Shown in pieces: positions 1 to 64,000 of a stretch of 64,000 nt of DNA; positions within the stretch are counted from its first letter, which is position 1; each line of letters opens with the position of its first letter. The position numbers were made by a program, and so were the translations under genes. Origin of the DNA: Chloroherpeton thalassium ATCC 35110 (GTDB lineage Bacteria; Bacteroidota; Chlorobiia; Chlorobiales; Chloroherpetonaceae); assembly GCF_000020525.1 (NCBI RefSeq), contig NC_011026.1:3144001-3208000 (forward strand). Reading direction: 5' to 3'. The notes under the pieces are model-generated. The model saw nothing but the letters and a program-made list of their open reading frames with translations. It did no database searches and was not told the DNA's origin.

Positions 1-878
1 CGCTCAAGTTGGTTGTTCTCAAATATGTTGTAGGCGTAGGTTGTGCCAATTGCAAACAAAATTGCGCCAAGCCCCAATCCCACATTGATATATGGCGGCG
101 CAGTCAAAGCCAAACGAATCAGCACGGTGGCCACGGCAAAACCGGAATTGCGAAAAACAATCTGATAGCTCGCGCTATAACGCAACGAGATAAGCACGAG
201 CAGCACATCGCTAAAAACCAGCACGGTGTAGAATGTTGAGAAAAAGTCGAATGTGGGCTCGTGGTTGATGTACTTGATTAAATCTTGAATGCCAATGATG
301 GCAAAACTCATCATCAAGAGTAGCGAAACCATTTTTTTTGCCGCAATAAAATTAACTTTATCACTTGGCTCTGCCACGATAGTTGTGTGGCGCTGGATGT
401 GATAATACCATCCAAGCAAAAGGAAAACAATCAACCCGCCCGCTGCATCAGAAAGAATATGCAAAACAGGAATTGAAGCCTGAGCCCAATCCAGCGGTTC
501 TTTAAAGTGAACGAACTCCTTGAACGATTGCCGCAGCAAAATCAGCGATAGAATTTCAAACTGCTTGCCAACAGCGTCGGCCACCGAGTTCGCAATGCCA
601 AAAATCAGTCCAAAAATTTCCACGACCAACAGCAGCGTAAAAGCCAAACTGACGCCGTAGTAATGACTTTTCGGCAACAACCGGGAAATACTATCGGGAA
701 GAAACCCATGACGCCCCAGCTCAATCATGAAAATTGTCCCCAAAAACACCAAAATACTGATGTTGGCTATCGCACGCTCCGTGTTTTTATGTTCCCAAAA
801 GTGCTCCAGCCGATTGTAAACGGTATTAAAGTGCGCCAAAATTGGATTCATCCGCAGCGCTTGCGCTTCGTTTATCAT
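1..878 (-). CDS. Polytopic membrane protein, 3' end cut by window
   Basis: The reading frame starts at an ATG at 878 (MINEAQALRMNP) and stays open through the window edge, giving 292 residues without a stop, so the C terminus lies outside. I translated it by hand from the minus strand. After a polar N terminus of about 35 residues there are roughly seven or eight hydrophobic segments, for example around ISILVFLGTIFMI, VSLAFTLLLVVEIFGLIFG, IPVLHILSDAAGGLIVFLL, and near the end FYTVLVFSDVLLVLISL. It is therefore an inner-membrane protein. I do not recognise a family; a segment with spaced arginines (LRYSASYQIVFR) follows one of the last helices. No clear Shine-Dalgarno site precedes the ATG. 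It is divergent from the GAF-domain gene at 1053. Coding status is supported by length and by membrane-type composition, not by homology. Confidence 0.75.
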   Translation of the reverse strand, partial: MINEAQALRMNPILAHFNTVYNRLEHFWEHKNTERAIANISILVFLGTIFMIELGRHGFLPDSISRLLPKSHYYGVSLAFTLLLVVEIFGLIFGIANSVADAVGKQFEILSLILLRQSFKEFVHFKEPLDWAQASIPVLHILSDAAGGLIVFLLLGWYYHIQRHTTIVAEPSDKVNFIAAKKMVSLLLMMSFAIIGIQDLIKYINHEPTFDFFSTFYTVLVFSDVLLVLISLRYSASYQIVFRNSGFAVATVLIRLALTAPPYINVGLGLGAILFAIGTTYAYNIFENNQLE

Positions 879-1052
879 ATAATAATTTCGTTTTTGTGAA
901 AAGTTAAAAACAATCAAAATCGAATTTTACCCGCTCAAAAATCACCATTTCCTTGAATCTCAAGGTTTTTGCTATTGTCTATTTTTCGGTATATTTCGCC
1001 CTTGTCATATAGGCCGCTTTTACGCTGTTTTAACCCAAAATTTGCATGACAT

Positions 1053-2696
1053 TTGGAACACGAAGGGATTTTTAAACATATCTCGGATTCTTCGGAGGGA
1101 GTGATCAATGTTCGTAAATATAAGCCCGATGCGGCAAGTGACAAGGCCAAAACGGCAGATTTCAAACTTGACAATTTTCCAGAGCCCTCGCCTTATGCCA
1201 TTGCAAATGCGCAAAATGGAATAGAAAACGAACTTAATGCGGTTATCACCGAAACGCTCGGGGCGGTTAAAGAAACGCTTCAAGCCAGAACCGCAGCTTA
1301 TTGCTGGTCGAGCCTTTCAAAGAAGACATTTTATATTGCTTCGTATGTAACAGATTCCCCAAATTTTACCGACGAAAAGTGGCTTTCCTTTGCCGGCGAC
1401 GTACTCACTCAAACCTTTCTGGCACGAAACGCGCAGCTTTATAAAGACATCAGTCCATCCGACGAGGTCAAAATCATTCGCTATTACAAAGCCTCGAACG
1501 CCATTCGTTCGTTTATCGGTGTTCCGGTTTTTCATGGCGATTTTGTGTATGGCATTTTATTTGTCGATAGCACCGTTCGCGAAGCGTTCAGCCACGACGA
1601 TGTCAAGCTGCTCAATCGGTTTGCCAATATTTGCTCCGCGCTTATTGAAAACTACGCCATCAAGTCTACGCACATGGAATCGCTTCGATTTGTGAAGCCC
1701 GCGATTTCATTTATGCACAACTTGCAATTGACTGCTGAAATTGAAAAAGCAACGGAAATCTTTTCAAAATCGATCGACGAGATTTTGGAATTCGATCACC
1801 TCACCATTTCGCTTGTCAATTCAAACTCGGAATTAATCGTCAAAAAAGTTGTTAGCAAAGTCGAGGATAGCTATGTGGAGACAGGCAGCAAAATAGATTT
1901 AAAAAATTCGGCGGTAGGCATTTCCGTGATGCAAGGCCAAGACGGCACGATCGATGATCTTTCCACGCTCAACGGCTTTGCAAGATTTTTCCCCGACGAA
2001 CCTTGCAAAAAAACAAATGAGGCAAAAGGCTCCATGCTGATTGTCCCTATCAAATATCAAGATTCGTATAGCGGCGTGGTTACGCTGGAAACATCGCAAA
2101 GAAACTATTTTGGGAAAGAAAATTTTGCGAAGGTTCGCTTTTATGTAGAAGCACTTTCATTCTTTTTACACACCAAATTTCTTGAAGAGCAACTTAAAGC
2201 TATTACCCCACTGGACGAGGAGACGGGAATTTTAAGCCGTCGAACCTTTGTTGGTCGTGTGCGACATGAGTTTAATCGCGCCAACCGCGAACGAACCAAC
2301 TTGGTTTTAATGCTTATTGAATTTGACGATATAGAAGGCCTTTTGCACCGTTATGGTGAAAAATCGGTGAGCATTCTGATGCGTTCGACCGCGCGATTGC
2401 TCGCTTCCGGCATCCGCAATTATGATCTTATTGGCCGCTTCGACACATATAAATTTGCGGTTTGCCTGATCAATATCACCGAAATTAATGCGCGTTATTG
2501 GGCAGATAAGATTAGAGAGCAGATCTTAAACACGCCTTGCGAAACTGAAGATGCCTTTCACTCAATCTTGGCATCTGTTAGCATTGGCCTTGCGAAACTG
2601 AAGCATGAGAAAACAGACATTGACATGCTCTTTGAAGGTGCGTCAAAGGCATTAAATCATGCGCTTAAAACCGGCAACTCGGTAAAAGTATTTTAA
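1053..2696 (+). CDS. GAF-GAF-degenerate GGDEF signalling protein
   Basis: A soluble protein of up to 547 residues. Residues about 60-205 and 225-375 look like two GAF sensor domains (first one contains IGVPVFHGDFVYGILFVDS, a typical GAF core). Residues about 385-547 form a diguanylate-cyclase fold (DEETGILSRRTFVGRV at the start, ASVSIGLA near the end). The signature loop that should read GGDEF reads DTYKF at 464-468, so the metal and GTP-binding residues are gone and cyclase activity is unlikely; a regulatory or c-di-GMP/GTP-sensing role is inferred. Start is uncertain: the frame opens with TTG at 1053, while a GTG at 1101 is preceded very closely by ggagg at 1094-1098. An upstream in-frame TGA at 1047 limits the frame. 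It reads into the two microcompartment genes 70 bases downstream. Confidence 0.85.
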   Translation: MEHEGIFKHISDSSEGVINVRKYKPDAASDKAKTADFKLDNFPEPSPYAIANAQNGIENELNAVITETLGAVKETLQARTAAYCWSSLSKKTFYIASYVTDSPNFTDEKWLSFAGDVLTQTFLARNAQLYKDISPSDEVKIIRYYKASNAIRSFIGVPVFHGDFVYGILFVDSTVREAFSHDDVKLLNRFANICSALIENYAIKSTHMESLRFVKPAISFMHNLQLTAEIEKATEIFSKSIDEILEFDHLTISLVNSNSELIVKKVVSKVEDSYVETGSKIDLKNSAVGISVMQGQDGTIDDLSTLNGFARFFPDEPCKKTNEAKGSMLIVPIKYQDSYSGVVTLETSQRNYFGKENFAKVRFYVEALSFFLHTKFLEEQLKAITPLDEETGILSRRTFVGRVRHEFNRANRERTNLVLMLIEFDDIEGLLHRYGEKSVSILMRSTARLLASGIRNYDLIGRFDTYKFAVCLINITEINARYWADKIREQILNTPCETEDAFHSILASVSIGLAKLKHEKTDIDMLFEGASKALNHALKTGNSVKVF

Positions 2697-2766
2697 CAAG
2701 CCGATAACTTTTCGCTTTTGTTGATTTTTTCATTGCATCTTTTTGCTGGATAATTTTTAATAAAAT

Positions 2767-3036
2767 ATGACTTTAGGCAAAGTAATTGGAACGCTGTGGG
2801 CAACCCGAAAAGATGAAGGCCTTCGTGGCTTGAAGCTTCAAATTGTTCGGCATCTTGAATTGGATTATAAACCAAAGGATAGTTTTGTGGTGGCGGTCGA
2901 CTCGGTTGGCGCAGGCGTGGGGGAAATTGTTTTGCTTGCCTCCGGCAGTTCGGCACGACAAACGGAGATCACACAAAATAAGCCTGTTGATGCGGTGATT
3001 ATGGCGATTGTAGATAAAGTGGATATTGCAGATTGA
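2767..3036 (+). CDS. EutN/CcmL family microcompartment vertex protein (BMC-P), copy 1
   Basis: An 89-residue protein that matches the EutN/CcmL/CsoS4 family over its whole length: N-terminal [19 protein letters not shown], central [23 protein letters not shown] and C-terminal AIVDKVDI. These proteins form pentamers that cap the vertices of bacterial microcompartment shells. The [10 protein letters not shown] stretch is the family hallmark. It is followed 15 bases later by a paralogue of 97 residues, so the two are probably cotranscribed. No BMC-H hexamer gene or encapsulated enzyme is visible nearby, so the compartment they serve must be encoded elsewhere or be absent. The ATG at 2767 has no strong ribosome binding site, but the family N terminus begins here. 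Confidence 0.92.
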
Positions 3037-3051
3037 AATTTGTAAGGAACG

Positions 3052-3345
3052 ATGTTTTTAGGCAAAATACTTGGCACGGTTTGGGCAACCCAAAAAGACC
3101 CGTCACTTGTGGGGGAAAAAATGCAAGTGGTTCAGCCGTTAAGTGTTCATCATAAACCTGTGGGGCGTCCGTTGATTGCATTGGATAGCATTGGCGCAGG
3201 CGTGGGCGAAACGGTTTTTTATGTCACTTCTTCCGAAGCAACCATTCCCATTAAAGAACAAAAAAAAGTTAAAGCCGTCCCAACTGATGCTACCATTGTG
3301 GGCATTGTGGATAGGATTGACGTTTCTAATTATCAGGAATTATAA
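3052..3345 (+). CDS. EutN/CcmL family microcompartment vertex protein (BMC-P), copy 2
   Basis: A 97-residue paralogue of the preceding gene, with the same landmarks: LGKILGTVWATQKDPSLVG, IALDSIGAGVGETVFYVTSS and VGIVDRIDV. It has a small insertion near residues 75-85 (KEQKKVKAVPTD) and a five-residue C-terminal tail beyond copy 1. Bacterial microcompartments often encode two or three such pentamer proteins of differing sequence, so the pair may occupy distinct vertices. A ribosome binding site (aagga, about 3042-3046) precedes the ATG. Downstream, rpoD begins 60 bases later with its own strong ribosome binding site; a short 5-bp hairpin (3352-3365) lies between them and could be a weak terminator. 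Confidence 0.92.
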   Translation: MFLGKILGTVWATQKDPSLVGEKMQVVQPLSVHHKPVGRPLIALDSIGAGVGETVFYVTSSEATIPIKEQKKVKAVPTDATIVGIVDRIDVSNYQEL

Positions 3346-3404
3346 CGAATGTGCCCAACGGGGCAATCAATTATTATAGAACTTTCTAACCGGAGGAGTT
3401 TTTA

Positions 3405-4304
3405 ATGCGCCAACTGAAAATCAGTAAGCAAATCACCAATCGCGAAAGTCAATCTCTTGACAGATATCTTCAAGAAATCGGAAAGTTTGATTTGCTCACT
3501 GCGCAGGAAGAAATTGAGCTGACACGACAGATAAAAAAAGGTGATGGGCAACCCATTGACTCGAAAGAGTATCGAGAAGCTCGCCGTGCGTTAGAAAAGC
3601 TGATCAAAGCGAACTTGCGATTTGTGGTTTCGGTTGCAAAGCAATATCAAAACCAAGGGCTTTCGCTTGGCGATTTGATTAACGAAGGCAATTTGGGCTT
3701 GATTAAAGCCGCCAAGCGGTTTGATGAAACCCGCGGATTCAAGTTTATTTCTTATGCGGTGTGGTGGATTCGCCAGTCGATTTTGCAAGCGCTTGCTGAG
3801 CAATCGCGCATTGTGCGCCTGCCGCTCAACCGCGTCGGGACGCTCAATAAAATCGGCAAAGCGTTCAGCCAGCTCGAGCAAGAATACGAACGCGATCCGA
3901 GCACAGAAGAACTGGCACATTTGCTCGACATGAACTCGTCCGAAATCACGGACACGCTGAAAATCGCCGGACGGCATATTTCAGTTGATGCACCGTTTGC
4001 TCAGGGCGACGACAACCGTTTGCTCGATGTGCTTCAAAACGACTCGCAGCGCCCCGATCATGGCTTGCTCCAAGAGTCGCTTCGGCTTGAAGTCGAGCGC
4101 TCGCTTTCGGCACTTTCGCCGCGCGAAGCCGATGTAATTCGCTCGTATTTTGGCATCGGCATGGAAAATCCGCTGACGCTTGAGGAAATCGGCGAGCGCT
4201 TTAAGCTCACCCGCGAGCGCGTCCGGCAAATCAAGGAAAAAGCGATTCGCCGCTTGCGCCATTCGCCATATAGCAATGTGCTAAAAGAATATATCGGACA
4301 CTAA
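3405..4304 (+). CDS. rpoD: Primary RNA polymerase sigma factor (RpoD/SigA type)
   Basis: A 299-residue sigma-70 factor that directs RNA polymerase to housekeeping promoters. Region 1.2 ([20 protein letters not shown]) is at residues 13-35, region 2 ([20 protein letters not shown], then [16 protein letters not shown]) at about 80-135, region 3 follows, and region 4 with its helix-turn-helix ([28 protein letters not shown]) ends near residue 290. It lacks the long acidic region 1.1 found in proteobacterial RpoD, which is the usual form in Bacteroidetes and Chlorobi. The ATG at 3405 has a good ribosome binding site (ggagg at 3392-3396). A hairpin at 4331-4355 probably ends the transcript. Confidence 0.96.
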
Positions 4305-4330
4305 CCCGCGCAAAATAATTCGCTCTCATT

Positions 4331-4355
4331 CGGCCAATCAGAAAAAGATTGGCCG
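4331..4355 (+). terminator. Hairpin terminator after rpoD
   Basis: A perfect 9-bp stem (cggccaatc / gattggccg) with a 7-base loop starts 26 bases after the rpoD stop. The downstream T tract is short (tttcc), so termination may be partial. The remaining sequence up to the peptidase start at 4578 holds no recognisable gene or RNA. Confidence 0.6.
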
Positions 4356-4577
4356 TTTCCATTAAAAAAGCGGGTGAAATCTTTGTGCGATTTTTGGATT
4401 ATTTTAACGCAGCGCAGCGCTTCGCGAATTTTTTTACGGGCACAAAACCCCGATCGCGTCGCTAAACGCTGATGCGAAATCAACCGCGCTAATTTTCAAA
4501 CTTTAGCGCATTTCGTGAAGCCAGAAAAAACAGAGAGCCTGCTCGGTGTTTTCAAAAAATGAAAGTGATGATTGACT

Positions 4578-5828
4578 ATGAAACCTATCGAATTTTCCGA
4601 GTTTGATTTGCCAAACGGCCTGCATTGCATCGTTTATGAAAATCATCGTTCTCCGATTGTGACGGTGGATGTGTGGTATCATGTTGGGTCAAAAAACGAG
4701 TCGCCAGAACGAACCGGTTTTGCGCACCTTTTCGAGCACATGATGTTTCAAGGCTCGGCCAATGTGGGAAAAACCGAGCATTTTTCTTATGTGCAAAACG
4801 CGGGCGGCTCGCTCAACGGATCAACCACGCAAGATCGAACAAATTATTATGAAACCCTGCCTTCAAATCGCTTGGAACTTGGTCTGTGGCTGGAATCGGA
4901 TAGAATGATGAGTTTGCAAGTCACGGCTGAAAATTTTGAAAACCAACGCGAAGTCGTTAAGGAAGAACGCCGAATGCACTACGATAATCGGCCTTACGGC
5001 ACAGTTTATGAGGAAATGTGCGCCAGGCTTTTTATCGACCATCCTTACAAATGGATTCCCATCGGCTCTATGAAACATCTTGAAGACGCTACCTTGAGCG
5101 ACGCACAGGATTTTTACAATACATTTTACGCGCCAAACAACGCCACGCTGATTCTTTCTGGCGACGTCACTTTGGAAAAAGCCAGAACGCTTGCGGAAAA
5201 ATATTTCGGTGAAATCGCACCGAGCCAGCATGACATTCCGCGTCCAAAAGCCGAGTCCACCTTACTGAACCGGGAAATCACAGAGACCTTTCACGATAAT
5301 GTGCAGCTTCCAGCACTTTTCATGGCCTATCGAATTTGCGATATTAAACATCCAGATTCTGATGTTTTGGGCGCGATTAGCGACATTCTCTCGGACGGCG
5401 AAAGTTCTCGGCTCTACCGCAAATTGGTTTATGAAGAGCAATTGGTTCGCTCTATCGATACGCATTCCATGCCGTTGGAGCAGCCAGGCTTGTTTTTCAT
5501 TAGCGCAATCGGCATGCCTGACACCGATTTAAATGCCGTGAAAGCGCGCATCGATGAGGAAATGGCGAAAATTATTGCGGGCGAAGTTGGAGAAGCCGAA
5601 TTAGAAAAAGCCAAAAATGGCGCTGAAATGGGCATCATTAAAAGTTTTTCCACCATTATGGGAACAGGTGAAAACTTGGCTCATTTCCATACCTATTACG
5701 GCAGCGCAAGCGAAATTAATAACGAACTGGAGCGTGTCAGCAACATTACGCCCGACGATGTGCAGCGCGCGGCTAAAAAGTATTTTGAAACAGACGGACG
5801 CGTTGTTTTATATTGGCTTCCAAAATGA
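4578..5828 (+). CDS. M16 family zinc peptidase (pitrilysin/processing peptidase-like)
   Basis: A 416-residue single-unit M16 peptidase. The inverted zinc motif HLFEH (HxxEH) is at about residues 49-53 in GFAHLFEHMMFQGS, and the distal glutamate expected about 75 residues later is in the segment REVVKEERRMHYDNRPYG. The C-terminal half carries the second, non-catalytic M16 domain. Such half-size enzymes work as homodimers or pair with an inactive paralogue; no partner gene is adjacent. No signal peptide is apparent, so it may be cytoplasmic or exported by an unseen route. The reading frame opens at a TTG at 4572, but the ATG at 4578 (MKPIEFSEFDLPNG) is the likelier start because family members begin just before the FxLxNG strand. 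Confidence 0.9.
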   Translation: MKPIEFSEFDLPNGLHCIVYENHRSPIVTVDVWYHVGSKNESPERTGFAHLFEHMMFQGSANVGKTEHFSYVQNAGGSLNGSTTQDRTNYYETLPSNRLELGLWLESDRMMSLQVTAENFENQREVVKEERRMHYDNRPYGTVYEEMCARLFIDHPYKWIPIGSMKHLEDATLSDAQDFYNTFYAPNNATLILSGDVTLEKARTLAEKYFGEIAPSQHDIPRPKAESTLLNREITETFHDNVQLPALFMAYRICDIKHPDSDVLGAISDILSDGESSRLYRKLVYEEQLVRSIDTHSMPLEQPGLFFISAIGMPDTDLNAVKARIDEEMAKIIAGEVGEAELEKAKNGAEMGIIKSFSTIMGTGENLAHFHTYYGSASEINNELERVSNITPDDVQRAAKKYFETDGRVVLYWLPK

Positions 5829-5943
5829 GGCTTATTTTAATCGTTCAACTGGGTTTTCTTGTGGCAGCTTTTGGCTGAAAAATTTTCTGCGTCCAACATG
5901 ATTTTTGCGAAAACTGCCAAAACAAGCGATTTTCCAATCACCA

Positions 5944-7779
5944 ATGGCGAAGCGACTATTATTTATCAAATCATCAACGCAAAAAGACAGCACTGTTGCG
6001 CCACGCTTTATTGAGCAAAATCAGGAGCGTTTGCTAAAATGGATTCGCAGCAGTTTGCTTCTTTTGGCGATTCTGGCTGTTGTTTCTATCATCACCGATT
6101 ATGGATTCCCTCACGACACGGAAACGACTTATTGGCTACAACGACTTGATTTTTTCATTTTAACCGGTTTTCTCGGGCTTGGCTGCGCACGACTGATTTT
6201 GGAGGAAGATAAACTCCAATACGCCAAAGATCATTGGATAGACTTGGTTATTTTAGTCCTTATTTTGCTGCACCTTATTTTGCCGCTTCCGATTTCCAAC
6301 TTGCTGCCCACACATGACGGACTTTTGAACTTAGAATCCTTAACGCGATTTTATATCATCCTCACGCAATTTTTTGTACTGCTGCCCTTAATTCCGCCTT
6401 TTTTGCGTTACAGCCAAAAGCTGATGACCTACAACATTCAGCCTACCATGCTGATTTTGGTGAGTTTCGCCATTTTGATATTGATTGGCGCGCTGCTCCT
6501 GCTGCTGCCAAGAGCAACCGTTTCACAACCGCTTTCTTTTGTAGATGCACTTTTTATGTCGACAAGCGCGGTTTGCGTGACCGGTTTGATCGTCGTCGAT
6601 ACCGCCACTTACTTTACAACACTTGGCCATACGATTTTGCTCGTGCTAATGCAAATCGGCGGACTTGGCATCATGACCCTGACAACTTTTTTCGCCTACA
6701 TTCTCGGTAGCGACGCCAAGCTGAAAGAATACTCCGCGATGAAAGATTTGCTCGGCGAAGAAAACCTTGGCAAAATTCGCCAAACCGTTATTCAAATCGC
6801 CCTAACAACTTTTGTTATCGAGTTTTTAGGCGCCATTTCCTTGTATGGTTTTTTGCCGCCCCATTCTTTTGACTCGCACAAGGAAAAGCTTTTTTTCTCA
6901 ATATTTCACGCCATTTCAGCGTTTTGCAACGCCGGCTTCGCGCTCAAAACCGACAACTTAATGGACACAACCTTTCGCTACAATGAGGGCGCGCTGCTCA
7001 CGGTGATGTCTCTTATTGTGCTCGGCGGCATTGGTTTTCCAGTTTTATCCAACATGGGATCGGTTTTGTATGCAAAAGTTTTCAATCAAAAAGGAAGTTG
7101 GGCATCTAAGCGCCTTACGGTGCATTCAAAATTGGTGCTGATCACAACGGGCCTATTGCTTTTGGTTGGCACGCTTGGATTTTACTTGCTTGAAACCAAC
7201 AAAACCCTTGCCGAACTGCCTTTTCACCAAAAATTTCTGGCGGCGCTGTTTCATTCTGTTTCTGCCAGAACGGCGGGCTTCAACACGGTTGACATTGGCA
7301 AACTTGCAACGCCAACCTTGTTTTTCATGTCGCTTTTGATGTGGATTGGCGCGTCGCCTGGTTCTACCGGCGGCGGCGTGAAAACAACCACTGCGGCGCT
7401 TTCGCTGTTGAACATCATCGCGATTGTGTCGGGCAAAAATCGCATTGAAGTTTTTCGCAAGCAAGTTTCCACCGTAGCGGTTATCAAAGCGTTTAGCACA
7501 ATGCTGCTTTCAATTATTTATATCGCCACCGTTCTGTTCATTTTGCTGATAACCGAACATCTTCCGTTAGAATCCATCGCGTTTGAAATCGTCTCGGCGT
7601 TAGGAACGGTTGGGCTTTCCACCGGCATCACTTCGCAGCTCAGCACATTCGGAAAAATCGTCATCACGATAACAATGTTTTTCGGGCGTATCGGCTTGCT
7701 TTCCACGTTGATTGCGCTGACGAAAAAGCGCAGCATTGCACGATATCGCTACACCGAAGAAAATGTGTTGGTGAATTAA
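5944..7779 (+). CDS. TrkH/KtrB family potassium transporter with N-terminal membrane extension
   Basis: An integral membrane K+ uptake protein of about 611 residues. The four pore loops of the superfamily are visible: SAVCVTGL, SAFCNAGF, SARTAGFN and SALGTVGLSTG, each carrying the selectivity-filter glycine. The TrkH core begins near residue 165 (PTMLILVSFAILILIGALLLLLP). Ahead of it lies an extension of about 150 residues with three or four further hydrophobic segments, not found in E. coli TrkH. No regulatory TrkA/KtrA gene is adjacent. The longest frame starts at TTG 5905; the ATG at 5944 (MAKRLLFIKSS) is preferred. It follows the M16 peptidase by about 115 bases on the same strand. Confidence 0.92.
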   Translation: MAKRLLFIKSSTQKDSTVAPRFIEQNQERLLKWIRSSLLLLAILAVVSIITDYGFPHDTETTYWLQRLDFFILTGFLGLGCARLILEEDKLQYAKDHWIDLVILVLILLHLILPLPISNLLPTHDGLLNLESLTRFYIILTQFFVLLPLIPPFLRYSQKLMTYNIQPTMLILVSFAILILIGALLLLLPRATVSQPLSFVDALFMSTSAVCVTGLIVVDTATYFTTLGHTILLVLMQIGGLGIMTLTTFFAYILGSDAKLKEYSAMKDLLGEENLGKIRQTVIQIALTTFVIEFLGAISLYGFLPPHSFDSHKEKLFFSIFHAISAFCNAGFALKTDNLMDTTFRYNEGALLTVMSLIVLGGIGFPVLSNMGSVLYAKVFNQKGSWASKRLTVHSKLVLITTGLLLLVGTLGFYLLETNKTLAELPFHQKFLAALFHSVSARTAGFNTVDIGKLATPTLFFMSLLMWIGASPGSTGGGVKTTTAALSLLNIIAIVSGKNRIEVFRKQVSTVAVIKAFSTMLLSIIYIATVLFILLITEHLPLESIAFEIVSALGTVGLSTGITSQLSTFGKIVITITMFFGRIGLLSTLIALTKKRSIARYRYTEENVLVN

Positions 7780-7831
7780 TTGATGCGAGGCGCATGTTTT
7801 TTTGTGAGGGAAAATCCGATTTTCTAAAACA

Positions 7832-8512
7832 TCACAAAAGCAGCGCAACGCCGATGGAAACGCCAGCCTGAAAATACGATAGCGTTACATCTTTGATTTT
7901 GGCGTCGGAGTCGATGTATTGAAGCGATTTGGCGTTGTGGGTTAAGCTACCGGTTAGGCCGCCAGCCAGTTTTGCCCGAAAGGAAGCGAAGAGCAAATTT
8001 GTTAGGGGCAAACCAAATTCTCCCTCTAAAAAAATTCCCGCGCCCAAACCCGAGTAATCCGTTTCCGTTTCAAAATCCGTCGTGATTCCGGCAAAAACAG
8101 GTCCCGCACCCAGCGATGCGCGAACAAGCGCCTTTTGTTTGAGAAATTCATTTGGAATGAACGAAACGAACACGGCGGGCTGAAAAAGCGTTGCCGTTAG
8201 GCTGCTTTGCTTGTAGCTGAATTTGTCCAAAGATTGGTCAATGCGCGAATAGGAAACTTGCGCGCCAAGCCAAAAATCGGTGGCGATGCGCAGTTGTGCT
8301 GCGCCTTCAAGGCCGAGCGAAACATGAAAATCATCGCTTTGCTCATAAGTCACCGTTTCGCTCCATTTTGAAAACGCCGGCGCGTAAAGCCCAGAAACGC
8401 CGGCGCCGGCTTGAAACAAAAACTTGGCATCTTTGACTTCTTGACCGCTTGCGCCTAACGAATAAAGGCTGAAAATCGCGAGCGCGAAAAGTGGTTTCCA
8501 AAAATGGTTCAT
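7832..8512 (-). CDS. Outer-membrane beta-barrel protein with signal peptide
   Basis: A 226-residue protein starting at the ATG at 8512 (MNHFWKPLFALAIFSLYSLG), which gives a clean signal peptide with likely cleavage near ASG-Q. The mature part is a series of alternating amphipathic strands rich in glycine and aromatic residues (for example FHVSLGLEGAAQLRIATDFWLGAQVSYS split over two strands), typical of a small 8- to 10-strand barrel. The last strand ends GVSIGVALLL rather than with an aromatic residue. The longer upstream reading frame only overlaps oppD and is not coding. It starts 5 bases after the oppD stop and is therefore probably the last gene of the oppAD transcript. Function unknown; a porin-like or structural role is inference. 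Confidence 0.8.
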   Translation of the reverse strand: MNHFWKPLFALAIFSLYSLGASGQEVKDAKFLFQAGAGVSGLYAPAFSKWSETVTYEQSDDFHVSLGLEGAAQLRIATDFWLGAQVSYSRIDQSLDKFSYKQSSLTATLFQPAVFVSFIPNEFLKQKALVRASLGAGPVFAGITTDFETETDYSGLGAGIFLEGEFGLPLTNLLFASFRAKLAGGLTGSLTHNAKSLQYIDSDAKIKDVTLSYFQAGVSIGVALLL

Positions 8513-8517
8513 CTGAT

Positions 8518-9498
8518 TTAAACCCTCGTCAGTTCCAAAATTTTCAAACACGCCGCCGTGTGGCCGGATTCGTATTCCTGAAGTTCGGGTTCTTCGTTCC
8601 AGCAGGTGTCGTCGGCGTAAGGACAGCGGGTGCAAAAATTACAACCCTTCGGAAAATGCGTCGAGGGCGGCACGCTGCCTTCAATCACATTCAGCCGTTC
8701 AATTTTTTCCCCGATTTTCGGAATCGATTTCAAGAGCCCTTGCGTGTAGGGATGAAGCGGGTTTGAGAAAATTTGCTCCACGCTGCCGAATTCCACAATT
8801 TTTGACGCGTACATCACGGCCACCTGTTTGCTGACCTCCGCGATCACGCCCAAATCGTGTGTAATCATGATCACGCCCATGCCAAGCTCCGATTGCAAGC
8901 GGTTCATCAATTCCAAAATTTGCGCCTGCACCGTGACATCCAGCGCGGTGGTCGGCTCGTCGGCGATGAGCAAGGCCGGATTGCAAGAAAGCGCCATAGC
9001 AATCATCACGCGTTGGCGCATGCCGCCCGAGAGCTGATGCGGATATTCCCCGAATCGCTGCTCGGGCGCCGGAATCCCGACCAAACGAAGCATTTCAATC
9101 GACTTGTTTCGCGCTTCTTTTGCCGAAAGCTTTTGATGCAATACAACGGCTTCTGCAATTTGCGAGCCGCAGGTATAAACCGGATTGAGCGAAGTCATCG
9201 GTTCTTGGAAAATCATCGAGATGTGATTTCCCCTGATTTTGCGCATCTCCGCCTCCGACGCTTGAAGCAAATCGTGCCCCTCGAAACGAATTTCGCCACC
9301 GGCAAAAAACCCGGGCGGCGTGGGAATGAGCCGCATAATGGAAAGCGCTGTCACCGATTTTCCGCAGCCCGACTCGCCAACAAGCCCAAGCGTTTCTTGC
9401 TTGTTCAGGCTATAACTCACGCCGTCGACCGCTTTCGCCACGCCGTCTTCCGTGTTGAAATACGTTTTCAGATTTTTCAGTTCAAGCAGCTTCTGCAT
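8518..9498 (-). CDS. Oligopeptide/dipeptide ABC transporter ATPase (OppD/DppD-like)
   Basis: A 326-residue ATPase of the peptide/nickel importer family. Walker A is GESGCGKS (about residues 39-46), the signature is LSGGMRQR, Walker B is [12 protein letters not shown], and the switch histidine is in MITHDLG. The C-terminal oligopeptide-specific region contains [14 protein letters not shown], the cysteine cluster typical of OppD/DppD/OppF. It starts 3 bases after the stop of the binding-protein gene, so the two are cotranscribed. No permease genes (OppB, OppC) and no second ATPase (OppF) are present next to it, so the importer must be completed by genes elsewhere. Confidence 0.93.
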
Positions 9499-9501
9499 GT
9501 T

Positions 9502-11286
9502 TTACTTCGTTTCGGGCTTTGCTGCCGCCGTTTTCGTTTCCAACCGGTCAAACCAAACGGTTTTGTAGTCGCGTCGGTCCATCGGATTGATCGGGTAATC
9601 ACGAACATCTTTATTCAAAAGGCGCTCATCAAGGTCGTAGAAAATGAAGATCATCGGCGCTTCGGCGACCGCTGCTTGTTCGGCTTTTTGATACAGCGCG
9701 TAGCGCACGGAATCATTGACGGTTGAAAGTGCTTTTTCGTAAAGCGAATCGAAAACGGCGCTTTCGAGGCGCGTGGTGTTCGGATAGCTGCGGGCGTCTA
9801 ATTTTTTCGGGACGAGCTTTCCATAAAACAAATTTAGGAAATTTTCCGGTTCGGGATAATCGGCGACCCAGCCCGCGCGGAAAAACGGCGCTTTGCTTCG
9901 CTCCTGCGACTCCAAATGCTGCGACCATTCCACAATGCTAAGCGCGACTTCGATATTCAAATTTTCCTTCAGCATTGCCTGAACCGCTTCGGCAACTTGC
10001 TCGTTTCGTCCGCCGCCGCTATTGAGCTGAAGCGTGACTTTCGGGAAACTGTTTCCGTTTGGATAGCCTGCTTCGGCAAGCAACTTGCGGGCTTTTTCCG
10101 GGTTGAACTCGTAGCCTTTCGTTTTGCTCGCATCGTATTTCGGCATCGATGGCGGCACAATGCCAAAATGCGCTGGGCTTGCCACGCCGCCTTTCAAGAC
10201 ATATTTGGCAATTTTTTCCCGATCAATCGCATAGCTGAATGCCTGACGAACAAGTTTCTTTTGAAACGGCTCGAGCTTCGTATTGAACCCATAATATTGA
10301 ACAGAAAGCGCTGGCACACTTTGTAAGGCAAAATCATTTTTATACTGATCGGTTAGGGTTCCGTTTTCGGAAACCCAATTTGGCCGCAGCTCTTCTGGAA
10401 TGCGGTAGCACTCCGAAAGTTGCCCTTGACTAAACTCCATCAACTGCGTGGAAAGATCACGGATAAAGGACACTTTAATTTCATCCAAAAATGGCAGTTG
10501 ATTGCCAGCTTCATCATGCTGCCAGTAAGTTGGATTGCGCTCCAATTTCAAATATTGGCCTTCTTTGAACTCGGAAAACATGAATGGGCCTGTTCCAATC
10601 GGGTGCATTCGAAAATTTGTGCCGTAGTAAATGACCGCCTCGCGAGGCACCACATAGCAAAACGCAGATGTCAAGGTTTTCAAAAATGGCGCAAATGGCT
10701 TTTCAAGTTTGATGATAAATGTGGTGTCGTTGCGAGCGACAAAGCCGTCTACCTCATCCAGCACCTCATCGCGAGCATCTTTTTTGGCAGAAAGCAGATC
10801 CTCAAAGTATTTGGTTGCGCCGACTACCCTATCTTTAAAAATCGAAAAGCCTTTGGTTTGCGTATTCGGATCGCAAACGCGCTCAAACGAATATTTCACA
10901 TCGCTGGCTGTCATTTTTTTTTGGGTAGCCTGAGGAAAACAAGGTGAGCTATGAAAATAAATACTGTCGCGTAAATGAAAGGTGTAGGTTAAGCCGTCCT
11001 CAGAAATTTCCCAGCTCTTGGCAAGTTCAGGGACAATTTCAAGCGTTTTTTGATCAAGATCAACCAGCAACTCATAAACTTGATTGGCCACATGATGCGA
11101 GGCCACATCACCAATTTGAACAGGATCAAGTGTTGGCAAATCAGAGGTTTCATTATAAACAAACTTGCCGCCATAAACTTTCCCACCTGCTGCCTGTTTG
11201 TATAACGGCGGTTCTTGACCGTCATCTCTACTTCCGCATCCGACAAAACATCCTATTAGAAAAACAACTGAAAGAAGCTTGCGCAT
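9502..11286 (-). CDS. Peptide-binding lipoprotein of ABC transporter (SBP_bac_5, OppA/DppA-like)
   Basis: A 594-residue extracytoplasmic solute-binding protein. The N terminus MRKLLSVVFLIGCFVGC has overlapping lipobox-like sites (cysteines 13 and 17), so it is probably membrane-anchored. The family signature at the start of the mature domain (GGKFVYNETSDLPTLDPVQI) and the later LAKSWEISEDGLTYTFHLR stretch are characteristic of OppA/DppA/NikA proteins. It delivers oligopeptides or a similar ligand to a permease in the inner membrane. It heads a minus-strand operon with the OppD-like ATPase and an outer-membrane barrel gene; the permeases are missing locally. Confidence 0.93.
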   Translation of the reverse strand: MRKLLSVVFLIGCFVGCGSRDDGQEPPLYKQAAGGKVYGGKFVYNETSDLPTLDPVQIGDVASHHVANQVYELLVDLDQKTLEIVPELAKSWEISEDGLTYTFHLRDSIYFHSSPCFPQATQKKMTASDVKYSFERVCDPNTQTKGFSIFKDRVVGATKYFEDLLSAKKDARDEVLDEVDGFVARNDTTFIIKLEKPFAPFLKTLTSAFCYVVPREAVIYYGTNFRMHPIGTGPFMFSEFKEGQYLKLERNPTYWQHDEAGNQLPFLDEIKVSFIRDLSTQLMEFSQGQLSECYRIPEELRPNWVSENGTLTDQYKNDFALQSVPALSVQYYGFNTKLEPFQKKLVRQAFSYAIDREKIAKYVLKGGVASPAHFGIVPPSMPKYDASKTKGYEFNPEKARKLLAEAGYPNGNSFPKVTLQLNSGGGRNEQVAEAVQAMLKENLNIEVALSIVEWSQHLESQERSKAPFFRAGWVADYPEPENFLNLFYGKLVPKKLDARSYPNTTRLESAVFDSLYEKALSTVNDSVRYALYQKAEQAAVAEAPMIFIFYDLDERLLNKDVRDYPINPMDRRDYKTVWFDRLETKTAAAKPETK

Positions 11287-11824
11287 AATTTAGGTTTAAT
11301 GTTAAATCCGGCGTACCGTTTTGAAAATTCTATAAGTGACGAAAATATAATAAATGTCAAGCTTTAACTAATTCAAGGGCTTGTTTCCGTCCCCAGGAAT
11401 AGATTGAAGCCTTACAAACTGCAAAAAACGCACCACGCTTTTTTCATTTAAGAAATTATTCTTTTCTATTCCATAAAAATGGCCTCTGGGCACTTGAGTC
11501 GACCACTTCTTCTGGATAATTTTATACCCACGTTTTGTATAATTTTTAATAAGCTTATCTTGTATTCCTTGATTTACTTTGGCTTATCACTAAGCGTAGC
11601 AAGGCTTTTTATTCCGCGCTGCAGTCAATCAATAGAACCGTCCACTTGCTTTTGGCGCGTTTTTTGGTAACACCTTTGGTAGGAGCACTTGTGAAGAGAA
11701 ATGATAATTTTACAAGCAAGTCACGTAATTAGTAGAACAAGATTCCTGTATGAGAACGCGGTGATAAAAAAAGTTGCCCGCTCTTGATAGCAGGTCGATT
11801 TAAACTAACAAATAGGGTTCGGCT
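11287..11824. other. Intergenic region, 538 bases, no gene recognised
   Basis: This gap separates the divergent oppA and the tandem-receiver gene. It is AT-rich and must hold both promoters. A 63-codon open frame at 11479-11670 has no ribosome binding site or recognisable product, so I do not call it. No tRNA, riboswitch or repeat is apparent. Confidence 0.6.
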
Positions 11825-12811
11825 ATGACCACGCAAACAAATGACGACAAAGCATCCAATAAGCACAATATCATGTTTGTTGATGATGAACCGTTGGTAA
11901 CGCAATCGCTTCGTATTTTATTTTCCAAAGATTACAATGTGTTTACAGCCGAAGGCGGCGTTGAATCGCTTGAACTTGTCAAAAAACATCACATTTCCGT
12001 TTTGGTTAGTGATCAGCGAATGCCGGTTATGACAGGCGTTGAACTGCTACGAGAAGTCAAAGAACTTTCCCCTCACACCATTCGAATTTTGATGACCGGC
12101 TATACTGATTTGCAAGCCATTATCGATTCGGTAAATGTAGGCGAGATTTTCCGTTATATTAACAAACCCTGGCGCGTAGATAAACTGCGCGAAACCATTC
12201 GGTTTGCTTGTCGAGTTTCCAATGAACGCGCTTGGCTTACCGCACAAAAACAGGCCACCCAAGCAAGCAACTCGGCTGCGCCTGCCGCCAAATCACCCGC
12301 CAACAGTCAAGAGGTTTTGCTTTTTGTCGATAAAAATCCCGCTCATCTGAAAATATTTGAAGATTTTTTCACGCCGAAATACAAAGTGCTCACGGCAGAA
12401 ACAGCAGAAAAAGCGATGATGATTTTGAATCACAACACGGTTTCCGTGGTTTCTTCTGATGTTAAAATTAGCCACGAGGATGGCAGTGATTTCTTAATTG
12501 TTGTTAAAGAGCGCTTCCCGAATGTCGCCACCGTGCTCATCACTGATGTTCGCGATGCCAATCTCGCTATTCGCATGGTGAATGAAGGCCAAGTGTATCG
12601 CTATCTCATTAAGCCATTTCCTCGCGAATCGCTTCGCTTAACAATCGACGCGGCAGTTTTGCATCACACCGTTCTAAAAGACAACCCATCCATGAACCTG
12701 AAACTTCAGGAGCAAATTTCTTTCAGCAATACCAAAGCCACCGGAACACGCTCGTTTCAGGAATTGCTCTCAGCCGTTCGGCAAAATTATGCTTCTCGCC
12801 CGATCTATTAA
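11825..12811 (+). CDS. Tandem receiver-domain response regulator without output domain
   Basis: A 328-residue protein with two CheY-like receiver domains. The first (residues 15-135) has all key residues: acidic pair D20/D21, phospho-acceptor D63 in VSDQRMPVMTG, T91 and K114 in INKPW. The second (about 160-285) keeps the acceptor aspartate (VSSDVKIS), a threonine (VLITDV) and lysine (LIKPF) but its acidic pair reads VDKNP, so one acid is lost and phosphorylation may be weak. The domains are joined by an Ala/Ser/Pro-rich linker (about 140-160). The C-terminal 45 residues contain no DNA-binding, HD-GYP or cyclase domain. The first receiver resembles those of RpfG-type regulators. No histidine kinase gene is adjacent. 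Confidence 0.9.
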   Translation: MTTQTNDDKASNKHNIMFVDDEPLVTQSLRILFSKDYNVFTAEGGVESLELVKKHHISVLVSDQRMPVMTGVELLREVKELSPHTIRILMTGYTDLQAIIDSVNVGEIFRYINKPWRVDKLRETIRFACRVSNERAWLTAQKQATQASNSAAPAAKSPANSQEVLLFVDKNPAHLKIFEDFFTPKYKVLTAETAEKAMMILNHNTVSVVSSDVKISHEDGSDFLIVVKERFPNVATVLITDVRDANLAIRMVNEGQVYRYLIKPFPRESLRLTIDAAVLHHTVLKDNPSMNLKLQEQISFSNTKATGTRSFQELLSAVRQNYASRPIY

Positions 12812-12867
12812 GCCTCGCACCAAGTTGCGCCACAAACATCGCAGCAAATTAACTCGTGCGTTTATTT

Positions 12868-12904
12868 GCAGGAAGGTATTATATTTTACAAAATAACTTC
12901 CTGC
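12868..12904 (+). promoter_or_regulatory. 37-base inverted repeat just upstream of ABC ATPase gene
   Basis: Arms 12868-12880 (gcaggaaggtatt) and 12892-12904 (aataacttcctgc) are complementary at 12 of 13 positions, with an AT-only-rich 11-base spacer. The element ends 10 bases before the ATG at 12915, so as RNA it would be a stem-loop abutting the ribosome binding region; as DNA it could be an operator. It could also end the receiver gene's transcript, though no T tract follows. Confidence 0.5.
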
Positions 12905-12914
12905 ATGTTCTCTT

Positions 12915-13538
12915 ATGGAACTAAAAGCCGAACAGCTCAAAAAACAGTTTGGAAACAGAATCGTTTTTCAAGGGTTATCTTTTGAAACGTCCTCTCCTGT
13001 GCCACTTGCCATTACAGGTGCAAATGGCAGTGGAAAGTCTACGCTGCTCAAAGTGCTTGCTGGACTTGAGCGGGCAACTTCTGGAATTGTTCGCTATTCA
13101 GAAAAGGGAAAGGATATTCCTATCGATCAGCTTCGCCTAACGCTTGGATTCGTTGCACCATACCTTAATTTGTATGGCAATTTAAGCGGTTATGAAAATA
13201 TTTTGTTTTCCATTCAAGCAAAAAACCTTAACATTCAGAACAGCGCAGTAGATGAACTTTTCGAATATTTTCAATTACGCCTTGCAAAACATCAGCTCTT
13301 AAAAACATACTCCTCTGGAATGATTCAGCGTGTGCGTTTTATTCAAGCCTTGATCGCAAATCCACAAGTGCTCTTTTTAGACGAACCCACCACAACGCTC
13401 GACACTGCCGGCAAATCTCTATTTTGGAATTATGTGCTTTCCGCCCAACAGCTCCGACTGTTGATTATTGCCAGCAACGACGAGGATGACTTAAAACATT
13501 GTAAACATAGGATTTGTATGGAGTCGTTTAAGAAATGA
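12915..13538 (+). CDS. ABC transporter ATP-binding protein, CcmA-like
   Basis: A compact 207-residue ATPase subunit. Walker A is GANGSGKS (about residues 36-43), the signature is YSSGMIQRV, Walker B is VLFLDEPTTTLD, and the switch region reads IIASNDEDD in place of the usual histidine, which may lower hydrolysis. The size and N terminus (MELKAEQLKKQFGNRIVFQGL) resemble CcmA, the cytochrome c biogenesis ATPase, but no CcmB or CcmC gene is adjacent, so that role is unproven. Its last four bases overlap the start of rnr (ATGA), indicating translational coupling. An inverted repeat lies 10 bases ahead of the start. Confidence 0.88.
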   Translation: MELKAEQLKKQFGNRIVFQGLSFETSSPVPLAITGANGSGKSTLLKVLAGLERATSGIVRYSEKGKDIPIDQLRLTLGFVAPYLNLYGNLSGYENILFSIQAKNLNIQNSAVDELFEYFQLRLAKHQLLKTYSSGMIQRVRFIQALIANPQVLFLDEPTTTLDTAGKSLFWNYVLSAQQLRLLIIASNDEDDLKHCKHRICMESFKK

Positions 13539-15925
13539 GTCAATCAAAAATGGCAAAAAAATCAAGCAGATCGAATAGAAGATCGCGGCAAAAGAAATCA
13601 AGAGATTCCAATCGCTCCAAACGATGGGTGCGACCGGATGACCCAATTATGGTAACGGAGTTTTTAGTTCGACAAGGCCAAAAAGCCATTGCCGCCGAAA
13701 TTATCCACTACCTAACCGAAAATGAACAAAAACGCTATCGCTCGACCGAGCTGGCTGGGCTTTTAGGCTACAACGAATCAAACGACCTGCCCGGCTTTTG
13801 GTATGTCTTGCACAAACTTCAAGACGAAGGCACGATTGATAAAGATAGCGACCGCTGCTATGGACTTCCTGGCCACAAAAACAACCCGATTTCAGAGCAA
13901 TTAACCAGCGAAACCGGCTTTAAAGATGCAGCCAAAAATCATTACAAAAAGGACGAAATCTACACGGGTGAGCTTTCAACGCATCCTAACGGTTATGGGT
14001 TTGTCTCCGTCACCGATTATGATGACGACGTGTTTATTTCTGCCAAAATGCTCAATGGCGCGCTGGATGGCGATATTGTTGAAGTGCGGGTGACATCTGT
14101 TCCGAGCACATACAGCTCGCGCTCGACACCGCACGAGCGTTGCGAAGGCGTCATTACCCAGGTTCAAAAACGTGTTCGTCAGGAATTTGTTGGCGTGCTT
14201 CGTCGCCGCAACCGCAAGTTTATGTTGATTCCCGATAACAGCCGCATTTTACCTGAAATCAACATTAAACTCAAAGACTCGCAGGACGCAAAAGACGGCG
14301 ATAAAGTTGTGGTTCATCAGCTTGCCTTCCATAAGGATGGCTCTATTCAAGCTGTGGTGAAAGATATTTTAGGGCCAGCCGGTTCGTCGGCTGTTGAAAT
14401 CACGTCTATCGCCCGCTCGCTTGGCATCGATGAAACGTTTCCCGACGCGGTTCTTGAAGAAACACGACAAATTCCAGAAACCATCGTCGAGAGCGTTTTC
14501 GAAAATCGACTTGATTTACGCGCCAAAAGCGTTTTTACCATCGATCCGTTCGACGCCAAAGATTTTGACGACGCCCTTTCCATCGAAGATTTGGGTAGCG
14601 GAAAATATGAAGTCGGCATTCACATTGCGGATGTTTCGCACTTCGTCACGGAAGGCAGTTTGCTCGATATCGAAGCGCAGCGCCGCTCCACTTCGGTTTA
14701 CTTGGTCGATCGCGTGATTCCCATGCTGCCGTCGATGCTTTCGGAAAATGTCTGCAGTTTGCGGCCCAAAGAAGACCGATTGGCCTACTCTGCTCTTGTG
14801 CAACTCAACGACGAAGGAAACGTGCTGGATTATCGTTTTGAGAAAACGCTCATCAACTCAAAGCGCCGTTTCACCTACGAAGAAGCGCAGAAAATCATCA
14901 GTTCCGGCAAAGGCGAATTTTGTTACGAACTTCAGCTTTTAAATTCGCTGGGAAAACTGCTTTCGGCCAAACGCTTCGAAAATGGCGGCATCGATTTCGA
15001 CACCGAAGAAATCAAATTCCGATTGGATGAAAAAGGAGAACCCATTGAGCTCATCAAGAAAATTCGGTTGGAAAGCCATCGCTTAATTGAAGAATTTATG
15101 CTTTTAGCAAACCGATTGGTTGCCATGCATATTTCATCAAAATACCAGGACAAGAAGCACGAGTATCCGTCCATTTTCCGTGTGCACGATTCGCCGCGTC
15201 CCGAGCGCATTGTTCAGCTTTCGGAATTCGTGACGAAACTTGGCTTTAAGTTAGAATTGAAAAAAAATGCGCTCAACAACCCAACCGTTTCGTCAAAAGG
15301 CTTGCGCTCGCTTCTGGAGCAAGTGAAAGGCAGCAACGTGGAAATTCTGGTCAATGAAATCGCTTTGCGCTCGATGGCAAAAGCCATTTACCATGAAAAA
15401 AACATTGGGCATTTTGGGCTTGGATTTGACTATTACACGCATTTCACCTCGCCGATTCGCCGCTATCCCGATTTGATTGTGCATCGGTTGCTTTACGAAT
15501 ACGAGAACCGCCGCAAATCGCGCAAAAAAGTTCCTCAGAAACGCATCGCGGAGCTTCGCAGCAAAATCCCGCTTGTTTGCGAACAGGCCAGCGCGCAGGA
15601 GCAAAATGCCGCCGAAGCCGAACGCGATTCGATTAAGCTCAAACAAGTTGAATACATGGCGGGACATATTGGCGCAAAATTCAAAGGGATTATTTCCGGC
15701 GTCACAGAGTTCGGCATTTTTGTTCGCTTGGTGGATATTGGCTCGGAAGGGCTCGTGCATATCAAAAACTTGCTCGACGATTACTATGAGTTTGACCAAA
15801 AAACTTACTCGCTTGTCGGCAAAAGAACGCATCGCAGGTTGCAAATCGGCTCAAAATTAACAGTTCAAGTCATTGATGTCGACATGCGAAAAAGAACGAT
15901 TGATTTAGAAATCATTAAAAATTAA
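13535..15925 (+). CDS. rnr: Ribonuclease R (RNase II/R family 3'-5' exoribonuclease)
   Basis: A 796-residue exoribonuclease that degrades structured RNA. The lysine/arginine/serine-rich N-terminal tail (residues 1-35) is followed by a winged-helix segment (about 40-105), cold-shock domains (about 125-280), the RNB catalytic domain (about 310-640; FTIDPFDAKDFDDALS carries the metal-binding aspartates) and an S1 domain at about 700-790 (FKGIISGVTEFGIFVRL). Length is close to that of E. coli RNase R (813). The start overlaps the upstream ATPase gene by four bases. The hairpin at 15989-16021 may end the transcript. Confidence 0.95.
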   Translation: MSQSKMAKKSSRSNRRSRQKKSRDSNRSKRWVRPDDPIMVTEFLVRQGQKAIAAEIIHYLTENEQKRYRSTELAGLLGYNESNDLPGFWYVLHKLQDEGTIDKDSDRCYGLPGHKNNPISEQLTSETGFKDAAKNHYKKDEIYTGELSTHPNGYGFVSVTDYDDDVFISAKMLNGALDGDIVEVRVTSVPSTYSSRSTPHERCEGVITQVQKRVRQEFVGVLRRRNRKFMLIPDNSRILPEINIKLKDSQDAKDGDKVVVHQLAFHKDGSIQAVVKDILGPAGSSAVEITSIARSLGIDETFPDAVLEETRQIPETIVESVFENRLDLRAKSVFTIDPFDAKDFDDALSIEDLGSGKYEVGIHIADVSHFVTEGSLLDIEAQRRSTSVYLVDRVIPMLPSMLSENVCSLRPKEDRLAYSALVQLNDEGNVLDYRFEKTLINSKRRFTYEEAQKIISSGKGEFCYELQLLNSLGKLLSAKRFENGGIDFDTEEIKFRLDEKGEPIELIKKIRLESHRLIEEFMLLANRLVAMHISSKYQDKKHEYPSIFRVHDSPRPERIVQLSEFVTKLGFKLELKKNALNNPTVSSKGLRSLLEQVKGSNVEILVNEIALRSMAKAIYHEKNIGHFGLGFDYYTHFTSPIRRYPDLIVHRLLYEYENRRKSRKKVPQKRIAELRSKIPLVCEQASAQEQNAAEAERDSIKLKQVEYMAGHIGAKFKGIISGVTEFGIFVRLVDIGSEGLVHIKNLLDDYYEFDQKTYSLVGKRTHRRLQIGSKLTVQVIDVDMRKRTIDLEIIKN

Positions 15926-15988
15926 GCGCGCCACAATCCTCCAATTCCGCCTGTTGAAATTATCAAATCATTTGTTAAGTTCATGATA

Positions 15989-16021
15989 GGGTCATTGCTT
16001 CAGCCAGATGAAGGGTGACCC
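15989..16021 (+). terminator. Probable terminator hairpin after rnr
   Basis: An interrupted hairpin: outer stem gggtca / tgaccc and inner stem cttca / tgaag, followed by ctcattttta. It lies 64 bases after the rnr stop. The bulges make it weaker than a canonical intrinsic terminator. Confidence 0.45.
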
Positions 16022-16078
16022 CTCATTTTTATCCAATGATTTCTTTCAAAAAAGCGCTGCGAAAATGCAGCTTGCCAT

Positions 16079-16100
16079 GAGCCGTTAGTGAGCCGTTAGA
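16079..16100 (+). repeat. Tandem 11-base direct repeat upstream of the barrel-peptidase gene
   Basis: Two adjacent copies of gagccgttag followed by t or a (16079-16089 and 16090-16100). They lie about 60 bases upstream of the ATG at 16163, in the position of a promoter or binding site for a regulator. No function can be shown from sequence alone. Confidence 0.4.
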
Positions 16101-16162
16101 ATTCATATTTCCTGAAGCGACTCTTTTATAATAGCCACCAACATTTTTAGATTTCAATAGCT

Positions 16163-19100
16163 ATGCGCAGCTTTAGCCATTTTAAGCACCTACTTTTTTC
16201 GGTAGTCTTTTTTCTACTCGCAGGCGTTCTTCTGCCCGAACCATCGTTCGCACAATATTTTTCTTTCGGAAAAAATAAAGTCCAATACACCACTTTCGAT
16301 TGGAAGTACATTCAATCGGAACACTTTGACGTTTATTTTAGCGACGATGGAAAATATTTGGCAGAATTTACCGCCGAAGCGGCTGAAGCCGCATATCAAA
16401 GCATTCGGCGGAGCTTTCGCTACGACATCAACAACCGCATTTCCATCATTGTCTATAAATCGCACAACGATTTCCAACAGAACAATGTCATCAAGCAGTA
16501 TTTGAGCGAAGGCATTGGCGGCGTTACGGAGCTCTACAAAAACCGCGTGGTGTTGCCATTTGAAGGCGATTATCGAAACTTTCGTCATGTGATTCACCAC
16601 GAACTCGTTCATGCCGTCATCAACGACATGATTTACGGCGGCTCGGTGCAAAACGCCATTGTCAATAACATCCGCGCGCAAATTCCACTTTGGTTTAATG
16701 AAGGAATCGCCGAATATGAATCGCTGGAATGGGACACCAACTCCGACATGTTCGTTTCCGATGCGATCTTGAACAACTATATGCCGGAAATTTCCGGTTT
16801 GAGCGGCTATTTTGCTTACCGGGGCGGGCAGTCGGTTTTTCGCTACATTTCCGAACGCTATGGCGAGCAAAAAATTGGCGAAATCATGCAACGCTTGCGT
16901 GCCACACGCAATGTGGAAGCGGCGTTCAAAGGAGCAATTGGGCTTTCAGTTGAAGAGCTTTCCAAAAAATGGGTTCACGATTTGAAAGTGATGTATTGGC
17001 CGGAAATTGCCCAGCGCGAAGAGTTGGAATCCGATTTCGTTAAGCTGACCGACCATAAAGAAGACGGCAGCGGCTATAACACGTCGCCATCTATTTCCCC
17101 TCAAGGCGACAAATTCGCGTTCATCACCGATAGAAACGGCTATTTTGATATTTACATCGGCTCAACCATCAAAAAAGATGAATTTGAAAAAATTGTGAGC
17201 GGCCAGGACGCACTGGATTTTGAAGAGTTGAAAATCCTTACGCCGGCCATCACCTGGTCACCGGATGGCAAGAAAATCGCCATCGCAACCAAAGCCGGCA
17301 GCAGCGATGCGATTATGCTGATTGATGTTGAAAGCCACGACACAAAAAAAATCACCTTCAACTTGGATGGAATTTTCTCCGTCGATTGGTCGCCCGATGG
17401 GAAAATGCTTTGCTTTATCGGCAATAAAACCTACAAAAGCGACGTGTACATTTATGATTTAGAATCGAAAACACTTCAAAATTTGACCAATGACGTTTTC
17501 AGCGATAGCGATCCGTCATGGTCGCCCGATGGCCAGAAAATCTTTTTCGTTTCAGACCGAACCAACCACCTGAATGTCAAACCGATTGCCGTTGAAACCG
17601 ACACCAGCCGAGCGGTTCGCTTCACACGCGAAGAGACTTTCGACATGACGAACTACGATTATTTCCAAAAGGATGTCTATGAGCTTTCTTTGGGAAAATC
17701 CTCGTTGCGACGACTCACCGCCACGAGCGCCATTGATGAATCATCGCCCATTGTTTCGCCAGACGGAAAAACCCTGCTTTTTGTCTCGGATTTAAACGGC
17801 ATTTATAACGTTTATAAATTAGACTTAACTGATCCGGGCTTGAAAAATACCCCGCTGCCTGAACCGAAACTTGAACCGGTTACCAACTTGCTTACAGGCA
17901 TTCGCCAAATTTCCCTGTCTGAAGATGGCACAAAGTTGCTTGGCGTTGGGCTGGACTACGCCGGCTACGACATTGTGATGCTACGCATGCCCTTTCAAAA
18001 GGAAATCGAGGCGGAACATTTAGATAAAGAAGGTGAGCTGCTCAAAACCACTTGGGGCACACACATGCAAGAGGTGCAAAACCAAAAATTTAAGGATGCA
18101 ACAGGCCGAACCAGCTATGGGGAACATCTGATTTTACCCAAACCTACCATTGCGATTCACTACACGACACCGGCGATTGACCAGTCAACCGATAGCACCA
18201 AAAGCAGCGCAGCGGATTCCGCGCAAACAGCAAAAGACGAAAAAGATAAAAATGCGCCTTATGAAAACGTGTCCATTGACTTGAGAAACTTCGTTTTCGA
18301 CAAAGATTTCGTCAGCGGAATGGACAAGGAAAAAGAAGATCAACAAAAGAAAAAAGAACCTGAAAAACCGAAGTTCGAAAGCTATCTCGATGAGGCTGGT
18401 GAATATCGTGTTAGAAAATATAAACTTTCCTTTACGCCCGACATCGTCTATGGAAATGCGCAATACGACGCGCTCTATGGCGCACGGGGCGCAGCGGTTT
18501 TTGCTTTCAGCGATTTGATGGGCGATCACAACCTCACGATTTTTACCAACCTCCAATTGGACTTGCAAAATAGCGACTACGGCTTGAGCTACTACTACTT
18601 GCCTAACCGCATCAACTACGGCCTGAGCGCGTTTCACCAAGCACGATTTTTGGGCATTACCAACGATGAGGATTATGTGGAATATTATCGCTACCGCACT
18701 TATGGCGCAGCGCTGATTACCTCGCTCCCGCTCAATCGTTTCAAGCGGCTGGAATTTTCACTTGGCTTCATCACGCTTTCCAAAGAAAATCTTGAAAGCG
18801 ACAATGGCAATGAACGCGTTAGCTTTCTTTACCCATCGCTCAGCTTTATTCACGATAACACGTTAGCCTGGCTTTATGCCCCAATTTCCGGCACGCGCTA
18901 TGGGCTGAGTTTTTCGGGAACGTATGGCAGCAAAATTCAATTCGGCACGCTTCTCGGCGATTATAGAAGCTATTTCCGATTTTGGGATTATTATTCCTTC
19001 GTGATGCGATTTTCCGGCGCGTATAGTTTTGGAAAAACGCCTCAGAAGTTTTTCATCGGCGGTACGCAAAATTGGATTAACCGCAAATTTGAAGACGATA

Positions 19101-19507
19101 GCATTCCCATCGATGAAATTCAGGACTTCGTTTTCACCACGCCGGCAGTTCCGCTTCGCGGCTTCAACTACAATGCGCTAAATGGCAATCGCTTTGCGCT
19201 GGTTAATTTGGAACTGCGTTATCCATTTTTGCAATATTTGGCGGTTGGACCAATTCCCATTCCATTTTACTATGTGGAAGGCGTCATTTTCAACGACTTT
19301 GGCACCGCCTGGACAAACAACGACTTTCGCGGAACAGCCCGCAATGCCAATGGCGACTTGCGCCTGAACGATTTGCTTTGGGGCTACGGCTGGGGCATTC
19401 GCACCGTATTTTTCTATTTCATCCTGCGCTTCGATATGGCGTGGGCAAACGATTGGGGCGGCTCATCAAAGCCGAAATATCATGTCTCAATCGGCAGCGA
19501 TTTTTGA
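16163..19507 (+). CDS. Secreted gluzincin-like metallopeptidase fused to TolB-type propeller and C-terminal beta-barrel
   Basis: A 1114-residue protein with a signal peptide (residues 1-31, ending PSFA-Q). Residues about 40-290 form a peptidase MA-like domain with a zinc motif HELVH (in HHELVHAVIND) and a third-ligand glutamate in WFNEGIAEYES. Residues about 300-640 carry PD40/WD40-like blades, each with a WSPDGK-type motif (SPQGDKFAF, WSPDGKKIAI, WSPDGKMLCF, WSPDGQKIFF, VSPDGKTLLF). A charged, low-complexity linker rich in K, E, D (about 665-745) precedes a C-terminal domain of about 350 residues with beta-barrel strands and the RYPF motif typical of BamA/Omp85-type surface antigens. It is therefore predicted to sit in the outer membrane with its peptidase and propeller on one face. 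Substrate unknown. Similar architectures occur in Bacteroidetes. Confidence 0.88.
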   Translation: MRSFSHFKHLLFSVVFFLLAGVLLPEPSFAQYFSFGKNKVQYTTFDWKYIQSEHFDVYFSDDGKYLAEFTAEAAEAAYQSIRRSFRYDINNRISIIVYKSHNDFQQNNVIKQYLSEGIGGVTELYKNRVVLPFEGDYRNFRHVIHHELVHAVINDMIYGGSVQNAIVNNIRAQIPLWFNEGIAEYESLEWDTNSDMFVSDAILNNYMPEISGLSGYFAYRGGQSVFRYISERYGEQKIGEIMQRLRATRNVEAAFKGAIGLSVEELSKKWVHDLKVMYWPEIAQREELESDFVKLTDHKEDGSGYNTSPSISPQGDKFAFITDRNGYFDIYIGSTIKKDEFEKIVSGQDALDFEELKILTPAITWSPDGKKIAIATKAGSSDAIMLIDVESHDTKKITFNLDGIFSVDWSPDGKMLCFIGNKTYKSDVYIYDLESKTLQNLTNDVFSDSDPSWSPDGQKIFFVSDRTNHLNVKPIAVETDTSRAVRFTREETFDMTNYDYFQKDVYELSLGKSSLRRLTATSAIDESSPIVSPDGKTLLFVSDLNGIYNVYKLDLTDPGLKNTPLPEPKLEPVTNLLTGIRQISLSEDGTKLLGVGLDYAGYDIVMLRMPFQKEIEAEHLDKEGELLKTTWGTHMQEVQNQKFKDATGRTSYGEHLILPKPTIAIHYTTPAIDQSTDSTKSSAADSAQTAKDEKDKNAPYENVSIDLRNFVFDKDFVSGMDKEKEDQQKKKEPEKPKFESYLDEAGEYRVRKYKLSFTPDIVYGNAQYDALYGARGAAVFAFSDLMGDHNLTIFTNLQLDLQNSDYGLSYYYLPNRINYGLSAFHQARFLGITNDEDYVEYYRYRTYGAALITSLPLNRFKRLEFSLGFITLSKENLESDNGNERVSFLYPSLSFIHDNTLAWLYAPISGTRYGLSFSGTYGSKIQFGTLLGDYRSYFRFWDYYSFVMRFSGAYSFGKTPQKFFIGGTQNWINRKFEDDSIPIDEIQDFVFTTPAVPLRGFNYNALNGNRFALVNLELRYPFLQYLAVGPIPIPFYYVEGVIFNDFGTAWTNNDFRGTARNANGDLRLNDLLWGYGWGIRTVFFYFILRFDMAWANDWGGSSKPKYHVSIGSDF

Positions 19508-19513
19508 TTTCAG

Positions 19514-19775
19514 TTTTTATAGTAAAAGCTAAGATTAACGATAGAATAAAAATCCGTCCTCAATTGTCATGTGTCGTCCTTCGGCTACGCTACCGATGGC
19601 GAAAAAAGATCCTGGTCATTCTGAGGCTTCTTAGCCGAAGAATCCAACATGGCCGGGCGCATGGATGCTTCGCTTAAAAAGGCTCAGCATGACAATGCTC
19701 AATTTGTCATCTTGGCCGTTTATCTTTTTCCTCATCGGAAACATACCCGATCAGGATGACATGTATGTATCAGTA
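19514..19775 (+). repeat. Dispersed intergenic repeat, copy A (core 19615-19694)
   Basis: The 80-base core begins gtcattctgagg and ends ggctcagcatgaca, so its ends form an imperfect inverted repeat. Internal landmarks are agccgaagaatcc and gcatggatgcttcg. It matches copy D (core 53355-53434) at equal length with few differences, and copy E in the opposite orientation. Similarity to D continues on both sides (left ttttatagtaaa and cgctaccga; right gtttatcttttt), hence the wider limits given here. The right flank runs into the apparent N-terminal extension of the AraC-type gene. Confidence 0.8.
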
Positions 19776-19793
19776 ATTTTTGTTTTTGCTATA

Positions 19794-20654
19794 ATGATCG
19801 AGAGAAAGCAAATCAAGGAATTTATTCTTATCAAAGAGCAGCATCAGCCGACAGAGCTTGCCAATTTACAAACCAATGTGCAAGCCGAAGTCTATGCGCT
19901 TTCGCTTTATCTCAGCGGCGCGTCGCATGTTTCGAATCCGACATCTGAAGAGACGAAGTACGGCGGGCAACTTTATTCGTTTTATGCCAATCCGATTATC
20001 GAGAAGTTTGAGCATCAGGTGGAAGCCAATCAAAAATTAGAGAAAATCACGGTGCTTGTTCCTTTCGAAATGATGAACGCTTTTTCGGCTGGCGATCCTA
20101 ACATTGCGCGGCATGTGGCGGCGCTTTCCGAGTCAAGTCACGGTTATGTGAAAGGCGTGAATTATCAGCTCACGCCTCAAATTCTTGAAATTGGCCATCA
20201 AATTTTCAATCACAAATACGCAGGCTCTCTGGCCGATATGTTTTTGGAAAGTCAAGTGCTGGCCTTGCTGGTCGAGCATTTCACGCAAATCGGAAAACTG
20301 CGCAACGCCACCGGCTCGCTTTCAAATTCGGATGTAGAAAAACTGCGCAACGCCAAAGAACTTTTGCTCAGCAAATTAGAAAACCCGCCTTCGCTTATTC
20401 AGCTCGCCAAAGCCGCCAATTTGAACACATTCAAACTGAAAACCGGCTTTAAAGAACTTTTCGGAATGCCGGTTTATAAATATCTCCAAAAAGAGCGCAT
20501 GAAAAAGGCGTTTGAATTGCTGGAAGCCAAGCAAATGAATGTGCAAGAAATCGCATGGCGCGTCGGTTACAGCAGCCTCAGTTCTTTTTCAAATTCATTT
20601 CTCAAAATGTATGGCGTTCGCCCGAGCGAGATTTTGGGCGAAAAGTATAGCTAA
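19794..20654 (+). CDS. AraC/XylS family transcriptional regulator (PchR-like)
   Basis: A regulator of about 286 residues with the AraC C-terminal double helix-turn-helix: first helix pair around SLIQLAKAANLNTFKLKTGF, second around NVQEIAWRVGYSSLSSFSNS, ending YGVRPSEILGEKYS. The N-terminal part resembles PchR-type regulators, which control TonB-dependent siderophore or ligand uptake. The next gene on the same strand is a TonB receptor, so it probably controls that gene. The open frame extends upstream to 19665, but that stretch is made of the dispersed repeat (copy A and its flank). I therefore start at ATG 19794 (MIERKQIKEFILIKEQ). ATG 19761 is an alternative. Confidence 0.88.
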   Translation: MIERKQIKEFILIKEQHQPTELANLQTNVQAEVYALSLYLSGASHVSNPTSEETKYGGQLYSFYANPIIEKFEHQVEANQKLEKITVLVPFEMMNAFSAGDPNIARHVAALSESSHGYVKGVNYQLTPQILEIGHQIFNHKYAGSLADMFLESQVLALLVEHFTQIGKLRNATGSLSNSDVEKLRNAKELLLSKLENPPSLIQLAKAANLNTFKLKTGFKELFGMPVYKYLQKERMKKAFELLEAKQMNVQEIAWRVGYSSLSSFSNSFLKMYGVRPSEILGEKYS

Positions 20655-20682
20655 GCGCATAATTATTTACAGATAAATCATC

Positions 20683-20750
20683 TCATTCTGAGGCTGCCTT
20701 GCTGAAGAATCCACAAGCCCGCAGGATGGATGAAGAAGCTCAACATGACA
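20683..20750 (+). repeat. Dispersed intergenic repeat, copy B (short, diverged)
   Basis: A 68-base, shorter version of the repeat: it begins tcattctgaggc, contains ctgaagaatcc and aggatggatgaag, and ends gctcaacatgaca. It lies between the AraC-type regulator and the TonB receptor, so it may sit in the receptor's leader. Confidence 0.7.
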
Positions 20751-20867
20751 ATTTGCCACAAAAACTCCCGCTTGAACAAATCATAATCCCGTTTGGACAA
20801 ATCCGTTTGCAGCATTTCAGGCAAATTCACCCATTTGAATTTTGTCACAACGCAAATGGATTGACCT

Positions 20868-23243
20868 ATGAAAATCAAGATTTTAAGTCTGCTTTTTTGG
20901 CTCGCCGCCATGAATTTATGTTACGCGCAAAACGGGAGCATTCGTGGCCGCGTGTTTGATGCAACGAACAACGAGACGCTCGGTTTTGCCAGCGTAGGCA
21001 TTTTGAAAACCGAAAAAGGCGCGCTGTCGGATGAAGATGGAAACTACAAAATTGAAGGGCTGAAGCACGGCCTCTACAATCTTCAGGTTTCGTATGTCGG
21101 CTACGAGCGGAAAATCATCTATGAAATTCGTGTGTTTGAAACCAAGCCGACCGTTGTGGATTTCGCCTTGAAGCCCAACGCAAACGAGATTGACGAAGTG
21201 GTCGTAAAGCCAAGTTTGTTTGAAAAATCTGAAGAAACGCCGCTGTCTTCCCGCAGCTTGGGCAGCATGGAAATTGAGCGTGCACCGGGCGGCGGACGCG
21301 ACATCTCGCGCGTGGTGAATGTCTTGCCCGGCGTGGCCAGTCCGCCCGCAAGCAATCGCAACGATTTGAGCATCAGAGGCGGCAGTCCGTCGGAAAATCG
21401 GTTTTATGTGGATGGCTTTGAAGTCAGCACGATTAACCATTTCACCACGCAAGGCTCTTCGGGCGGCGTTTGGGGCGTGCTCGACGCGAACATGATTCGC
21501 GACATGAGCCTCATCACCGGCGCGTTTCCGACATTCGCGGGCAACGCGCTCAGCTCGGTTTTCGACATCAACCTGAAAGAAGGCAATCGCGAAACCAACG
21601 ATATGCAGCTAAATTTGGGCGTGATTCAATCTGGGATAAATGCAAATGGTGCAATTTCCGAAGACATTACTTACATGACCAGCGCCCGCGTCGCCGATTT
21701 CAACTTGCTTTTTTCCGATAGACCCATCATTCCGACTTTTTATGATTTCGTGGGAAAAGTGATGTTCAATTTGAACGACAAAAATCGTCTGGAATTGCTC
21801 GGCATCGGCGCACTGGACAAAATGAAAATCAACGAGGAGGAGAGCGAAAAAACGGAGGAAAATCTTTATTCGCTCGAGCGCGCTCGGAAAATTGACCAAT
21901 GGAATTATTCGGCGGGATTAAAATGGACGCACTTTTACGGCAGCGGATTTACGAATGTTTATTTGTATGAAAACACGCTTTCCAACGACATTCTTAAATA
22001 TCAGGACAACGACCCGAGCAAGCTGAAAATCATGGATTACGAATCGGACGAGACCGACTACAAGCTGCGCGTTGAAAATAAGCTCAACCGTTTCGGCTTC
22101 AATTTGGGTTTTGGCGGCGCGTATGAATTGGGCAAATACTCGGTTGAGAGCGAGCATTACCGCGTGAATAGCAACGGTTATGAGTTTATCGATTTGAATT
22201 CCTCGCTGACGGTAAATAAATATGCCGTGTTCGCAAATGTTGCCAAGCAATTGATGGATGAAAAACTTGGCGTCAATGTCGGCTTTAGAATGGACGCCAA
22301 CGATTATTCGGAAGCTTTTTCAAATCCGTTGGAGCAATTTTCGCCGCGCGTGAATTTGACTTATCAACTTAGCCCGTCGCTGCGCGCGAGTTTCAATTCT
22401 GGCATTTACTACGAAAATCCGTCCTACACGATGATGGGCTACACGGTGGCGGGCGAGCTGGTCAATCAAAGCGCGCTGAAACCGATTCGCAGCACGCATG
22501 TCATCGCCGGAATGGAATATTTGACCGACATCAACTCGTCTTTTTCTGTGGAAGGATTTTACAAGCGTTACAGCGATTATCCGTTCTCGCTGACCGACGG
22601 CATTTCTATGGCAAACAAAGGCTCGGGGTTTGGGATTTTCGGCGCTGAAGAAGTTTCGTCCGCCTCCAAAGGCCGAAGCTACGGCGTGGAATTTCTTTAT
22701 CAGCAAAAGCTTTATCACGGCTTTTACGGCATTTTCTCTTACACCTTCGTGAAAAGCGAGTTTGACAACGGCGATGGAAATTATGTACCAAGCGCGTGGG
22801 ATTACGGCAACATTGTCAATTTCACGATTGGCAAACAGTTTGGGAACAATTGGGAAGTCGGCGCGAAGTTTCTTTACAACGGCGGAACGCCTTACACGCC
22901 TTACGATGTGGCGGCCTCGTCCAAAATTGAAAATTGGGAAAAGCGCGGCAGCGGCATTTTGGATTATTCCTTGTTGAACACCGAACGCTCGGAGCCGTTT
23001 TACGAATTGGACATTCGCATTGACAAAAAGTTCTATTTCGAGAAGTGGAACTTGAATATTTATTTGGACATTCGCAATGTGCTGAACTATCAAGACGGCA
23101 ATGTCCCAGAACTGATTTTGGTGCGCGACAGCAATAATGAACCAATTGTCGATTCCAACGACAGCGAGTCGTACCAAACAAAAGTCTCAACGATAAAATC
23201 CTTCGGGATTCAGCCAAATTTTGGCATCATCATCGAGCTTTAA
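20868..23243 (+). CDS. TonB-dependent outer-membrane receptor with carboxypeptidase-regulatory-like N-terminal domain
   Basis: A 791-residue receptor. Signal peptide residues 1-20 (ending CYA-Q), then a CarboxypepD_reg-like domain (about 22-110: GSIRGRVFDATNNETLGFAS, LSDEDGNYKIEGL), a TonB-box-like segment (IDEVVV, about 106-111), a plug domain (about 125-240; SIRGGSPSENRFYVDGFEV) and a beta-barrel to the C terminus, which ends FGIQPNFGIIIEL. It imports a scarce ligand across the outer membrane using TonB energy; no SusD partner follows, so it is not a classic SusCD pair. The AraC-type regulator upstream is the likely controller. The ligand cannot be deduced from sequence. Confidence 0.93.
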   Translation: MKIKILSLLFWLAAMNLCYAQNGSIRGRVFDATNNETLGFASVGILKTEKGALSDEDGNYKIEGLKHGLYNLQVSYVGYERKIIYEIRVFETKPTVVDFALKPNANEIDEVVVKPSLFEKSEETPLSSRSLGSMEIERAPGGGRDISRVVNVLPGVASPPASNRNDLSIRGGSPSENRFYVDGFEVSTINHFTTQGSSGGVWGVLDANMIRDMSLITGAFPTFAGNALSSVFDINLKEGNRETNDMQLNLGVIQSGINANGAISEDITYMTSARVADFNLLFSDRPIIPTFYDFVGKVMFNLNDKNRLELLGIGALDKMKINEEESEKTEENLYSLERARKIDQWNYSAGLKWTHFYGSGFTNVYLYENTLSNDILKYQDNDPSKLKIMDYESDETDYKLRVENKLNRFGFNLGFGGAYELGKYSVESEHYRVNSNGYEFIDLNSSLTVNKYAVFANVAKQLMDEKLGVNVGFRMDANDYSEAFSNPLEQFSPRVNLTYQLSPSLRASFNSGIYYENPSYTMMGYTVAGELVNQSALKPIRSTHVIAGMEYLTDINSSFSVEGFYKRYSDYPFSLTDGISMANKGSGFGIFGAEEVSSASKGRSYGVEFLYQQKLYHGFYGIFSYTFVKSEFDNGDGNYVPSAWDYGNIVNFTIGKQFGNNWEVGAKFLYNGGTPYTPYDVAASSKIENWEKRGSGILDYSLLNTERSEPFYELDIRIDKKFYFEKWNLNIYLDIRNVLNYQDGNVPELILVRDSNNEPIVDSNDSESYQTKVSTIKSFGIQPNFGIIIEL

Positions 23244-23258
23244 TCTATTCAAAATCAT

Positions 23259-23327
23259 GGGCGAACGCACAGGGTCGCCCTGCAAATCACATAACACGAA
23301 TGTAGGGGCAGACCTGCGTGCCTGCCC
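23259..23327. repeat. Two short hairpin repeats after the TonB receptor gene
   Basis: Hairpin 1 has arms gggcga (23259-23264) and tcgccc (23275-23280). Hairpin 2 has arms gggcag (23306-23311) and ctgccc (23322-23327). They follow the receptor stop by 16 bases and are distinct from the gtcattctgag family. Loops are 10 bases each and no T tract follows, so they look more like REP-type elements than terminators. Confidence 0.5.
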
Positions 23328-23410
23328 GCATTTTGCTCGAATCAATTCGCATGACAAAGTTCCTGTCATTCAGACGACACTAAAAATCATTTTTCCGTTA
23401 GAACCATGCT

Positions 23411-23557
23411 ATTCTGAGCCGACAGCCGAAGAATCCACTCGCCTGATGGATGCTTCCTCCGTTCAGCATGACAAAGTTCCTGATGGATGCTTCACTCCGT
23501 TCAGCATGACAAAGTTCCTGATGGATGCTTCGCTCCGTTCAGCATGACAAAGTTCGT
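23411..23557 (+). repeat. Dispersed intergenic repeat, copy C, with threefold tandem expansion of its right half
   Basis: The left part (attctgagcc, agccgaagaatcc) matches the other copies. The right part, a 37-38-base unit beginning gatggatgcttc and ending cagcatgacaaagttc, is present three times in a row: 23445-23481, 23482-23519 and 23520-23557. The units differ at one or two positions plus a one-base length change. The array lies between the convergent receptor and methyltransferase genes. Confidence 0.8.
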
Positions 23558-23570
23558 GTCATTCAGCCCT

Positions 23571-24269
23571 TCATTTTTCCCCGCGCCGAATTTCATAGAC
23601 ATCTACCGACAAATGTTTGGGCTGCGTGGCAAGAAACACGCTTGAAACGCTCACTTGAAACTCATTTTCGCGCACCATGTGGATGAAATTCTCGGCAATT
23701 TGGCGGCGCGGGTCAGCGACAATGGCGACGCCCGTTTTGCTTAACAGCTTATCAATCGCGTTCAAAATTGGCAATTGATTGCGCCGCTCGTAAAGCACAT
23801 CTGCGGCAAAAATGAAATCATACTTTTCGCTGAGCGTCACCAAGCGCCAATCCAGCGTTTGCGCTTCGAGCGTTGCTCCGTTTAAAAGCGCATTCAAGCG
23901 AATAAAGGGAATGGCTTCTTTGGCGTAATCCGTCGCGAGCGTGTTTCCGCCCGCAAGCGCCGCCGCCACACTTACCAAGCCCACGCCTGCGCCAAGCTCG
24001 ATGCACGATTTGCCCGCAACGGGAAGTTTTTCAAAAATGTATTTGGCCAACACCATCGAAGCAGGCCAAATTTCCGCCCAATACGGCATTTGCTCGTCTT
24101 TGACAAATTCCTCGTCGGTGATTCTGTCCAACAACGCGTAGCTATCGGCCACGCTGAAAATCTTCAATTTTTTTCCGCTAACTGCATACGTTGCTTCGCT
24201 TAACTCATATTGGCTCGCCAGCTCGTGTTTAAGCGCGTCAATCGCGCTTGCTATTTTTGTCTCAGTCAT
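23571..24269 (-). CDS. Class I SAM-dependent methyltransferase, family 16-like
   Basis: A 232-residue methyltransferase. The SAM-binding motif I is IELGAGVGLVSVAAAL (about residues 93-108), the post-I acidic residue is in ATDYAKEA, and a DWR followed by IFAADVLYE matches the methyltransferase-16 (METTL21/EEF2KMT-like) family, which methylates lysines of proteins; some members were annotated as nicotinamide methyltransferases. The conserved tryptophan segment PYWAEIWPAS ahead of motif I supports this. Target unknown. It is transcribed divergently from queF. Confidence 0.85.
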   Translation of the reverse strand: MTETKIASAIDALKHELASQYELSEATYAVSGKKLKIFSVADSYALLDRITDEEFVKDEQMPYWAEIWPASMVLAKYIFEKLPVAGKSCIELGAGVGLVSVAAALAGGNTLATDYAKEAIPFIRLNALLNGATLEAQTLDWRLVTLSEKYDFIFAADVLYERRNQLPILNAIDKLLSKTGVAIVADPRRQIAENFIHMVRENEFQVSVSSVFLATQPKHLSVDVYEIRRGEK

Positions 24270-24306
24270 TTGATTCGAAAAAGAAAACTTAAATGCGTTA
24301 AATGTT

Positions 24307-24335
24307 TTGTTTAAATTTGCGCAAGTATTTATAAT
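24307..24335 (+). promoter_or_regulatory. Predicted promoter of queF
   Basis: A -35-like hexamer ttgttt at 24307-24312 and a perfect -10 hexamer tataat at 24330-24335 are separated by 17 bases, 36 bases upstream of the queF ATG. No preQ1 riboswitch is obvious in the leader. Confidence 0.5.
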
Positions 24336-24371
24336 ATTTTTTGCTTCAACCTAAAATTCTTGCTTAAGCAA

Positions 24372-24722
24372 ATGAAACCAGAGCTTTTAGAAACGTTTGA
24401 AAATCAATATCCCAATCGCGATTACACGATTGAAATCGTCAATCCTGAATTTACATCTGTTTGCCCGAAAACTGGCTTGCCCGATTTTGGAACCATCACG
24501 CTGCAATACATTCCCAACAAACTTTGCGTGGAGCTGAAATCGCTAAAATATTACTATCTCGAATTTCGCAACGCTGGCATTTTCTATGAAAACGTCACCA
24601 ACAAGATTTTGGACGATTTGGTCAAAGCCGTGAAGCCAAAGGAAATGAAAATCATCTCGGAATGGAAAGCGCGCGGCGGCATCACCACCACCGTGACAGC
24701 GTCCTACGAAGCGGAGAAATAG
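24372..24722 (+). CDS. queF: NADPH-dependent 7-cyano-7-deazaguanine (preQ0) reductase
   Basis: A 116-residue type I QueF, which reduces preQ0 to preQ1 in queuosine biosynthesis for tRNA. The catalytic cysteine is in FTSVCPKTGLPDFGTI, the conserved aspartate follows in that segment, and the QueF motif around LKSLKYYYLEFRN binds NADPH. Length matches the short, single T-fold form (about 115-165 residues). The frame opens at TTG 24360, but ATG 24372 (MKPELLETFENQ) is preferred. It converges with the glycosidase gene, ending 8 bases from it. No other queuosine genes are adjacent. Confidence 0.95.
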   Translation: MKPELLETFENQYPNRDYTIEIVNPEFTSVCPKTGLPDFGTITLQYIPNKLCVELKSLKYYYLEFRNAGIFYENVTNKILDDLVKAVKPKEMKIISEWKARGGITTTVTASYEAEK

Positions 24723-24730
24723 CGATTTCG

Positions 24731-26200
24731 TTACGGCGCGAGAATCGGCATCGACGGCTTGCTCTCGTTTCCATATCGATCGACCGCCGTCATAAAAATG
24801 ACTTCTCCAGGTTGCAATTGAAGCTGAACCTCTTTCCCCCAGAGGCGATGCAAAAATGGCCTTTTGATGGAAAAGTTCAGTTTATAAAGATTTACCCAGC
24901 GAATATCATCAGAAACATCCCAACGAATGATCGCTTTGTCGCCCGACTTTTCGCACGAAAGTTTAGCCGGCGGGGCTGGATCGAGAAGCGATTTCCACTT
25001 CATCTGAGGCACTCGCGCCTGTGTTTTAAAAAGCAACGGAATGTCTTCAATGGCGTGATATGGATAAAAAATCACGCCTTCTGCGCCAGCCTTTTCGGCC
25101 AGTTCAACCTGATGCGGCCATTCTTCTTTGATTGGCGGCTTATACATGCCAATGCCAACATACAAATGCCGAAATGGCATGTTTCCTCCCCAATCTCGCA
25201 CCAAATTTTCAAATGGCGGATTGGTTTTATTTTTCCGCCGATCCGCAGCGGTGGTTTTGCCGGTGTGAAAATAAATTTGCGGCGCTAAATAATCGCATTT
25301 TTTGCGCCGAACCCACTCGCGCGAATCCTGATAAACATCGTGATAACTTTCCATTGCGGGCACATCATCCACGCGCGTATAAACGCCAATCGGCGTGACG
25401 CCAAATTTCAAATATGGCTTACGCTGCATTAAACTATCATACAAATCGCCGACAAACTGATTGATATTTTCGCGTCGCCAATCATCCAGCGATAATTTTT
25501 TCGGATTGTATTTTTCAAACTCTTCATCATCAGGAAAATCTTTGGTTGGATAACGCAAATAATCGTCGAGCTGAATGCCGTCGATGTCGTATCGTTCGGC
25601 AAAATCCGTAATCAACCGGATCAAATGCGCCCTCACTTCAGGCAAAGCTGGATTCAAATACGCCGTTTTTTGCCACGCATTTTTGCGCGCACGCTTATCG
25701 ATCCATTCGGGATGCGCTTGCCAAATATGCGCCACGCCTTCCGACTGTGGCGTGCTATTTTTTCCATTTAAAATCATCGTGTTGAACCACGCATGAAATT
25801 CCAAGCCGTTTTCCTTGGCAAGGCTAATCGCATACGCAACCGGATCGTAATCAGGGATTACGCCCAAGCTTCCCGTTAAAACATTGCTAAATGGCTCGTA
25901 GGGCGAATAAAACAGCACATCGCCGCGAATTCTGACTTGGAAAAAAACCGCGTTCAAATTTTTCTTTTTGATGTCATGAAAAATTTCTTGCAGCGATTCT
26001 TTTTGTTTTTCGGGGTCATAAGTTTTTGGCCAATCGATGCCGTAAGCCGTCGCAATCCAAACACCGCGAAGCTGCTCGCGCTCGTCATCGCCGTTCAGAC
26101 GATTTTTTAATGGTTGAGAAAATAGCGTTGTGTGATCCAGAATAAGCAGCGCAGAAAAAATCAGGATGAACAAAGGGCTCGTCTTATTTGCTATGAACAT
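24731..26200 (-). CDS. GHL10 (DUF187) family glycosyl hydrolase-like secreted protein
   Basis: A 489-residue protein with a hydrophobic N-terminal signal sequence (MFIANKTSPLFILIFSALL). The domain begins REQLRGVWIATAYGIDWP and runs as a TIM barrel with landmarks FFQVRIRGDVLFYSPYEP, FHAWFN and a likely catalytic site in YDIDGIQLDDYLRYP; this is the GHL10/DUF187 family related to YngK/FenI. The C-terminal 90 residues resemble a fibronectin type III-like domain (DKAIIRWDVSDDIRWVNLY). The substrate is unknown, possibly cell-wall or exported polysaccharide. The longest frame starts at 26254, but the start at 26200 gives the better signal peptide. It converges with queF. Confidence 0.88.
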   Translation of the reverse strand: MFIANKTSPLFILIFSALLILDHTTLFSQPLKNRLNGDDEREQLRGVWIATAYGIDWPKTYDPEKQKESLQEIFHDIKKKNLNAVFFQVRIRGDVLFYSPYEPFSNVLTGSLGVIPDYDPVAYAISLAKENGLEFHAWFNTMILNGKNSTPQSEGVAHIWQAHPEWIDKRARKNAWQKTAYLNPALPEVRAHLIRLITDFAERYDIDGIQLDDYLRYPTKDFPDDEEFEKYNPKKLSLDDWRRENINQFVGDLYDSLMQRKPYLKFGVTPIGVYTRVDDVPAMESYHDVYQDSREWVRRKKCDYLAPQIYFHTGKTTAADRRKNKTNPPFENLVRDWGGNMPFRHLYVGIGMYKPPIKEEWPHQVELAEKAGAEGVIFYPYHAIEDIPLLFKTQARVPQMKWKSLLDPAPPAKLSCEKSGDKAIIRWDVSDDIRWVNLYKLNFSIKRPFLHRLWGKEVQLQLQPGEVIFMTAVDRYGNESKPSMPILAP

Positions 26201-26275
26201 TGGCTTGTTTTTGAAGATAAAAGTCGCGGCGATCGTTTTTTTGCAAAGGTACACAAAAGATTATAGACAAATAAA

Positions 26276-26301
26276 AAAGCGCCTCCGTTTTGAGACGCTT
26301 T
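26276..26301 (-). terminator. Hairpin terminator (second of two) after the cytochrome gene
   Basis: Arms 26276-26285 (aaagcgcctc) and 26292-26301 (gagacgcttt) pair with one mismatch around a 6-base loop. On the minus strand the stem runs into a T tract (ggcgctttttta), so it can end transcripts from the cytochrome gene before the glycosidase gene. Confidence 0.65.
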
Positions 26302-26368
26302 GAAGAAAATTATGCCTGCCAATGCCGCTGGAAAAATTCAGAAACCGGTTTCTAACCCGGAACTGCCC

Positions 26369-26414
26369 AAAAAAGCAAAGCATGATATCGCCCAATAGGA
26401 TGCTTTGCTTTTTT
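26369..26414. terminator. Bidirectional hairpin terminator after the cytochrome gene
   Basis: A perfect 14-bp inverted repeat (aaaaaagcaaagca at 26369-26382 and its complement at 26401-26414) with an 18-base loop, starting 14 bases past the cytochrome stop. T tracts lie on both strands at the stem base. Confidence 0.75.
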
Positions 26415-26427
26415 CAGGGAATATCAA

Positions 26428-27063
26428 TCATTTTGTGGCTGGCTGAGCCTCTGGTGGTTTCGCTTCGTTTGTTTTTTTCACGACGGCAAGACCTTCCTCT
26501 GCCGCTTTATAGCGAGCCTTCAAGTAATTGACAATTCGAATCGCATCTCGTCTTGTAATGTCGGAGTTTGGCATTTCATACATCCAGTTAATCAAAAAAT
26601 CCAGCTGATTTTTCCCGGCGTAATAATCGAGCCGATCTGCAACCATCTCTTGCGTGTGGCAACCATTGCATTTCAAATTGAACAGCCCTTCATATCTGAG
26701 ATACACTTCAATTTGAGCTGCATCGGACTCCGAAATATTTGAATTCGGGAATCGCTTCATCCATTTGATAAGAAAATCCACCTTATCGGCTGAGGTGTAC
26801 TGATCCAATTTCTCGGAAACCGTTTTAATCGTATGGCAACCTTCATCGCACTTGTGTGCATAAACGGCATTATAACTGACCAACTTATCCACATTTGCAT
26901 AAGGCAGGGGACGCTCTTTTTGCGATTGCTGCTCTGAATAAACGACCTGTTCACTTTGCATTACGCTTTCATGCACCGGCTTAAACGTAAAAATCAAAGC
27001 CAAGACAAAAAGACTACTGGTAAAAATATGACCTCGTTGAAACTGTTTTTTTTTGTTTTTCAT
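26428..27063 (-). CDS. Two-domain c-type cytochrome with CX3CH and CX2CH haem sites
   Basis: A 211-residue exported protein with an N-terminal hydrophobic segment (residues about 14-30, FTSSLFVLALIFTF) that acts as signal or anchor. It contains two similar units: unit 1 has KCDEGCH followed by FLIKWMKRFPNSNISESDAAQI, unit 2 has KCNGCH followed by FLINWMYEMPNSDITRRDAIRI. The second site is a normal CXXCH; the first has three residues between the cysteines. I checked the codons of the first site on the DNA (tgc gat gaa ggt tgc cat). The units differ from typical mono-haem cytochrome c in spacing. It probably carries electrons in the periplasm; partners unknown. The tail is rich in A, P, K and E. 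Confidence 0.82.
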   Translation of the reverse strand: MKNKKKQFQRGHIFTSSLFVLALIFTFKPVHESVMQSEQVVYSEQQSQKERPLPYANVDKLVSYNAVYAHKCDEGCHTIKTVSEKLDQYTSADKVDFLIKWMKRFPNSNISESDAAQIEVYLRYEGLFNLKCNGCHTQEMVADRLDYYAGKNQLDFLINWMYEMPNSDITRRDAIRIVNYLKARYKAAEEGLAVVKKTNEAKPPEAQPATK

Positions 27064-27364
27064 CGCTCAGAAATAGTTAATATTTTTTTATTAGCACGGC
27101 TGTTTATTAGAACAAAAATCTGTTTTGTTTAGAATGTAAATTTCGCTGGAGCGTTCCCTAAAGTAAATTTTAAACGGTTATTTGCGAACACGTCAATAGC
27201 TAAATCGGTTAAATTGCTTAAAGTTTAAAGTTATCACAAATACGCCTAACCGACTATCGAGAAGCAGTTTAACTTAATAAAGATTCTAAACGTAAGCAAT
27301 AAATCGCCCCAAATTTATCTGTATGGTAAATTGGCTTACCGAAACCTCACAAGTGTTTGCAACA
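27064..27364. other. Intergenic region, 301 bases, no gene recognised
   Basis: AT-rich stretch between the cytochrome gene and polA, both on the minus strand. It should contain the cytochrome promoter and any polA terminator, but I could not identify either convincingly. No RNA gene or repeat is apparent. Confidence 0.5.
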
Positions 27365-30160
27365 TCAATGCGCCTCGATCCAATTTGCGCCCGTGCCGAC
27401 TTCGACTTCAATCGGCACGTTTCGAATGCCGATGGCTTTTGCCGCTTCAATCATTTCACGCTGAACCAACTCGGGCAAAATATCCACTTCGCTTTCGTGC
27501 ATATTAAACAGGAGTTCGTCATGCACTTGCAAAATCATTCGCGAACGAAGGCTTTGCTTGTGAATGTCGCTTGCAATGCCGAGCATGGCTTTTTTGATCA
27601 TGTCGGCTGCCGTGCCTTGAATCGGCGTGTTGATGGCCGCGCGTTCGGCAGCGCTTCGGATGGAAAAATTTTTGCTGTTCAGGTCTCGGATATAGCGCCG
27701 TCGCCCCAACAGCGTTTCCACATAGCCCGACGCTCTGGCTTTGTCCAAAATGCCTTCCAAGTAGCTGAAAATCATCGGGTATTTTTCTTTGTACTGCGAA
27801 ATAATTTCCTTCGCCTCCGCTTGCGAAATGTCGAGCCGCTGCGCGAGACCAAACGGCATGATGCCGTAAAGCACGCCGAAATTGACCTCTTTCGCCTTGC
27901 GCCGCATGTCTTTGGTGACTTCATCGGTCTCGAAAATCAGTTTGGCGGTGGTGCTGTGAATATCCTCACGGTTTTGAAATGCGCCGAGCATGGTCGGGTC
28001 GCCGGAAAGTTCGGCGGCGATGCGTAGCTCGATTTGCGAATAATCGGCGCTCAGCAGCGTGTGATGCGCATCGCTCGGGACGAACGCGCCGCGAATTTCG
28101 CGCCCGATTTCCGTGCGAATCGGAATATTTTGCAAATTCGGATTGGACGACGACAGCCGCCCCGTCGCCGCAATGTGTTGATTAAACGAAGTGTGAATCC
28201 GCCCCGTTTTCGGATGCACGAGATTCGGCAGGGCGTCGACATAAGTGGATTTCAATTTTTGCAAACTGCGATATTCCAAAATTTGCTTGGCCACGGGAAA
28301 GGATTCCGCCAATTCTTCAAGCACGCGCACATCGGTCGAATAGCCCGTTTTCGTGCGCCGCTTCGCCGGCAATTTCAATTTTTCAAACAAAATTTCGGAA
28401 AGCTGCTTCGGCGAATCCAAATTGAACGCTTCTCCCGCCGCGTCGTAAATAATTTTCGAGACGCGCCCGAGTTCCGTGCCGAGCGTTTCGGAAAGCGTTT
28501 TCAAAACGGCGACATCCAAACGAACGCCTTCATGCTCCATGTCGGCCAAAACGCCGACGAGCGGAAATTCCAATTCCTCACAAATTTTTTTCAACGGCTC
28601 GTTTTCCCCTAACGCTTTTTCCAAAACGTTTTTCAGTTGCAAGGCAACGTCGGCGTCTTGGCAGGCGTAATCCGAAAGCGTTTTCGGCTCAACCTCATAA
28701 ATCGATTTCTCCGATTTTCCCTTGCCGACAAGGTCGGCGTATTTGACGGTTTCAAGCCCGAGATGATCGGCGGCGAGGTCGTCCAAGTTGTGCGTTTTAT
28801 CGGGATTGAGGACATAGCTGGCAAGCATCGTATCGAAGCGGACGGGCTGCACCCGCACGCCGTAATTTTTCAGCACCAGCATATCGTACTTCAGATTTTG
28901 CCCGATTTTGCCGATTTCGGGATTTTCCAAAATCGGCTTCAACACCCGAATTGCCGTTTCGCGCGAAAGAGCACTTTCCGCACAATAAACGAAAAACGCT
29001 TCGCCGGGCGCAAAGGAAAACGAAATGCCAACCAGCTCGGCGTCCAGTGTGGTGAGGCTGGTCGTTTCCGTATCGAACGCGAATTCCTTCAGCGAGCCGA
29101 GTTTTTCGGCAAGTTGATTTAGGTCGTCTTCATCTTGAATCAGCGTGTAGTTGCCGAGATCGCGCGGCTGTTTTTTTGCAAATTGAAAATTCGGGTCGAC
29201 ATTTGCGCCGAAATTAAATTCAAGGTCGGCGTCCGAAGCGGCTTGCTCATTTTTTTTTTCCGGCGAACTTTTGAATCGAGCTGCGAGCGTGCGAAACTCG
29301 AGTTCCTCAAAAAGCGGCAATAAAAAATCAAGGTCCGGCGACTTTTGCTTTAAATCATCGAGCGTGAGGTCGATGTCCATATCGGTTTTGATGGTCATCA
29401 AAAACCTACCGTTTTCAAGCGCCGCTTTGGACTTGAGCAGGCTTTCACGCGCACGGGGGCGAAGTTCGTACAGGTTTTCATAAATCTTTGCAATCGAACC
29501 ATATCTATTAATCAAGTTGGCCGCCGTTTTAGGGCCGATGCCCGGCGCGCCGGGAATATTGTCCGACGAGTCGCCCATGAGCGCGAGCATGTCCAAAAAT
29601 TGTTCGGGATAAACGCCGTAGTGCGACTTGACTTCCTCGGCGCCGTAAAGCAAAAACTCGTCATTTTGGCGAGCGGGCTTGAGCAGCTTGACGCCGTCAT
29701 GCACAAGCTGGGCAAAATCTTTATCGGGCGTAACGAGAAAGAGATTGCAGCGATCTTCAAACTTTTTTGTGAGCGTGCCGATAATATCGTCGGCCTCAAA
29801 GCCCGGGCGCTTGAGCATGGGGATGCCCATCGCCGGCACAATTTCCAAGATTTTCCCCAACTGCTGAATTAAATCAGTAGGTGGCGCAGGGCGCTGCGCT
29901 TTGTAATCGGGAAACGCCTCATGACGAAAAGTTTTTTCCTTAGAATCAAATGCGACGACCAGAAAATCAGGCCGATAGGTTTCCTCAATTTTGAGAATCG
30001 TATTGATAAATCCGTAAATCGCGCCGGTTGGAAACCCGCTCTGAGTTTGCATCCGTGCGGACATCAAGGCGTAGTAGGAGCGAAAAACAAGCGCCATGCC
30101 ATCGAGCAAAAACATCGAAGGTTTTTGGCGCTCGGCAGGCTGAGAAAGCTGTTCAGACAT
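27365..30160 (-). CDS. polA: DNA polymerase I
   Basis: A 931-residue polymerase for gap filling and Okazaki fragment processing. Residues about 15-290 form the 5'-3' exonuclease (FLLDGMALVFRSYYAL, GDSSDNIPGAPGIGPKTAANL). Residues about 330-520 are the 3'-5' proofreading domain, with an intact FAFDTETTSL (DxE) motif and YACQDADV. Polymerase motif A is SADYSQIELRIAAE, motif B KEVNFGVLYG and motif C ILQVHDELLFN. All three activities therefore look intact. The frame opens at TTG 30193; the ATG at 30160 (MSEQLSQPAERQ) is preferred. It follows pycAB on the same strand with a 190-base gap. Confidence 0.97.
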   Translation of the reverse strand: MSEQLSQPAERQKPSMFLLDGMALVFRSYYALMSARMQTQSGFPTGAIYGFINTILKIEETYRPDFLVVAFDSKEKTFRHEAFPDYKAQRPAPPTDLIQQLGKILEIVPAMGIPMLKRPGFEADDIIGTLTKKFEDRCNLFLVTPDKDFAQLVHDGVKLLKPARQNDEFLLYGAEEVKSHYGVYPEQFLDMLALMGDSSDNIPGAPGIGPKTAANLINRYGSIAKIYENLYELRPRARESLLKSKAALENGRFLMTIKTDMDIDLTLDDLKQKSPDLDFLLPLFEELEFRTLAARFKSSPEKKNEQAASDADLEFNFGANVDPNFQFAKKQPRDLGNYTLIQDEDDLNQLAEKLGSLKEFAFDTETTSLTTLDAELVGISFSFAPGEAFFVYCAESALSRETAIRVLKPILENPEIGKIGQNLKYDMLVLKNYGVRVQPVRFDTMLASYVLNPDKTHNLDDLAADHLGLETVKYADLVGKGKSEKSIYEVEPKTLSDYACQDADVALQLKNVLEKALGENEPLKKICEELEFPLVGVLADMEHEGVRLDVAVLKTLSETLGTELGRVSKIIYDAAGEAFNLDSPKQLSEILFEKLKLPAKRRTKTGYSTDVRVLEELAESFPVAKQILEYRSLQKLKSTYVDALPNLVHPKTGRIHTSFNQHIAATGRLSSSNPNLQNIPIRTEIGREIRGAFVPSDAHHTLLSADYSQIELRIAAELSGDPTMLGAFQNREDIHSTTAKLIFETDEVTKDMRRKAKEVNFGVLYGIMPFGLAQRLDISQAEAKEIISQYKEKYPMIFSYLEGILDKARASGYVETLLGRRRYIRDLNSKNFSIRSAAERAAINTPIQGTAADMIKKAMLGIASDIHKQSLRSRMILQVHDELLFNMHESEVDILPELVQREMIEAAKAIGIRNVPIEVEVGTGANWIEAH

Positions 30161-30296
30161 GCGTGATTTTACATTCGGTTGGTTTTTAAACAAAGTTGTG
30201 TTGGGTCAAGATATTAAAATCAAAGAGGGTTTTCTACATCTTGAGACGGATTAACGGACGGGACAGGGTTTTTATTTTTGGGGAAATCAAATTAGA

Positions 30297-30326
30297 GGTA
30301 ACGGCTGTCAAACGACCGCCGTTTCC
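30297..30326 (-). terminator. Possible terminator after pycB
   Basis: Arms 30297-30305 (ggtaacggc) and 30318-30326 (gccgtttcc) pair at 8 of 9 positions around a 12-base loop, 24 bases downstream of the pycB stop on the minus strand. There is no strong T tract, so this is a weak call. Confidence 0.4.
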
Positions 30327-30350
30327 CCCTAATATCATTGAATCAAGAAC

Positions 30351-32384
30351 TTAGTGCAATGGCCCTTCGACTTCTTCAAGCGCCATGAGCAATTGGCCTT
30401 CGACGACCATGTCGTTGATTTTGACCGCAATCTCCGTGACCTGCGCATTGAACGGCGCGAGAATGGCATTTTCCATTTTCATGGCTTCGAGGTTTGCAAT
30501 TTCCTCGCCCTTATGGACAATGTCGCCAACCCTCAAGCCGCCACGCTCAGGATTGCCAACCCGCCAAACCGTACCATTAATCGGCGCTGCAATTTCATTT
30601 GCGCCTTTGGCCATTTTGATTTCGGTCTTTTTCGCACGCGGCGTATTGACCTGAAAAACACGCGTTTGGTTATTCACACGCATCACGACATGAATCACGC
30701 CTTCGTGCTCGCCGCCAATCGAGACACGCTCGATGGAATAAGGCACACCGCTATATTCAAACTCTACTTTGTCGCCCGGCGCTTTGAGCCCGCGACGCCA
30801 CACATCCGTTGGCAAAACAAGCGGCGCATCGCCATATTCCTCGCGGAATTTGATGAGCGTTACGCAATCTTTTGGGTGCATCAAATAAAGAACAAACTCT
30901 TCCTCACTCGGAGAACGGCCAATTTGATCGGCGAGCTCTTCACGAAGTTTCGCCAAATCATCCGCCTTGACGGCGTCAAGCGGCGATAGTTCTTTTCGAC
31001 TTTTGAGCTTTTCTTCCCATTCGTCGCCAAAGGTGCTGCGATAAACCCACTCGTCTGGCCAGCCTTGCGGGAGTTTTCCGTAGCCGCCCAAAAGCAAGTT
31101 CTTGAAATCGCTTGGCGCATTGTAGAAAATCGTGAGCAGTTCTTCCTGCTCAGACTCGTTCATCTCCTCAAACTTCTGAGCTTTTTCTTCTACAAACTTC
31201 GCGAGTAAGTCAATCACATGATTGACGCCGGCTTCGCCGCGCTCTTTGGCATACATATTGACGATGCCGCTGCAAGTCACCCAAGTGATTTGCGAACCGG
31301 GCGTGACATCAAAATATTTGACGATTTTGTTAAAAAGCGACATGACCTTCAAAATCGCGGGCATGAGGTGCAAAAAGCCACCTTTTTGCGCCTGCTCAAA
31401 CGAGCTTGGAAACGCGCCACCCGGCATCCGGTGCATGGTCACATTGTAATCAAAGCCTTTAAATGGCGATTCCGCCCATTCATAATGTTGAATCCAATCG
31501 CGCGCTTTGAGAACCGCACTGTCCGCCGACTCGTGATTCAAATGAACTTTAATGCCGGACTCAATCAAATACGCGGCAACGCTGAGCAGCGGCGCTTGGC
31601 CATAGAAACGCGTGAGCGAATCTTCCTCAACATCCAAAATGCTTGCGCCAGCTTCAGCTGCAGCCAAAAGTGCCGGCAACGCCAAACCATCGGTGGCGTG
31701 GCGATGATATTGCAACACCAAATCAGGATACTTCTGCTTGATGCTATCGATTAGGCTTTTCACGCGAGTTGGACTGCCGACGCCAGCCATATCCTTGATG
31801 CAAAGGATAATTTCGTCCGTGCCGCCGCACAAATCCACAATTTCCCCCACGACGCCGAGATAATACGCGTTTGTCGTCCAATCGGCTTGGGTAAATGAAA
31901 TGGCCGGCTCAAACAAACGCCCGCGCTTTAAAACGACCTCAGCCGCTGTGCGCATGTTGCGAATGTCGTTTAAAAACGAGAAACAACGCCAAACATCGAT
32001 ATCCACTTTTGAAATCACATGCTCGATCACATTTTTCGGATACGGGCGATAGCCCCAAAGATTGGTCTCACGAATTAAGGTTTGCAGTAAGACGTTCGGC
32101 ATTTTTTCACGAAGCAATTCAAGCTCCTCGAAAGGCGTTTCCTTGCGATTCATAATTCCCACATGCCAGCGTGCGCCGCCATGACATTCGGAACTAAACA
32201 AGCCCATTTCGTTGTAGAATGGCGCCAATGTGGAAAGATCGTGAATGCGAAGTCTATTTTTATAGTCGGACTGACCCGCGTCGCGCATACCGGTTGATGT
32301 AAAGGAAATCGATCCCAGTGCGCGAACATTTTGCACGATTTCCTTCGGGCTCATGCCCGGTTTTGCAAAAACGAAGTTCTTCAT
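30351..32384 (-). CDS. pycB: Pyruvate carboxylase subunit B (carboxyltransferase plus biotinyl domain)
   Basis: A 677-residue protein of the pyruvate carboxylase/oxaloacetate decarboxylase alpha family. The carboxyltransferase domain (about 20-480) has the metal and substrate residues: R34, D35 and Q38 in GMRDAGQS, the carbamylated lysine in CIKDMAGVG and the HxH pair in YHRHATDG. The usual DTT before the RD is replaced by STG, and the usual histidine of RDAHQS is glycine, so it belongs to a divergent branch. The biotinyl domain at the C terminus has the biotin lysine in EAMKMEN. With PycA it carboxylates pyruvate to oxaloacetate, an anaplerotic step also used in reductive carbon metabolism. 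It starts 6 bases after pycA stops. Confidence 0.9.
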   Translation of the reverse strand: MKNFVFAKPGMSPKEIVQNVRALGSISFTSTGMRDAGQSDYKNRLRIHDLSTLAPFYNEMGLFSSECHGGARWHVGIMNRKETPFEELELLREKMPNVLLQTLIRETNLWGYRPYPKNVIEHVISKVDIDVWRCFSFLNDIRNMRTAAEVVLKRGRLFEPAISFTQADWTTNAYYLGVVGEIVDLCGGTDEIILCIKDMAGVGSPTRVKSLIDSIKQKYPDLVLQYHRHATDGLALPALLAAAEAGASILDVEEDSLTRFYGQAPLLSVAAYLIESGIKVHLNHESADSAVLKARDWIQHYEWAESPFKGFDYNVTMHRMPGGAFPSSFEQAQKGGFLHLMPAILKVMSLFNKIVKYFDVTPGSQITWVTCSGIVNMYAKERGEAGVNHVIDLLAKFVEEKAQKFEEMNESEQEELLTIFYNAPSDFKNLLLGGYGKLPQGWPDEWVYRSTFGDEWEEKLKSRKELSPLDAVKADDLAKLREELADQIGRSPSEEEFVLYLMHPKDCVTLIKFREEYGDAPLVLPTDVWRRGLKAPGDKVEFEYSGVPYSIERVSIGGEHEGVIHVVMRVNNQTRVFQVNTPRAKKTEIKMAKGANEIAAPINGTVWRVGNPERGGLRVGDIVHKGEEIANLEAMKMENAILAPFNAQVTEIAVKINDMVVEGQLLMALEEVEGPLH

Positions 32385-32390
32385 AGTTTT

Positions 32391-33848
32391 TTAAATCCAG
32401 TTCGGTGTTCCAAGAGCAGAAATTTCGGCGACATACTTTGCAATCTTCAACGCCTCGTCTTCATGGTCGACTTCTTTGAAGCTGGCCACGAGTTCAGCCA
32501 TGTGCTGCTCGAGGAACTTTGTTGAAAAATCACCTTCTATGAATTTGGGATGACGAATAATGCTGAGCAACATCGGCGCGAGCGTTTTGACACCCTCAAC
32601 ACGCAGATTGCGGCAAAGCACGCTATCCATTTTCATAATAGCCGTTTCTCTATCCGGGCCTGCGGTCATGAGCAGCATGGCTAAAGAATCATAGTACGGT
32701 GGTATTTCGCCGCCTTCAAAAATACCTTGAGCCACACGAATGCCCGGTCCTGCATTCAAATGCAACCGAGAGACTTTTCCGAATGATGGGCTGAAATTTT
32801 TTGGATCTTCCGCATTGAGACGAACTTCAAGTGCCCAACGGTTTGGGTTAATATCTTCCTGTGCGAAGTGCAGCGTTTCGCCCTGGGCAATGTCGATCAT
32901 GAGGCTCACAATATCTACGCCCGTGATGAGCTCCGTGACACCGTGCTCGACTTGAAGCCGTGTATTAACCTCCAGGAAATAGAACTTTTGCGTATCCGCA
33001 TCAAAGAGAAACTCAACCGTGCCTGCAGAAGTGTAGCCAATGGCTTTCATCAAGCGCACCGCCGTTTGGCAAATATCCTGACGGATTTCCGGCGTGATGC
33101 TTGGCGACGGTGCTTCTTCAATCACCTTCTGGTTGCGGCGTTGAATCGTGCATTCACGTTCGAACAAGTGAATCACATTGCCGTGCGAGTCGGCCACAAT
33201 TTGCACCTCAATGTGACGGCTTTTTTGGATGAACTTTTCAACCAAAACTTCTTCATCGCCAAACGACTTTTTCGCTTCGGATTTTGCTTGCTGAAACGCG
33301 CCTTCCAATTCGCATTCCTGCTGAACGCGCACCATGCCTTTTCCGCCGCCGCCGGCAGTGGCTTTAATCATAATCGGATAGGCGACGTCCTCGTCCTTCA
33401 TCCATTTGCGAATGTCGTCGGGCGATTTCGGATTATTGACGCCCGGAATGACCGGCACGTTTGCCTCGACCGCCGTTTTTTTCGCGCGGATTTTATCGCC
33501 CATTTTATCAATGACTTCCGCGCTCGGGCCAATCCAAATCAAGCCGGCATCTTGGACTTTCTTTGCGAAAACGGCATTTTCGGAAAGAAATCCCCATCCC
33601 GGATGAATGGCATTTGCACCCGTTGAGCGAGCGGCATTGATAATTTTATCTTGATTCAAATACGACTCGCTTGGCGGCGCGTCGCCAATATGAACCGCGC
33701 TATTGGCCATAAAAACATGCGCGGCCAACCTATCGGGTGTGCTATACACAGCCGTTGTCGGTATTTTTCTGTCCTGACAAGTTTGAATGACACGAACCGC
33801 CGGAACACTGCGGTTTGCAACCAAAACTTTTTTAATCTTTCTTTCCAT
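32391..33848 (-). CDS. pycA: Pyruvate carboxylase subunit A (biotin carboxylase)
   Basis: A 485-residue ATP-dependent biotin carboxylase, first gene of the pair. Residues about 1-120 are the N-terminal domain (KKVLVANRSVPAVRVIQTCQ, a variant of the usual NRGEIA motif), the ATP-grasp region follows with a glycine-rich loop (KATAGGGGKGMVRV), the catalytic segment EVNTRLQVEHGVTE and the C-terminal domain RLNAEDP. The NRSVPAVR reading replaces NRGEIAVR and EHGVTE replaces EHPVTE, both mild deviations. It transfers CO2 onto the biotin carried by PycB. Acetyl-CoA carboxylase AccC is the alternative assignment, but adjacency to the carboxyltransferase favours pyruvate carboxylase. Confidence 0.9.
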   Translation of the reverse strand: MERKIKKVLVANRSVPAVRVIQTCQDRKIPTTAVYSTPDRLAAHVFMANSAVHIGDAPPSESYLNQDKIINAARSTGANAIHPGWGFLSENAVFAKKVQDAGLIWIGPSAEVIDKMGDKIRAKKTAVEANVPVIPGVNNPKSPDDIRKWMKDEDVAYPIMIKATAGGGGKGMVRVQQECELEGAFQQAKSEAKKSFGDEEVLVEKFIQKSRHIEVQIVADSHGNVIHLFERECTIQRRNQKVIEEAPSPSITPEIRQDICQTAVRLMKAIGYTSAGTVEFLFDADTQKFYFLEVNTRLQVEHGVTELITGVDIVSLMIDIAQGETLHFAQEDINPNRWALEVRLNAEDPKNFSPSFGKVSRLHLNAGPGIRVAQGIFEGGEIPPYYDSLAMLLMTAGPDRETAIMKMDSVLCRNLRVEGVKTLAPMLLSIIRHPKFIEGDFSTKFLEQHMAELVASFKEVDHEDEALKIAKYVAEISALGTPNWI

Positions 33849-34178
33849 ACAAAGCCCAACGCTTTATGCTCAAAAGAGCTAATTTAAAGTAAAATTTTTG
33901 GCACTTGGACGCCATAAAAAATTGAGGGGAGTTTCTTTGAAATAGCATTGAAGGATATGCAAAACAAACCAGATGAAAAAGAAACAACTTTGGGTATTTC
34001 CCTAAAAATTTTGCCCCAAAATAAGGATTGACTTTCTATTAAAGAAACATTTATTCCAAGAACCAGCATTTTCTAACTTTAGAGAATGGGACAAAACATC
34101 GGTTCTTCATAAACTCATCAATGTTAATTTTTTGACCTAAGAGCGAAACCAGCAACGAACCATAATGCTAAACCGAAC
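33849..34178. other. Intergenic region, 330 bases, divergent promoters expected
   Basis: Lies between pycA (minus) and the DUF6978-like gene (plus). AT-rich. A weak promoter-like pair (ttgact, 17-base spacer, ttattc) near 34028-34056 could serve the plus-strand cassette. No RNA gene or repeat seen. Confidence 0.4.
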
Positions 34179-34556
34179 ATGCTGACCCAAATAGAAGCTG
34201 ACAGATTAATTGAAATAGAAAAAATTCGTGTTGACGATAAATGCTATTCCTATCCGGCTCTTGGCGGAAAATTATCCATACCGCTTATTTCAACCGACGG
34301 AAAGGAAAATTTCTTTCTTGACATTCATAAGGCAAGAATAAACCTGTTAAGAGGGACGTACCAAACAAGAGCAAGGCAGGTCATTCCTTTAATCAGACTT
34401 GATTTCGGCGGGGCGCCGCATACCAATCCCGATGGGGAGGATATTCCATGTCCTCATTTGCATATCTATCGCGAGGGATTTGGGGATAAATGGGCAATAG
34501 CCGCGCCGCTAAGTATTTTCATGCATTTGGATAATTATATATACAACTTTAGATGA
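34179..34556 (+). CDS. DUF6978-like protein, truncated by a frameshift
   Basis: A 125-residue reading frame. The segment PHTNPDGEDIPCPHLHIYRE followed by GFGDKWAIAAPLSIF resembles the DUF6978 family as I remember it; histidines and aspartates are dense here. The frame stops at 34554 after DNYIYNFR. In the +1 frame the sequence continues DDFMRYCNISQLPFIKEELF and stops at 34612-34614, directly against the ATG of the next gene. Loss of one base in the actttag stretch (34546-34552) would join the two parts into a protein of about 144 residues. The product is therefore a recent frameshift mutant, a sequencing error or a recoded gene. It is the first gene of a two-gene cassette with a DUF1828/DUF1829 protein. 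Function unknown. Confidence 0.75.
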   Translation: MLTQIEADRLIEIEKIRVDDKCYSYPALGGKLSIPLISTDGKENFFLDIHKARINLLRGTYQTRARQVIPLIRLDFGGAPHTNPDGEDIPCPHLHIYREGFGDKWAIAAPLSIFMHLDNYIYNFR

Positions 34557-34614
34557 TTTTATGAGATACTGCAACATCTCTCAGCTACCTTTTATAAAGG
34601 AGGAATTGTTTTAA
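34549..34614 (+). other. Out-of-frame C-terminal part of the DUF6978-like gene
   Basis: Read from 34549 in this frame the codons give LDDFMRYCNISQLPFIKEEL then F and TAA. The TAA (34612-34614) touches the ATG at 34615, which is a common arrangement for coupled genes, and the ribosome binding site of the next gene (aaaggagga, 34597-34605) lies inside this coding tail. This supports it being the original C terminus of the upstream protein. Confidence 0.65.
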
Positions 34615-35382
34615 ATGAAAAACGAAATTGACAATCTCTTGAACCAATATTTCAATTGGCTAAAAGATAGAACGATGCTTCGGGAGATGAACGGCGAGTG
34701 GATGGAAATTACAACGCCTTTTTTGGATAGACATAACGACCGGTTGCAAATCTATGCCAAGAAAATCAACGGCAGCTATTTAATCACCGACGATAGCTAT
34801 ACCATTGAAGATTTAAGCCTCTCTGGCTGCGCGCTGGATAGCAAAAAGCGGCAGGATTTACTGAAAACCGTCTTGAACGGCTTCGGCGTGGCGCTTGAGC
34901 ATAACGCACTGACGGTTAAGGCGTCGGCGCAAAATTTTGCCCGTTCTCAGCACAATTTGATTCAGGCCATGCTTGCCGTAAACGATATGTTTTATTTGGC
35001 AAAACCGTCCGTAGAAAGCCTTTTTTTTGAAGATGTCGCCGATTGGCTCGACTCGCACGACGTGAGATACACGCCGAGAGTCAAATTTACAGGCAAAAGC
35101 GGATACGATTATCTGTTTGACTTCGTCATCCCAAAATCAAAAAAGTGTCCCGAAAGAATCGTTCAAGCAATTAATGCGCCGAATAAAAACAGTACCCAAG
35201 CGTTCATTTTTTCATGGCACGATACAAAGGAAAACCGTGCGCCGAACGCACAGGCGTATGCCGTTTTAAATGATGAAGAAAAAAACTTGGCGCAAACCGC
35301 CATCGACGCGCTGAAAAATTACGATGTGACGCCCGTTTCGTGGCGCGAAAGGGAATCCATCATAGAGCTTTTGGCCAAATAA
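34615..35382 (+). CDS. DUF1828/DUF1829 domain protein of unknown function
   Basis: A 255-residue soluble protein. Residues about 25-120 match DUF1828 ([19 protein letters not shown], then a helical [16 protein letters not shown] segment) and residues about 130-250 match DUF1829 ([44 protein letters not shown]). The conserved GKSG-FDF, SWxDxxxxR and W residues could form an active site; a nuclease-like fold is speculation. The ATG has an excellent ribosome binding site (aaaggagga). It is paired with the DUF6978-like gene, a layout typical of toxin-antitoxin or defence modules, but no activity can be deduced. It is followed 12 bases later by yjbQ. Confidence 0.8.
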
Positions 35383-35394
35383 AACATCACGGAT

Positions 35395-35811
35395 ATGGTT
35401 TTTGGAAAAGGATTTACCGTCGCCACAAAAGGCTTTTCCGACATTTTGGACATCACCGGAAAAGTGCATGAAGTCATTCGCGAATCGGCTCTGCGAAGTG
35501 GGCTTGTGGGCGTTTGCGTTATCGGCTCAACGGCGTCAATCACGACCATCGAGTTCGAGCCGGCGCTCGTAGCGGATTTTAAGGAAAAGCTGGAGGAAAT
35601 CGCCGCCCACGACCGCCCCACTCGCCACGGCGACACATGGGGCGACGACAACGGGTTTTCGCACATTCGGGCCTCGCTCATAGGGCCGGGCATTTGTCTG
35701 CCGTTCCAAGCTGGACGAGTTTTGTTAGGAACTTGGCAGCAAATTGTCGTGATCGATCATGACAACCGACCACGCAACCGAGAAATTTTTGTGCAACTCG
35801 TCGGCGAGTAA
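35395..35811 (+). CDS. yjbQ: YjbQ/UPF0047 family protein
   Basis: A 138-residue member of the UPF0047 (YjbQ) family. The typical pattern is visible: VIGSTASITTIEFEP, then GDTWGDDNGFSHIRASLIGP, the LPFQAGRVLLGTWQQIVVID strand and NRPRNREIFVQL. Family proteins are small metal-binding trimers; thiamine-phosphate synthase activity has been reported for some members when overproduced. Physiological role uncertain. It sits 12 bases after the DUF1828/1829 gene and 112 bases before tilS; co-transcription with the upstream cassette is possible. Confidence 0.9.
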   Translation: MVFGKGFTVATKGFSDILDITGKVHEVIRESALRSGLVGVCVIGSTASITTIEFEPALVADFKEKLEEIAAHDRPTRHGDTWGDDNGFSHIRASLIGPGICLPFQAGRVLLGTWQQIVVIDHDNRPRNREIFVQLVGE

Positions 35812-35923
35812 GTTCGTTTTTTATGCGATAAAAATTGGAAAAGCCATTTTGCCAAGTGAACTTATAGGCTCACGCAATTTAAAATTGGAAAAATTTCAGA
35901 AAGCACGAATTTTAAATATTTAA

Positions 35924-36895
35924 TTGACACCATTTGAAAAAAAATTTTTGGAGCGCCTTCGCGTCAAATCGCTGATTAAAAAAAATGAAAAAGTGCTCCT
36001 GGCCTTTTCAGGCGGAGCGGATTCGATGGCTCTGCTTTCGCTTTTAAAAAAGGTCCAACCGTTTCTAAATTTGCAGCTTGCCGCCGCACATTGCAATTTT
36101 GGACTTCGCGGCGAGGAAAGCGACGCTGATGAAACCTTTTGCCAAATGCAATGCGACGCACTTGAGATTCCAATTTTCACGATCCATTTTGATACCAAGC
36201 ATTTTGCCCAACAACACAAAATGTCGATCGAAGAAGCCGCACGGCATTTGCGATATAACTTTTTTTATAAACTCGCTGAGATCGAACGGTGCAGCAAAAT
36301 CGCAACGGCTCATCACGCCAACGATAACGCCGAAACTATTCTTTTCAACCTTTTTCGCGGGTCATCGCTTTTGGGATTAAAAGGCATTCGCGTGAAACAT
36401 GAAAAACTTGTGCGCCCGTTGCTCGGCTTCAAGCGCGCCGAACTGATCGAGTATCTCGAATCCCAACAGCTTCCCTACCGACTTGACCTCACAAATTTAA
36501 GCGATGCCTACGATCGCAATTTTATTCGCTTGAAAGTCATTCCGCTCATTGAAGAACGCTTCAAACATAAACTTTTGCCAAACCTTTTGCGCCTCTCCGA
36601 AAACGGCACGGAATTGGATGTGTTTTTAAACGCGCACTTTGAAAAACTCACCAGCCAAAATGGTCTGAACCCATTCGAACAGCAATTACATGTTCCCTCA
36701 CTCCAGATGCTTTCAAAATTTGAACAAAAGGAAATTTTCAAGCGCGCGTTGGCCTGTTTTTCGATTGACCCTAACGCCAATCGCTTGAGCCGACTTTGCG
36801 ACTTGCTGGAAACCCAAGCCGGACGAAAAGTGATTTTATCCAAAGACTTGGAAGTCATTTGGAAAGGCAAATGGCTCTACTTTTTGAACGGCTAA
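35924..36895 (+). CDS. tilS: tRNA(Ile)-lysidine synthase
   Basis: A 323-residue enzyme that modifies C34 of the CAU anticodon tRNA(Ile) to lysidine so that it reads AUA. The PP-loop LLAFSGGADSMALL is at residues 25-38, followed by AAHCNFGLRGEESDADE and the ATAHHANDNAETILFNLFRG motif, all hallmarks of TilS. The C-terminal region is short, as in the compact form of the enzyme. The frame starts at TTG 35924, directly after an in-frame TAA, so TTG appears to be the start. It precedes the SDR gene by about 160 bases. Confidence 0.93.
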   Translation: MTPFEKKFLERLRVKSLIKKNEKVLLAFSGGADSMALLSLLKKVQPFLNLQLAAAHCNFGLRGEESDADETFCQMQCDALEIPIFTIHFDTKHFAQQHKMSIEEAARHLRYNFFYKLAEIERCSKIATAHHANDNAETILFNLFRGSSLLGLKGIRVKHEKLVRPLLGFKRAELIEYLESQQLPYRLDLTNLSDAYDRNFIRLKVIPLIEERFKHKLLPNLLRLSENGTELDVFLNAHFEKLTSQNGLNPFEQQLHVPSLQMLSKFEQKEIFKRALACFSIDPNANRLSRLCDLLETQAGRKVILSKDLEVIWKGKWLYFLNG

Positions 36896-37053
36896 AAAAG
36901 GAAACCTCTCAAGAACGATTTTTTCGGCGACGAATAAAAACCAACGCAACGCCAAATGTAGAAAAGGCCGGTTCTTTTTGCCGATCAAAAAAATCGCTAT
37001 GTTTTTGCCTCAACATCTTTGAAGGCTTCTTAAATCACATTTTTGAAAAGCGC

Positions 37054-37824
37054 ATGATTTTAAAAAATAAACGGGCTGTTATCACCGGTGGCAGCGATGG
37101 AATTGGTTTCGGAATTGCTAAGGCATTTGCAGAAAACGGCGCAGATGTGCTGCTCGTTGCCAGAAACGAGACAAAACTTGCAGAAGCCGCCGCGGTGCTC
37201 GCCGCATTTGAGGTGGAAGTTAAAACGCTCTCGGCGGATTTATCCGATTTATCCACCATTCAAAAGACCGCCCAATCGATCCTGGAGATTTGGCCAGCCA
37301 TAGATATTTTGGTTAACAATGCCGGCATTGCTCGTTTTATTCCTTTTGCTGAAACAGATGAAGCTGCTTTAGATTTGCATTTAAACTTGAATGTGAAAGC
37401 GACTTATTTTCTCACACAACACCTTTTTGGCGCGCTTGAAGCTCAAAAAGGATGCGTGCTCAACATCTCATCTTATTTTTCTCACAGAATGTTGCCAGGC
37501 CGACCATCAACGGCGTACTCGCTGACAAAAGGCGCGATGGATGCGTTTACGAAATCGCTTGCTTATGAAGCCGGCGCAAAAGGCGTTCGCGTGAATGCGA
37601 TTGCGCCGGGAACCATCAATACGCCATTGGTTCAGGCCAATATCGATCGGCTTAGCGAGGAGGGAAAAGCCAAATTTTCGGAAATGATCAAGACCATTTA
37701 TCCACTTGGACGCGTGGGGGAAAGCGAGGATGTCTCTGGAGCTGCGGTATTCCTTGCGTCAGATGCTGCACGATGGATTACCGGCGCTATTTTAGCCGTT
37801 GATGGCGGACTCACCACAAATTAA
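37054..37824 (+). CDS. Short-chain dehydrogenase/reductase (FabG-like)
   Basis: A 256-residue classical SDR. The NAD(P)-binding motif TGGSDGIGFGIA is at about residues 11-22, NNAG at about 88-91, catalytic serine in LNISSY, and the YxxxK pair in YSLTKGAM. The C-terminal APGTINTP and ASDAARWITGAILAVDGG segments are typical. Substrate cannot be predicted. The open frame extends upstream to 36796, overlapping tilS, but the family N terminus begins at the ATG at 37054 (MILKNKRAVITGG). It converges with arfB, the stops being only 5 bases apart. Confidence 0.92.
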   Translation: MILKNKRAVITGGSDGIGFGIAKAFAENGADVLLVARNETKLAEAAAVLAAFEVEVKTLSADLSDLSTIQKTAQSILEIWPAIDILVNNAGIARFIPFAETDEAALDLHLNLNVKATYFLTQHLFGALEAQKGCVLNISSYFSHRMLPGRPSTAYSLTKGAMDAFTKSLAYEAGAKGVRVNAIAPGTINTPLVQANIDRLSEEGKAKFSEMIKTIYPLGRVGESEDVSGAAVFLASDAARWITGAILAVDGGLTTN

Positions 37825-37829
37825 CCGAA

Positions 37830-38264
37830 TCACTCGTCGGAAAAAGGTTTCCGTCTCGCTGATTTCACCTGGCTTCGTGACTTTTTCAGGAGCAGGCGCT
37901 TTTCTTTGGCCACAAGGCTGGGTTTTGTTTTCAGGCGTTTTTTTTCAGGGGCGAGCGCGGTTTGGAGCAATTTCCGAAATCGCTGTGTCGCCTCTTCCCG
38001 ATTCTTTATTTGACTGCGCGATGCACTGCACGAAAGCCGCAAAACCCCTTCCGATGAAATGCGCCCTTTTAATTTATGCAACAGCAGTCGCTTCATCATA
38101 TCGCTGAGCGACAAGGAATTTGCAATGTCGAAATAAAGCTCCACTTTGGTTTCCACTTTATTTACGTTTTGGCCGCCTTTTCCGCTGCTCCTTGCAAATC
38201 GATATTCTATCTCAGAAACGGGAATGGAAAGTTTTGGATTGATCAATAACACGTTTTCACTCAT
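37830..38264 (-). CDS. arfB: Class I release factor-like peptidyl-tRNA hydrolase (ArfB/YaeJ)
   Basis: A 144-residue protein with the catalytic GGQ motif in RFARSSGKGGQNVNKVETKV and a basic C-terminal tail (KEKRLLLKKSRSQVKSARRK) that binds the empty mRNA channel. Such proteins rescue stalled ribosomes and lack the codon-recognition domain of RF1/RF2. The ATG at 38264 (MSENVLLINPKLSIPVSE) is chosen over the earlier start at 38297, which would lie in the upstream gene. It begins 8 bases after the GNAT gene stops, so the two are cotranscribed. Confidence 0.9.
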   Translation of the reverse strand: MSENVLLINPKLSIPVSEIEYRFARSSGKGGQNVNKVETKVELYFDIANSLSLSDMMKRLLLHKLKGRISSEGVLRLSCSASRSQIKNREEATQRFRKLLQTALAPEKKRLKTKPSLVAKEKRLLLKKSRSQVKSARRKPFSDE

Positions 38265-38272
38265 GCCAACTG

Positions 38273-39238
38273 CTAATTTATCTTTACCGAGTACCAACTG
38301 CCAATCACTTTGCTGCCAAGCTTGAGCGCCGTTGTAATGGCTGCTTGGTTTTCTGGGGAAATGTGCCCATAAAATGCTTCAAGGTTTTCGGCTTCCAAGC
38401 GCTCGATCAGCCGGCGCTGAATGGCAGCAGCATACCCTTTCCGACGAAACGACTTTGAAAGCATGACATCCAAAATTTCGTAGCCATACAAAAATTGCTG
38501 ATGCCGTTTGCTCACACCGAGAATGCCAGCCCATTTCCCTTTCACCAAAATATTATATAAAAAACCAGAATCCCGAAGCTTTTCAAAATGTTGCCGCGAT
38601 TCCTTGCAAAGAATGTCTTTCAAGGACAAATTTTCGCGATACAGCTCGGCATAAACCTCAAGATACTTTGAATAAATCTGCAAATCTTCCGCCGGCTCAA
38701 GCGTGACAATTTCGTAAAATTTCGGCTTTTCAGCATTTTTCAAAAGCGAAACTGGCGCCGCAAGCAAGCAAATATCATGGGTTAAAAAAGCATCTTCACC
38801 GCCACCATTCAGGAGCGGCTTTGTATCGAAAAACTGAATCCAGCGAGGCGAGAACGTTTTGTATTGCTCGGAAATCTGCTCGGCCATCATTTTTGCTTGA
38901 AGAGCCGATTCTGGCGAAAAATTCATGTGGACGATATCAATGAAGGGCTGTTTTACATCCAAACACTTAAAGCGGACAGAAGTCATCACTTTGCGCTTTC
39001 TATCCAGCTCGATGAGCCGAAATTTATATTCGTCGGGATGCGCGCCCGCAATCGGACACATTTTGCTAAATCCGTGCGCAAAAATATCGTCGCGCATGGA
39101 TTGCAGATGCTTTGAAAATTCTCGTTGCAAATTTTCCTTTAAGTAATCGGCAGGAAACCAATCTTTAACCACTTGTGGAAGAGAATGGTAATCGTACTGA
39201 AGAAAGTCGGCTGCATAGTGCGGGTAATGGTGATTCAT
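38273..39238 (-). CDS. GNAT-family acetyltransferase-like protein
   Basis: A 321-residue protein. The C-terminal third has the acetyl-CoA binding pattern of the GNAT fold: ILDVMLSKSFRRKGYAAAIQRRLIERLEAEN split over strand beta4 and helix alpha3 (RRKGYAAAI is the Q/RxxGxG/A-like loop), followed by EAFYGHISPENQAAITTALKLG. The N-terminal 180 residues are specific and not recognised. Substrate unknown. The ATG at 39238 has an ideal ribosome binding site (aaggagg on the minus strand), so I use it rather than the start at 39295. It lies between the antiporter gene and arfB in a minus-strand operon. Confidence 0.8.
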   Translation of the reverse strand: MNHHYPHYAADFLQYDYHSLPQVVKDWFPADYLKENLQREFSKHLQSMRDDIFAHGFSKMCPIAGAHPDEYKFRLIELDRKRKVMTSVRFKCLDVKQPFIDIVHMNFSPESALQAKMMAEQISEQYKTFSPRWIQFFDTKPLLNGGGEDAFLTHDICLLAAPVSLLKNAEKPKFYEIVTLEPAEDLQIYSKYLEVYAELYRENLSLKDILCKESRQHFEKLRDSGFLYNILVKGKWAGILGVSKRHQQFLYGYEILDVMLSKSFRRKGYAAAIQRRLIERLEAENLEAFYGHISPENQAAITTALKLGSKVIGSWYSVKIN

Positions 39239-39307
39239 TGCTACCTCCTTAATCGTCACGAAAGTGAGGGACAAGATCGTAAACAATCGGTGCATTGCAG
39301 GCTTTCA

Positions 39308-40606
39308 TTATCCCTCAACAGATTCGGCTTTAGTTTCTAATTCTTTTTGTTCTTTTTTCTGACTGACCGCCGTTTTTGGCGCATGTTTACTTTCATAGAA
39401 GAAAACAAAACCGGTCATTGAAAGGTTGCTTAAAAGAATCGTGCTAAATGCGATTGGGACAAGCGTTTCCGTGCCCGGCATGTTTGACTTGACCACCACA
39501 AACGCCATGACCGCGCAGGCCAATCCACGCGGAACCATCGCCATGCTGGCTGAAATGTGATTGCCTTGCAATGACGGCGAGAATGGCAAAATCGTTCGAA
39601 TTGAACCCAATCGTCCAAAGATTTGAATCAACAAAATGCTTATCGATACGAGAATCACAACGGGCGAAAACATGGAAAAATCAAACAAAAGTCCCATGAA
39701 CACAAAGAAAAAGGTGCGGATCAAAAACGAAACTTCCGCATTGATTTTTTTAACAACCTCATCCAGCTCGAAGTGCGAGGCATCCAAATTCGTTTTTACC
39801 CATTGATGCAAAACTTGAATGGATTTTGAAGCAATCCATTTTCCATTTCCAAGAATCAATCCAAAAAATAGAATTGTAATGGCGGCGTCGCCACCGGCAA
39901 GTTCGGAGAGCGAATACAAAAGCAGCACAAAGCCGAGCGTGAGCATGTAGGCCAAACTTTCGCGACTAAATACGCCCATAAATCGTCCCCACAGCAAACC
40001 GGCAATGGTCGCAAAAAAAAGCGAAATACCAATGGAAATGGAAATGTGACTGAACATGGCGCTGGGCGTTGCCGTTTCCGGCTCTTTTACAACATCCAAA
40101 ATCAGCACAACAGAAACCACCGTTAATACTTCCGTTAAAGCCGTTTCCAGCGAAAGCAGTGTTTTAAGATTTTTACTAATGGAAAGCTTGGATAATACGG
40201 GGAAGATGACAGCGGGACTGGTGCCAGCCATAATACTGCCATAAAGCAAAGCGGGAACAAGCTCCAGGCGCAAGAGCAACAGACACACAACCGTGACACT
40301 GCCCGCCACGATGGCAAAGTAGAGTAATCCAAGAAATAATGCGGTGTTGAACTGAGAAATAGCCACCTCAAACTCAAGATCAAGGCCGCCTTCAAACATG
40401 ATGAGAATTAACGCCACTGTGCCAAAATAAGGCGCAATTTGCATGAAGGTGCCGCTGGTGACGAAATGTGTGGCCGGCCCAAGTATAATACCAACCAACA
40501 TCAGGATAACCGGATTTGGAATTTTTGTTTTGCTAAACAGGAAGCTCCCAAAAAAACCGAGCACGATAATGCCCCCAAGTAGTGCTAAAAAAATTGTGAC
40601 GCTCAT
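39308..40606 (-). CDS. Cation:proton antiporter (CPA family)
   Basis: An inner-membrane protein of 432 residues with about 12 hydrophobic segments, typical of CPA Na+/H+ or K+/H+ exchangers: IPNPVILMLVGIILGP, FEGGLDLEFEVA (the conserved GLxL loop) and SIMAGTSPAVIFPVL, where the aspartate pair of CPA2 is replaced by the TSP-type sequence found in CPA1 relatives. GGDAAITILFFGLILGN and MVPRGLACAVMAFVV follow. The C-terminal 30 residues are charged (KKEQKELETKAE). The frame opens at TTG 40642; ATG 40606 (MSVTIFLALLGG) is preferred. Divergent from mscS. Confidence 0.88.
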   Translation of the reverse strand: MSVTIFLALLGGIIVLGFFGSFLFSKTKIPNPVILMLVGIILGPATHFVTSGTFMQIAPYFGTVALILIMFEGGLDLEFEVAISQFNTALFLGLLYFAIVAGSVTVVCLLLLRLELVPALLYGSIMAGTSPAVIFPVLSKLSISKNLKTLLSLETALTEVLTVVSVVLILDVVKEPETATPSAMFSHISISIGISLFFATIAGLLWGRFMGVFSRESLAYMLTLGFVLLLYSLSELAGGDAAITILFFGLILGNGKWIASKSIQVLHQWVKTNLDASHFELDEVVKKINAEVSFLIRTFFFVFMGLLFDFSMFSPVVILVSISILLIQIFGRLGSIRTILPFSPSLQGNHISASMAMVPRGLACAVMAFVVVKSNMPGTETLVPIAFSTILLSNLSMTGFVFFYESKHAPKTAVSQKKEQKELETKAESVEG

Positions 40607-40649
40607 AATATCAAAGCTTTCTTGAAAAACGCTAAATTGCAATTATGCC

Positions 40650-40665
40650 ATGGTTTATTAACCAT
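40650..40665. promoter_or_regulatory. Inverted repeat between antiporter and mscS genes
   Basis: Arms atggtt (40650-40655) and aaccat (40660-40665) around a 4-base spacer lie midway in the 94-base divergent intergenic region. The location suggests an operator for either gene, but the arms are short and chance occurrence cannot be excluded. Confidence 0.35.
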
Positions 40666-40700
40666 AATAACTTTTTTACAAATTAAATTGATACGTAAAG

Positions 40701-41588
40701 ATGCAATCCATTTGGGAAGTTTTTCAAAACATCATTGATGTTTTGGAGTCCCCTATTTTCAACTTGGGAGCCAATAAACTGACGGTGTTTTCGATAGTCA
40801 AGCTTATTCTTACGATTATTCTTGTTTTTGTTACTTCGCGGATCTTACGCAACCTAATCGCTGAAAAGCTTCTTTCTAAAGAAACTTCCGACATCGGCAC
40901 GCGGCTTGCCGTTGCAACCATTGTGCAATATGTGTTCGTGTTTTTTGGGCTGATCATTGTTTTGCAAACCGCCGGCATCGACTTGAGCACGCTCACGGTT
41001 CTTTCCGGCACCATTGGTATTGGTATCGGTTTTGGCTTGCAGAACATCATGGAAAATTTTGTAAGCGGCATTATTATTTTGCTGGAGCGACCCATCAAAA
41101 TTGGCGACCGAATTGAGGTTGGCAATGTGAATGGCGATGTGATTAAAATTTCCGTTCGTTCCACCACCGTAAAGACGAATAACAACATCGTGATCATCAT
41201 TCCGAACTCGGAGTTCATCTCTTCACGCGTGATCAACTGGAGTCATACCGAGCGAGTGGTTCGCTTTGCGTTTCCCGTCGGCGTTTCGTACAAATCAAAT
41301 CCTGAAGATGTCAAGCAAACGCTGCTGGAAGTGGCTGGTTTGCATCAAGGCGTTTTGAAAGATCCAAAACCGGATGTGCTTTTTCGAGGTTTCGGCGATA
41401 GCTCTTTAGATTTCGAATTGCGCGTTTGGACGAAACAATACACAAGCGTGCCCATGATTTTGCAAAGTGAACTCAACTTCATGATCTTTGAAGCTTTCAC
41501 AAAAAAAAGCATTGAAATTCCATTTCCGCAGCGCGATATCAACTTCCGCACCAGCGATGTCGATCTATGGAAAAACAAGGCATCTTGA
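40701..41588 (+). CDS. mscS: MscS-type small-conductance mechanosensitive channel
   Basis: A 295-residue channel that releases solutes on hypo-osmotic shock. Three N-terminal membrane segments end with a pore helix rich in glycine (SGTIGIGIGFGLQNIMENFVSG, spanning about residues 104-125), then the beta domain (RIEVGNVNGDVIKISVRSTT) and the alpha/beta cytoplasmic cage with IPNSEFISSRVINWS. The final segment ends IPFPQRDINFR, the usual MscS terminus. Size equals E. coli MscS (286). It is divergent from a cation/proton antiporter and convergent with the DNA glycosylase gene. Confidence 0.94.
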   Translation: MQSIWEVFQNIIDVLESPIFNLGANKLTVFSIVKLILTIILVFVTSRILRNLIAEKLLSKETSDIGTRLAVATIVQYVFVFFGLIIVLQTAGIDLSTLTVLSGTIGIGIGFGLQNIMENFVSGIIILLERPIKIGDRIEVGNVNGDVIKISVRSTTVKTNNNIVIIIPNSEFISSRVINWSHTERVVRFAFPVGVSYKSNPEDVKQTLLEVAGLHQGVLKDPKPDVLFRGFGDSSLDFELRVWTKQYTSVPMILQSELNFMIFEAFTKKSIEIPFPQRDINFRTSDVDLWKNKAS

Positions 41589-41631
41589 TTTTAGCGAAAA
41601 CGAACGGCTGGCCTTATCCTGAAGCGATTTT

Positions 41632-42228
41632 CTACGATGGCTTTCCTTTTGAAACAAACGGATTGGTTTTGATAAAAAATCGCCAAGCAAGCTCGCGACT
41701 TTTTGTGATGCCGATGCGCGTGCTTGTGCCAATTTGGTTCTCTGAAAGTTGCGGCGCGTCCGCCAGAAAGATTTCGGCGCTTTGCAAAGATTTCCCACTA
41801 AACTCCCGCTCGATGCCAAAGGCTTGCGTGAGCTTTCCAGGGCCATTTGTCAATTCCAACATGTTTTTCTTTGAACGATTTTTTTGCATCAGCTCGATGC
41901 CAGAAATGGGCTCAAGCGCACGAACGAGAACCGCGCCAGCCGTCCCTTTTGGCTCACTGACCACATTCAGCATAAAATGGCAGCCATAAGTGAAATAAAC
42001 ATATAGCGTGCCGGGTTCGCCAAACATGTGCTGATTTCTTTCCGTTTTTCCGCGAAACGCGTGGCAGGCTTCATCGCCCTTTTGAAGGTAGGCTTCCGTT
42101 TCCACGATTTTGGCTGCCAAAACCGTTTCACCCATCGGCTTAACCAATATTTTTCCAAGCAAGTTTTTCGAGAGTTCCAGCGTAGGAGAGGTATAAAAAT
42201 CGGGACAAAGTTTTAAAAAGTCAGGCAT
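41632..42228 (-). CDS. 3-methyladenine DNA glycosylase (AAG/MPG family)
   Basis: A 198-residue enzyme of the eukaryote-type alkyladenine DNA glycosylase family, which excises alkylated purines in base-excision repair. Signature stretches are LAKNLLGK-like [27 protein letters not shown] (with the catalytic glutamate in VETEAY), [21 protein letters not shown], and [13 protein letters not shown]. It ends [15 protein letters not shown]. The start ATG at 42228 fits the family. It is convergent with mscS and divergent from parA. Confidence 0.94.
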
Positions 42229-42302
42229 CTTTCGTACATATTCCTCTTGCTACATCGAATAGCTGCTGATGAGCTGAGGTGAAGATTCATTTTTAAGCGA
42301 AT

Positions 42303-42331
42303 TTGTTAGCAGGGTGAAAATACACTATATT
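42303..42331 (+). promoter_or_regulatory. Predicted promoter of the parA operon
   Basis: A -35-like hexamer ttgtta (42303-42308) and a -10-like hexamer tatatt (42326-42331) are spaced by 17 bases, 68 bases upstream of the parA ATG. Confidence 0.5.
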
Positions 42332-42398
42332 TTTAAATGTCACTGTTACATTGCCTCACTTGAAACAAAACAACCAACAACGTATTAGGGGTTTTTTC

Positions 42399-43436
42399 AT
42401 GGGAAAAGTTCTCGCTGTTGCAAATCAAAAAGGTGGCGTCGGCAAAACAACCACAGCTGTTAATTTGGCTGCATCCATTGCGGCTGCGGAAGTGCCGACC
42501 CTGCTCATAGATATCGATCCGCAGGCTAACGCAACTTCAGGCTCTGGCGTTACCTTAACCGAGGAAGCCCATTCGATTTACGAAGTTCTCATCGAACATG
42601 CAGACATAGAAAGCACGGTTATTCCCTCCTCTATGCAGTATCTCGATGTAGTTCCATCCGATATTAATTTGGTTGGAACGGAAGTAGAGTTGATCGATGT
42701 GCCTGAGCGCGAACGGGTTTTATATCACGCGCTTGGCTCAGTGAGAAAAAAGTATGACTACATCATTATAGATTGTCCGCCGTCGCTGGGCTTAATTACG
42801 CTTAATGCCTTGACCGCCTCCGACGCAGTTGTTATTCCGGTTCAAGCAGAATATTATGCGCTTGAAGGATTAGGCCAGCTTTTGAACACCATTAGCATTG
42901 TCCGCCGGCACTTAAATCCCACCCTCGATATTGAAGGCGTTTTGCTCACCATGTTTGACGGGCGGCTTCGCTTATCGAATCAGGTGATGGAAGAGGTGAA
43001 AAAATATTTTAAAGAAAAGGTTTTCACTACGGTGATTCGTCGCAACGTGAAAATTTCGGAAGCCCCGAGCCACGGGCGACCGGTTATTTTATATGACGCA
43101 CAAAGCATTGGCACAAAAGATTACATGGATTTGGCGTATGAAATCTTTAAGCGCGATGGGTTGGAAAATTTTACTGTGGCTGAGCACTCCAGCATAAAAA
43201 AAGCACAAAAAGACCGCGATAAAAAATCGGATGCGGGTCAAGGAAAAACGGAAAAACCTTCACCTGAAGTCTATGAGCCGGATGCCGATTTTGAAAAAAG
43301 CGTTAATGATATTTTAAATGAGTCGCCGGAAGAAACGCTCAATATGGATGGCGCTCTTCCTTATGAAAACCATCAGGACGCTTCGGCACCAGCACCAGGC
43401 GATGAGCAAACAGATGATCAAGAGAAAGAATTGTAA
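42399..43436 (+). CDS. parA: Chromosome-partitioning ATPase ParA/Soj
   Basis: A 345-residue ParA/Soj ATPase. The deviant Walker [10 protein letters not shown] is at about residues 11-19, the A' motif in [12 protein letters not shown] and Walker B in [12 protein letters not shown]. Residues 260-345 form an acidic, low-complexity tail ([10 protein letters not shown], then many D/E) that extends well beyond the usual 250-260-residue Soj and may mediate regulation or partner binding. The ATG at 42399 ([13 protein letters not shown]) is preferred to TTG 42351. It is followed by parB, so the pair should segregate the chromosome origin region; the window may thus be near the origin. Confidence 0.96.
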
Positions 43437-43459
43437 CATTTTAATTTTGTAATGGTTTT

Positions 43460-44395
43460 ATGGCTAAGGTTGCACTTGGAAAAGGATTACGGGCGTTGAT
43501 TTCAGATGAGAGCATTCATATTATTAATAAACGCCAAGATGAAAATGGAGAGCATATAAAATATCGCGATACCAAAAGCGGTCGTTTGGGAAGCATCGGC
43601 AATGTGCCGCTCCACAAAATTGAGCCCAACCCGTATCAGCCGCGCGAAGAATTTGATCGAAGTGCCCTTGAGGAATTAAAACAGTCCATTATTGAAAAAG
43701 GGATCATTCAGCCGATCACCATTCGCGTTCATGGCGAAAAATATCAGCTGATCAGCGGTGAACGCCGGCTTCGTGCCGCGAAAGAAGCGGGCTTTACTGA
43801 AATTCCTGCTTATGTTCTTGACATCAAGACCGATGAAGAAATGCTTGAGCTCGCGCTCATCGAGAACATTCAGCGCGAAAAACTCAACCCAATCGAAGTT
43901 GCCACCGGTTTCCAACGGCTGATTCAAGAATGTAGCCTAACTCAAGAACAAGTTTCCCAGCGCGTTGGCAAAGACCGCTCTACGGTCACGAATTTCTTAC
44001 GCCTGCTCAAACTGCCAGAAGAAATTCAGACCAGCCTTCGCAAAAATGAGATTTCGATGGGACATGCCCGCGCCCTTATCACGCTCGAGAGCTTGGAAGC
44101 ACAGCTTGAAATTTGGCAGCTTATTTTAAAACACAACCTTTCCGTTCGCAAAGTTGAAGCGCTTGTCAGCCGATTTGGCAAAGAAAAAGCAGCCGATGAA
44201 ACCGAAACTGCGGAAGAAGAGCGTGCTCGGCAGCGCAATGTAGACGAGCTGAATTTAGAATCGCTTTTACGGGAAAAGTTTGCAACAAAAGTGAAATTGC
44301 AACACAACAAAAAAGGTCACGGACAAATCGTCATAGAATATTATTCGCTTGACGATTTAGACCGAATTGTCGAGACTATCAACTCCATCGGGTAA
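43460..44395 (+). CDS. parB: Chromosome-partitioning protein ParB/Spo0J
   Basis: A 311-residue ParB. The N-terminal CTPase domain has the motifs NPYQPREEFD and SGERRLRAAKEAG, with GERRLRA being the diagnostic arginine-rich box. The helix-turn-helix that contacts parS follows (SLTQEQVSQRVGKDRSTVTN). The C-terminal region (about 265-311) is the dimerisation domain. I did not find a perfect parS palindrome in the window. The gene ends overlapping the next start by one base (taatg). Confidence 0.95.
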   Translation: MAKVALGKGLRALISDESIHIINKRQDENGEHIKYRDTKSGRLGSIGNVPLHKIEPNPYQPREEFDRSALEELKQSIIEKGIIQPITIRVHGEKYQLISGERRLRAAKEAGFTEIPAYVLDIKTDEEMLELALIENIQREKLNPIEVATGFQRLIQECSLTQEQVSQRVGKDRSTVTNFLRLLKLPEEIQTSLRKNEISMGHARALITLESLEAQLEIWQLILKHNLSVRKVEALVSRFGKEKAADETETAEEERARQRNVDELNLESLLREKFATKVKLQHNKKGHGQIVIEYYSLDDLDRIVETINSIG

Positions 44396-45021
44396 TGCTC
44401 GGATTTGATCGAATGAAATATGCTTTCTGTTGCGTTCTTCTTTTTGCTTTAGCCATGTTTAAGCCGGATTCGCTTCAAGCACAAACCGCGTCTCTCGCTT
44501 ATAGCAACCGCGTTTTTCATATCGCGTCACACAATCAGCTGGAACTTAACACAACCGCTCTTTTTGACACGCTTCAAGTGCTCGACAGTGTGTCTGTGCC
44601 GCTCGAGCAAACCAACCAGCGAATGACGCCGTGGAAAGTTTCTTTATATGCGGCACTGATTCCTGGCTTTGGCCAAATCTATAACGAGGTATATTGGAAA
44701 GTGCCGATTCTTTATGGCTTCTTAGGTTGGTATGGCTACAACATTGCGCAAAAGCACGATAAGTATATTTATTATAGAAACTTATATCTTGCCAACCAAA
44801 GTAGCGCCAAAGCGGAATCTTATAGAAATTATCGTGATCTTTACCACGATAGCCGCGATGAATATATTATTTACCTTTTGCTGGCTTATTTGGCGGGCAT
44901 TGTCGATGCGTATGTCGATGCGCATCTCTACGACTTCGATGTTGATGACGATTTAACAGCCGTGTTACCAAAAGAAAATCCCTCACAAATTCAATTAGTT
45001 AGTTTAAAAATTCGATTTTAA
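44395..45021 (+). CDS. DUF5683 family membrane-associated protein
   Basis: A 208-residue exported protein with a signal-type N terminus ([15 protein letters not shown], cleavage perhaps after LQAQ-). The core contains [20 protein letters not shown], then [19 protein letters not shown], then a charged helical stretch and a final hydrophobic segment [25 protein letters not shown] split over its length; this pattern (PGxGQIYN.xYWKxPI.yG) is typical of DUF5683. Function unknown. It overlaps the parB stop by one base and lies 5 bases before dapB, so it is part of the parAB-dapB operon. Confidence 0.85.
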
Positions 45022-45026
45022 GTCCT

Positions 45027-45785
45027 ATGAAAATAGCATTGCTGGGTACGGGAAATATGGGCAAGGCGATTGCAAATATCGCAAAAAGCTCAGGAAAACA
45101 TGAACTTGTAGCCGAATTAAACGCGGCGACAACACTTTCAACAGATGCCTTTAAAGACGCGGACGTTATTGTAGAAGTCACCGCGCCAGACGCGTTTTTA
45201 ACCAATCTGGATTTGCTTTTGCAAGCCGACCGCCCAATTGTGGTTGGCACAACCGGTTGGTACAACGGCATTGAGCACGTGAAAGCCAAAGTCCTCGAAG
45301 CCAATGGCAGTATGCTTTATGCTGCGAATTTTTCGCTTGGAGTCAATATTTTCTTTCGGCTGGTGCATGAAGCGGCTCGCTTTATCGCGCCATTTGAGGA
45401 TTTTGATATTGCGGTTTCAGAGCAGCATCACACGGGCAAAATTGATGCGCCGAGCGGAACGGCACTGAAAGTCGCGCGCGAGATTTTATCGGCGTTGCCT
45501 TCAAAAACAAGCATCAAAACCGAGCTTCCTGCCAAAGGAAAAATTCAGCGCGATGAGTTGCTGGTTTCGGCAATTCGGCTCGGAAGCGTGTTCGGACAGC
45601 ATAGCGTGCACATCGATTCCAGCTCGGATTCGATTCTTATTTCACATACCGCGAAAAACCGTCAAGGATTTGCGCAAGGGGCTATCGAAGCAGCTGAATG
45701 GCTTGTTCGAGATGGCGGCCAAAAAGGCTTTTTTTCAATGGATGATTTCCTGAATGAAATTTTATCTTCACCGGAAAAGAAATAA
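45027..45785 (+). CDS. dapB: 4-hydroxy-tetrahydrodipicolinate reductase
   Basis: A 252-residue DapB, the second step of the diaminopimelate/lysine pathway. The NAD(P)-binding motif [16 protein letters not shown] replaces the usual GAxGRMG at residues 4-19. The catalytic [15 protein letters not shown] (about residues 131-145) contains the conserved HH and K, and GTTGW is at about 74-78. Length is near the family norm (about 250-270). It is in an operon with parA, parB and DUF5683 upstream and a membrane protein 11 bases downstream. No other dap genes are visible. Confidence 0.95.
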
Positions 45786-45796
45786 TAATCGCAGGC

Positions 45797-46357
45797 ATGC
45801 CCGACATGTACAAACCGATTCCCCCTCAGGGACCGGAGGGGGAAAAACCAGATGATTATAACGCCATTCTCTTAGGAGGCGTGGTTATTATGGCCATTTC
45901 GCTGGTGCCCTATCTTAGTTTGCTCAACTCATTATGCTGCCTTGGCATTATGCTCGGCGGATTTACCAGCGTTTATCACTACACCTCTTCATATAAACTC
46001 ACGATCCTTTCAGGCGAAGGCTTCAAGCTGGGCAGCCTTGCCGGTGTTTTAGGCGGGCTGGCGTCGCTGGTCATTTCTTACACGCTACAATTGGTCTTTA
46101 GCTATCAGCCTGGAAGTGAACTTTTGGAACTGATGCACGACCTGCAAATCCAAATGGCGCAAGGCGACCCGGATGTTATTGCTGAACTTGACGCGCTGTA
46201 TCAAAAAGCCAGCGAAGTTGAACTTACCGTGGTCCAAATGATTTTCGGTACGATTGTCACCGTCACGATCGACGCGCTTTTTTCAGGTATCGGTGGCGCA
46301 ATTGGCACCTCGTTTTTTAAGTATGGAAATAGGGAAAAATCTTACCCTGACGCCTAA
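45797..46357 (+). CDS. Four-helix membrane protein, possibly DUF4199-related
   Basis: A 186-residue inner-membrane protein with a proline-rich start (YKPIPPQGPEGEKPDDY) and hydrophobic segments at about 25-65, 80-105 and 140-165 (GGVVIMAISLVPYLSLL, LCCLGIMLGGFTSVYHY, LASLVISYTLQLVFSY, VVQMIFGTIVTVTIDALFSG). The gating of the segments resembles small DUF4199-type proteins of Bacteroidetes/Chlorobi, but I could not confirm the family. It is 11 bases downstream of dapB and the last gene of the operon. Confidence 0.75.
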   Translation: MPDMYKPIPPQGPEGEKPDDYNAILLGGVVIMAISLVPYLSLLNSLCCLGIMLGGFTSVYHYTSSYKLTILSGEGFKLGSLAGVLGGLASLVISYTLQLVFSYQPGSELLELMHDLQIQMAQGDPDVIAELDALYQKASEVELTVVQMIFGTIVTVTIDALFSGIGGAIGTSFFKYGNREKSYPDA

Positions 46358-46708
46358 CTTTTTTCAAAGTCACGAGCGCGCTGTTTGACCAAAAAGAAAA
46401 AGTTTTATCTTTCGATAGCTTTCGCTGAGATGACGATGGCCATTTTAACCTTAAACATTTTACTCACCAAGGCGGAAATGATCCGCGAAATCAAACCACC
46501 CTGCCGCCACTAAGCGCTTACAACTGATGAGCTTGCACCTTAGCGAAGTCATGTTTACATCGGTTTTATAGCCAACTTTTTATTCGTTGAACTTGTAAAA
46601 TCAGGAAGCAATCAAGTCTACTTTTGATTTTTTCCATAGAAAGAACATTTTTTCAGACACTGCTGTTAATCAAAAATCTTCTGGGCGAAATTCATCAGAT
46701 TCATCGAC
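46358..46708. other. Intergenic region, 351 bases, no gene recognised
   Basis: AT-rich stretch between the dapB operon and the PucC-like gene. It should carry the transporter's promoter. I saw no hairpin terminator, tRNA or repeat. Confidence 0.5.
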
Positions 46709-48067
46709 ATGAGGCTCAAGCACTTTAATCACTACTTTTCAACCGACCAAACCGCGACAAGCAGCATTCCTAAAATTTTGCAAATCTGCTTGCTTCAGCT
46801 TTCGCATGCCATTGCGTTTGTTTTAATCCACAGCACGCTGAACCGCGTGATGATTGTGGAATTTGGAATTGCCGCCTGGATTGTGGGCGCGGTGATGGGA
46901 TTTCATAACTTGCTTGCTTTTGTGAGGCCCATGATAGGCCTCTTCTCCGATACACACGCTTTTTTGGGTTACAGGCGCACACCGATTATCATTTTAGGGA
47001 ACTTGCTGGTGGCTGCCGGTGTCATTGGCTCTATCTATGGCGCGATTTGGATGAGCCACGCCTTTTACCCAGGACTTGCGCTCACGCTCTTTGCTTCGCT
47101 TATCTACGGAATTGGGATTAACGTGGCAGGCACAATGTTTTATGCCTTACTAACCGATAACGCCGGGGAAAATTATAAATCCATTGCGGTTTCGCTCGGC
47201 TGGATTGTACTTATTTCAGGCAGCATATTAGCTTCGGCGGTTGCCGGATATTATTTGGATGAATTTTCAGAATCTCAGCTTATTTCGCTTTTCTGGGTTG
47301 GTGCGATTGCGTCCATGCTCATCACATGGATGGCTGTTCTGGGCTCAGAAAAGCGAAACGACTTGCCAAGCGCCCCTAACGACACCACGCATCCAAAGCT
47401 TGAACTGAGAAGCTCGCTTAAAAAGTTGGCCGCAAACCAACCCGTCTATCGTTTTTTTAGCTTTATGTTTGTCACCGTCATTGCCATTCAAGGGCAAGAT
47501 GTCATTTTGGAGCCATTTGGTGCGCACATTTTTGGCATGAACATCGCCGAAACCACAAAACTGACACAAGTTTGGGGCGCTGGCACTATTTTCGGCATTG
47601 TGGTTTTAGGCCTTTTTTTCGTCAATCGCATTGGGAAAAAGCGAACCACTTATCTCGGCTGCACACTTTCAGCCATTGGCTTCTTGATTATTTCAGCATC
47701 GGCTTGGTTTGATGTGACGGTTTTCAAGTCCGGCGTTTTTTTGCTCGGGCTTGGAAATGGCGCGCTTACGGTTGGCAGTTTAACGATGATGATGGATATG
47801 ACCACAAAAGCAAACACCGGACTTTTTATGGGACTCTGGGGATTGGCGCAAGCCATTCCGAACTTTCTTGCCAATGCGGTTGGCGGCGCCATTCGCGACA
47901 TTTCCCTGTTTTTTACTCAAAACCAATATGTGGGCTACACAACCGCTTTCGCCATTGAAATCATCGGACTTTTTATCGCCATTTTGATTTTAAGAACCGT
48001 TGATGTGGCTGAATTCAAAAAGAATTCTGCTCAGCTTTTCTATGAAAGTATCAGCAATTCCGACTGA
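46709..48067 (+). CDS. PucC/BCH2-type major facilitator protein (bacteriochlorophyll delivery family)
   Basis: A 452-residue, 12-helix membrane protein. Signature segments of the PucC family are visible: LIHSTLNRVMIVEFGIAAW near helix 1, FVRPMIGLFSDTHAFLGYRR, and IQGQDVILEPFGAHIFGM in the middle. In phototrophs these proteins are tied to assembly of bacteriochlorophyll-protein complexes, and this is the clearest photosynthesis marker in the window. No bch, csm or pscA genes are nearby. The N-terminal 20 residues are polar and the C terminus is short. It starts at ATG 46709 and is followed by a 285-base gap. Confidence 0.9.
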   Translation: MRLKHFNHYFSTDQTATSSIPKILQICLLQLSHAIAFVLIHSTLNRVMIVEFGIAAWIVGAVMGFHNLLAFVRPMIGLFSDTHAFLGYRRTPIIILGNLLVAAGVIGSIYGAIWMSHAFYPGLALTLFASLIYGIGINVAGTMFYALLTDNAGENYKSIAVSLGWIVLISGSILASAVAGYYLDEFSESQLISLFWVGAIASMLITWMAVLGSEKRNDLPSAPNDTTHPKLELRSSLKKLAANQPVYRFFSFMFVTVIAIQGQDVILEPFGAHIFGMNIAETTKLTQVWGAGTIFGIVVLGLFFVNRIGKKRTTYLGCTLSAIGFLIISASAWFDVTVFKSGVFLLGLGNGALTVGSLTMMMDMTTKANTGLFMGLWGLAQAIPNFLANAVGGAIRDISLFFTQNQYVGYTTAFAIEIIGLFIAILILRTVDVAEFKKNSAQLFYESISNSD

Positions 48068-48202
48068 TATGACGATCAAACTCGTCGTTTTTGCCCGATT
48101 TAATTTCTGATAAGTTGTTTTTTCTAATTACCTTAGCGTAAATCTTTCCGCAATATACTTTTTTTCGCCTGCTGCTTTTTTTCTTTTCAGAGATCGCTTA
48201 AC

Positions 48203-48224
48203 TTTGATTTAAAGTTTAATCAAA
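48203..48224. promoter_or_regulatory. Inverted repeat upstream of the TRL-like gene
   Basis: Arms tttgatt (48203-48209) and aatcaaa (48218-48224) around an 8-base AT spacer, about 130 bases before the ATG at 48353. The outline recalls FNR-type sites (ttgat-N4-atcaa) but the spacing is wrong. The rest of the 285-base gap shows only a second small palindrome (tggag-t-ctcca, 48265-48275). Confidence 0.3.
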
Positions 48225-48352
48225 CCCTAATTTTAGAAATTTAGATTTTTTGATACTTGTTTTTTGGAGTCTCCAGAAAATCCATAAAAGAGTACGGGGC
48301 GGTCGACGAAAAGCCTTACAGAGTAGTCTAAACCACAAACCTGGAAAAAATC

Positions 48353-48634
48353 ATGAAAAATGTCAAATTATTAGCGGTTGGCTTGCTCACAAGCCTCGTT
48401 CTTAGCGCTTGCTCCTTAACCTTGCCAGTGACCGCCACCTCAAACGCTGTGGGTAAAAAAGTAGGTACCTCTTCAGCAACTGGCTACTTTGGCATCTTTT
48501 TCTTCGACGCTGATGCCAGCATTCAAACTGCAGCTAAAAACGCTGGCATTTCCAAAATTTCAACTGTTGATATTAAGATGTCCAACGTTCTCGGCATCAT
48601 TGTTACTTATGAAACCATCGTTACCGGCGAATAA
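48353..48634 (+). CDS. TRL-like family lipoprotein
   Basis: A 93-residue protein with a lipobox (LVLSAC, cysteine 20). After it the sequence LPVTATSNAVGKKVGTSSA and ASIQTAAKNAGISKISTVDI, ending LGIIVTYETIVTGE, matches the TRL (tRNA-associated locus)-like protein family. The name comes from the genomic location of some members; the function is unknown. It stands alone with its own leader and is followed within 90 bases by two further lipoprotein genes. Confidence 0.85.
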   Translation: MKNVKLLAVGLLTSLVLSACSLTLPVTATSNAVGKKVGTSSATGYFGIFFFDADASIQTAAKNAGISKISTVDIKMSNVLGIIVTYETIVTGE

Positions 48635-48723
48635 TTGAGATCGTTTCAATCAATTTTATGCTTTTAAAGCAGGAGCGAGACATCACAGGCTTGTTCCTGC
48701 TTTCAATTTTTTTAGACCTGATC

Positions 48724-49233
48724 ATGCTGAAGTTAAAATCCCTTTTTATCATTTTTGTTTTATTTGGCCTGGCGGCTTGCAGTAGCCAACATCCAAATGA
48801 AGTTGTGTTGGGAAACGGGATTCTCTTTCATCTCGACGCGGGCGAAGCACAAGCATCGGAAACTGACGAGATGGATTTTAGCGGCTATCAATCTATTTTC
48901 GAACATCATCCAGAACTGCAAGTGCCGCTCTACAAAACCATTTATGGCGAAGACTATCAAATTTTTATCGGCATCGCGGTTTCCATTACACCATCAAAGC
49001 TATTTTCTATTTTGACGGCGGATTCCAGCCTTCAGTGCGTGGCTTCCGAAAAGATCAGCGACACGCGCTTCAAACTGCTCGCCAAACCGCATCACGAGCA
49101 TCTGGCCATCAACCTCATCCAAATTGCCAGCGGCAATAAATTTATTTTTTGCGCCATCGGGCAAGACTCATTAAAGATTCAGAACTTCTATGAAAAAAAT
49201 GCTCTCTTTGAAAGGCTTTCCGAAGCACACTGA
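48724..49233 (+). CDS. Predicted lipoprotein, unknown function
   Basis: A 169-residue protein starting at ATG 48724 with MLKLKSLFIIFVLFGLAAC, a lipoprotein signal with the lipobox LAAC (cysteine 19). The longer frame from 48658 would bury the signal. The mature part has no repeats or recognised motif; GEDYQIFIGIAVSITPSKLF and HLAINLIQIASGNKFIFCAIGQ suggest a beta-rich fold. Its end overlaps the next gene by 44 bases, so the two are translationally linked. Confidence 0.7.
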   Translation: MLKLKSLFIIFVLFGLAACSSQHPNEVVLGNGILFHLDAGEAQASETDEMDFSGYQSIFEHHPELQVPLYKTIYGEDYQIFIGIAVSITPSKLFSILTADSSLQCVASEKISDTRFKLLAKPHHEHLAINLIQIASGNKFIFCAIGQDSLKIQNFYEKNALFERLSEAH

Positions 49234-49756
49234 AAAAATTGTGGCGCTTTTGTTTTTCACTGCGCTATTTTTTCAAGGCTGTTTTTCTGTGAAGCCGCAA
49301 GCCTCACAGAGCCGAAATTCGCTCTACGAGTCGTTTTTTCTCGAAGGCAGCATCATGCAATATTTCATCAAACCGCTTGAATTTCAGAGCAAGGACGCTG
49401 AGCTTTCGCTGGACGTGACCCTGCGCGATAGCAAAGACCCAAACGACGAGGCAACCCTGAATTTTAGTATTTTCTCCGAAAAAGATTTGGCTCTGGCCGA
49501 TAGCGTGGCCATCGTGTTCAGCGATACGCGCGTTTCTGCTCGATCGCACTCAAAGCTCTTTTTTGAAAAAACGGTTTATCGCTACACCTCAAGCTTTGAT
49601 ACGCCTTCTATTTTGCACGCATTTCTTTCCGGCAAATTCACGCTCTTGCTTTATTACGCGGATCAAGCGGTGACATTTGCGCCCACTTCCAGCACATCCG
49701 CATCGATTGCAGAGCTCAATGCGTCCATCTTAAAGCATTTTTATTTAAGCAACTAA
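49190..49756 (+). CDS. Predicted lipoprotein, unknown function
   Basis: A 188-residue protein whose N terminus (KIVALLFFTALFFQGC) carries a lipobox FQGC at cysteine 31. The mature domain contains SIMQYFIKPLEFQSKDAEL, then strands such as VAIVFSDTRVSA, and looks beta-rich; no family recognised. It overlaps the previous lipoprotein gene by 44 bases in a different frame. The start at ATG 49190 lies inside the upstream gene; a second in-frame ATG follows three codons later (MKKML). Confidence 0.68.
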   Translation: MKKMLSLKGFPKHTEKIVALLFFTALFFQGCFSVKPQASQSRNSLYESFFLEGSIMQYFIKPLEFQSKDAELSLDVTLRDSKDPNDEATLNFSIFSEKDLALADSVAIVFSDTRVSARSHSKLFFEKTVYRYTSSFDTPSILHAFLSGKFTLLLYYADQAVTFAPTSSTSASIAELNASILKHFYLSN

Positions 49757-49913
49757 CCGTTCCCGCCCATTTAATCTGAAATTTCGTTCTCACTTTTCCA
49801 CACGAAGTGAGAACGGCTTTTCTGCAAAAAAATGGCATTTCTCCTTACATTTGTTAGAATTGAAAGCATTTCTGCATCGATAATGCAAAAACAGGAAAAG
49901 AGCTTATAGCTTC

Positions 49914-50993
49914 GTGAACATACAAACATCACGCCGATCCATTCTGGCTATTACATATTGTTGGGCGATTGCCGCGATTTTCATCGGATTGCACGATTTT
50001 TTATGCGCTTATTCAATCAACGCGTTTCCGCTCGAAAATCCGGTGATGTTTTTCGGCGCATATGTTGCACTTGGAACGCTCTCGGGCGCAGTTTCCGGCT
50101 TTTTTCTACTCATTTTTTTGCAAGAACCCTTTCGGCGAAAATCTTTCCTGGCGGCGCTATTTGGCCAAACTGGGTTTTGCACGTTGTTGCTTATGCTGCT
50201 CTATGCTTTCGGCGTTTGGCTTCAAGCAAGCGTGTTTTTCGGCGAATCGCTCTTTGCCAAAGAAGTTCTCGCGCGATTTTTCGCGGAAATTCTGAACGCC
50301 AAATTTCTTCGTGCGGCCATTTTTGGTGGCGGGCTTTCCGGCTTGACGAGCTTTTTTTTGCAATTGAGCGAAAAATATGGACAAGGCGTGCTTTGGGATT
50401 TTATTCGCGGCAAATTTTACACGCCAAAAGAGCAGGAAAAAATTTTCATGTTTCTCGATGTGAAATCCTCTACCAGCATGGCACAGCAAATCGGCTATTC
50501 GACCTATTTTTACTTGCTCTCCGATTTTTTTCAAGACCTCACGAAGCCAATTATCGAAAGTTCTGGCTGCATTTATCAATGCGTCGGCGATGAACTGGTG
50601 ATTACCTGGGAAACCAGCGTTGGGCTAAAAGAAGCGCGTGCCGTTCGTTGCTTTTTCGAGATGGAGCGTAGGATTGAGGCCAAATCGGCTGCGTATTTGG
50701 AAAAATATGGCGTTGTGCCAAGTTTCAAAGCTGGCATGCACTTTGGTAGCGTTGTGACCGGCGAAATTGGCGTACTCAAAAAAGACATTGCTCATCTCGG
50801 CCAAGCCATTACGATTGCCGCAAGAATTCAAGGCGTTTGCAACAGCTTCAATGAAAAACTGCTTCTTTCAGAAGAGCTGTTCAACGCCATTTCCTTGCCA
50901 AGCAACCTTGAAACCAAAGCCATCGGGGGCGTTTTGCTTAAGGGAAAATCTGAACCGATCACGCTTTTTGCCGTTAAAAAAAAGGATGAATAA
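49914..50993 (+). CDS. Membrane class III adenylate/guanylate cyclase
   Basis: A 359-residue protein. Residues 1-165 contain four hydrophobic segments (for example ILAITYCWAIAAIFIGL, VMFFGAYVALGTLSGAVSG, LLLMLLYAFGVWLQA). The C-terminal catalytic domain (about 175-355) has the metal-binding aspartates in FMFLDVKSSTSMAQQIG and CVGDELVITW, and GMHFGSVVTGEIG, HLGQAITIAARIQG match the class III cyclase pattern. It therefore probably makes cAMP or cGMP at the membrane. The start is GTG 49914. It precedes glgX by 48 bases, hinting at a link between cyclic nucleotide signalling and glycogen use, but this is inference. Confidence 0.88.
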   Translation: MNIQTSRRSILAITYCWAIAAIFIGLHDFLCAYSINAFPLENPVMFFGAYVALGTLSGAVSGFFLLIFLQEPFRRKSFLAALFGQTGFCTLLLMLLYAFGVWLQASVFFGESLFAKEVLARFFAEILNAKFLRAAIFGGGLSGLTSFFLQLSEKYGQGVLWDFIRGKFYTPKEQEKIFMFLDVKSSTSMAQQIGYSTYFYLLSDFFQDLTKPIIESSGCIYQCVGDELVITWETSVGLKEARAVRCFFEMERRIEAKSAAYLEKYGVVPSFKAGMHFGSVVTGEIGVLKKDIAHLGQAITIAARIQGVCNSFNEKLLLSEELFNAISLPSNLETKAIGGVLLKGKSEPITLFAVKKKDE

Positions 50994-51041
50994 AATTGCC
51001 TATTTTGAAACGCTTCTTAAAATGCTTTTCTGCCCATAAAA

Positions 51042-53120
51042 ATGGAACCCGACATCTTACCCGGCCTTAGCTATCCTCTTGGCGCAACTGTTTTTGCAGA
51101 CGGCGTTAATTTTTCGGTTTTCTCCAAAAACGGAGATTATGTAGAACTTCTTTTTTTTAATGATGTTGATGACGAAAATCCAATCCGAACGATCCGGCTC
51201 GACCCGAAAAGCAATCGCACGTTTTACTATTGGCATGTTTTCGTAAAGGGCATCGGCCACGGCCAGCTTTATGGCTATCGCGTTTATGGCACGTTTAAAC
51301 CTGAACAAGGCTTTTGCTTCGACGGATGGAAAGTTTTGCTCGATCCTTATGCACGGGCTGTCTGCGTTGGAAAAAATTATGAACGCGAGGCCGCCATCCG
51401 CTCTGGCAATAATTGCGGCCAAGCCATGAAAAGCGTGGTGGTTGACGCCAAACGCTACAAATGGGATGGCGACAAGCCGCTTCACTATCCTTACACGCGG
51501 TCGATTATTTATGAAATGCACGTCGGCGGTTTTACTCGAAATCCAAATTCCGGTGTCGCGAAAGAAAAACGCGGCACGTTTGCCGGCCTGATTGAAAAAA
51601 TTCCTTATCTGAAAGCGCTTGGCATTACGGCTGTTGAGCTGTTGCCCGTGCAGCAATTTGATGAACATGACGCCCCAAAAGAGCACACAAATTATTGGGG
51701 ATATAGCCCCATCGCGTTTTTTGCGCCGCACTTTGAATATAGCTCGCGCAAAGATCCGCTCGGGCCTGTTGATGAATTTCGCGACATGGTCAAAGCGCTG
51801 CACAAAACCGGCATCGAAGTCATTTTGGATGTTGTGTTTAATCACACGGCGGAAGGCAATCGCAGCGGCCCAATTTTTTCCTTCAAAGGCTTTGAAAACA
51901 AAGCGTATTACATTTTAACTGCCGAAAATAATTCATACGCAAATTATAGCGGCTGCGGCAATACGCTCAAAACTCACCATTCCATCGTTCGACGCCTCAT
52001 CATGGATTGCTTGCACTATTGGGTGACTTACATGCACGTTGATGGATTTCGCTTCGATTTGGCTTCTGTTTTTTCGCGCGACGAAGACGGCGTGCCCATG
52101 CAAAATCCACCGATTCTTTGGTCTATCGAATCCGACCCGTGGCTTGCTGGAACAAAAATTATTGCGGAAGCTTGGGATGCGGCGGGGCTTTACCAAGTTG
52201 GTTCATTTGTGGGTCATCGTTGGGCGGAATGGAACGGCAGATTTCGCGACGACATCCGCATGTTCATGAAAGGCGACGCGCGCAAATTGACAGATTTTGT
52301 GAATCGAATAACGGCAAGCCCTGATTTATATTCTGAAAAATCGCGCGATCCGAACCGAAGCATTAATTTTATCACCTGCCACGACGGCTTCACGCTCAAC
52401 GACCTGGTCTCTTACAACGTGAAGCACAACGAAAATAACAGCGAAAATAACCTCGACGGCCAAAAAGAAAATTATAGCTGGAATTGCGGCGAAGAAGGCC
52501 AGACGCAAAACGAAGCGATCAACCAGTTGCGGCTTAGGCAGATAAAAAATTTCTTCACGCTTTTGATGATTTCGCAAGGCACTGCCATGATGCAAATGGG
52601 CGACGAAATCCGCCGCACACAGTACGGCAACAACAACGCCTATTGCCAAGACAATGACATGAACTGGTTTGATTGGGACGCCGTGAAAAAAAACACTGAA
52701 CTGCTGGCATTTGTGAAAAATCTGATTCGAATGAATCTCACACACGAGATTTTTCAAGAAACCACTTTTTGGACGGATAAAGAAAACCGCAAGTCGCCGC
52801 GAATTACTTGGCACGGCGTGCATCTCAGCCAACCGGATTGGTCGGACGATTCCCACAGCATCGCCTTCACGCTGAATCATGAAGAAAGCCGCAGCCAATT
52901 TCATGTGATGATCAATGCCTATTGGGAGCCGCTTTCATTTGAGCTCCCACCATTGCCTGGCATGAGAGGCCGGCGCTGGCATCGCGTGCTCGATACGGCG
53001 CTCTCTGCCCCTGACGATTTTCCCGAAACACCGCCAGCATTTGATCATGATAGTTATGTGGTTGAAGATCGTTCGATCGTAATTTTAGGCCACACGGGCC
53101 GGGCGTTAACCCAGAGCTAA
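51042..53120 (+). CDS. glgX: Glycogen debranching enzyme (GlgX, GH13)
   Basis: A 692-residue isoamylase-type debranching enzyme that removes alpha-1,6 branches during glycogen breakdown. An N-terminal CBM48-like domain (residues 8-110; YPLGATVFADGVNFSVFSKN) precedes the GH13 barrel, with conserved VVFNHTAEGN, the nucleophile aspartate in VDGFRFDLASVF, the acid glutamate in IIAEAWDAAG, and INFITCHDGFTLNDLVSYN. The TWH-containing C-terminal region begins near residue 590. Length matches GlgX (about 660-720). It lies directly after the adenylate cyclase gene. Confidence 0.94.
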   Translation: MEPDILPGLSYPLGATVFADGVNFSVFSKNGDYVELLFFNDVDDENPIRTIRLDPKSNRTFYYWHVFVKGIGHGQLYGYRVYGTFKPEQGFCFDGWKVLLDPYARAVCVGKNYEREAAIRSGNNCGQAMKSVVVDAKRYKWDGDKPLHYPYTRSIIYEMHVGGFTRNPNSGVAKEKRGTFAGLIEKIPYLKALGITAVELLPVQQFDEHDAPKEHTNYWGYSPIAFFAPHFEYSSRKDPLGPVDEFRDMVKALHKTGIEVILDVVFNHTAEGNRSGPIFSFKGFENKAYYILTAENNSYANYSGCGNTLKTHHSIVRRLIMDCLHYWVTYMHVDGFRFDLASVFSRDEDGVPMQNPPILWSIESDPWLAGTKIIAEAWDAAGLYQVGSFVGHRWAEWNGRFRDDIRMFMKGDARKLTDFVNRITASPDLYSEKSRDPNRSINFITCHDGFTLNDLVSYNVKHNENNSENNLDGQKENYSWNCGEEGQTQNEAINQLRLRQIKNFFTLLMISQGTAMMQMGDEIRRTQYGNNNAYCQDNDMNWFDWDAVKKNTELLAFVKNLIRMNLTHEIFQETTFWTDKENRKSPRITWHGVHLSQPDWSDDSHSIAFTLNHEESRSQFHVMINAYWEPLSFELPPLPGMRGRRWHRVLDTALSAPDDFPETPPAFDHDSYVVEDRSIVILGHTGRALTQS

Positions 53121-53214
53121 GGGCAAGAAAACTTTTGGGAAATTGCTACACTTGAGGAAAATAAACCCTTCGTCATAAAACGATGATGGTAAATTCGCAT
53201 GAGCATTGTGCTGA

Positions 53215-53510
53215 CTTTTATAGTAAATCCTGGAAATAGTGATAGGAAATTATGCAAAAATATGTCCGTGTCACCCTGAGCGGAGACGAAGAGCTGCTTC
53301 TTTAAAAGGCAGGGCTTCGCCTTCGCTACCGAAGACAAAAACGAAAAGAACCCTGTCATTCTGAGGTGTCTTAGCCGAAGAATCCAACTTGACCGCACGC
53401 ATGGATGCTTCCCCTAAGAAGGCTCAGCATGACAACGCTCAGTCTGTCATTCAGTCGTTTATCTTTTTTCGCTTTGGAAAAATTACCGGCTCATCCTGAT
53501 CATGATAGAA
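53215..53510 (+). repeat. Dispersed intergenic repeat, copy D (core 53355-53434)
   Basis: The 80-base core starts gtcattctgagg, includes agccgaagaatcc and gcatggatgcttcc, and ends ggctcagcatgaca; it is nearly the same as copy A. Flanks also match: left acttttatagtaaa and cttcgctaccga, right gtttatctttttt and ctttggaaaaattacc, the last being shared with copy E. It fills most of the 449-base gap between glgX and the malic enzyme gene. Confidence 0.8.
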
Positions 53511-53569
53511 TTTTTCTCAATCATCAATTTTTGATTCTACTATAACAAACCAAAAAACAACTTTATTCT

Positions 53570-54757
53570 ATGGACATTTATCAAGAGTCTTTGGACTTGC
53601 ATCAAAAACTCGGTGGAAAACTTTCCATCGCGTCAAAAGTTCAACTGCAGAATCGGCACGATTTATCGCTGGCCTACACGCCAGGCGTTGCTGAGGTTTC
53701 GCGCGTGGTTGCCAAAAACCCCGAAAAAGCCTACGAACTCACGCTGAAAAAAAACACCATTGCAATTGTTTCCGACGGTTCGGCAGTGCTTGGACTTGGA
53801 AACATTGGCGCGTATGGCGCGATTCCGGTCATGGAAGGCAAAGCCGTTTTATTCAAAGAATATGCCGACATCGACGCGTTTCCGATCTGCGTTCAAACGC
53901 AAAATACGTATGAAATTATCAGTTTAGTGAAAAACATCGCGCCCGTCTTCGCCGGAGTCAATTTGGAGGATATCGCCGCTCCGCGGTGTTTTGAAATCGA
54001 AGCCGCGTTGCAAGATATTGGCATTCCAGTTTTTCACGACGATCAGCATGGCACGGCTATCGTTTTGCTGGCTGCGCTGATTAATGCTGCCAAACTTGCA
54101 GAAAAAGAATTAACCGAGCTAAAAGTTGTCATTAACGGCGCGGGCGCGGCGGGTACGGCCATCGTGGAACTGCTGCTTTGCGTTGGCTACGACCCAACGG
54201 TTTGCACGCCCGTGAAAGAAATTATTATTTGCGATAGCAAAGGGATCATTTCGCGTTCGCGCTCCGATTTGCAACAGTCGGCACAAAAAATGAAGCTCGC
54301 GATGCTCACGAATCGCGAAGATAAAAACGGCTCGCTTTCGGATGCGATGCACGGCGCAGATGTTTTTATCGGCGTGAGCGTAGGCGATTTGGTCTCGCAA
54401 GAAATGGTTCGCAGCATGGCCAAAAATCCGATTATTCTGGCAATGGCCAATCCGATTCCCGAAATTATGCCGGAAGAAGCCAAAGCTGCCGGCGCGTGCA
54501 TTGTTGGCACAGGACGAAGTGATTTTCCAAATCAGGTGAATAATGTGCTCGCGTTTCCAGGCGTTTTTCGCGGCGCGATGGATGCAAAAGCAAGTCGCAT
54601 TACCCCAAAAATGAAATTGCTGGCCGCTTACGCGCTGGCAAATTATGTGAAGTCGCCTTCGCCAGAAGAAATTCTTCCCTCTGTTTTGGATAAAGAAGTC
54701 GGAAGAGCGGTGGCAAAAGCCGTTGCAGAAGCCTGGAAAAGCGAGCAAACGGCATAA
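53570..54757 (+). CDS. NAD(P)-dependent malic enzyme
   Basis: A 395-residue enzyme that oxidatively decarboxylates malate to pyruvate and CO2. Catalytic tyrosine is in LAYTPGVAEVSR, catalytic lysine in MEGKAVLFKEYADIDAFP, metal-binding residues in VFHDDQHGTAIV, and the NAD(P)-binding motif is VVINGAGAAGTAIV. The late MANPIPEIMPEEA and VGTGRSDFPNQVNN motifs are typical of the short bacterial form (about 390-450 residues) lacking the phosphotransacetylase extension. It links C4 acids with pyruvate, which pycAB in this window carboxylates. The ATG at 53570 fits the family start. No neighbours share its pathway. Confidence 0.94.
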   Translation: MDIYQESLDLHQKLGGKLSIASKVQLQNRHDLSLAYTPGVAEVSRVVAKNPEKAYELTLKKNTIAIVSDGSAVLGLGNIGAYGAIPVMEGKAVLFKEYADIDAFPICVQTQNTYEIISLVKNIAPVFAGVNLEDIAAPRCFEIEAALQDIGIPVFHDDQHGTAIVLLAALINAAKLAEKELTELKVVINGAGAAGTAIVELLLCVGYDPTVCTPVKEIIICDSKGIISRSRSDLQQSAQKMKLAMLTNREDKNGSLSDAMHGADVFIGVSVGDLVSQEMVRSMAKNPIILAMANPIPEIMPEEAKAAGACIVGTGRSDFPNQVNNVLAFPGVFRGAMDAKASRITPKMKLLAAYALANYVKSPSPEEILPSVLDKEVGRAVAKAVAEAWKSEQTA

Positions 54758-55222
54758 AAATCCCCTTCATTTTGCGTTGCGAAACGCTTAGAATTTTCCT
54801 AACAGGAAAAAATCGATTCGCAACCGACACAGTCTTTTTGCATTTCGGCGAAAGCAGAACTTTCGCAACAGAGCGCGCGAGAAGCCGCTTTCGCTGAAAG
54901 CAAAAAAAGCCATTCTGATTGCCCGTAGAAAATGTTCTGGCGGCCATTTCTCAAAAACCCTTTTTCTCTAAACCGCACCAACCTGTGACGCTTTTGTGAT
55001 TGAATAAACTTATTCTTGCACTTTGTTGCCAGTAAAGCGCCTGGTAACCTCAATAAATTAGTATTTGCACACAACGAGCCTAAGCCAATGATAAAAAAGT
55101 TGGATTTTGTTCATGACTGTGAGTAACTTTCAGTTGGGTTACCAAAAACGGAGTATTCGGAAGGATAATGAACGCCAAGACCTTGCAACAGAGAAAACGC
55201 AAGGCAAAAAAGGAGAATAATC
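54758..55222. other. Intergenic region, 465 bases, with two perfect hairpins
   Basis: Between the malic enzyme and hupS. Two hairpins are clear: gcgaaag-N5-ctttcgc (54848-54866) and gctttc-gct-gaaagc (54887-54901), the second followed by aaaaaaa on the plus strand, so neither ends a plus-strand transcript in the canonical way. The remainder should hold the hydrogenase promoter. I saw no convincing sigma-54 (GG-N10-GC) site or regulator box. A possible leader frame is listed separately. Confidence 0.55.
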
Positions 55223-55248
55223 ATGCAGAAAAAGCAATCGTTTGCTGA
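55168..55248 (+). CDS. Possible 26-residue leader peptide overlapping hupS start
   Basis: An ATG at 55168 preceded by a good ribosome binding site (ggaagg) opens a 26-codon frame ([20 protein letters not shown], then EKAIVC) that ends at a TGA inside the hupS gene at 55246-55248. Strong basic composition and overlap with the hupS ribosome binding site suggest translational coupling. The frame may be chance. Confidence 0.3.
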
Positions 55249-56305
55249 AGTTTTTGAAGCACGAGGGCTCAGCCGTAGGGACTTTCTGAAGTTTTGCGGC
55301 CTGACTTCAGTTGCCCTTGGGCTCGCGCCGTCGCTCTTTCCTAATGTAGTACAAGCGATGGAAACCAAACCAAGAACACCTGTTATTTGGCTGCACGGGC
55401 AGGAATGCACTTGTTGCAGCGAATCGTTTATCCGCTCCTCCCACCCAATTGCCGCCGATGTTGTTCTCAATATGATTTCGCTCGATTATGACGACACGCT
55501 CAGCGCCGCTGCTGGCCACCAATTGGAAGCTGTTCGCAAGCAAATCATGAAGGAATACAAAGGCAAATACATTTTGGCCGTTGAAGGCAATGCGTCGCTC
55601 AAAGACGGTGGCGTGTACTGCATGGTTGGCGGCGAAGCCTTCGTAGATGTGTTGAGAGAAACCGCCGAAGACGCCATGGCCGTGATTGCTTGGGGCTCTT
55701 GTGCATCATTTGGTTGTGTACAGAATGCGTATCCGAATCCTTCCGGTGCAGCGCCGGTTTCGGAAGTCATTTCCGGCAAACCGATTGTGAATGTGCCTGG
55801 TTGCCCACCAATTGCAGAAGTCATGACTGGCGTGATTACCCATGTACACACATTTGGAACCTTGCCTGAACTCGATCGATTCATGCGGCCAAAAGCTTTT
55901 TATGGCACGCGCATTCACGACAAATGCTATCGTCGCCCATTTTTCGATGCGGGCATGTTTGTTGAAAGCTTTGACGACGAGGCCGCAGCCAAAGGCTGGT
56001 GCCTTTATAAAATGGGCTGCAAAGGACCAACCACTTATAACTCCTGCTCAAAAATTGAATGGAACGAGAAAACCAGCTTCCCAATTGGCTCTGGCCATCC
56101 GTGCATCGGCTGCTCAGAACCGAACTTCTGGGACAATGGCCCATTCTACACACGCCGCGCCGAAGTGCCGTTTCTCGGAACAGATAGCAATGCGGATGAA
56201 ATCGGAAAAATTGCAGTTGGCGCCGCCGTTGCTGGGGCAGCCGCTCACGCCATCGGAACGGTTATCAAACAAAAAGTTTCACCATCAGAGAAAAAGGAGT
56301 CATAA
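55223..56305 (+). CDS. hupS: [NiFe] hydrogenase small subunit, six-cysteine proximal cluster type
   Basis: A 360-residue iron-sulfur subunit of a membrane-bound uptake hydrogenase. The Tat signal is SRRDFLKF (residues 17-24), ending near QAM. Proximal-cluster cysteines are C62, C64, C65 (ECTCCSES), C160 and C165 ([10 protein letters not shown]) and C194 (PGCPP); the two extra cysteines C64 and C165 are the signature of [4Fe-3S] O2-tolerant hydrogenases, and all six lie exactly 45 residues beyond the numbering I recall for Ralstonia HoxK (17, 19, 20, 115, 120, 149). Medial and distal cluster ligands follow ([26 protein letters not shown]). A C-terminal hydrophobic helix (about 325-345) anchors it to the membrane. 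First gene of hupSLC. Confidence 0.95.
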
Positions 56306-56308
56306 CAC

Positions 56309-58030
56309 ATGTCGAAAAGAATTGCTGTCGATCCCATTCCACGTATAGAAGGCCATTTGAGAATTGAGGCCGTACTTGACGATAAAAATCAAATTCAAGA
56401 GGCATTTAGCAGCGGCACCATGTGGCGCGGCTTAGAAATTATTTTGCAAGGCAGAGACCCTCGCGATGCGTGGGCATTTACGGAACGCATTTGCGGCGTT
56501 TGTACCACGGTTCATGCGCTTGCTTCCGTGCGCTGCGTTGAAGATGCGCTTGGCATTCAAATTCCGCCCAATGCCAGAATTATTCGCAATTTGATGAACG
56601 CTACGCAGCAAACCCAAGATCATTTGGTGCATTTCTATCATCTTCATGCGCTGGACTGGGTGGATGTCGTGAGCGCGCTCAAAGCCGACCCGGGCGAAAC
56701 ATCTCGCATTGCACAAAGCATTTCGAACTGGCCAAAATCTTCTGTTGGTTATTTTAAAGACTTGCAAACCCGATTGGTGAAATTTGTCGAAAGCGGTCAG
56801 CTCGGCATTTTCTCCAACGCGTATTGGGGACACAGCGCGTATAAGCTTCCGCCGGAAGTGAATTTGATCGGCGTGGCGCACTACCTCGAAGCGCTGGAAT
56901 TCCAAAAGGAAATCGTAAAAATTCATACGATTTTTGGCGGAAAGAATCCGCATCCAAACTATGTCGTTGGCGGCATGGCTTGTGCGATTGACCCGAACAA
57001 AGACACCGCCATTAATATCGAGCGGCTCAACTTGGTCAAGAAAATCATCGACGACACCATCACCTTTATCGACCAAGTCTATATTCCCGATTTAATCGCG
57101 ATTGCCGGTTTCTACAAAGGCTGGCTCTACGGCGGCGGTCTCGGCAATTATTTAGCTTACGGCGATTTCCCCGAAACCACTATCGACGACACGGCCTCGC
57201 TGCTTTGGCCGCGCGGTGCAATTTTGAACAAAGATTTGAGCACGGTTTATGACGATGTTGATCCGAAAGACCTTGCCCAAATTACCGAAGAAGTTTCGCA
57301 TAGCTGGTACACTTACGCCAACGGCGATGAGAAAGGCTTGCATCCTTGGCAGGGCGAAACAAAACCAAAATTCACTGGCCCGCAGCCGCCGTATGAATTC
57401 TTGAACACCGATCATAAATATAGCTGGTTGAAAACACCTCGCTGGAAAGATCATCCGATGGAAGTTGGGCCGCTGGCTCGCGTTTTGATTCAATACGCGA
57501 AAAAAGATTCCATGATTGTAGACACAGTGAACTATGTTCTCAACACGCTGAATGTCGGGCCAGAAGCGCTTTTCTCAACACTTGGACGCACGGCTGCACG
57601 CGGTATCGAGGCAAAGCAAACGGCTGGCTTTATGCTTCATTTCTACAACCAGCTCATTGAAAACGTCAAGAACGGCGACTACCGCACGTTCAACAGCGAA
57701 CTTTGGACACCAGAACGCTGGCCGCAAGATTGCAAAGGCTTTGGCTACACAGAAGCGCCACGCGGGGCATTGGGTCATTGGATTCACATCAAAGATCAAA
57801 AAATTGCAGACTATCAAATCGTCGTTCCATCCACCTGGAATGCGTCGCCGCGCGATAACAAAGGCCGCTCTGGGGCCTATGAAGCCGCGCTAAAAGGCAC
57901 ACCGATGGCCGATCCAGAAAAACCGTTGGAAATTTTGCGCACGGTGCACTCCTTCGACCCTTGTTTGGCTTGCGCCTCACACCTTTATGACATGAACGGA
58001 AATGAGATTACAACCGTCAAAATTGCTTAG
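56309..58030 (+). CDS. hupL: [NiFe] hydrogenase large subunit
   Basis: A 573-residue catalytic subunit that oxidises H2 at the NiFe site. The N-terminal ligand motif RICGVCTTVH gives C62 and C65; the C-terminal motif DPCLACASH gives C552 and C555, ending at H558. The 15 residues after H558 (LYDMNGNEITTVKIA) are the tail removed by the maturation protease. The start IDPIPRIEGHLRIE-like sequence (VDPIPRIEGHLRIE) is typical of the large subunit. It begins 3 bases after hupS and ends 9 bases before hupC, so the three form an operon. Group 1 (uptake) assignment follows from the small subunit. Confidence 0.97.
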   Translation: MSKRIAVDPIPRIEGHLRIEAVLDDKNQIQEAFSSGTMWRGLEIILQGRDPRDAWAFTERICGVCTTVHALASVRCVEDALGIQIPPNARIIRNLMNATQQTQDHLVHFYHLHALDWVDVVSALKADPGETSRIAQSISNWPKSSVGYFKDLQTRLVKFVESGQLGIFSNAYWGHSAYKLPPEVNLIGVAHYLEALEFQKEIVKIHTIFGGKNPHPNYVVGGMACAIDPNKDTAINIERLNLVKKIIDDTITFIDQVYIPDLIAIAGFYKGWLYGGGLGNYLAYGDFPETTIDDTASLLWPRGAILNKDLSTVYDDVDPKDLAQITEEVSHSWYTYANGDEKGLHPWQGETKPKFTGPQPPYEFLNTDHKYSWLKTPRWKDHPMEVGPLARVLIQYAKKDSMIVDTVNYVLNTLNVGPEALFSTLGRTAARGIEAKQTAGFMLHFYNQLIENVKNGDYRTFNSELWTPERWPQDCKGFGYTEAPRGALGHWIHIKDQKIADYQIVVPSTWNASPRDNKGRSGAYEAALKGTPMADPEKPLEILRTVHSFDPCLACASHLYDMNGNEITTVKIA

Positions 58031-58039
58031 GGGGAAATT

Positions 58040-58729
58040 ATGGGACGAATTATCGAAGAAATCTATGTTTGGCGACTGCCCGTCCGCATTTATCATTGGC
58101 TGAACGCGTTGAGCATCACCGTGCTTTTTATCACGGGACTCTATATTGCCGCGCCAATTATGAATGCACCTATTGGAGAAGCCGTCTGGTATAAGCAAAT
58201 GGCTTGGTGGCGCTATATCCATTTTGGCGCTGGATTTGTTTTCATTGCCAATTTTCTTTATCGCTTGTACTGGGCGCTCTTTGGCAACGATGAACTCGCG
58301 CGATTTGGTGGGTTTCAGCCTTGGTCGCCAAGTTGGTGGGGACATCCGTTTAAAGAACAATTGGCATCGTATTTATTTATCCGCACCGAAGAGCCGAATC
58401 ATACTGGCCACAATCCAGTTGCCGCACTCACACACTTCATCTTCATTTTTCTTGGCTCTTGGTTCATGATTTTAACCGGTCTGGCCATGTACGGAGAAAA
58501 CAATCCAGGTGGTTTCATCGATACTTATTTTGGCTGGGTAGTAATGATCTTCAGCAGCAGCCACTCGATGCACATGATGCACCATGCCGGTGCTTGGATT
58601 TTCCCGTTCTATGTAATTCTACATCTTTATGCGGTAACACGCCACGATGTGGTTGATCGCACCAGCGTGACATCCTCCATCATCACTGGCTATAAGCACC
58701 GCGTAGAAGAATCACCAAGCGGGCGTTAA
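58040..58729 (+). CDS. hupC: [NiFe] hydrogenase b-type cytochrome subunit
   Basis: A 229-residue integral membrane protein that takes electrons from HupS and passes them to the quinone pool. Four hydrophobic segments contain the haem-ligating histidines: RIYHWLNALSITVLF, RYIHFGAGFVFIANFLYRL, ALTHFIFIFLGSWFMIL and MHMMHHAGAWIFPFYVILHLY. This is the HyaC/HupC family (usually about 230 residues). It is the last gene of the operon; a hairpin terminator follows at 58754-58780. Maturation genes (hyp, hupD) are absent here. Confidence 0.94.
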   Translation: MGRIIEEIYVWRLPVRIYHWLNALSITVLFITGLYIAAPIMNAPIGEAVWYKQMAWWRYIHFGAGFVFIANFLYRLYWALFGNDELARFGGFQPWSPSWWGHPFKEQLASYLFIRTEEPNHTGHNPVAALTHFIFIFLGSWFMILTGLAMYGENNPGGFIDTYFGWVVMIFSSSHSMHMMHHAGAWIFPFYVILHLYAVTRHDVVDRTSVTSSIITGYKHRVEESPSGR

Positions 58730-58753
58730 AACCACGCTCATGATTTATCAAGA

Positions 58754-58780
58754 AAAGGCGACCCTACTCTGGTCGCCTTT
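58754..58780. terminator. Bidirectional hairpin terminator between hupC and glycosyltransferase
   Basis: Perfect 10-bp stem (aaaggcgacc at 58754-58763, ggtcgccttt at 58771-58780) with a 7-base loop, followed by atcttttta on the plus strand and by an oligo-T run on the minus side. It lies 25 bases after the hupC stop and separates the two convergent genes. Confidence 0.85.
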
Positions 58781-58802
58781 ATCTTTTTAGAACCCATTTT
58801 CT

Positions 58803-59936
58803 CTATTTCAAAAGGACTTTTTCATAAGCCTCGTGGCTAATTTTAGCGAGTGATGCCCAGCTAAAATCCGTCGCGCGCTTTAGCCCCAACCGAGCGAGCG
58901 TTTCTCGAAGTTGCGGCGAGGAAAAACATCTCGTGAGCGTTTCGGCAAGCGCTTCGGCATTTTTTTCGGGAAAAATTAATCCGGCTTCCCCGATGGTCTC
59001 GGGAATCGCGCCCGAAGACGAACCGATCACCGGCACGCCGGAGGCCATCGCTTCAATCAGCACGCGCCCGAACGATTCGCGCCATTTTGCTGTCGTTTCC
59101 GACGGCAAAACCAACACATCCATCAAGCGATAATACGTCGGCAATGCGTCGTGCGGAACGCTTCCCACAAAATGAACGCGCGCCTGAACGCCCAGCTCCG
59201 CAGCAAGTTCCACGAGGTTTTGCTGCAACCCGCCTGTTCCGAGCAGCAGCAGCGCGTGCGAATCGTCGAGGCGGGCGAACGCTTGAAGCAACGTCGCCAG
59301 ACCTTTCGCACCTTTCAATTTTCCGACATAACCAATGACGCTTTTCCCTTGCAAATGGAATCTTTCTTTGAGCGAAACGTCTACGGCAGACGGGTAAAAA
59401 TATTCCAAATCGATGCCGTTTCCGCTACGAATAATCGGCCTTTGAAAACCTTTTTCACGAAGCAATTCCTCCGCATTGCTATTTCTGGCAATTGCGGCGG
59501 CTGTGTGGCGAAAAACAAATCGCTGCACTTTTTCAAAAATGGGCTTGTGAGGCGCGGCAATGTTGTGCGCCGTGTGAAAAATCAGCGGCGATTTTAGGCC
59601 GAGCAAATCGCGATAGAAAATCGCTTGCGCCGTGACAAACGCCGACGGCTCTTCTTCGATATCGATAATATCGGGGCGAAAATTTTTGAGCAGGGAAAAA
59701 AGTTTGCCGGTAAAAACAAACCGCCGAATGTTGTTTCGATTGAGCACTTGCCCAATTTCGGTGCGATAGCCCGCGTCGATTTCCGGGTCGTAACGAAAGC
59801 GCTGCTCCGAACCAGCTTCGCGCCACACGTGCGGCACGAGCAAGCAAAGCTCCACATCCGGCAACTCGGCAAGCGCTTTGATTTTTTTCCGATATTCCGC
59901 CACAACGGCAGCGTGCCAAATACGAAGAACTTTCAT
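58803..59936 (-). CDS. Glycosyltransferase family 4 protein
   Basis: A 377-residue GT-B glycosyltransferase. The N-terminal domain has VLRIWHAAVVAEYRKKIKAL; the C-terminal GT4 domain has IGYVGKLKGAKGLATLLQAF, then the nucleotide-sugar motif SFGRVLIEAMASGVPVIGSSSGAIPE split over its length (E-x7-E region ESFGRVLIEAMASGVPV). Such enzymes build cell-surface or storage glycans. Donor and acceptor cannot be deduced. The longer frame from GTG 59993 would add 19 residues; ATG 59936 (MKVLRIWHAAVV) fits the family. It is alone on the minus strand. Confidence 0.9.
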   Translation of the reverse strand: MKVLRIWHAAVVAEYRKKIKALAELPDVELCLLVPHVWREAGSEQRFRYDPEIDAGYRTEIGQVLNRNNIRRFVFTGKLFSLLKNFRPDIIDIEEEPSAFVTAQAIFYRDLLGLKSPLIFHTAHNIAAPHKPIFEKVQRFVFRHTAAAIARNSNAEELLREKGFQRPIIRSGNGIDLEYFYPSAVDVSLKERFHLQGKSVIGYVGKLKGAKGLATLLQAFARLDDSHALLLLGTGGLQQNLVELAAELGVQARVHFVGSVPHDALPTYYRLMDVLVLPSETTAKWRESFGRVLIEAMASGVPVIGSSSGAIPETIGEAGLIFPEKNAEALAETLTRCFSSPQLRETLARLGLKRATDFSWASLAKISHEAYEKVLLK

Positions 59937-60104
59937 GCTATTTTCAACCTGTTTTCCGCTTGATTTTCCAAAAAATTGAAGATACGCTTTCACTTGCGGC
60001 TTATGAAAATCTTGCTGGTTGTAAGTTTGCGCAAAAATTATAACGAAGCGCCTAATTTAGACAACCTGAATCCGAGCGTTGAGCGGAGCCGAAACGTGCG
60101 GTTT

Positions 60105-60285
60105 TTTTGGCCTTCAGCTCCGCTACCGATGACAAAAAAGCCGCTGTCATGCTAAGCCATCCTCCGGCGAAGTATCTATACATCCGGGCGACTTTGGAGT
60201 CTTCGGCGAAGAAGCCTCAGAATGACAAATTACGGTTGGCCTTTTTCTACTTTGGAAAAATTACCCACTCACCGATACATTAAAA
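60105..60285 (-). repeat. Dispersed intergenic repeat, copy E (core 60146-60227, inverted)
   Basis: Inverted relative to copies A, B, C and D: on the plus strand it begins gtcatgctaagcc and ends gcctcagaatgaca. Landmarks include cttcggcgaagaagcc. Its left flank (ctccgctaccgatgacaaaaaa) and right flank (ctttggaaaaattacc) are shared with copies A and D in plus orientation, so core and flanks are arranged differently in this copy. It occupies part of the 489-base gap between the glycosyltransferase and proS. Confidence 0.7.
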
Positions 60286-60419
60286 GTGTTTAAATCATGC
60301 TGCTCTTAGCTATAAAAGTCATGGCGGCAAATTCTTATGGTTTAAAGTTGATTATCGCTTTTAAGAACGGTATCTTTCATTTTCATTCAAAAATGACTTT
60401 TCATCAATTTCAAACTTGA

Positions 60420-61871
<1,452 letters not shown>

Positions 61872-61897
61872 GTTAAACCAAAAAGAAAAGGCCTGTT

Positions 61898-62803
61898 ATG
61901 TCTGTTATTTCAAAGCCGGAAGATATAGAAAAGCTTCGCCACAGCGGGCGAATTCTCGCCTCGTGCTGCTATCACATGGAAGAGTTGCTCAAACCTGGAA
62001 CCAGCGCGAAAGATCTGAACACTTTTTGCACGGAGTTTATTCGCAGCTACCATGCTGAGCCAAGCTTCCTCAATTATGCCGGCTTTCCTCATGCGCTTTG
62101 CTTTTCGAACAACGATGAAGTGGTTCACGGCCTTTGCACGCCGGAAAAAATCTTGAAGCCCGGCGATGTGCTGAGCGTGGATTTAGGCGTCAATTACGAA
62201 GGACTTTTTTCCGATACCGCGGCCACGTATATCATCACTGAAGACGGCATCGACCGTTCATGCAAGTTTCATTTCATCGAATCGTGGAAAGAAACCAAGC
62301 CTACCGTTTTGGACGAAGCGCCGCCGCTTGAGCTAAAGCGAAAACGCGAATTGCTGGATGCGACTTCCAAATCGCTCATGAAGGGCATTGCTGTGGTTCG
62401 CCATGGTGCAAAAACAGGAGACATTGGACATGCGGTTGGATCTTTTCTGGCAAGTCGCGGCTACGGCAACGTGACGCAGCTTGGCGGACACGGCTTGGGC
62501 TACGAAGTGCATTGCGAGCCGTTTATCAGCCACACCGGGCGAAAAGGCACGGGATCGTTCCTGGTGGAAAACATGGTCATTGCCATCGAACCGATGGTAA
62601 CACTTGGCAAAAGTGGCCAAGTGAGATTTGTCAAAAACAACCAATATGGCTGGGAAGAAATCAAGTCGAAGGATGGCACGATTGCCGCACATTTTGAACA
62701 CTCGATGCTCGTGACCAAAAAAAGCTGCGAAGTGTTCACGCGCATTCAAGAAAAAGATGTTTTGCCCGTGCAAGCCGAAGTCAGCGAATTGCTGCAAAAG
62801 TAA
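61898..62803 (+). CDS. map: Methionine aminopeptidase with an internal insertion
   Basis: A 301-residue type I MetAP that removes initiator methionine. The substrate histidine H77 (NNDEVVHGL) and the five metal ligands are present: D95 (VDLGV), D106 (SDTAAT), H198 (GGHGLGYEVH), E231 (AIEPMV) and E267 (HFEHSM). Residues about 117-147 (DGIDRSCKFHFIESWKETKP onward) are an insertion of about 25-30 residues after the DTAAT strand, absent from E. coli MAP (264). It is probably cotranscribed with proS; a strong terminator follows at 62844-62873. Confidence 0.94.
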   Translation: MSVISKPEDIEKLRHSGRILASCCYHMEELLKPGTSAKDLNTFCTEFIRSYHAEPSFLNYAGFPHALCFSNNDEVVHGLCTPEKILKPGDVLSVDLGVNYEGLFSDTAATYIITEDGIDRSCKFHFIESWKETKPTVLDEAPPLELKRKRELLDATSKSLMKGIAVVRHGAKTGDIGHAVGSFLASRGYGNVTQLGGHGLGYEVHCEPFISHTGRKGTGSFLVENMVIAIEPMVTLGKSGQVRFVKNNQYGWEEIKSKDGTIAAHFEHSMLVTKKSCEVFTRIQEKDVLPVQAEVSELLQK

Positions 62804-62843
62804 GAAAGACGAATTCTGTTTTGCAAGCATGTTTTATGAAATC

Positions 62844-62873
62844 AAAAAAGCCGCTCATCAAAGCGGCTTTTTT
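62844..62873. terminator. Bidirectional hairpin terminator after map
   Basis: A perfect 12-bp stem (aaaaaagccgct at 62844-62855 and its complement at 62862-62873) with a 6-base loop and oligo-T runs on both strands. It lies between the convergent map and nuclease-like genes, 40 bases past the map stop and 50 bases past the other. Confidence 0.9.
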
Positions 62874-62923
62874 CGTGAAACATTAATAATTATCTGGATT
62901 TCAATACGAGGGATTCAAAATCG

Positions 62924-64000
62924 TTATTTCACCAACATCATTTTTTTCGTCAGTACATTGCCGTTGAATGAAAGTCGATAGAAGTAAAGCCCACTGGGCA
63001 AATTCGCGCTGTTAAACGTTGCTTGGTGCCGCCCCGATGTTTGGCGTTCATCCACAAGCTTTGCGACTTCTCTTCCCAGCAAATCATATACTTTCAAGCT
63101 AACTTCACCCACTTCCGAGAGGTAGTAGCTAATCACCGTTGTTGGATTGAAGGGATTTGGATAATTCTGATAAAGCTGAAAATCAGCTGGCTGCGACACG
63201 GTTGATTCATAAGCAGAGCTCGTGCCGGTAGTTGCTTCAAACTCAGCAATCACAGGAAGATGGTCGGAGGCTCGCCACAAAGCATCGGCCACACTTGTAG
63301 AGACCGCCGTATTGGCCGTGTTGTTGATATCTTTATTTAGCAAATTACCATCATTTCCAAACGGGGTCATACTGTCTGCCACATATTCAATTCGGCTAGC
63401 GTCATTCAAATTCTGAGAGGTCAAAATAAAGTCAAAGCGGTCGTCGAGGCCACCCGTTGAGCCGCCATCGCCCAGGTCGGTTGTTCGGGTAGATTGCGTA
63501 TGAATCGACGCGTAGGTTGAAGAATTGTGCCACGAGCCAGACGCCAACCAGTCTTTGGCGCGCCCGATGTTATTTGTTTCGTCAGCAATCAATTTTTGAT
63601 AGGCGGGTTCTGCATTATCATACAAGTTTAAATCGCCAACAATAATAAACTCCGAATTTTCCGGCAACTCGTTCAGATAGTTGCGCAATGCGGTCACTTC
63701 TCCAAGTCTGGTTTGCTCGTCACTTTCACTACTCGACGCTTTCAAATGGCAGCTATAAATTCGCAAGGTGTCGCTTCCGATTTTAACAACATATTCCCAA
63801 AGGTAGCGAGGCGAGGTTTGAATCGTGTTTTGAGAAATCAATGAAACCACGTCGTCACGATAAAACAGCATATTATCCATGTCGGGGCCGTTGATATAAG
63901 GCGCTCGTGAAAATGAAATGCTGGTTTCATTTAAAAGTGACAATAATGAATCGGCTGCCGCTTCTTCTTTTATTTCCTGAGTCAGGAAAATATCAGGATT
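62924..64000 (-). CDS. Secreted endonuclease/exonuclease/phosphatase family protein with Por sorting tail, 5' end cut
   Basis: The frame is open through the window edge, so the N terminus lies outside; 358 residues are visible. The EEP (DNase I-like) fold is shown by NPDIFLTQE at the edge, IYSCHLKA, IIVGDLNLYDN and the GGLDDRFDFILTS strand carrying catalytic aspartates and histidine-region residues. The C-terminal 75 residues (LYQNYPNPFNPTTVISYYL, then VSLKVYDLLGREV and SGLYFYRLSFNG) are a type IX secretion (Por) sorting domain, so the protein is exported to the cell surface or medium. It could act on extracellular DNA, phospholipid or phosphoesters. The ATG must lie beyond 64000. Convergent with map. 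Confidence 0.9.
   Translation of the reverse strand, partial: NPDIFLTQEIKEEAAADSLLSLLNETSISFSRAPYINGPDMDNMLFYRDDVVSLISQNTIQTSPRYLWEYVVKIGSDTLRIYSCHLKASSSESDEQTRLGEVTALRNYLNELPENSEFIIVGDLNLYDNAEPAYQKLIADETNNIGRAKDWLASGSWHNSSTYASIHTQSTRTTDLGDGGSTGGLDDRFDFILTSQNLNDASRIEYVADSMTPFGNDGNLLNKDINNTANTAVSTSVADALWRASDHLPVIAEFEATTGTSSAYESTVSQPADFQLYQNYPNPFNPTTVISYYLSEVGEVSLKVYDLLGREVAKLVDERQTSGRHQATFNSANLPSGLYFYRLSFNGNVLTKKMMLVK

Follow-up and report, generated by a model that had tools for sequence, protein, structure and literature searches.

What does a compact pair of uncharacterised genes do among the housekeeping genes of Chloroherpeton thalassium? The pair lies in a window of 64,000 nucleotides (the whole stretch of DNA analysed here), and an earlier note on this DNA, made from the letters alone, had described it as two coupled open reading frames and suggested a defence or toxin-antitoxin (TA) module. 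Both reading frames were recovered, with the coordinates listed below, and the DUF names given in that note proved correct, corresponding to PF22398, PF08861 and PF08862 in Pfam. The genes are referred to here as A and B, and the features of the locus are as follows.

34179..34556, + strand: gene A, DUF6978, 125 aa, putative toxin (Pfam PF22398, PADLOC PDC-M24A, family profile)
34395..34463, + strand: motif RxD...HxNPDG...HxH of A (dense His/Asp segment), possible active site (conservation; apparently common to TumE)
34540..34614, + strand: C-terminus of A, encoded in the other frame (...DDFMRYCNISQLPFIKEELF, up to TAA 34612-34614; second profile segment)
34597..34604, + strand: likely ribosome-binding site of B (AAGGAGGA), within the coding remnant of A (read from the sequence)
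34615..35382, + strand: gene B, DUF1828-DUF1829, 255 aa, putative antitoxin, intact (Pfam, PADLOC PDC-M24B, profile, AlphaFold model)
34714..34980, + strand: DUF1828 domain of B, aa 34-122 (Pfam)
35092..35352, + strand: DUF1829 domain of B, aa 160-246, PD-(D/E)XK-like fold without (D/E)xK (Pfam, AlphaFold, Foldseek, alignment)

Both proteins scored far above the Pfam cut-offs. A matched DUF6978 with an E-value of 1.5e-37 and 129.3 bits, against a Pfam gathering threshold of 29.6. B matched DUF1828 (E=5.7e-30, 103.9 bits) and DUF1829 (E=3.5e-35, 120.8 bits), each above its gathering threshold, and covered positions 1-248 of 249 in the family profile. Both proteins also matched the component models of a PADLOC entry over almost their whole length: A aligned to PDC-M24A over residues 1-122 (4.7e-48), and the adjoining B to PDC-M24B over residues 3-254 (9.1e-110). 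Gene order in relatives is identical. The pair is a further copy of the candidate defence system PDC-M24, which is catalogued without a mechanism; PDC entries in PADLOC are unpublished candidates (PMC11811056). Our literature search returned no paper naming PDC-M24, none characterising DUF6978 and DUF1828-DUF1829 jointly, and no experiment on the pair. An NCBIfam search of the pair gave no match, nor did searches of the PDB by phmmer and with profiles. Each family is present in one copy in the 3,293,456-base single-contig genome.

Unlike PDC-M24, the window copy carries a frameshift in gene A, which the earlier note, although right about the presence of the pair, had overlooked. A profile of 144 positions, built from about 100 homologues, splits A without a gap into positions 4-124 in one frame and 125-143 in the other, the second segment ending at 34611. 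Gene A is therefore frameshifted in the assembly, with the shift located between about 34540 and 34556. Frame 1 stops at TGA 34554-34556, 58 bases 5' of the B ATG at 34615, whereas the other frame encodes the conserved family C-terminus (...DDFMRYCNISQLPFIKEELF) up to TAA 34612-34614, which abuts that ATG. The claim that the stop of gene 1 touches the start of gene 2 consequently holds in the second frame and fails in the first. Relatives of A extend about 20 residues further and end in a motif like DFMRYCNI. Window A does not run the full length of DUF6978 in one frame, as its last ~20 positions lie in another. The part lost includes a C-terminal helix, residues 124-134 in the model of a full-length relative (L049), and F131, which is conserved in 93 of 95 sequences; the upstream motif residues are kept, with the exception of R86, replaced by T. 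A motif that is kept next to a conserved end that is lost suggests that A was recently broken, was mis-sequenced, or tolerates the loss. Having lost the conserved C-terminal helix, the window copy may be disarmed; unless a sequencing error explains the shift or the shift can be bypassed, this copy is probably weakened or dead.

We consider it rather unlikely that the frameshift is non-inactivating, whether as a sequencing error or through a +1 shift near AGA-TGA that would yield the full protein. The upstream motif (R86 aside) and a shifted remnant that is still family-like would suit an event that is recent or harmless, and a TA dinucleotide repeat lies just 5' of the shift site. However, nearby relatives encode A in a single open frame, which argues against a conserved shift signal, and A is also broken beside an intact B at L041, L108, L116 and L136.

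The surroundings of the pair in the window are those of a housekeeping region, with genes for biotin carboxylase, UPF0047 and TilS in its flanks and no defence island beside it. To the left, a biotin carboxylase and carboxyltransferase-like pair spans 30351-33848; in the sister genome G083 it is conserved as a pair (73.7% DNA identity), with a succinyl-CoA synthetase-like gene next in line where the window has the cassette. To the right, the UPF0047 (YjbQ-like) gene at 35395-35811 starts 12 bases past the B stop and may share a transcript with the cassette. Such flanks would favour an ordinary housekeeping or metabolic gene pair, but the distribution of the families makes this extremely improbable. 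DUF1829 occurs patchily, in 23 of 395 genomes of the phylum, and is absent from the one other genome of the family, where the two genes that flank the window cassette lie on different contigs without it. Between phyla (Gemmatimonadota versus Pseudomonadota), identity in B reaches 92%, and the nearest relative of B came from the same phylum in only 24 of 63 cases. Within the window, GC content is 35-40% over A and the gap preceding it, compared to about 48-51% in the genes to the left.

Mobile elements carry the pair as well. Temperate phages infecting Lactobacillus, Latilactobacillus, Staphylococcus and Streptococcus have it, as does a Streptococcus satellite phage, and in these phages it typically lies between the repressor and the integrase (the lysogeny module). 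It was also found in a haloarchaeal virus and on plasmids. Judging from these sequence comparisons, the pair is horizontally mobile among bacteria, archaea and phages, and both its transfer across phyla and its carriage by phages and plasmids argue against a housekeeping role. In the satellite phage, Javan357, the DUF6978-like open reading frame directly 5' of the DUF1828 gene is unannotated (L006:2041-2502). In Halorubrum virus Humcor1 the pair adjoins an Orc1 replication gene (L009:3540-4723).

The association of the two genes was investigated from both sides. One scan of genome contigs with B, seeded with a close three-sequence alignment, yielded 80 loci at 56-63% identity to window B, spanning many bacterial phyla and archaea, and at most of these A was directly upstream on the same strand. 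Approached from A, in about 1,186 genomes, all 32 DUF6978 genes that were intact and away from contig edges, divergent ones included, were followed by a DUF1828-type gene (30 intact, two broken). A single below-cut-off DUF6978 match lacked B (L154) and is probably not a DUF6978. Of 112 pairs, 82 show a 4-base overlap between the A stop and the B start, and the two proteins co-diverge, the distances among A and among B correlating at Mantel r=0.80 (null maximum 0.33). Two small, adjoining, co-translated genes of this kind are what a type II TA module would comprise. The earlier note had named two outcomes that would speak against its reading, namely families unlinked in other genomes and a metabolic enzyme as gene 2. 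Neither occurred: B adjoins 32 of 32 testable intact A genes and matches no metabolic enzyme.

Some variants of the pair were also observed. One Chlorobiales genome (G197; L014 / L127) carries an in-frame fusion of A and B, a deletion having taken out the end of A along with ~60 residues at the start of B. Three other loci (L139, L141 and L145) combine a divergent DUF6978 with a divergent DUF1828-type partner that matches the B profile mainly in its first half; these are a separate subfamily of the module.

Which of the two proteins would be the active component? The earlier note had pointed to GKSG...FDF and SWHDxxxxR patterns in the DUF1829 half of gene 2 that looked invariant and could be catalytic. 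In the AlphaFold model of B (pLDDT 91.6, pTM 0.55), the C-terminal half has a core of a-bbb-a-b topology, as in PD-(D/E)XK enzymes. Foldseek matched B to Card1, Can2, VC1899, Kpn2I and MspJI, the best match being Card1 at E=1.2e-4, and D169, E139/D140, E180, D203 and R208 are conserved. Both the structural matches and the conserved residues would fit B as an active nuclease with A as its regulator or sensor. We regard that arrangement as very unlikely, as the catalytic (D/E)xK is absent from the alignment of 103 B sequences. The residues found most often at position 184 are Q, R, K, H and N, and nearly every sequence has a hydrophobic residue at position 186. In nearly all sequences the strand that would hold the motif reads (Q/R/K)-x-hydrophobic. 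Although its DUF1829 half has the core fold of PD-(D/E)XK nucleases (Card1/Can2 and restriction enzymes), B is for this reason unlikely to be such an enzyme. B also persists alone after the loss of A, which would be unexpected of an unrestrained nuclease, and in DS-6B the DUF1829 domain is on the non-kinase partner. Of the two patterns, G160, F168, D169, D203 and R208 are indeed conserved, but S, W and H are not all so, and a catalytic DUF1829 is not supported. No recognised DNA-binding domain was found in B.

The likelier active component is gene 1, which resembles the toxin TumE. In the A family, R77, D79, H85, N87, H97 and H99 are conserved in 86-94 of 95 sequences. The AlphaFold model of the full-length relative L049 (pLDDT 90.6, pTM 0.86) predicts two principal helices together with a sheet of some seven strands. 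A Foldseek search with this model gave no match in the PDB and one viral protein of unknown function (E=7.7e-4). TumE (DUF6516), a validated translation-targeting toxin, has two helices on a seven-stranded antiparallel sheet and is likewise without a PDB match (PMC10584680). Aligned by hhalign to 19 TumE proteins, DUF6978 scored 28.3 (pairwise E 2.9e-4, probability 40%), which is weak by profile standards, with RxD..H....HxH in register; 300 shuffled TumE alignments reached at most 23.3. A profile comparison of B with TumE gave 1.7%. The predicted fold and the aligned motif support, without proving, a remote kinship of A to TumE.

Formal membership of A in the TumE family (PF20126) was rejected, since one of 95 DUF6978 members matches that family, at 18.1 bits, below the Pfam gathering threshold of 23.4. 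The member in question is the Halorubrum virus Humcor1 protein. An Ntox24 identity was also considered and dropped, as 18 of 95 A proteins matched it weakly (best 0.0077). Compared with the TumE-TumA system (DUF6516, PF20126), the present pair is alike in being a two-gene module with a small alpha+beta protein, which would also resemble TumE in combining RxD...H...HxH with two helices and an antiparallel sheet. It is unlike that system in that B is unrelated to TumA, and the TumE-TumA gene order is usually the reverse of A-B.

Patterns of gene loss were compared for the two genes. At 79 loci with an intact B, A was wholly deleted in eight and frameshifted or truncated in three more, and a deleted A often leaves a short tail before B (L081, L082). 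Where A is intact, B was never absent and was broken in 2 of 32. We had expected loss to strike A far more often than B, and this expectation was rejected by the A-side search: neither deletion (8/79 versus 0/32, p about 0.1) nor deletion and breakage counted together (11/79 versus 2/32) differed significantly. With no significant difference, gene loss agrees in direction with A as toxin and B as antitoxin and gives these roles weak support.

The genomic context of the relatives pointed to type I restriction-modification (RM) systems. Of 125 proteins encoded nearest to the pair across the 80 loci, 17 matched MTase_I and 15 Specificity_I (matches at 1e-5), and neither was among the families listed for 125 control proteins from arbitrary stretches of other genomes (p about 1e-5). 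An HsdR N-terminal domain was present in 21 of 25 large neighbours. By motif, type I RM-like genes flank 34 of 80 loci, with hsdR immediately downstream of the cassette in 19 and hsdS immediately upstream on the same strand in 10; these calls are regex-based and approximate. At L136 the cassette sits between hsdM and hsdS. B was found in an RM operon at 7 of 8 loci in which A is wholly deleted versus 26 of 71 others (p=0.008; the sample is small and the comparison post hoc). Perhaps B has a function alongside the restriction enzymes, or perhaps its deletion impairs the expression of hsdR. The loci with B but no A inside type I RM operons are L069, L080, L081, L082, L083, L093 and L101, and some of them retain the scar of an A tail.

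The frequency of hsd flanks, the nesting of the cassette at L136 and the retention of B in RM operons would all be consistent with a pair that is mainly an accessory of type I RM, guarding or tuning it as PrrC is held by the hsd complex, the standalone copies being derived. This is unlikely in our view: hsd genes are lacking beside more than half of the loci, beside the copies in phages and beside that in the window, the RM calls are approximate, and the retention of B may merely avoid polar effects on hsdR. PrrC and RloC are anticodon nucleases found in type I RM loci. The present pair is like them in that a putative ribonuclease toxin is embedded in hsd operons, and unlike them in having a separate partner and many standalone copies. 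A more specific proposal, which we hold to be decidedly unlikely, concerns the copies in hsd operons. There, inhibition or degradation of the type I complex by a phage would set free a TumE-like RNase toxin and its pseudo-nuclease antitoxin. The pair would then be a second, unrelated guard of the PrrC kind, with B able to serve the complex without A.

The reading that we prefer, and consider somewhat probable, is that A is a ribonuclease-like toxin and B its antitoxin, together giving abortive phage defence. The cassette would be a horizontally mobile, type II-like TA module acting as an abortive-infection device. A would be a small toxin of ribonuclease-like character, distantly related to TumE and with R-x-D / H-x-N / H-x-H as its active site. 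B would be its larger partner, and the catalytically dead, PD-(D/E)XK-like half of B probably serves to bind either nucleic acid or A. The two proteins would be translated in coupled fashion from one message. We infer that A is toxic, that B neutralises it by keeping it inactive, and that phage infection acts as the trigger by disturbing the A-B complex.

The assignment of roles draws on another defence system. DUF1829 is found in DS-6B, the partner of a HipA-like kinase in a validated defence pair (PMC13092281), and in a pair of the PDC-M66 type, removal of the DUF3037 partner of HipA was toxic (PMC12548924). Together with the likeness of A to TumE, these observations suggest A as the toxin and B as the antitoxin. 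The HipA/DUF3037 pair (DS-6, HipAD, PDC-M66) is alike in having DUF1829 in the non-toxic partner and in defending through a toxin-antitoxin pair. It differs in that its toxin is the HipA-like kinase, the counterpart here being DUF6978, and in that B carries DUF1828 rather than DUF3037. In classical type II TA modules the antitoxin gene usually comes first, and the position of A 5' of B runs against that order. Upstream of A, we found neither an operator-like inverted repeat nor promoter-like sites in excess of chance. The earlier suggestion of a defence or TA module gained support from context (the PDC-M24 match, the linkage, the prophage lysogeny modules, the type I RM operons and the patchiness), while its idea of a catalytic DUF1829 did not.

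The window copy itself carries less weight because its toxin gene is frameshifted. For the family, the analysis proposes a concrete mechanism for a catalogued but unexplained candidate, naming the putative toxin gene, its key residues and a reason for its siting in prophages and type I restriction operons. The mechanistic reading of PDC-M24 is better founded than before, and the copy in this genome is probably impaired. Kinship of A with TumE, if real, would unite two families in one toxin superfamily, and DUF1829 could point to other hidden TA pairs if it is a general antitoxin module.
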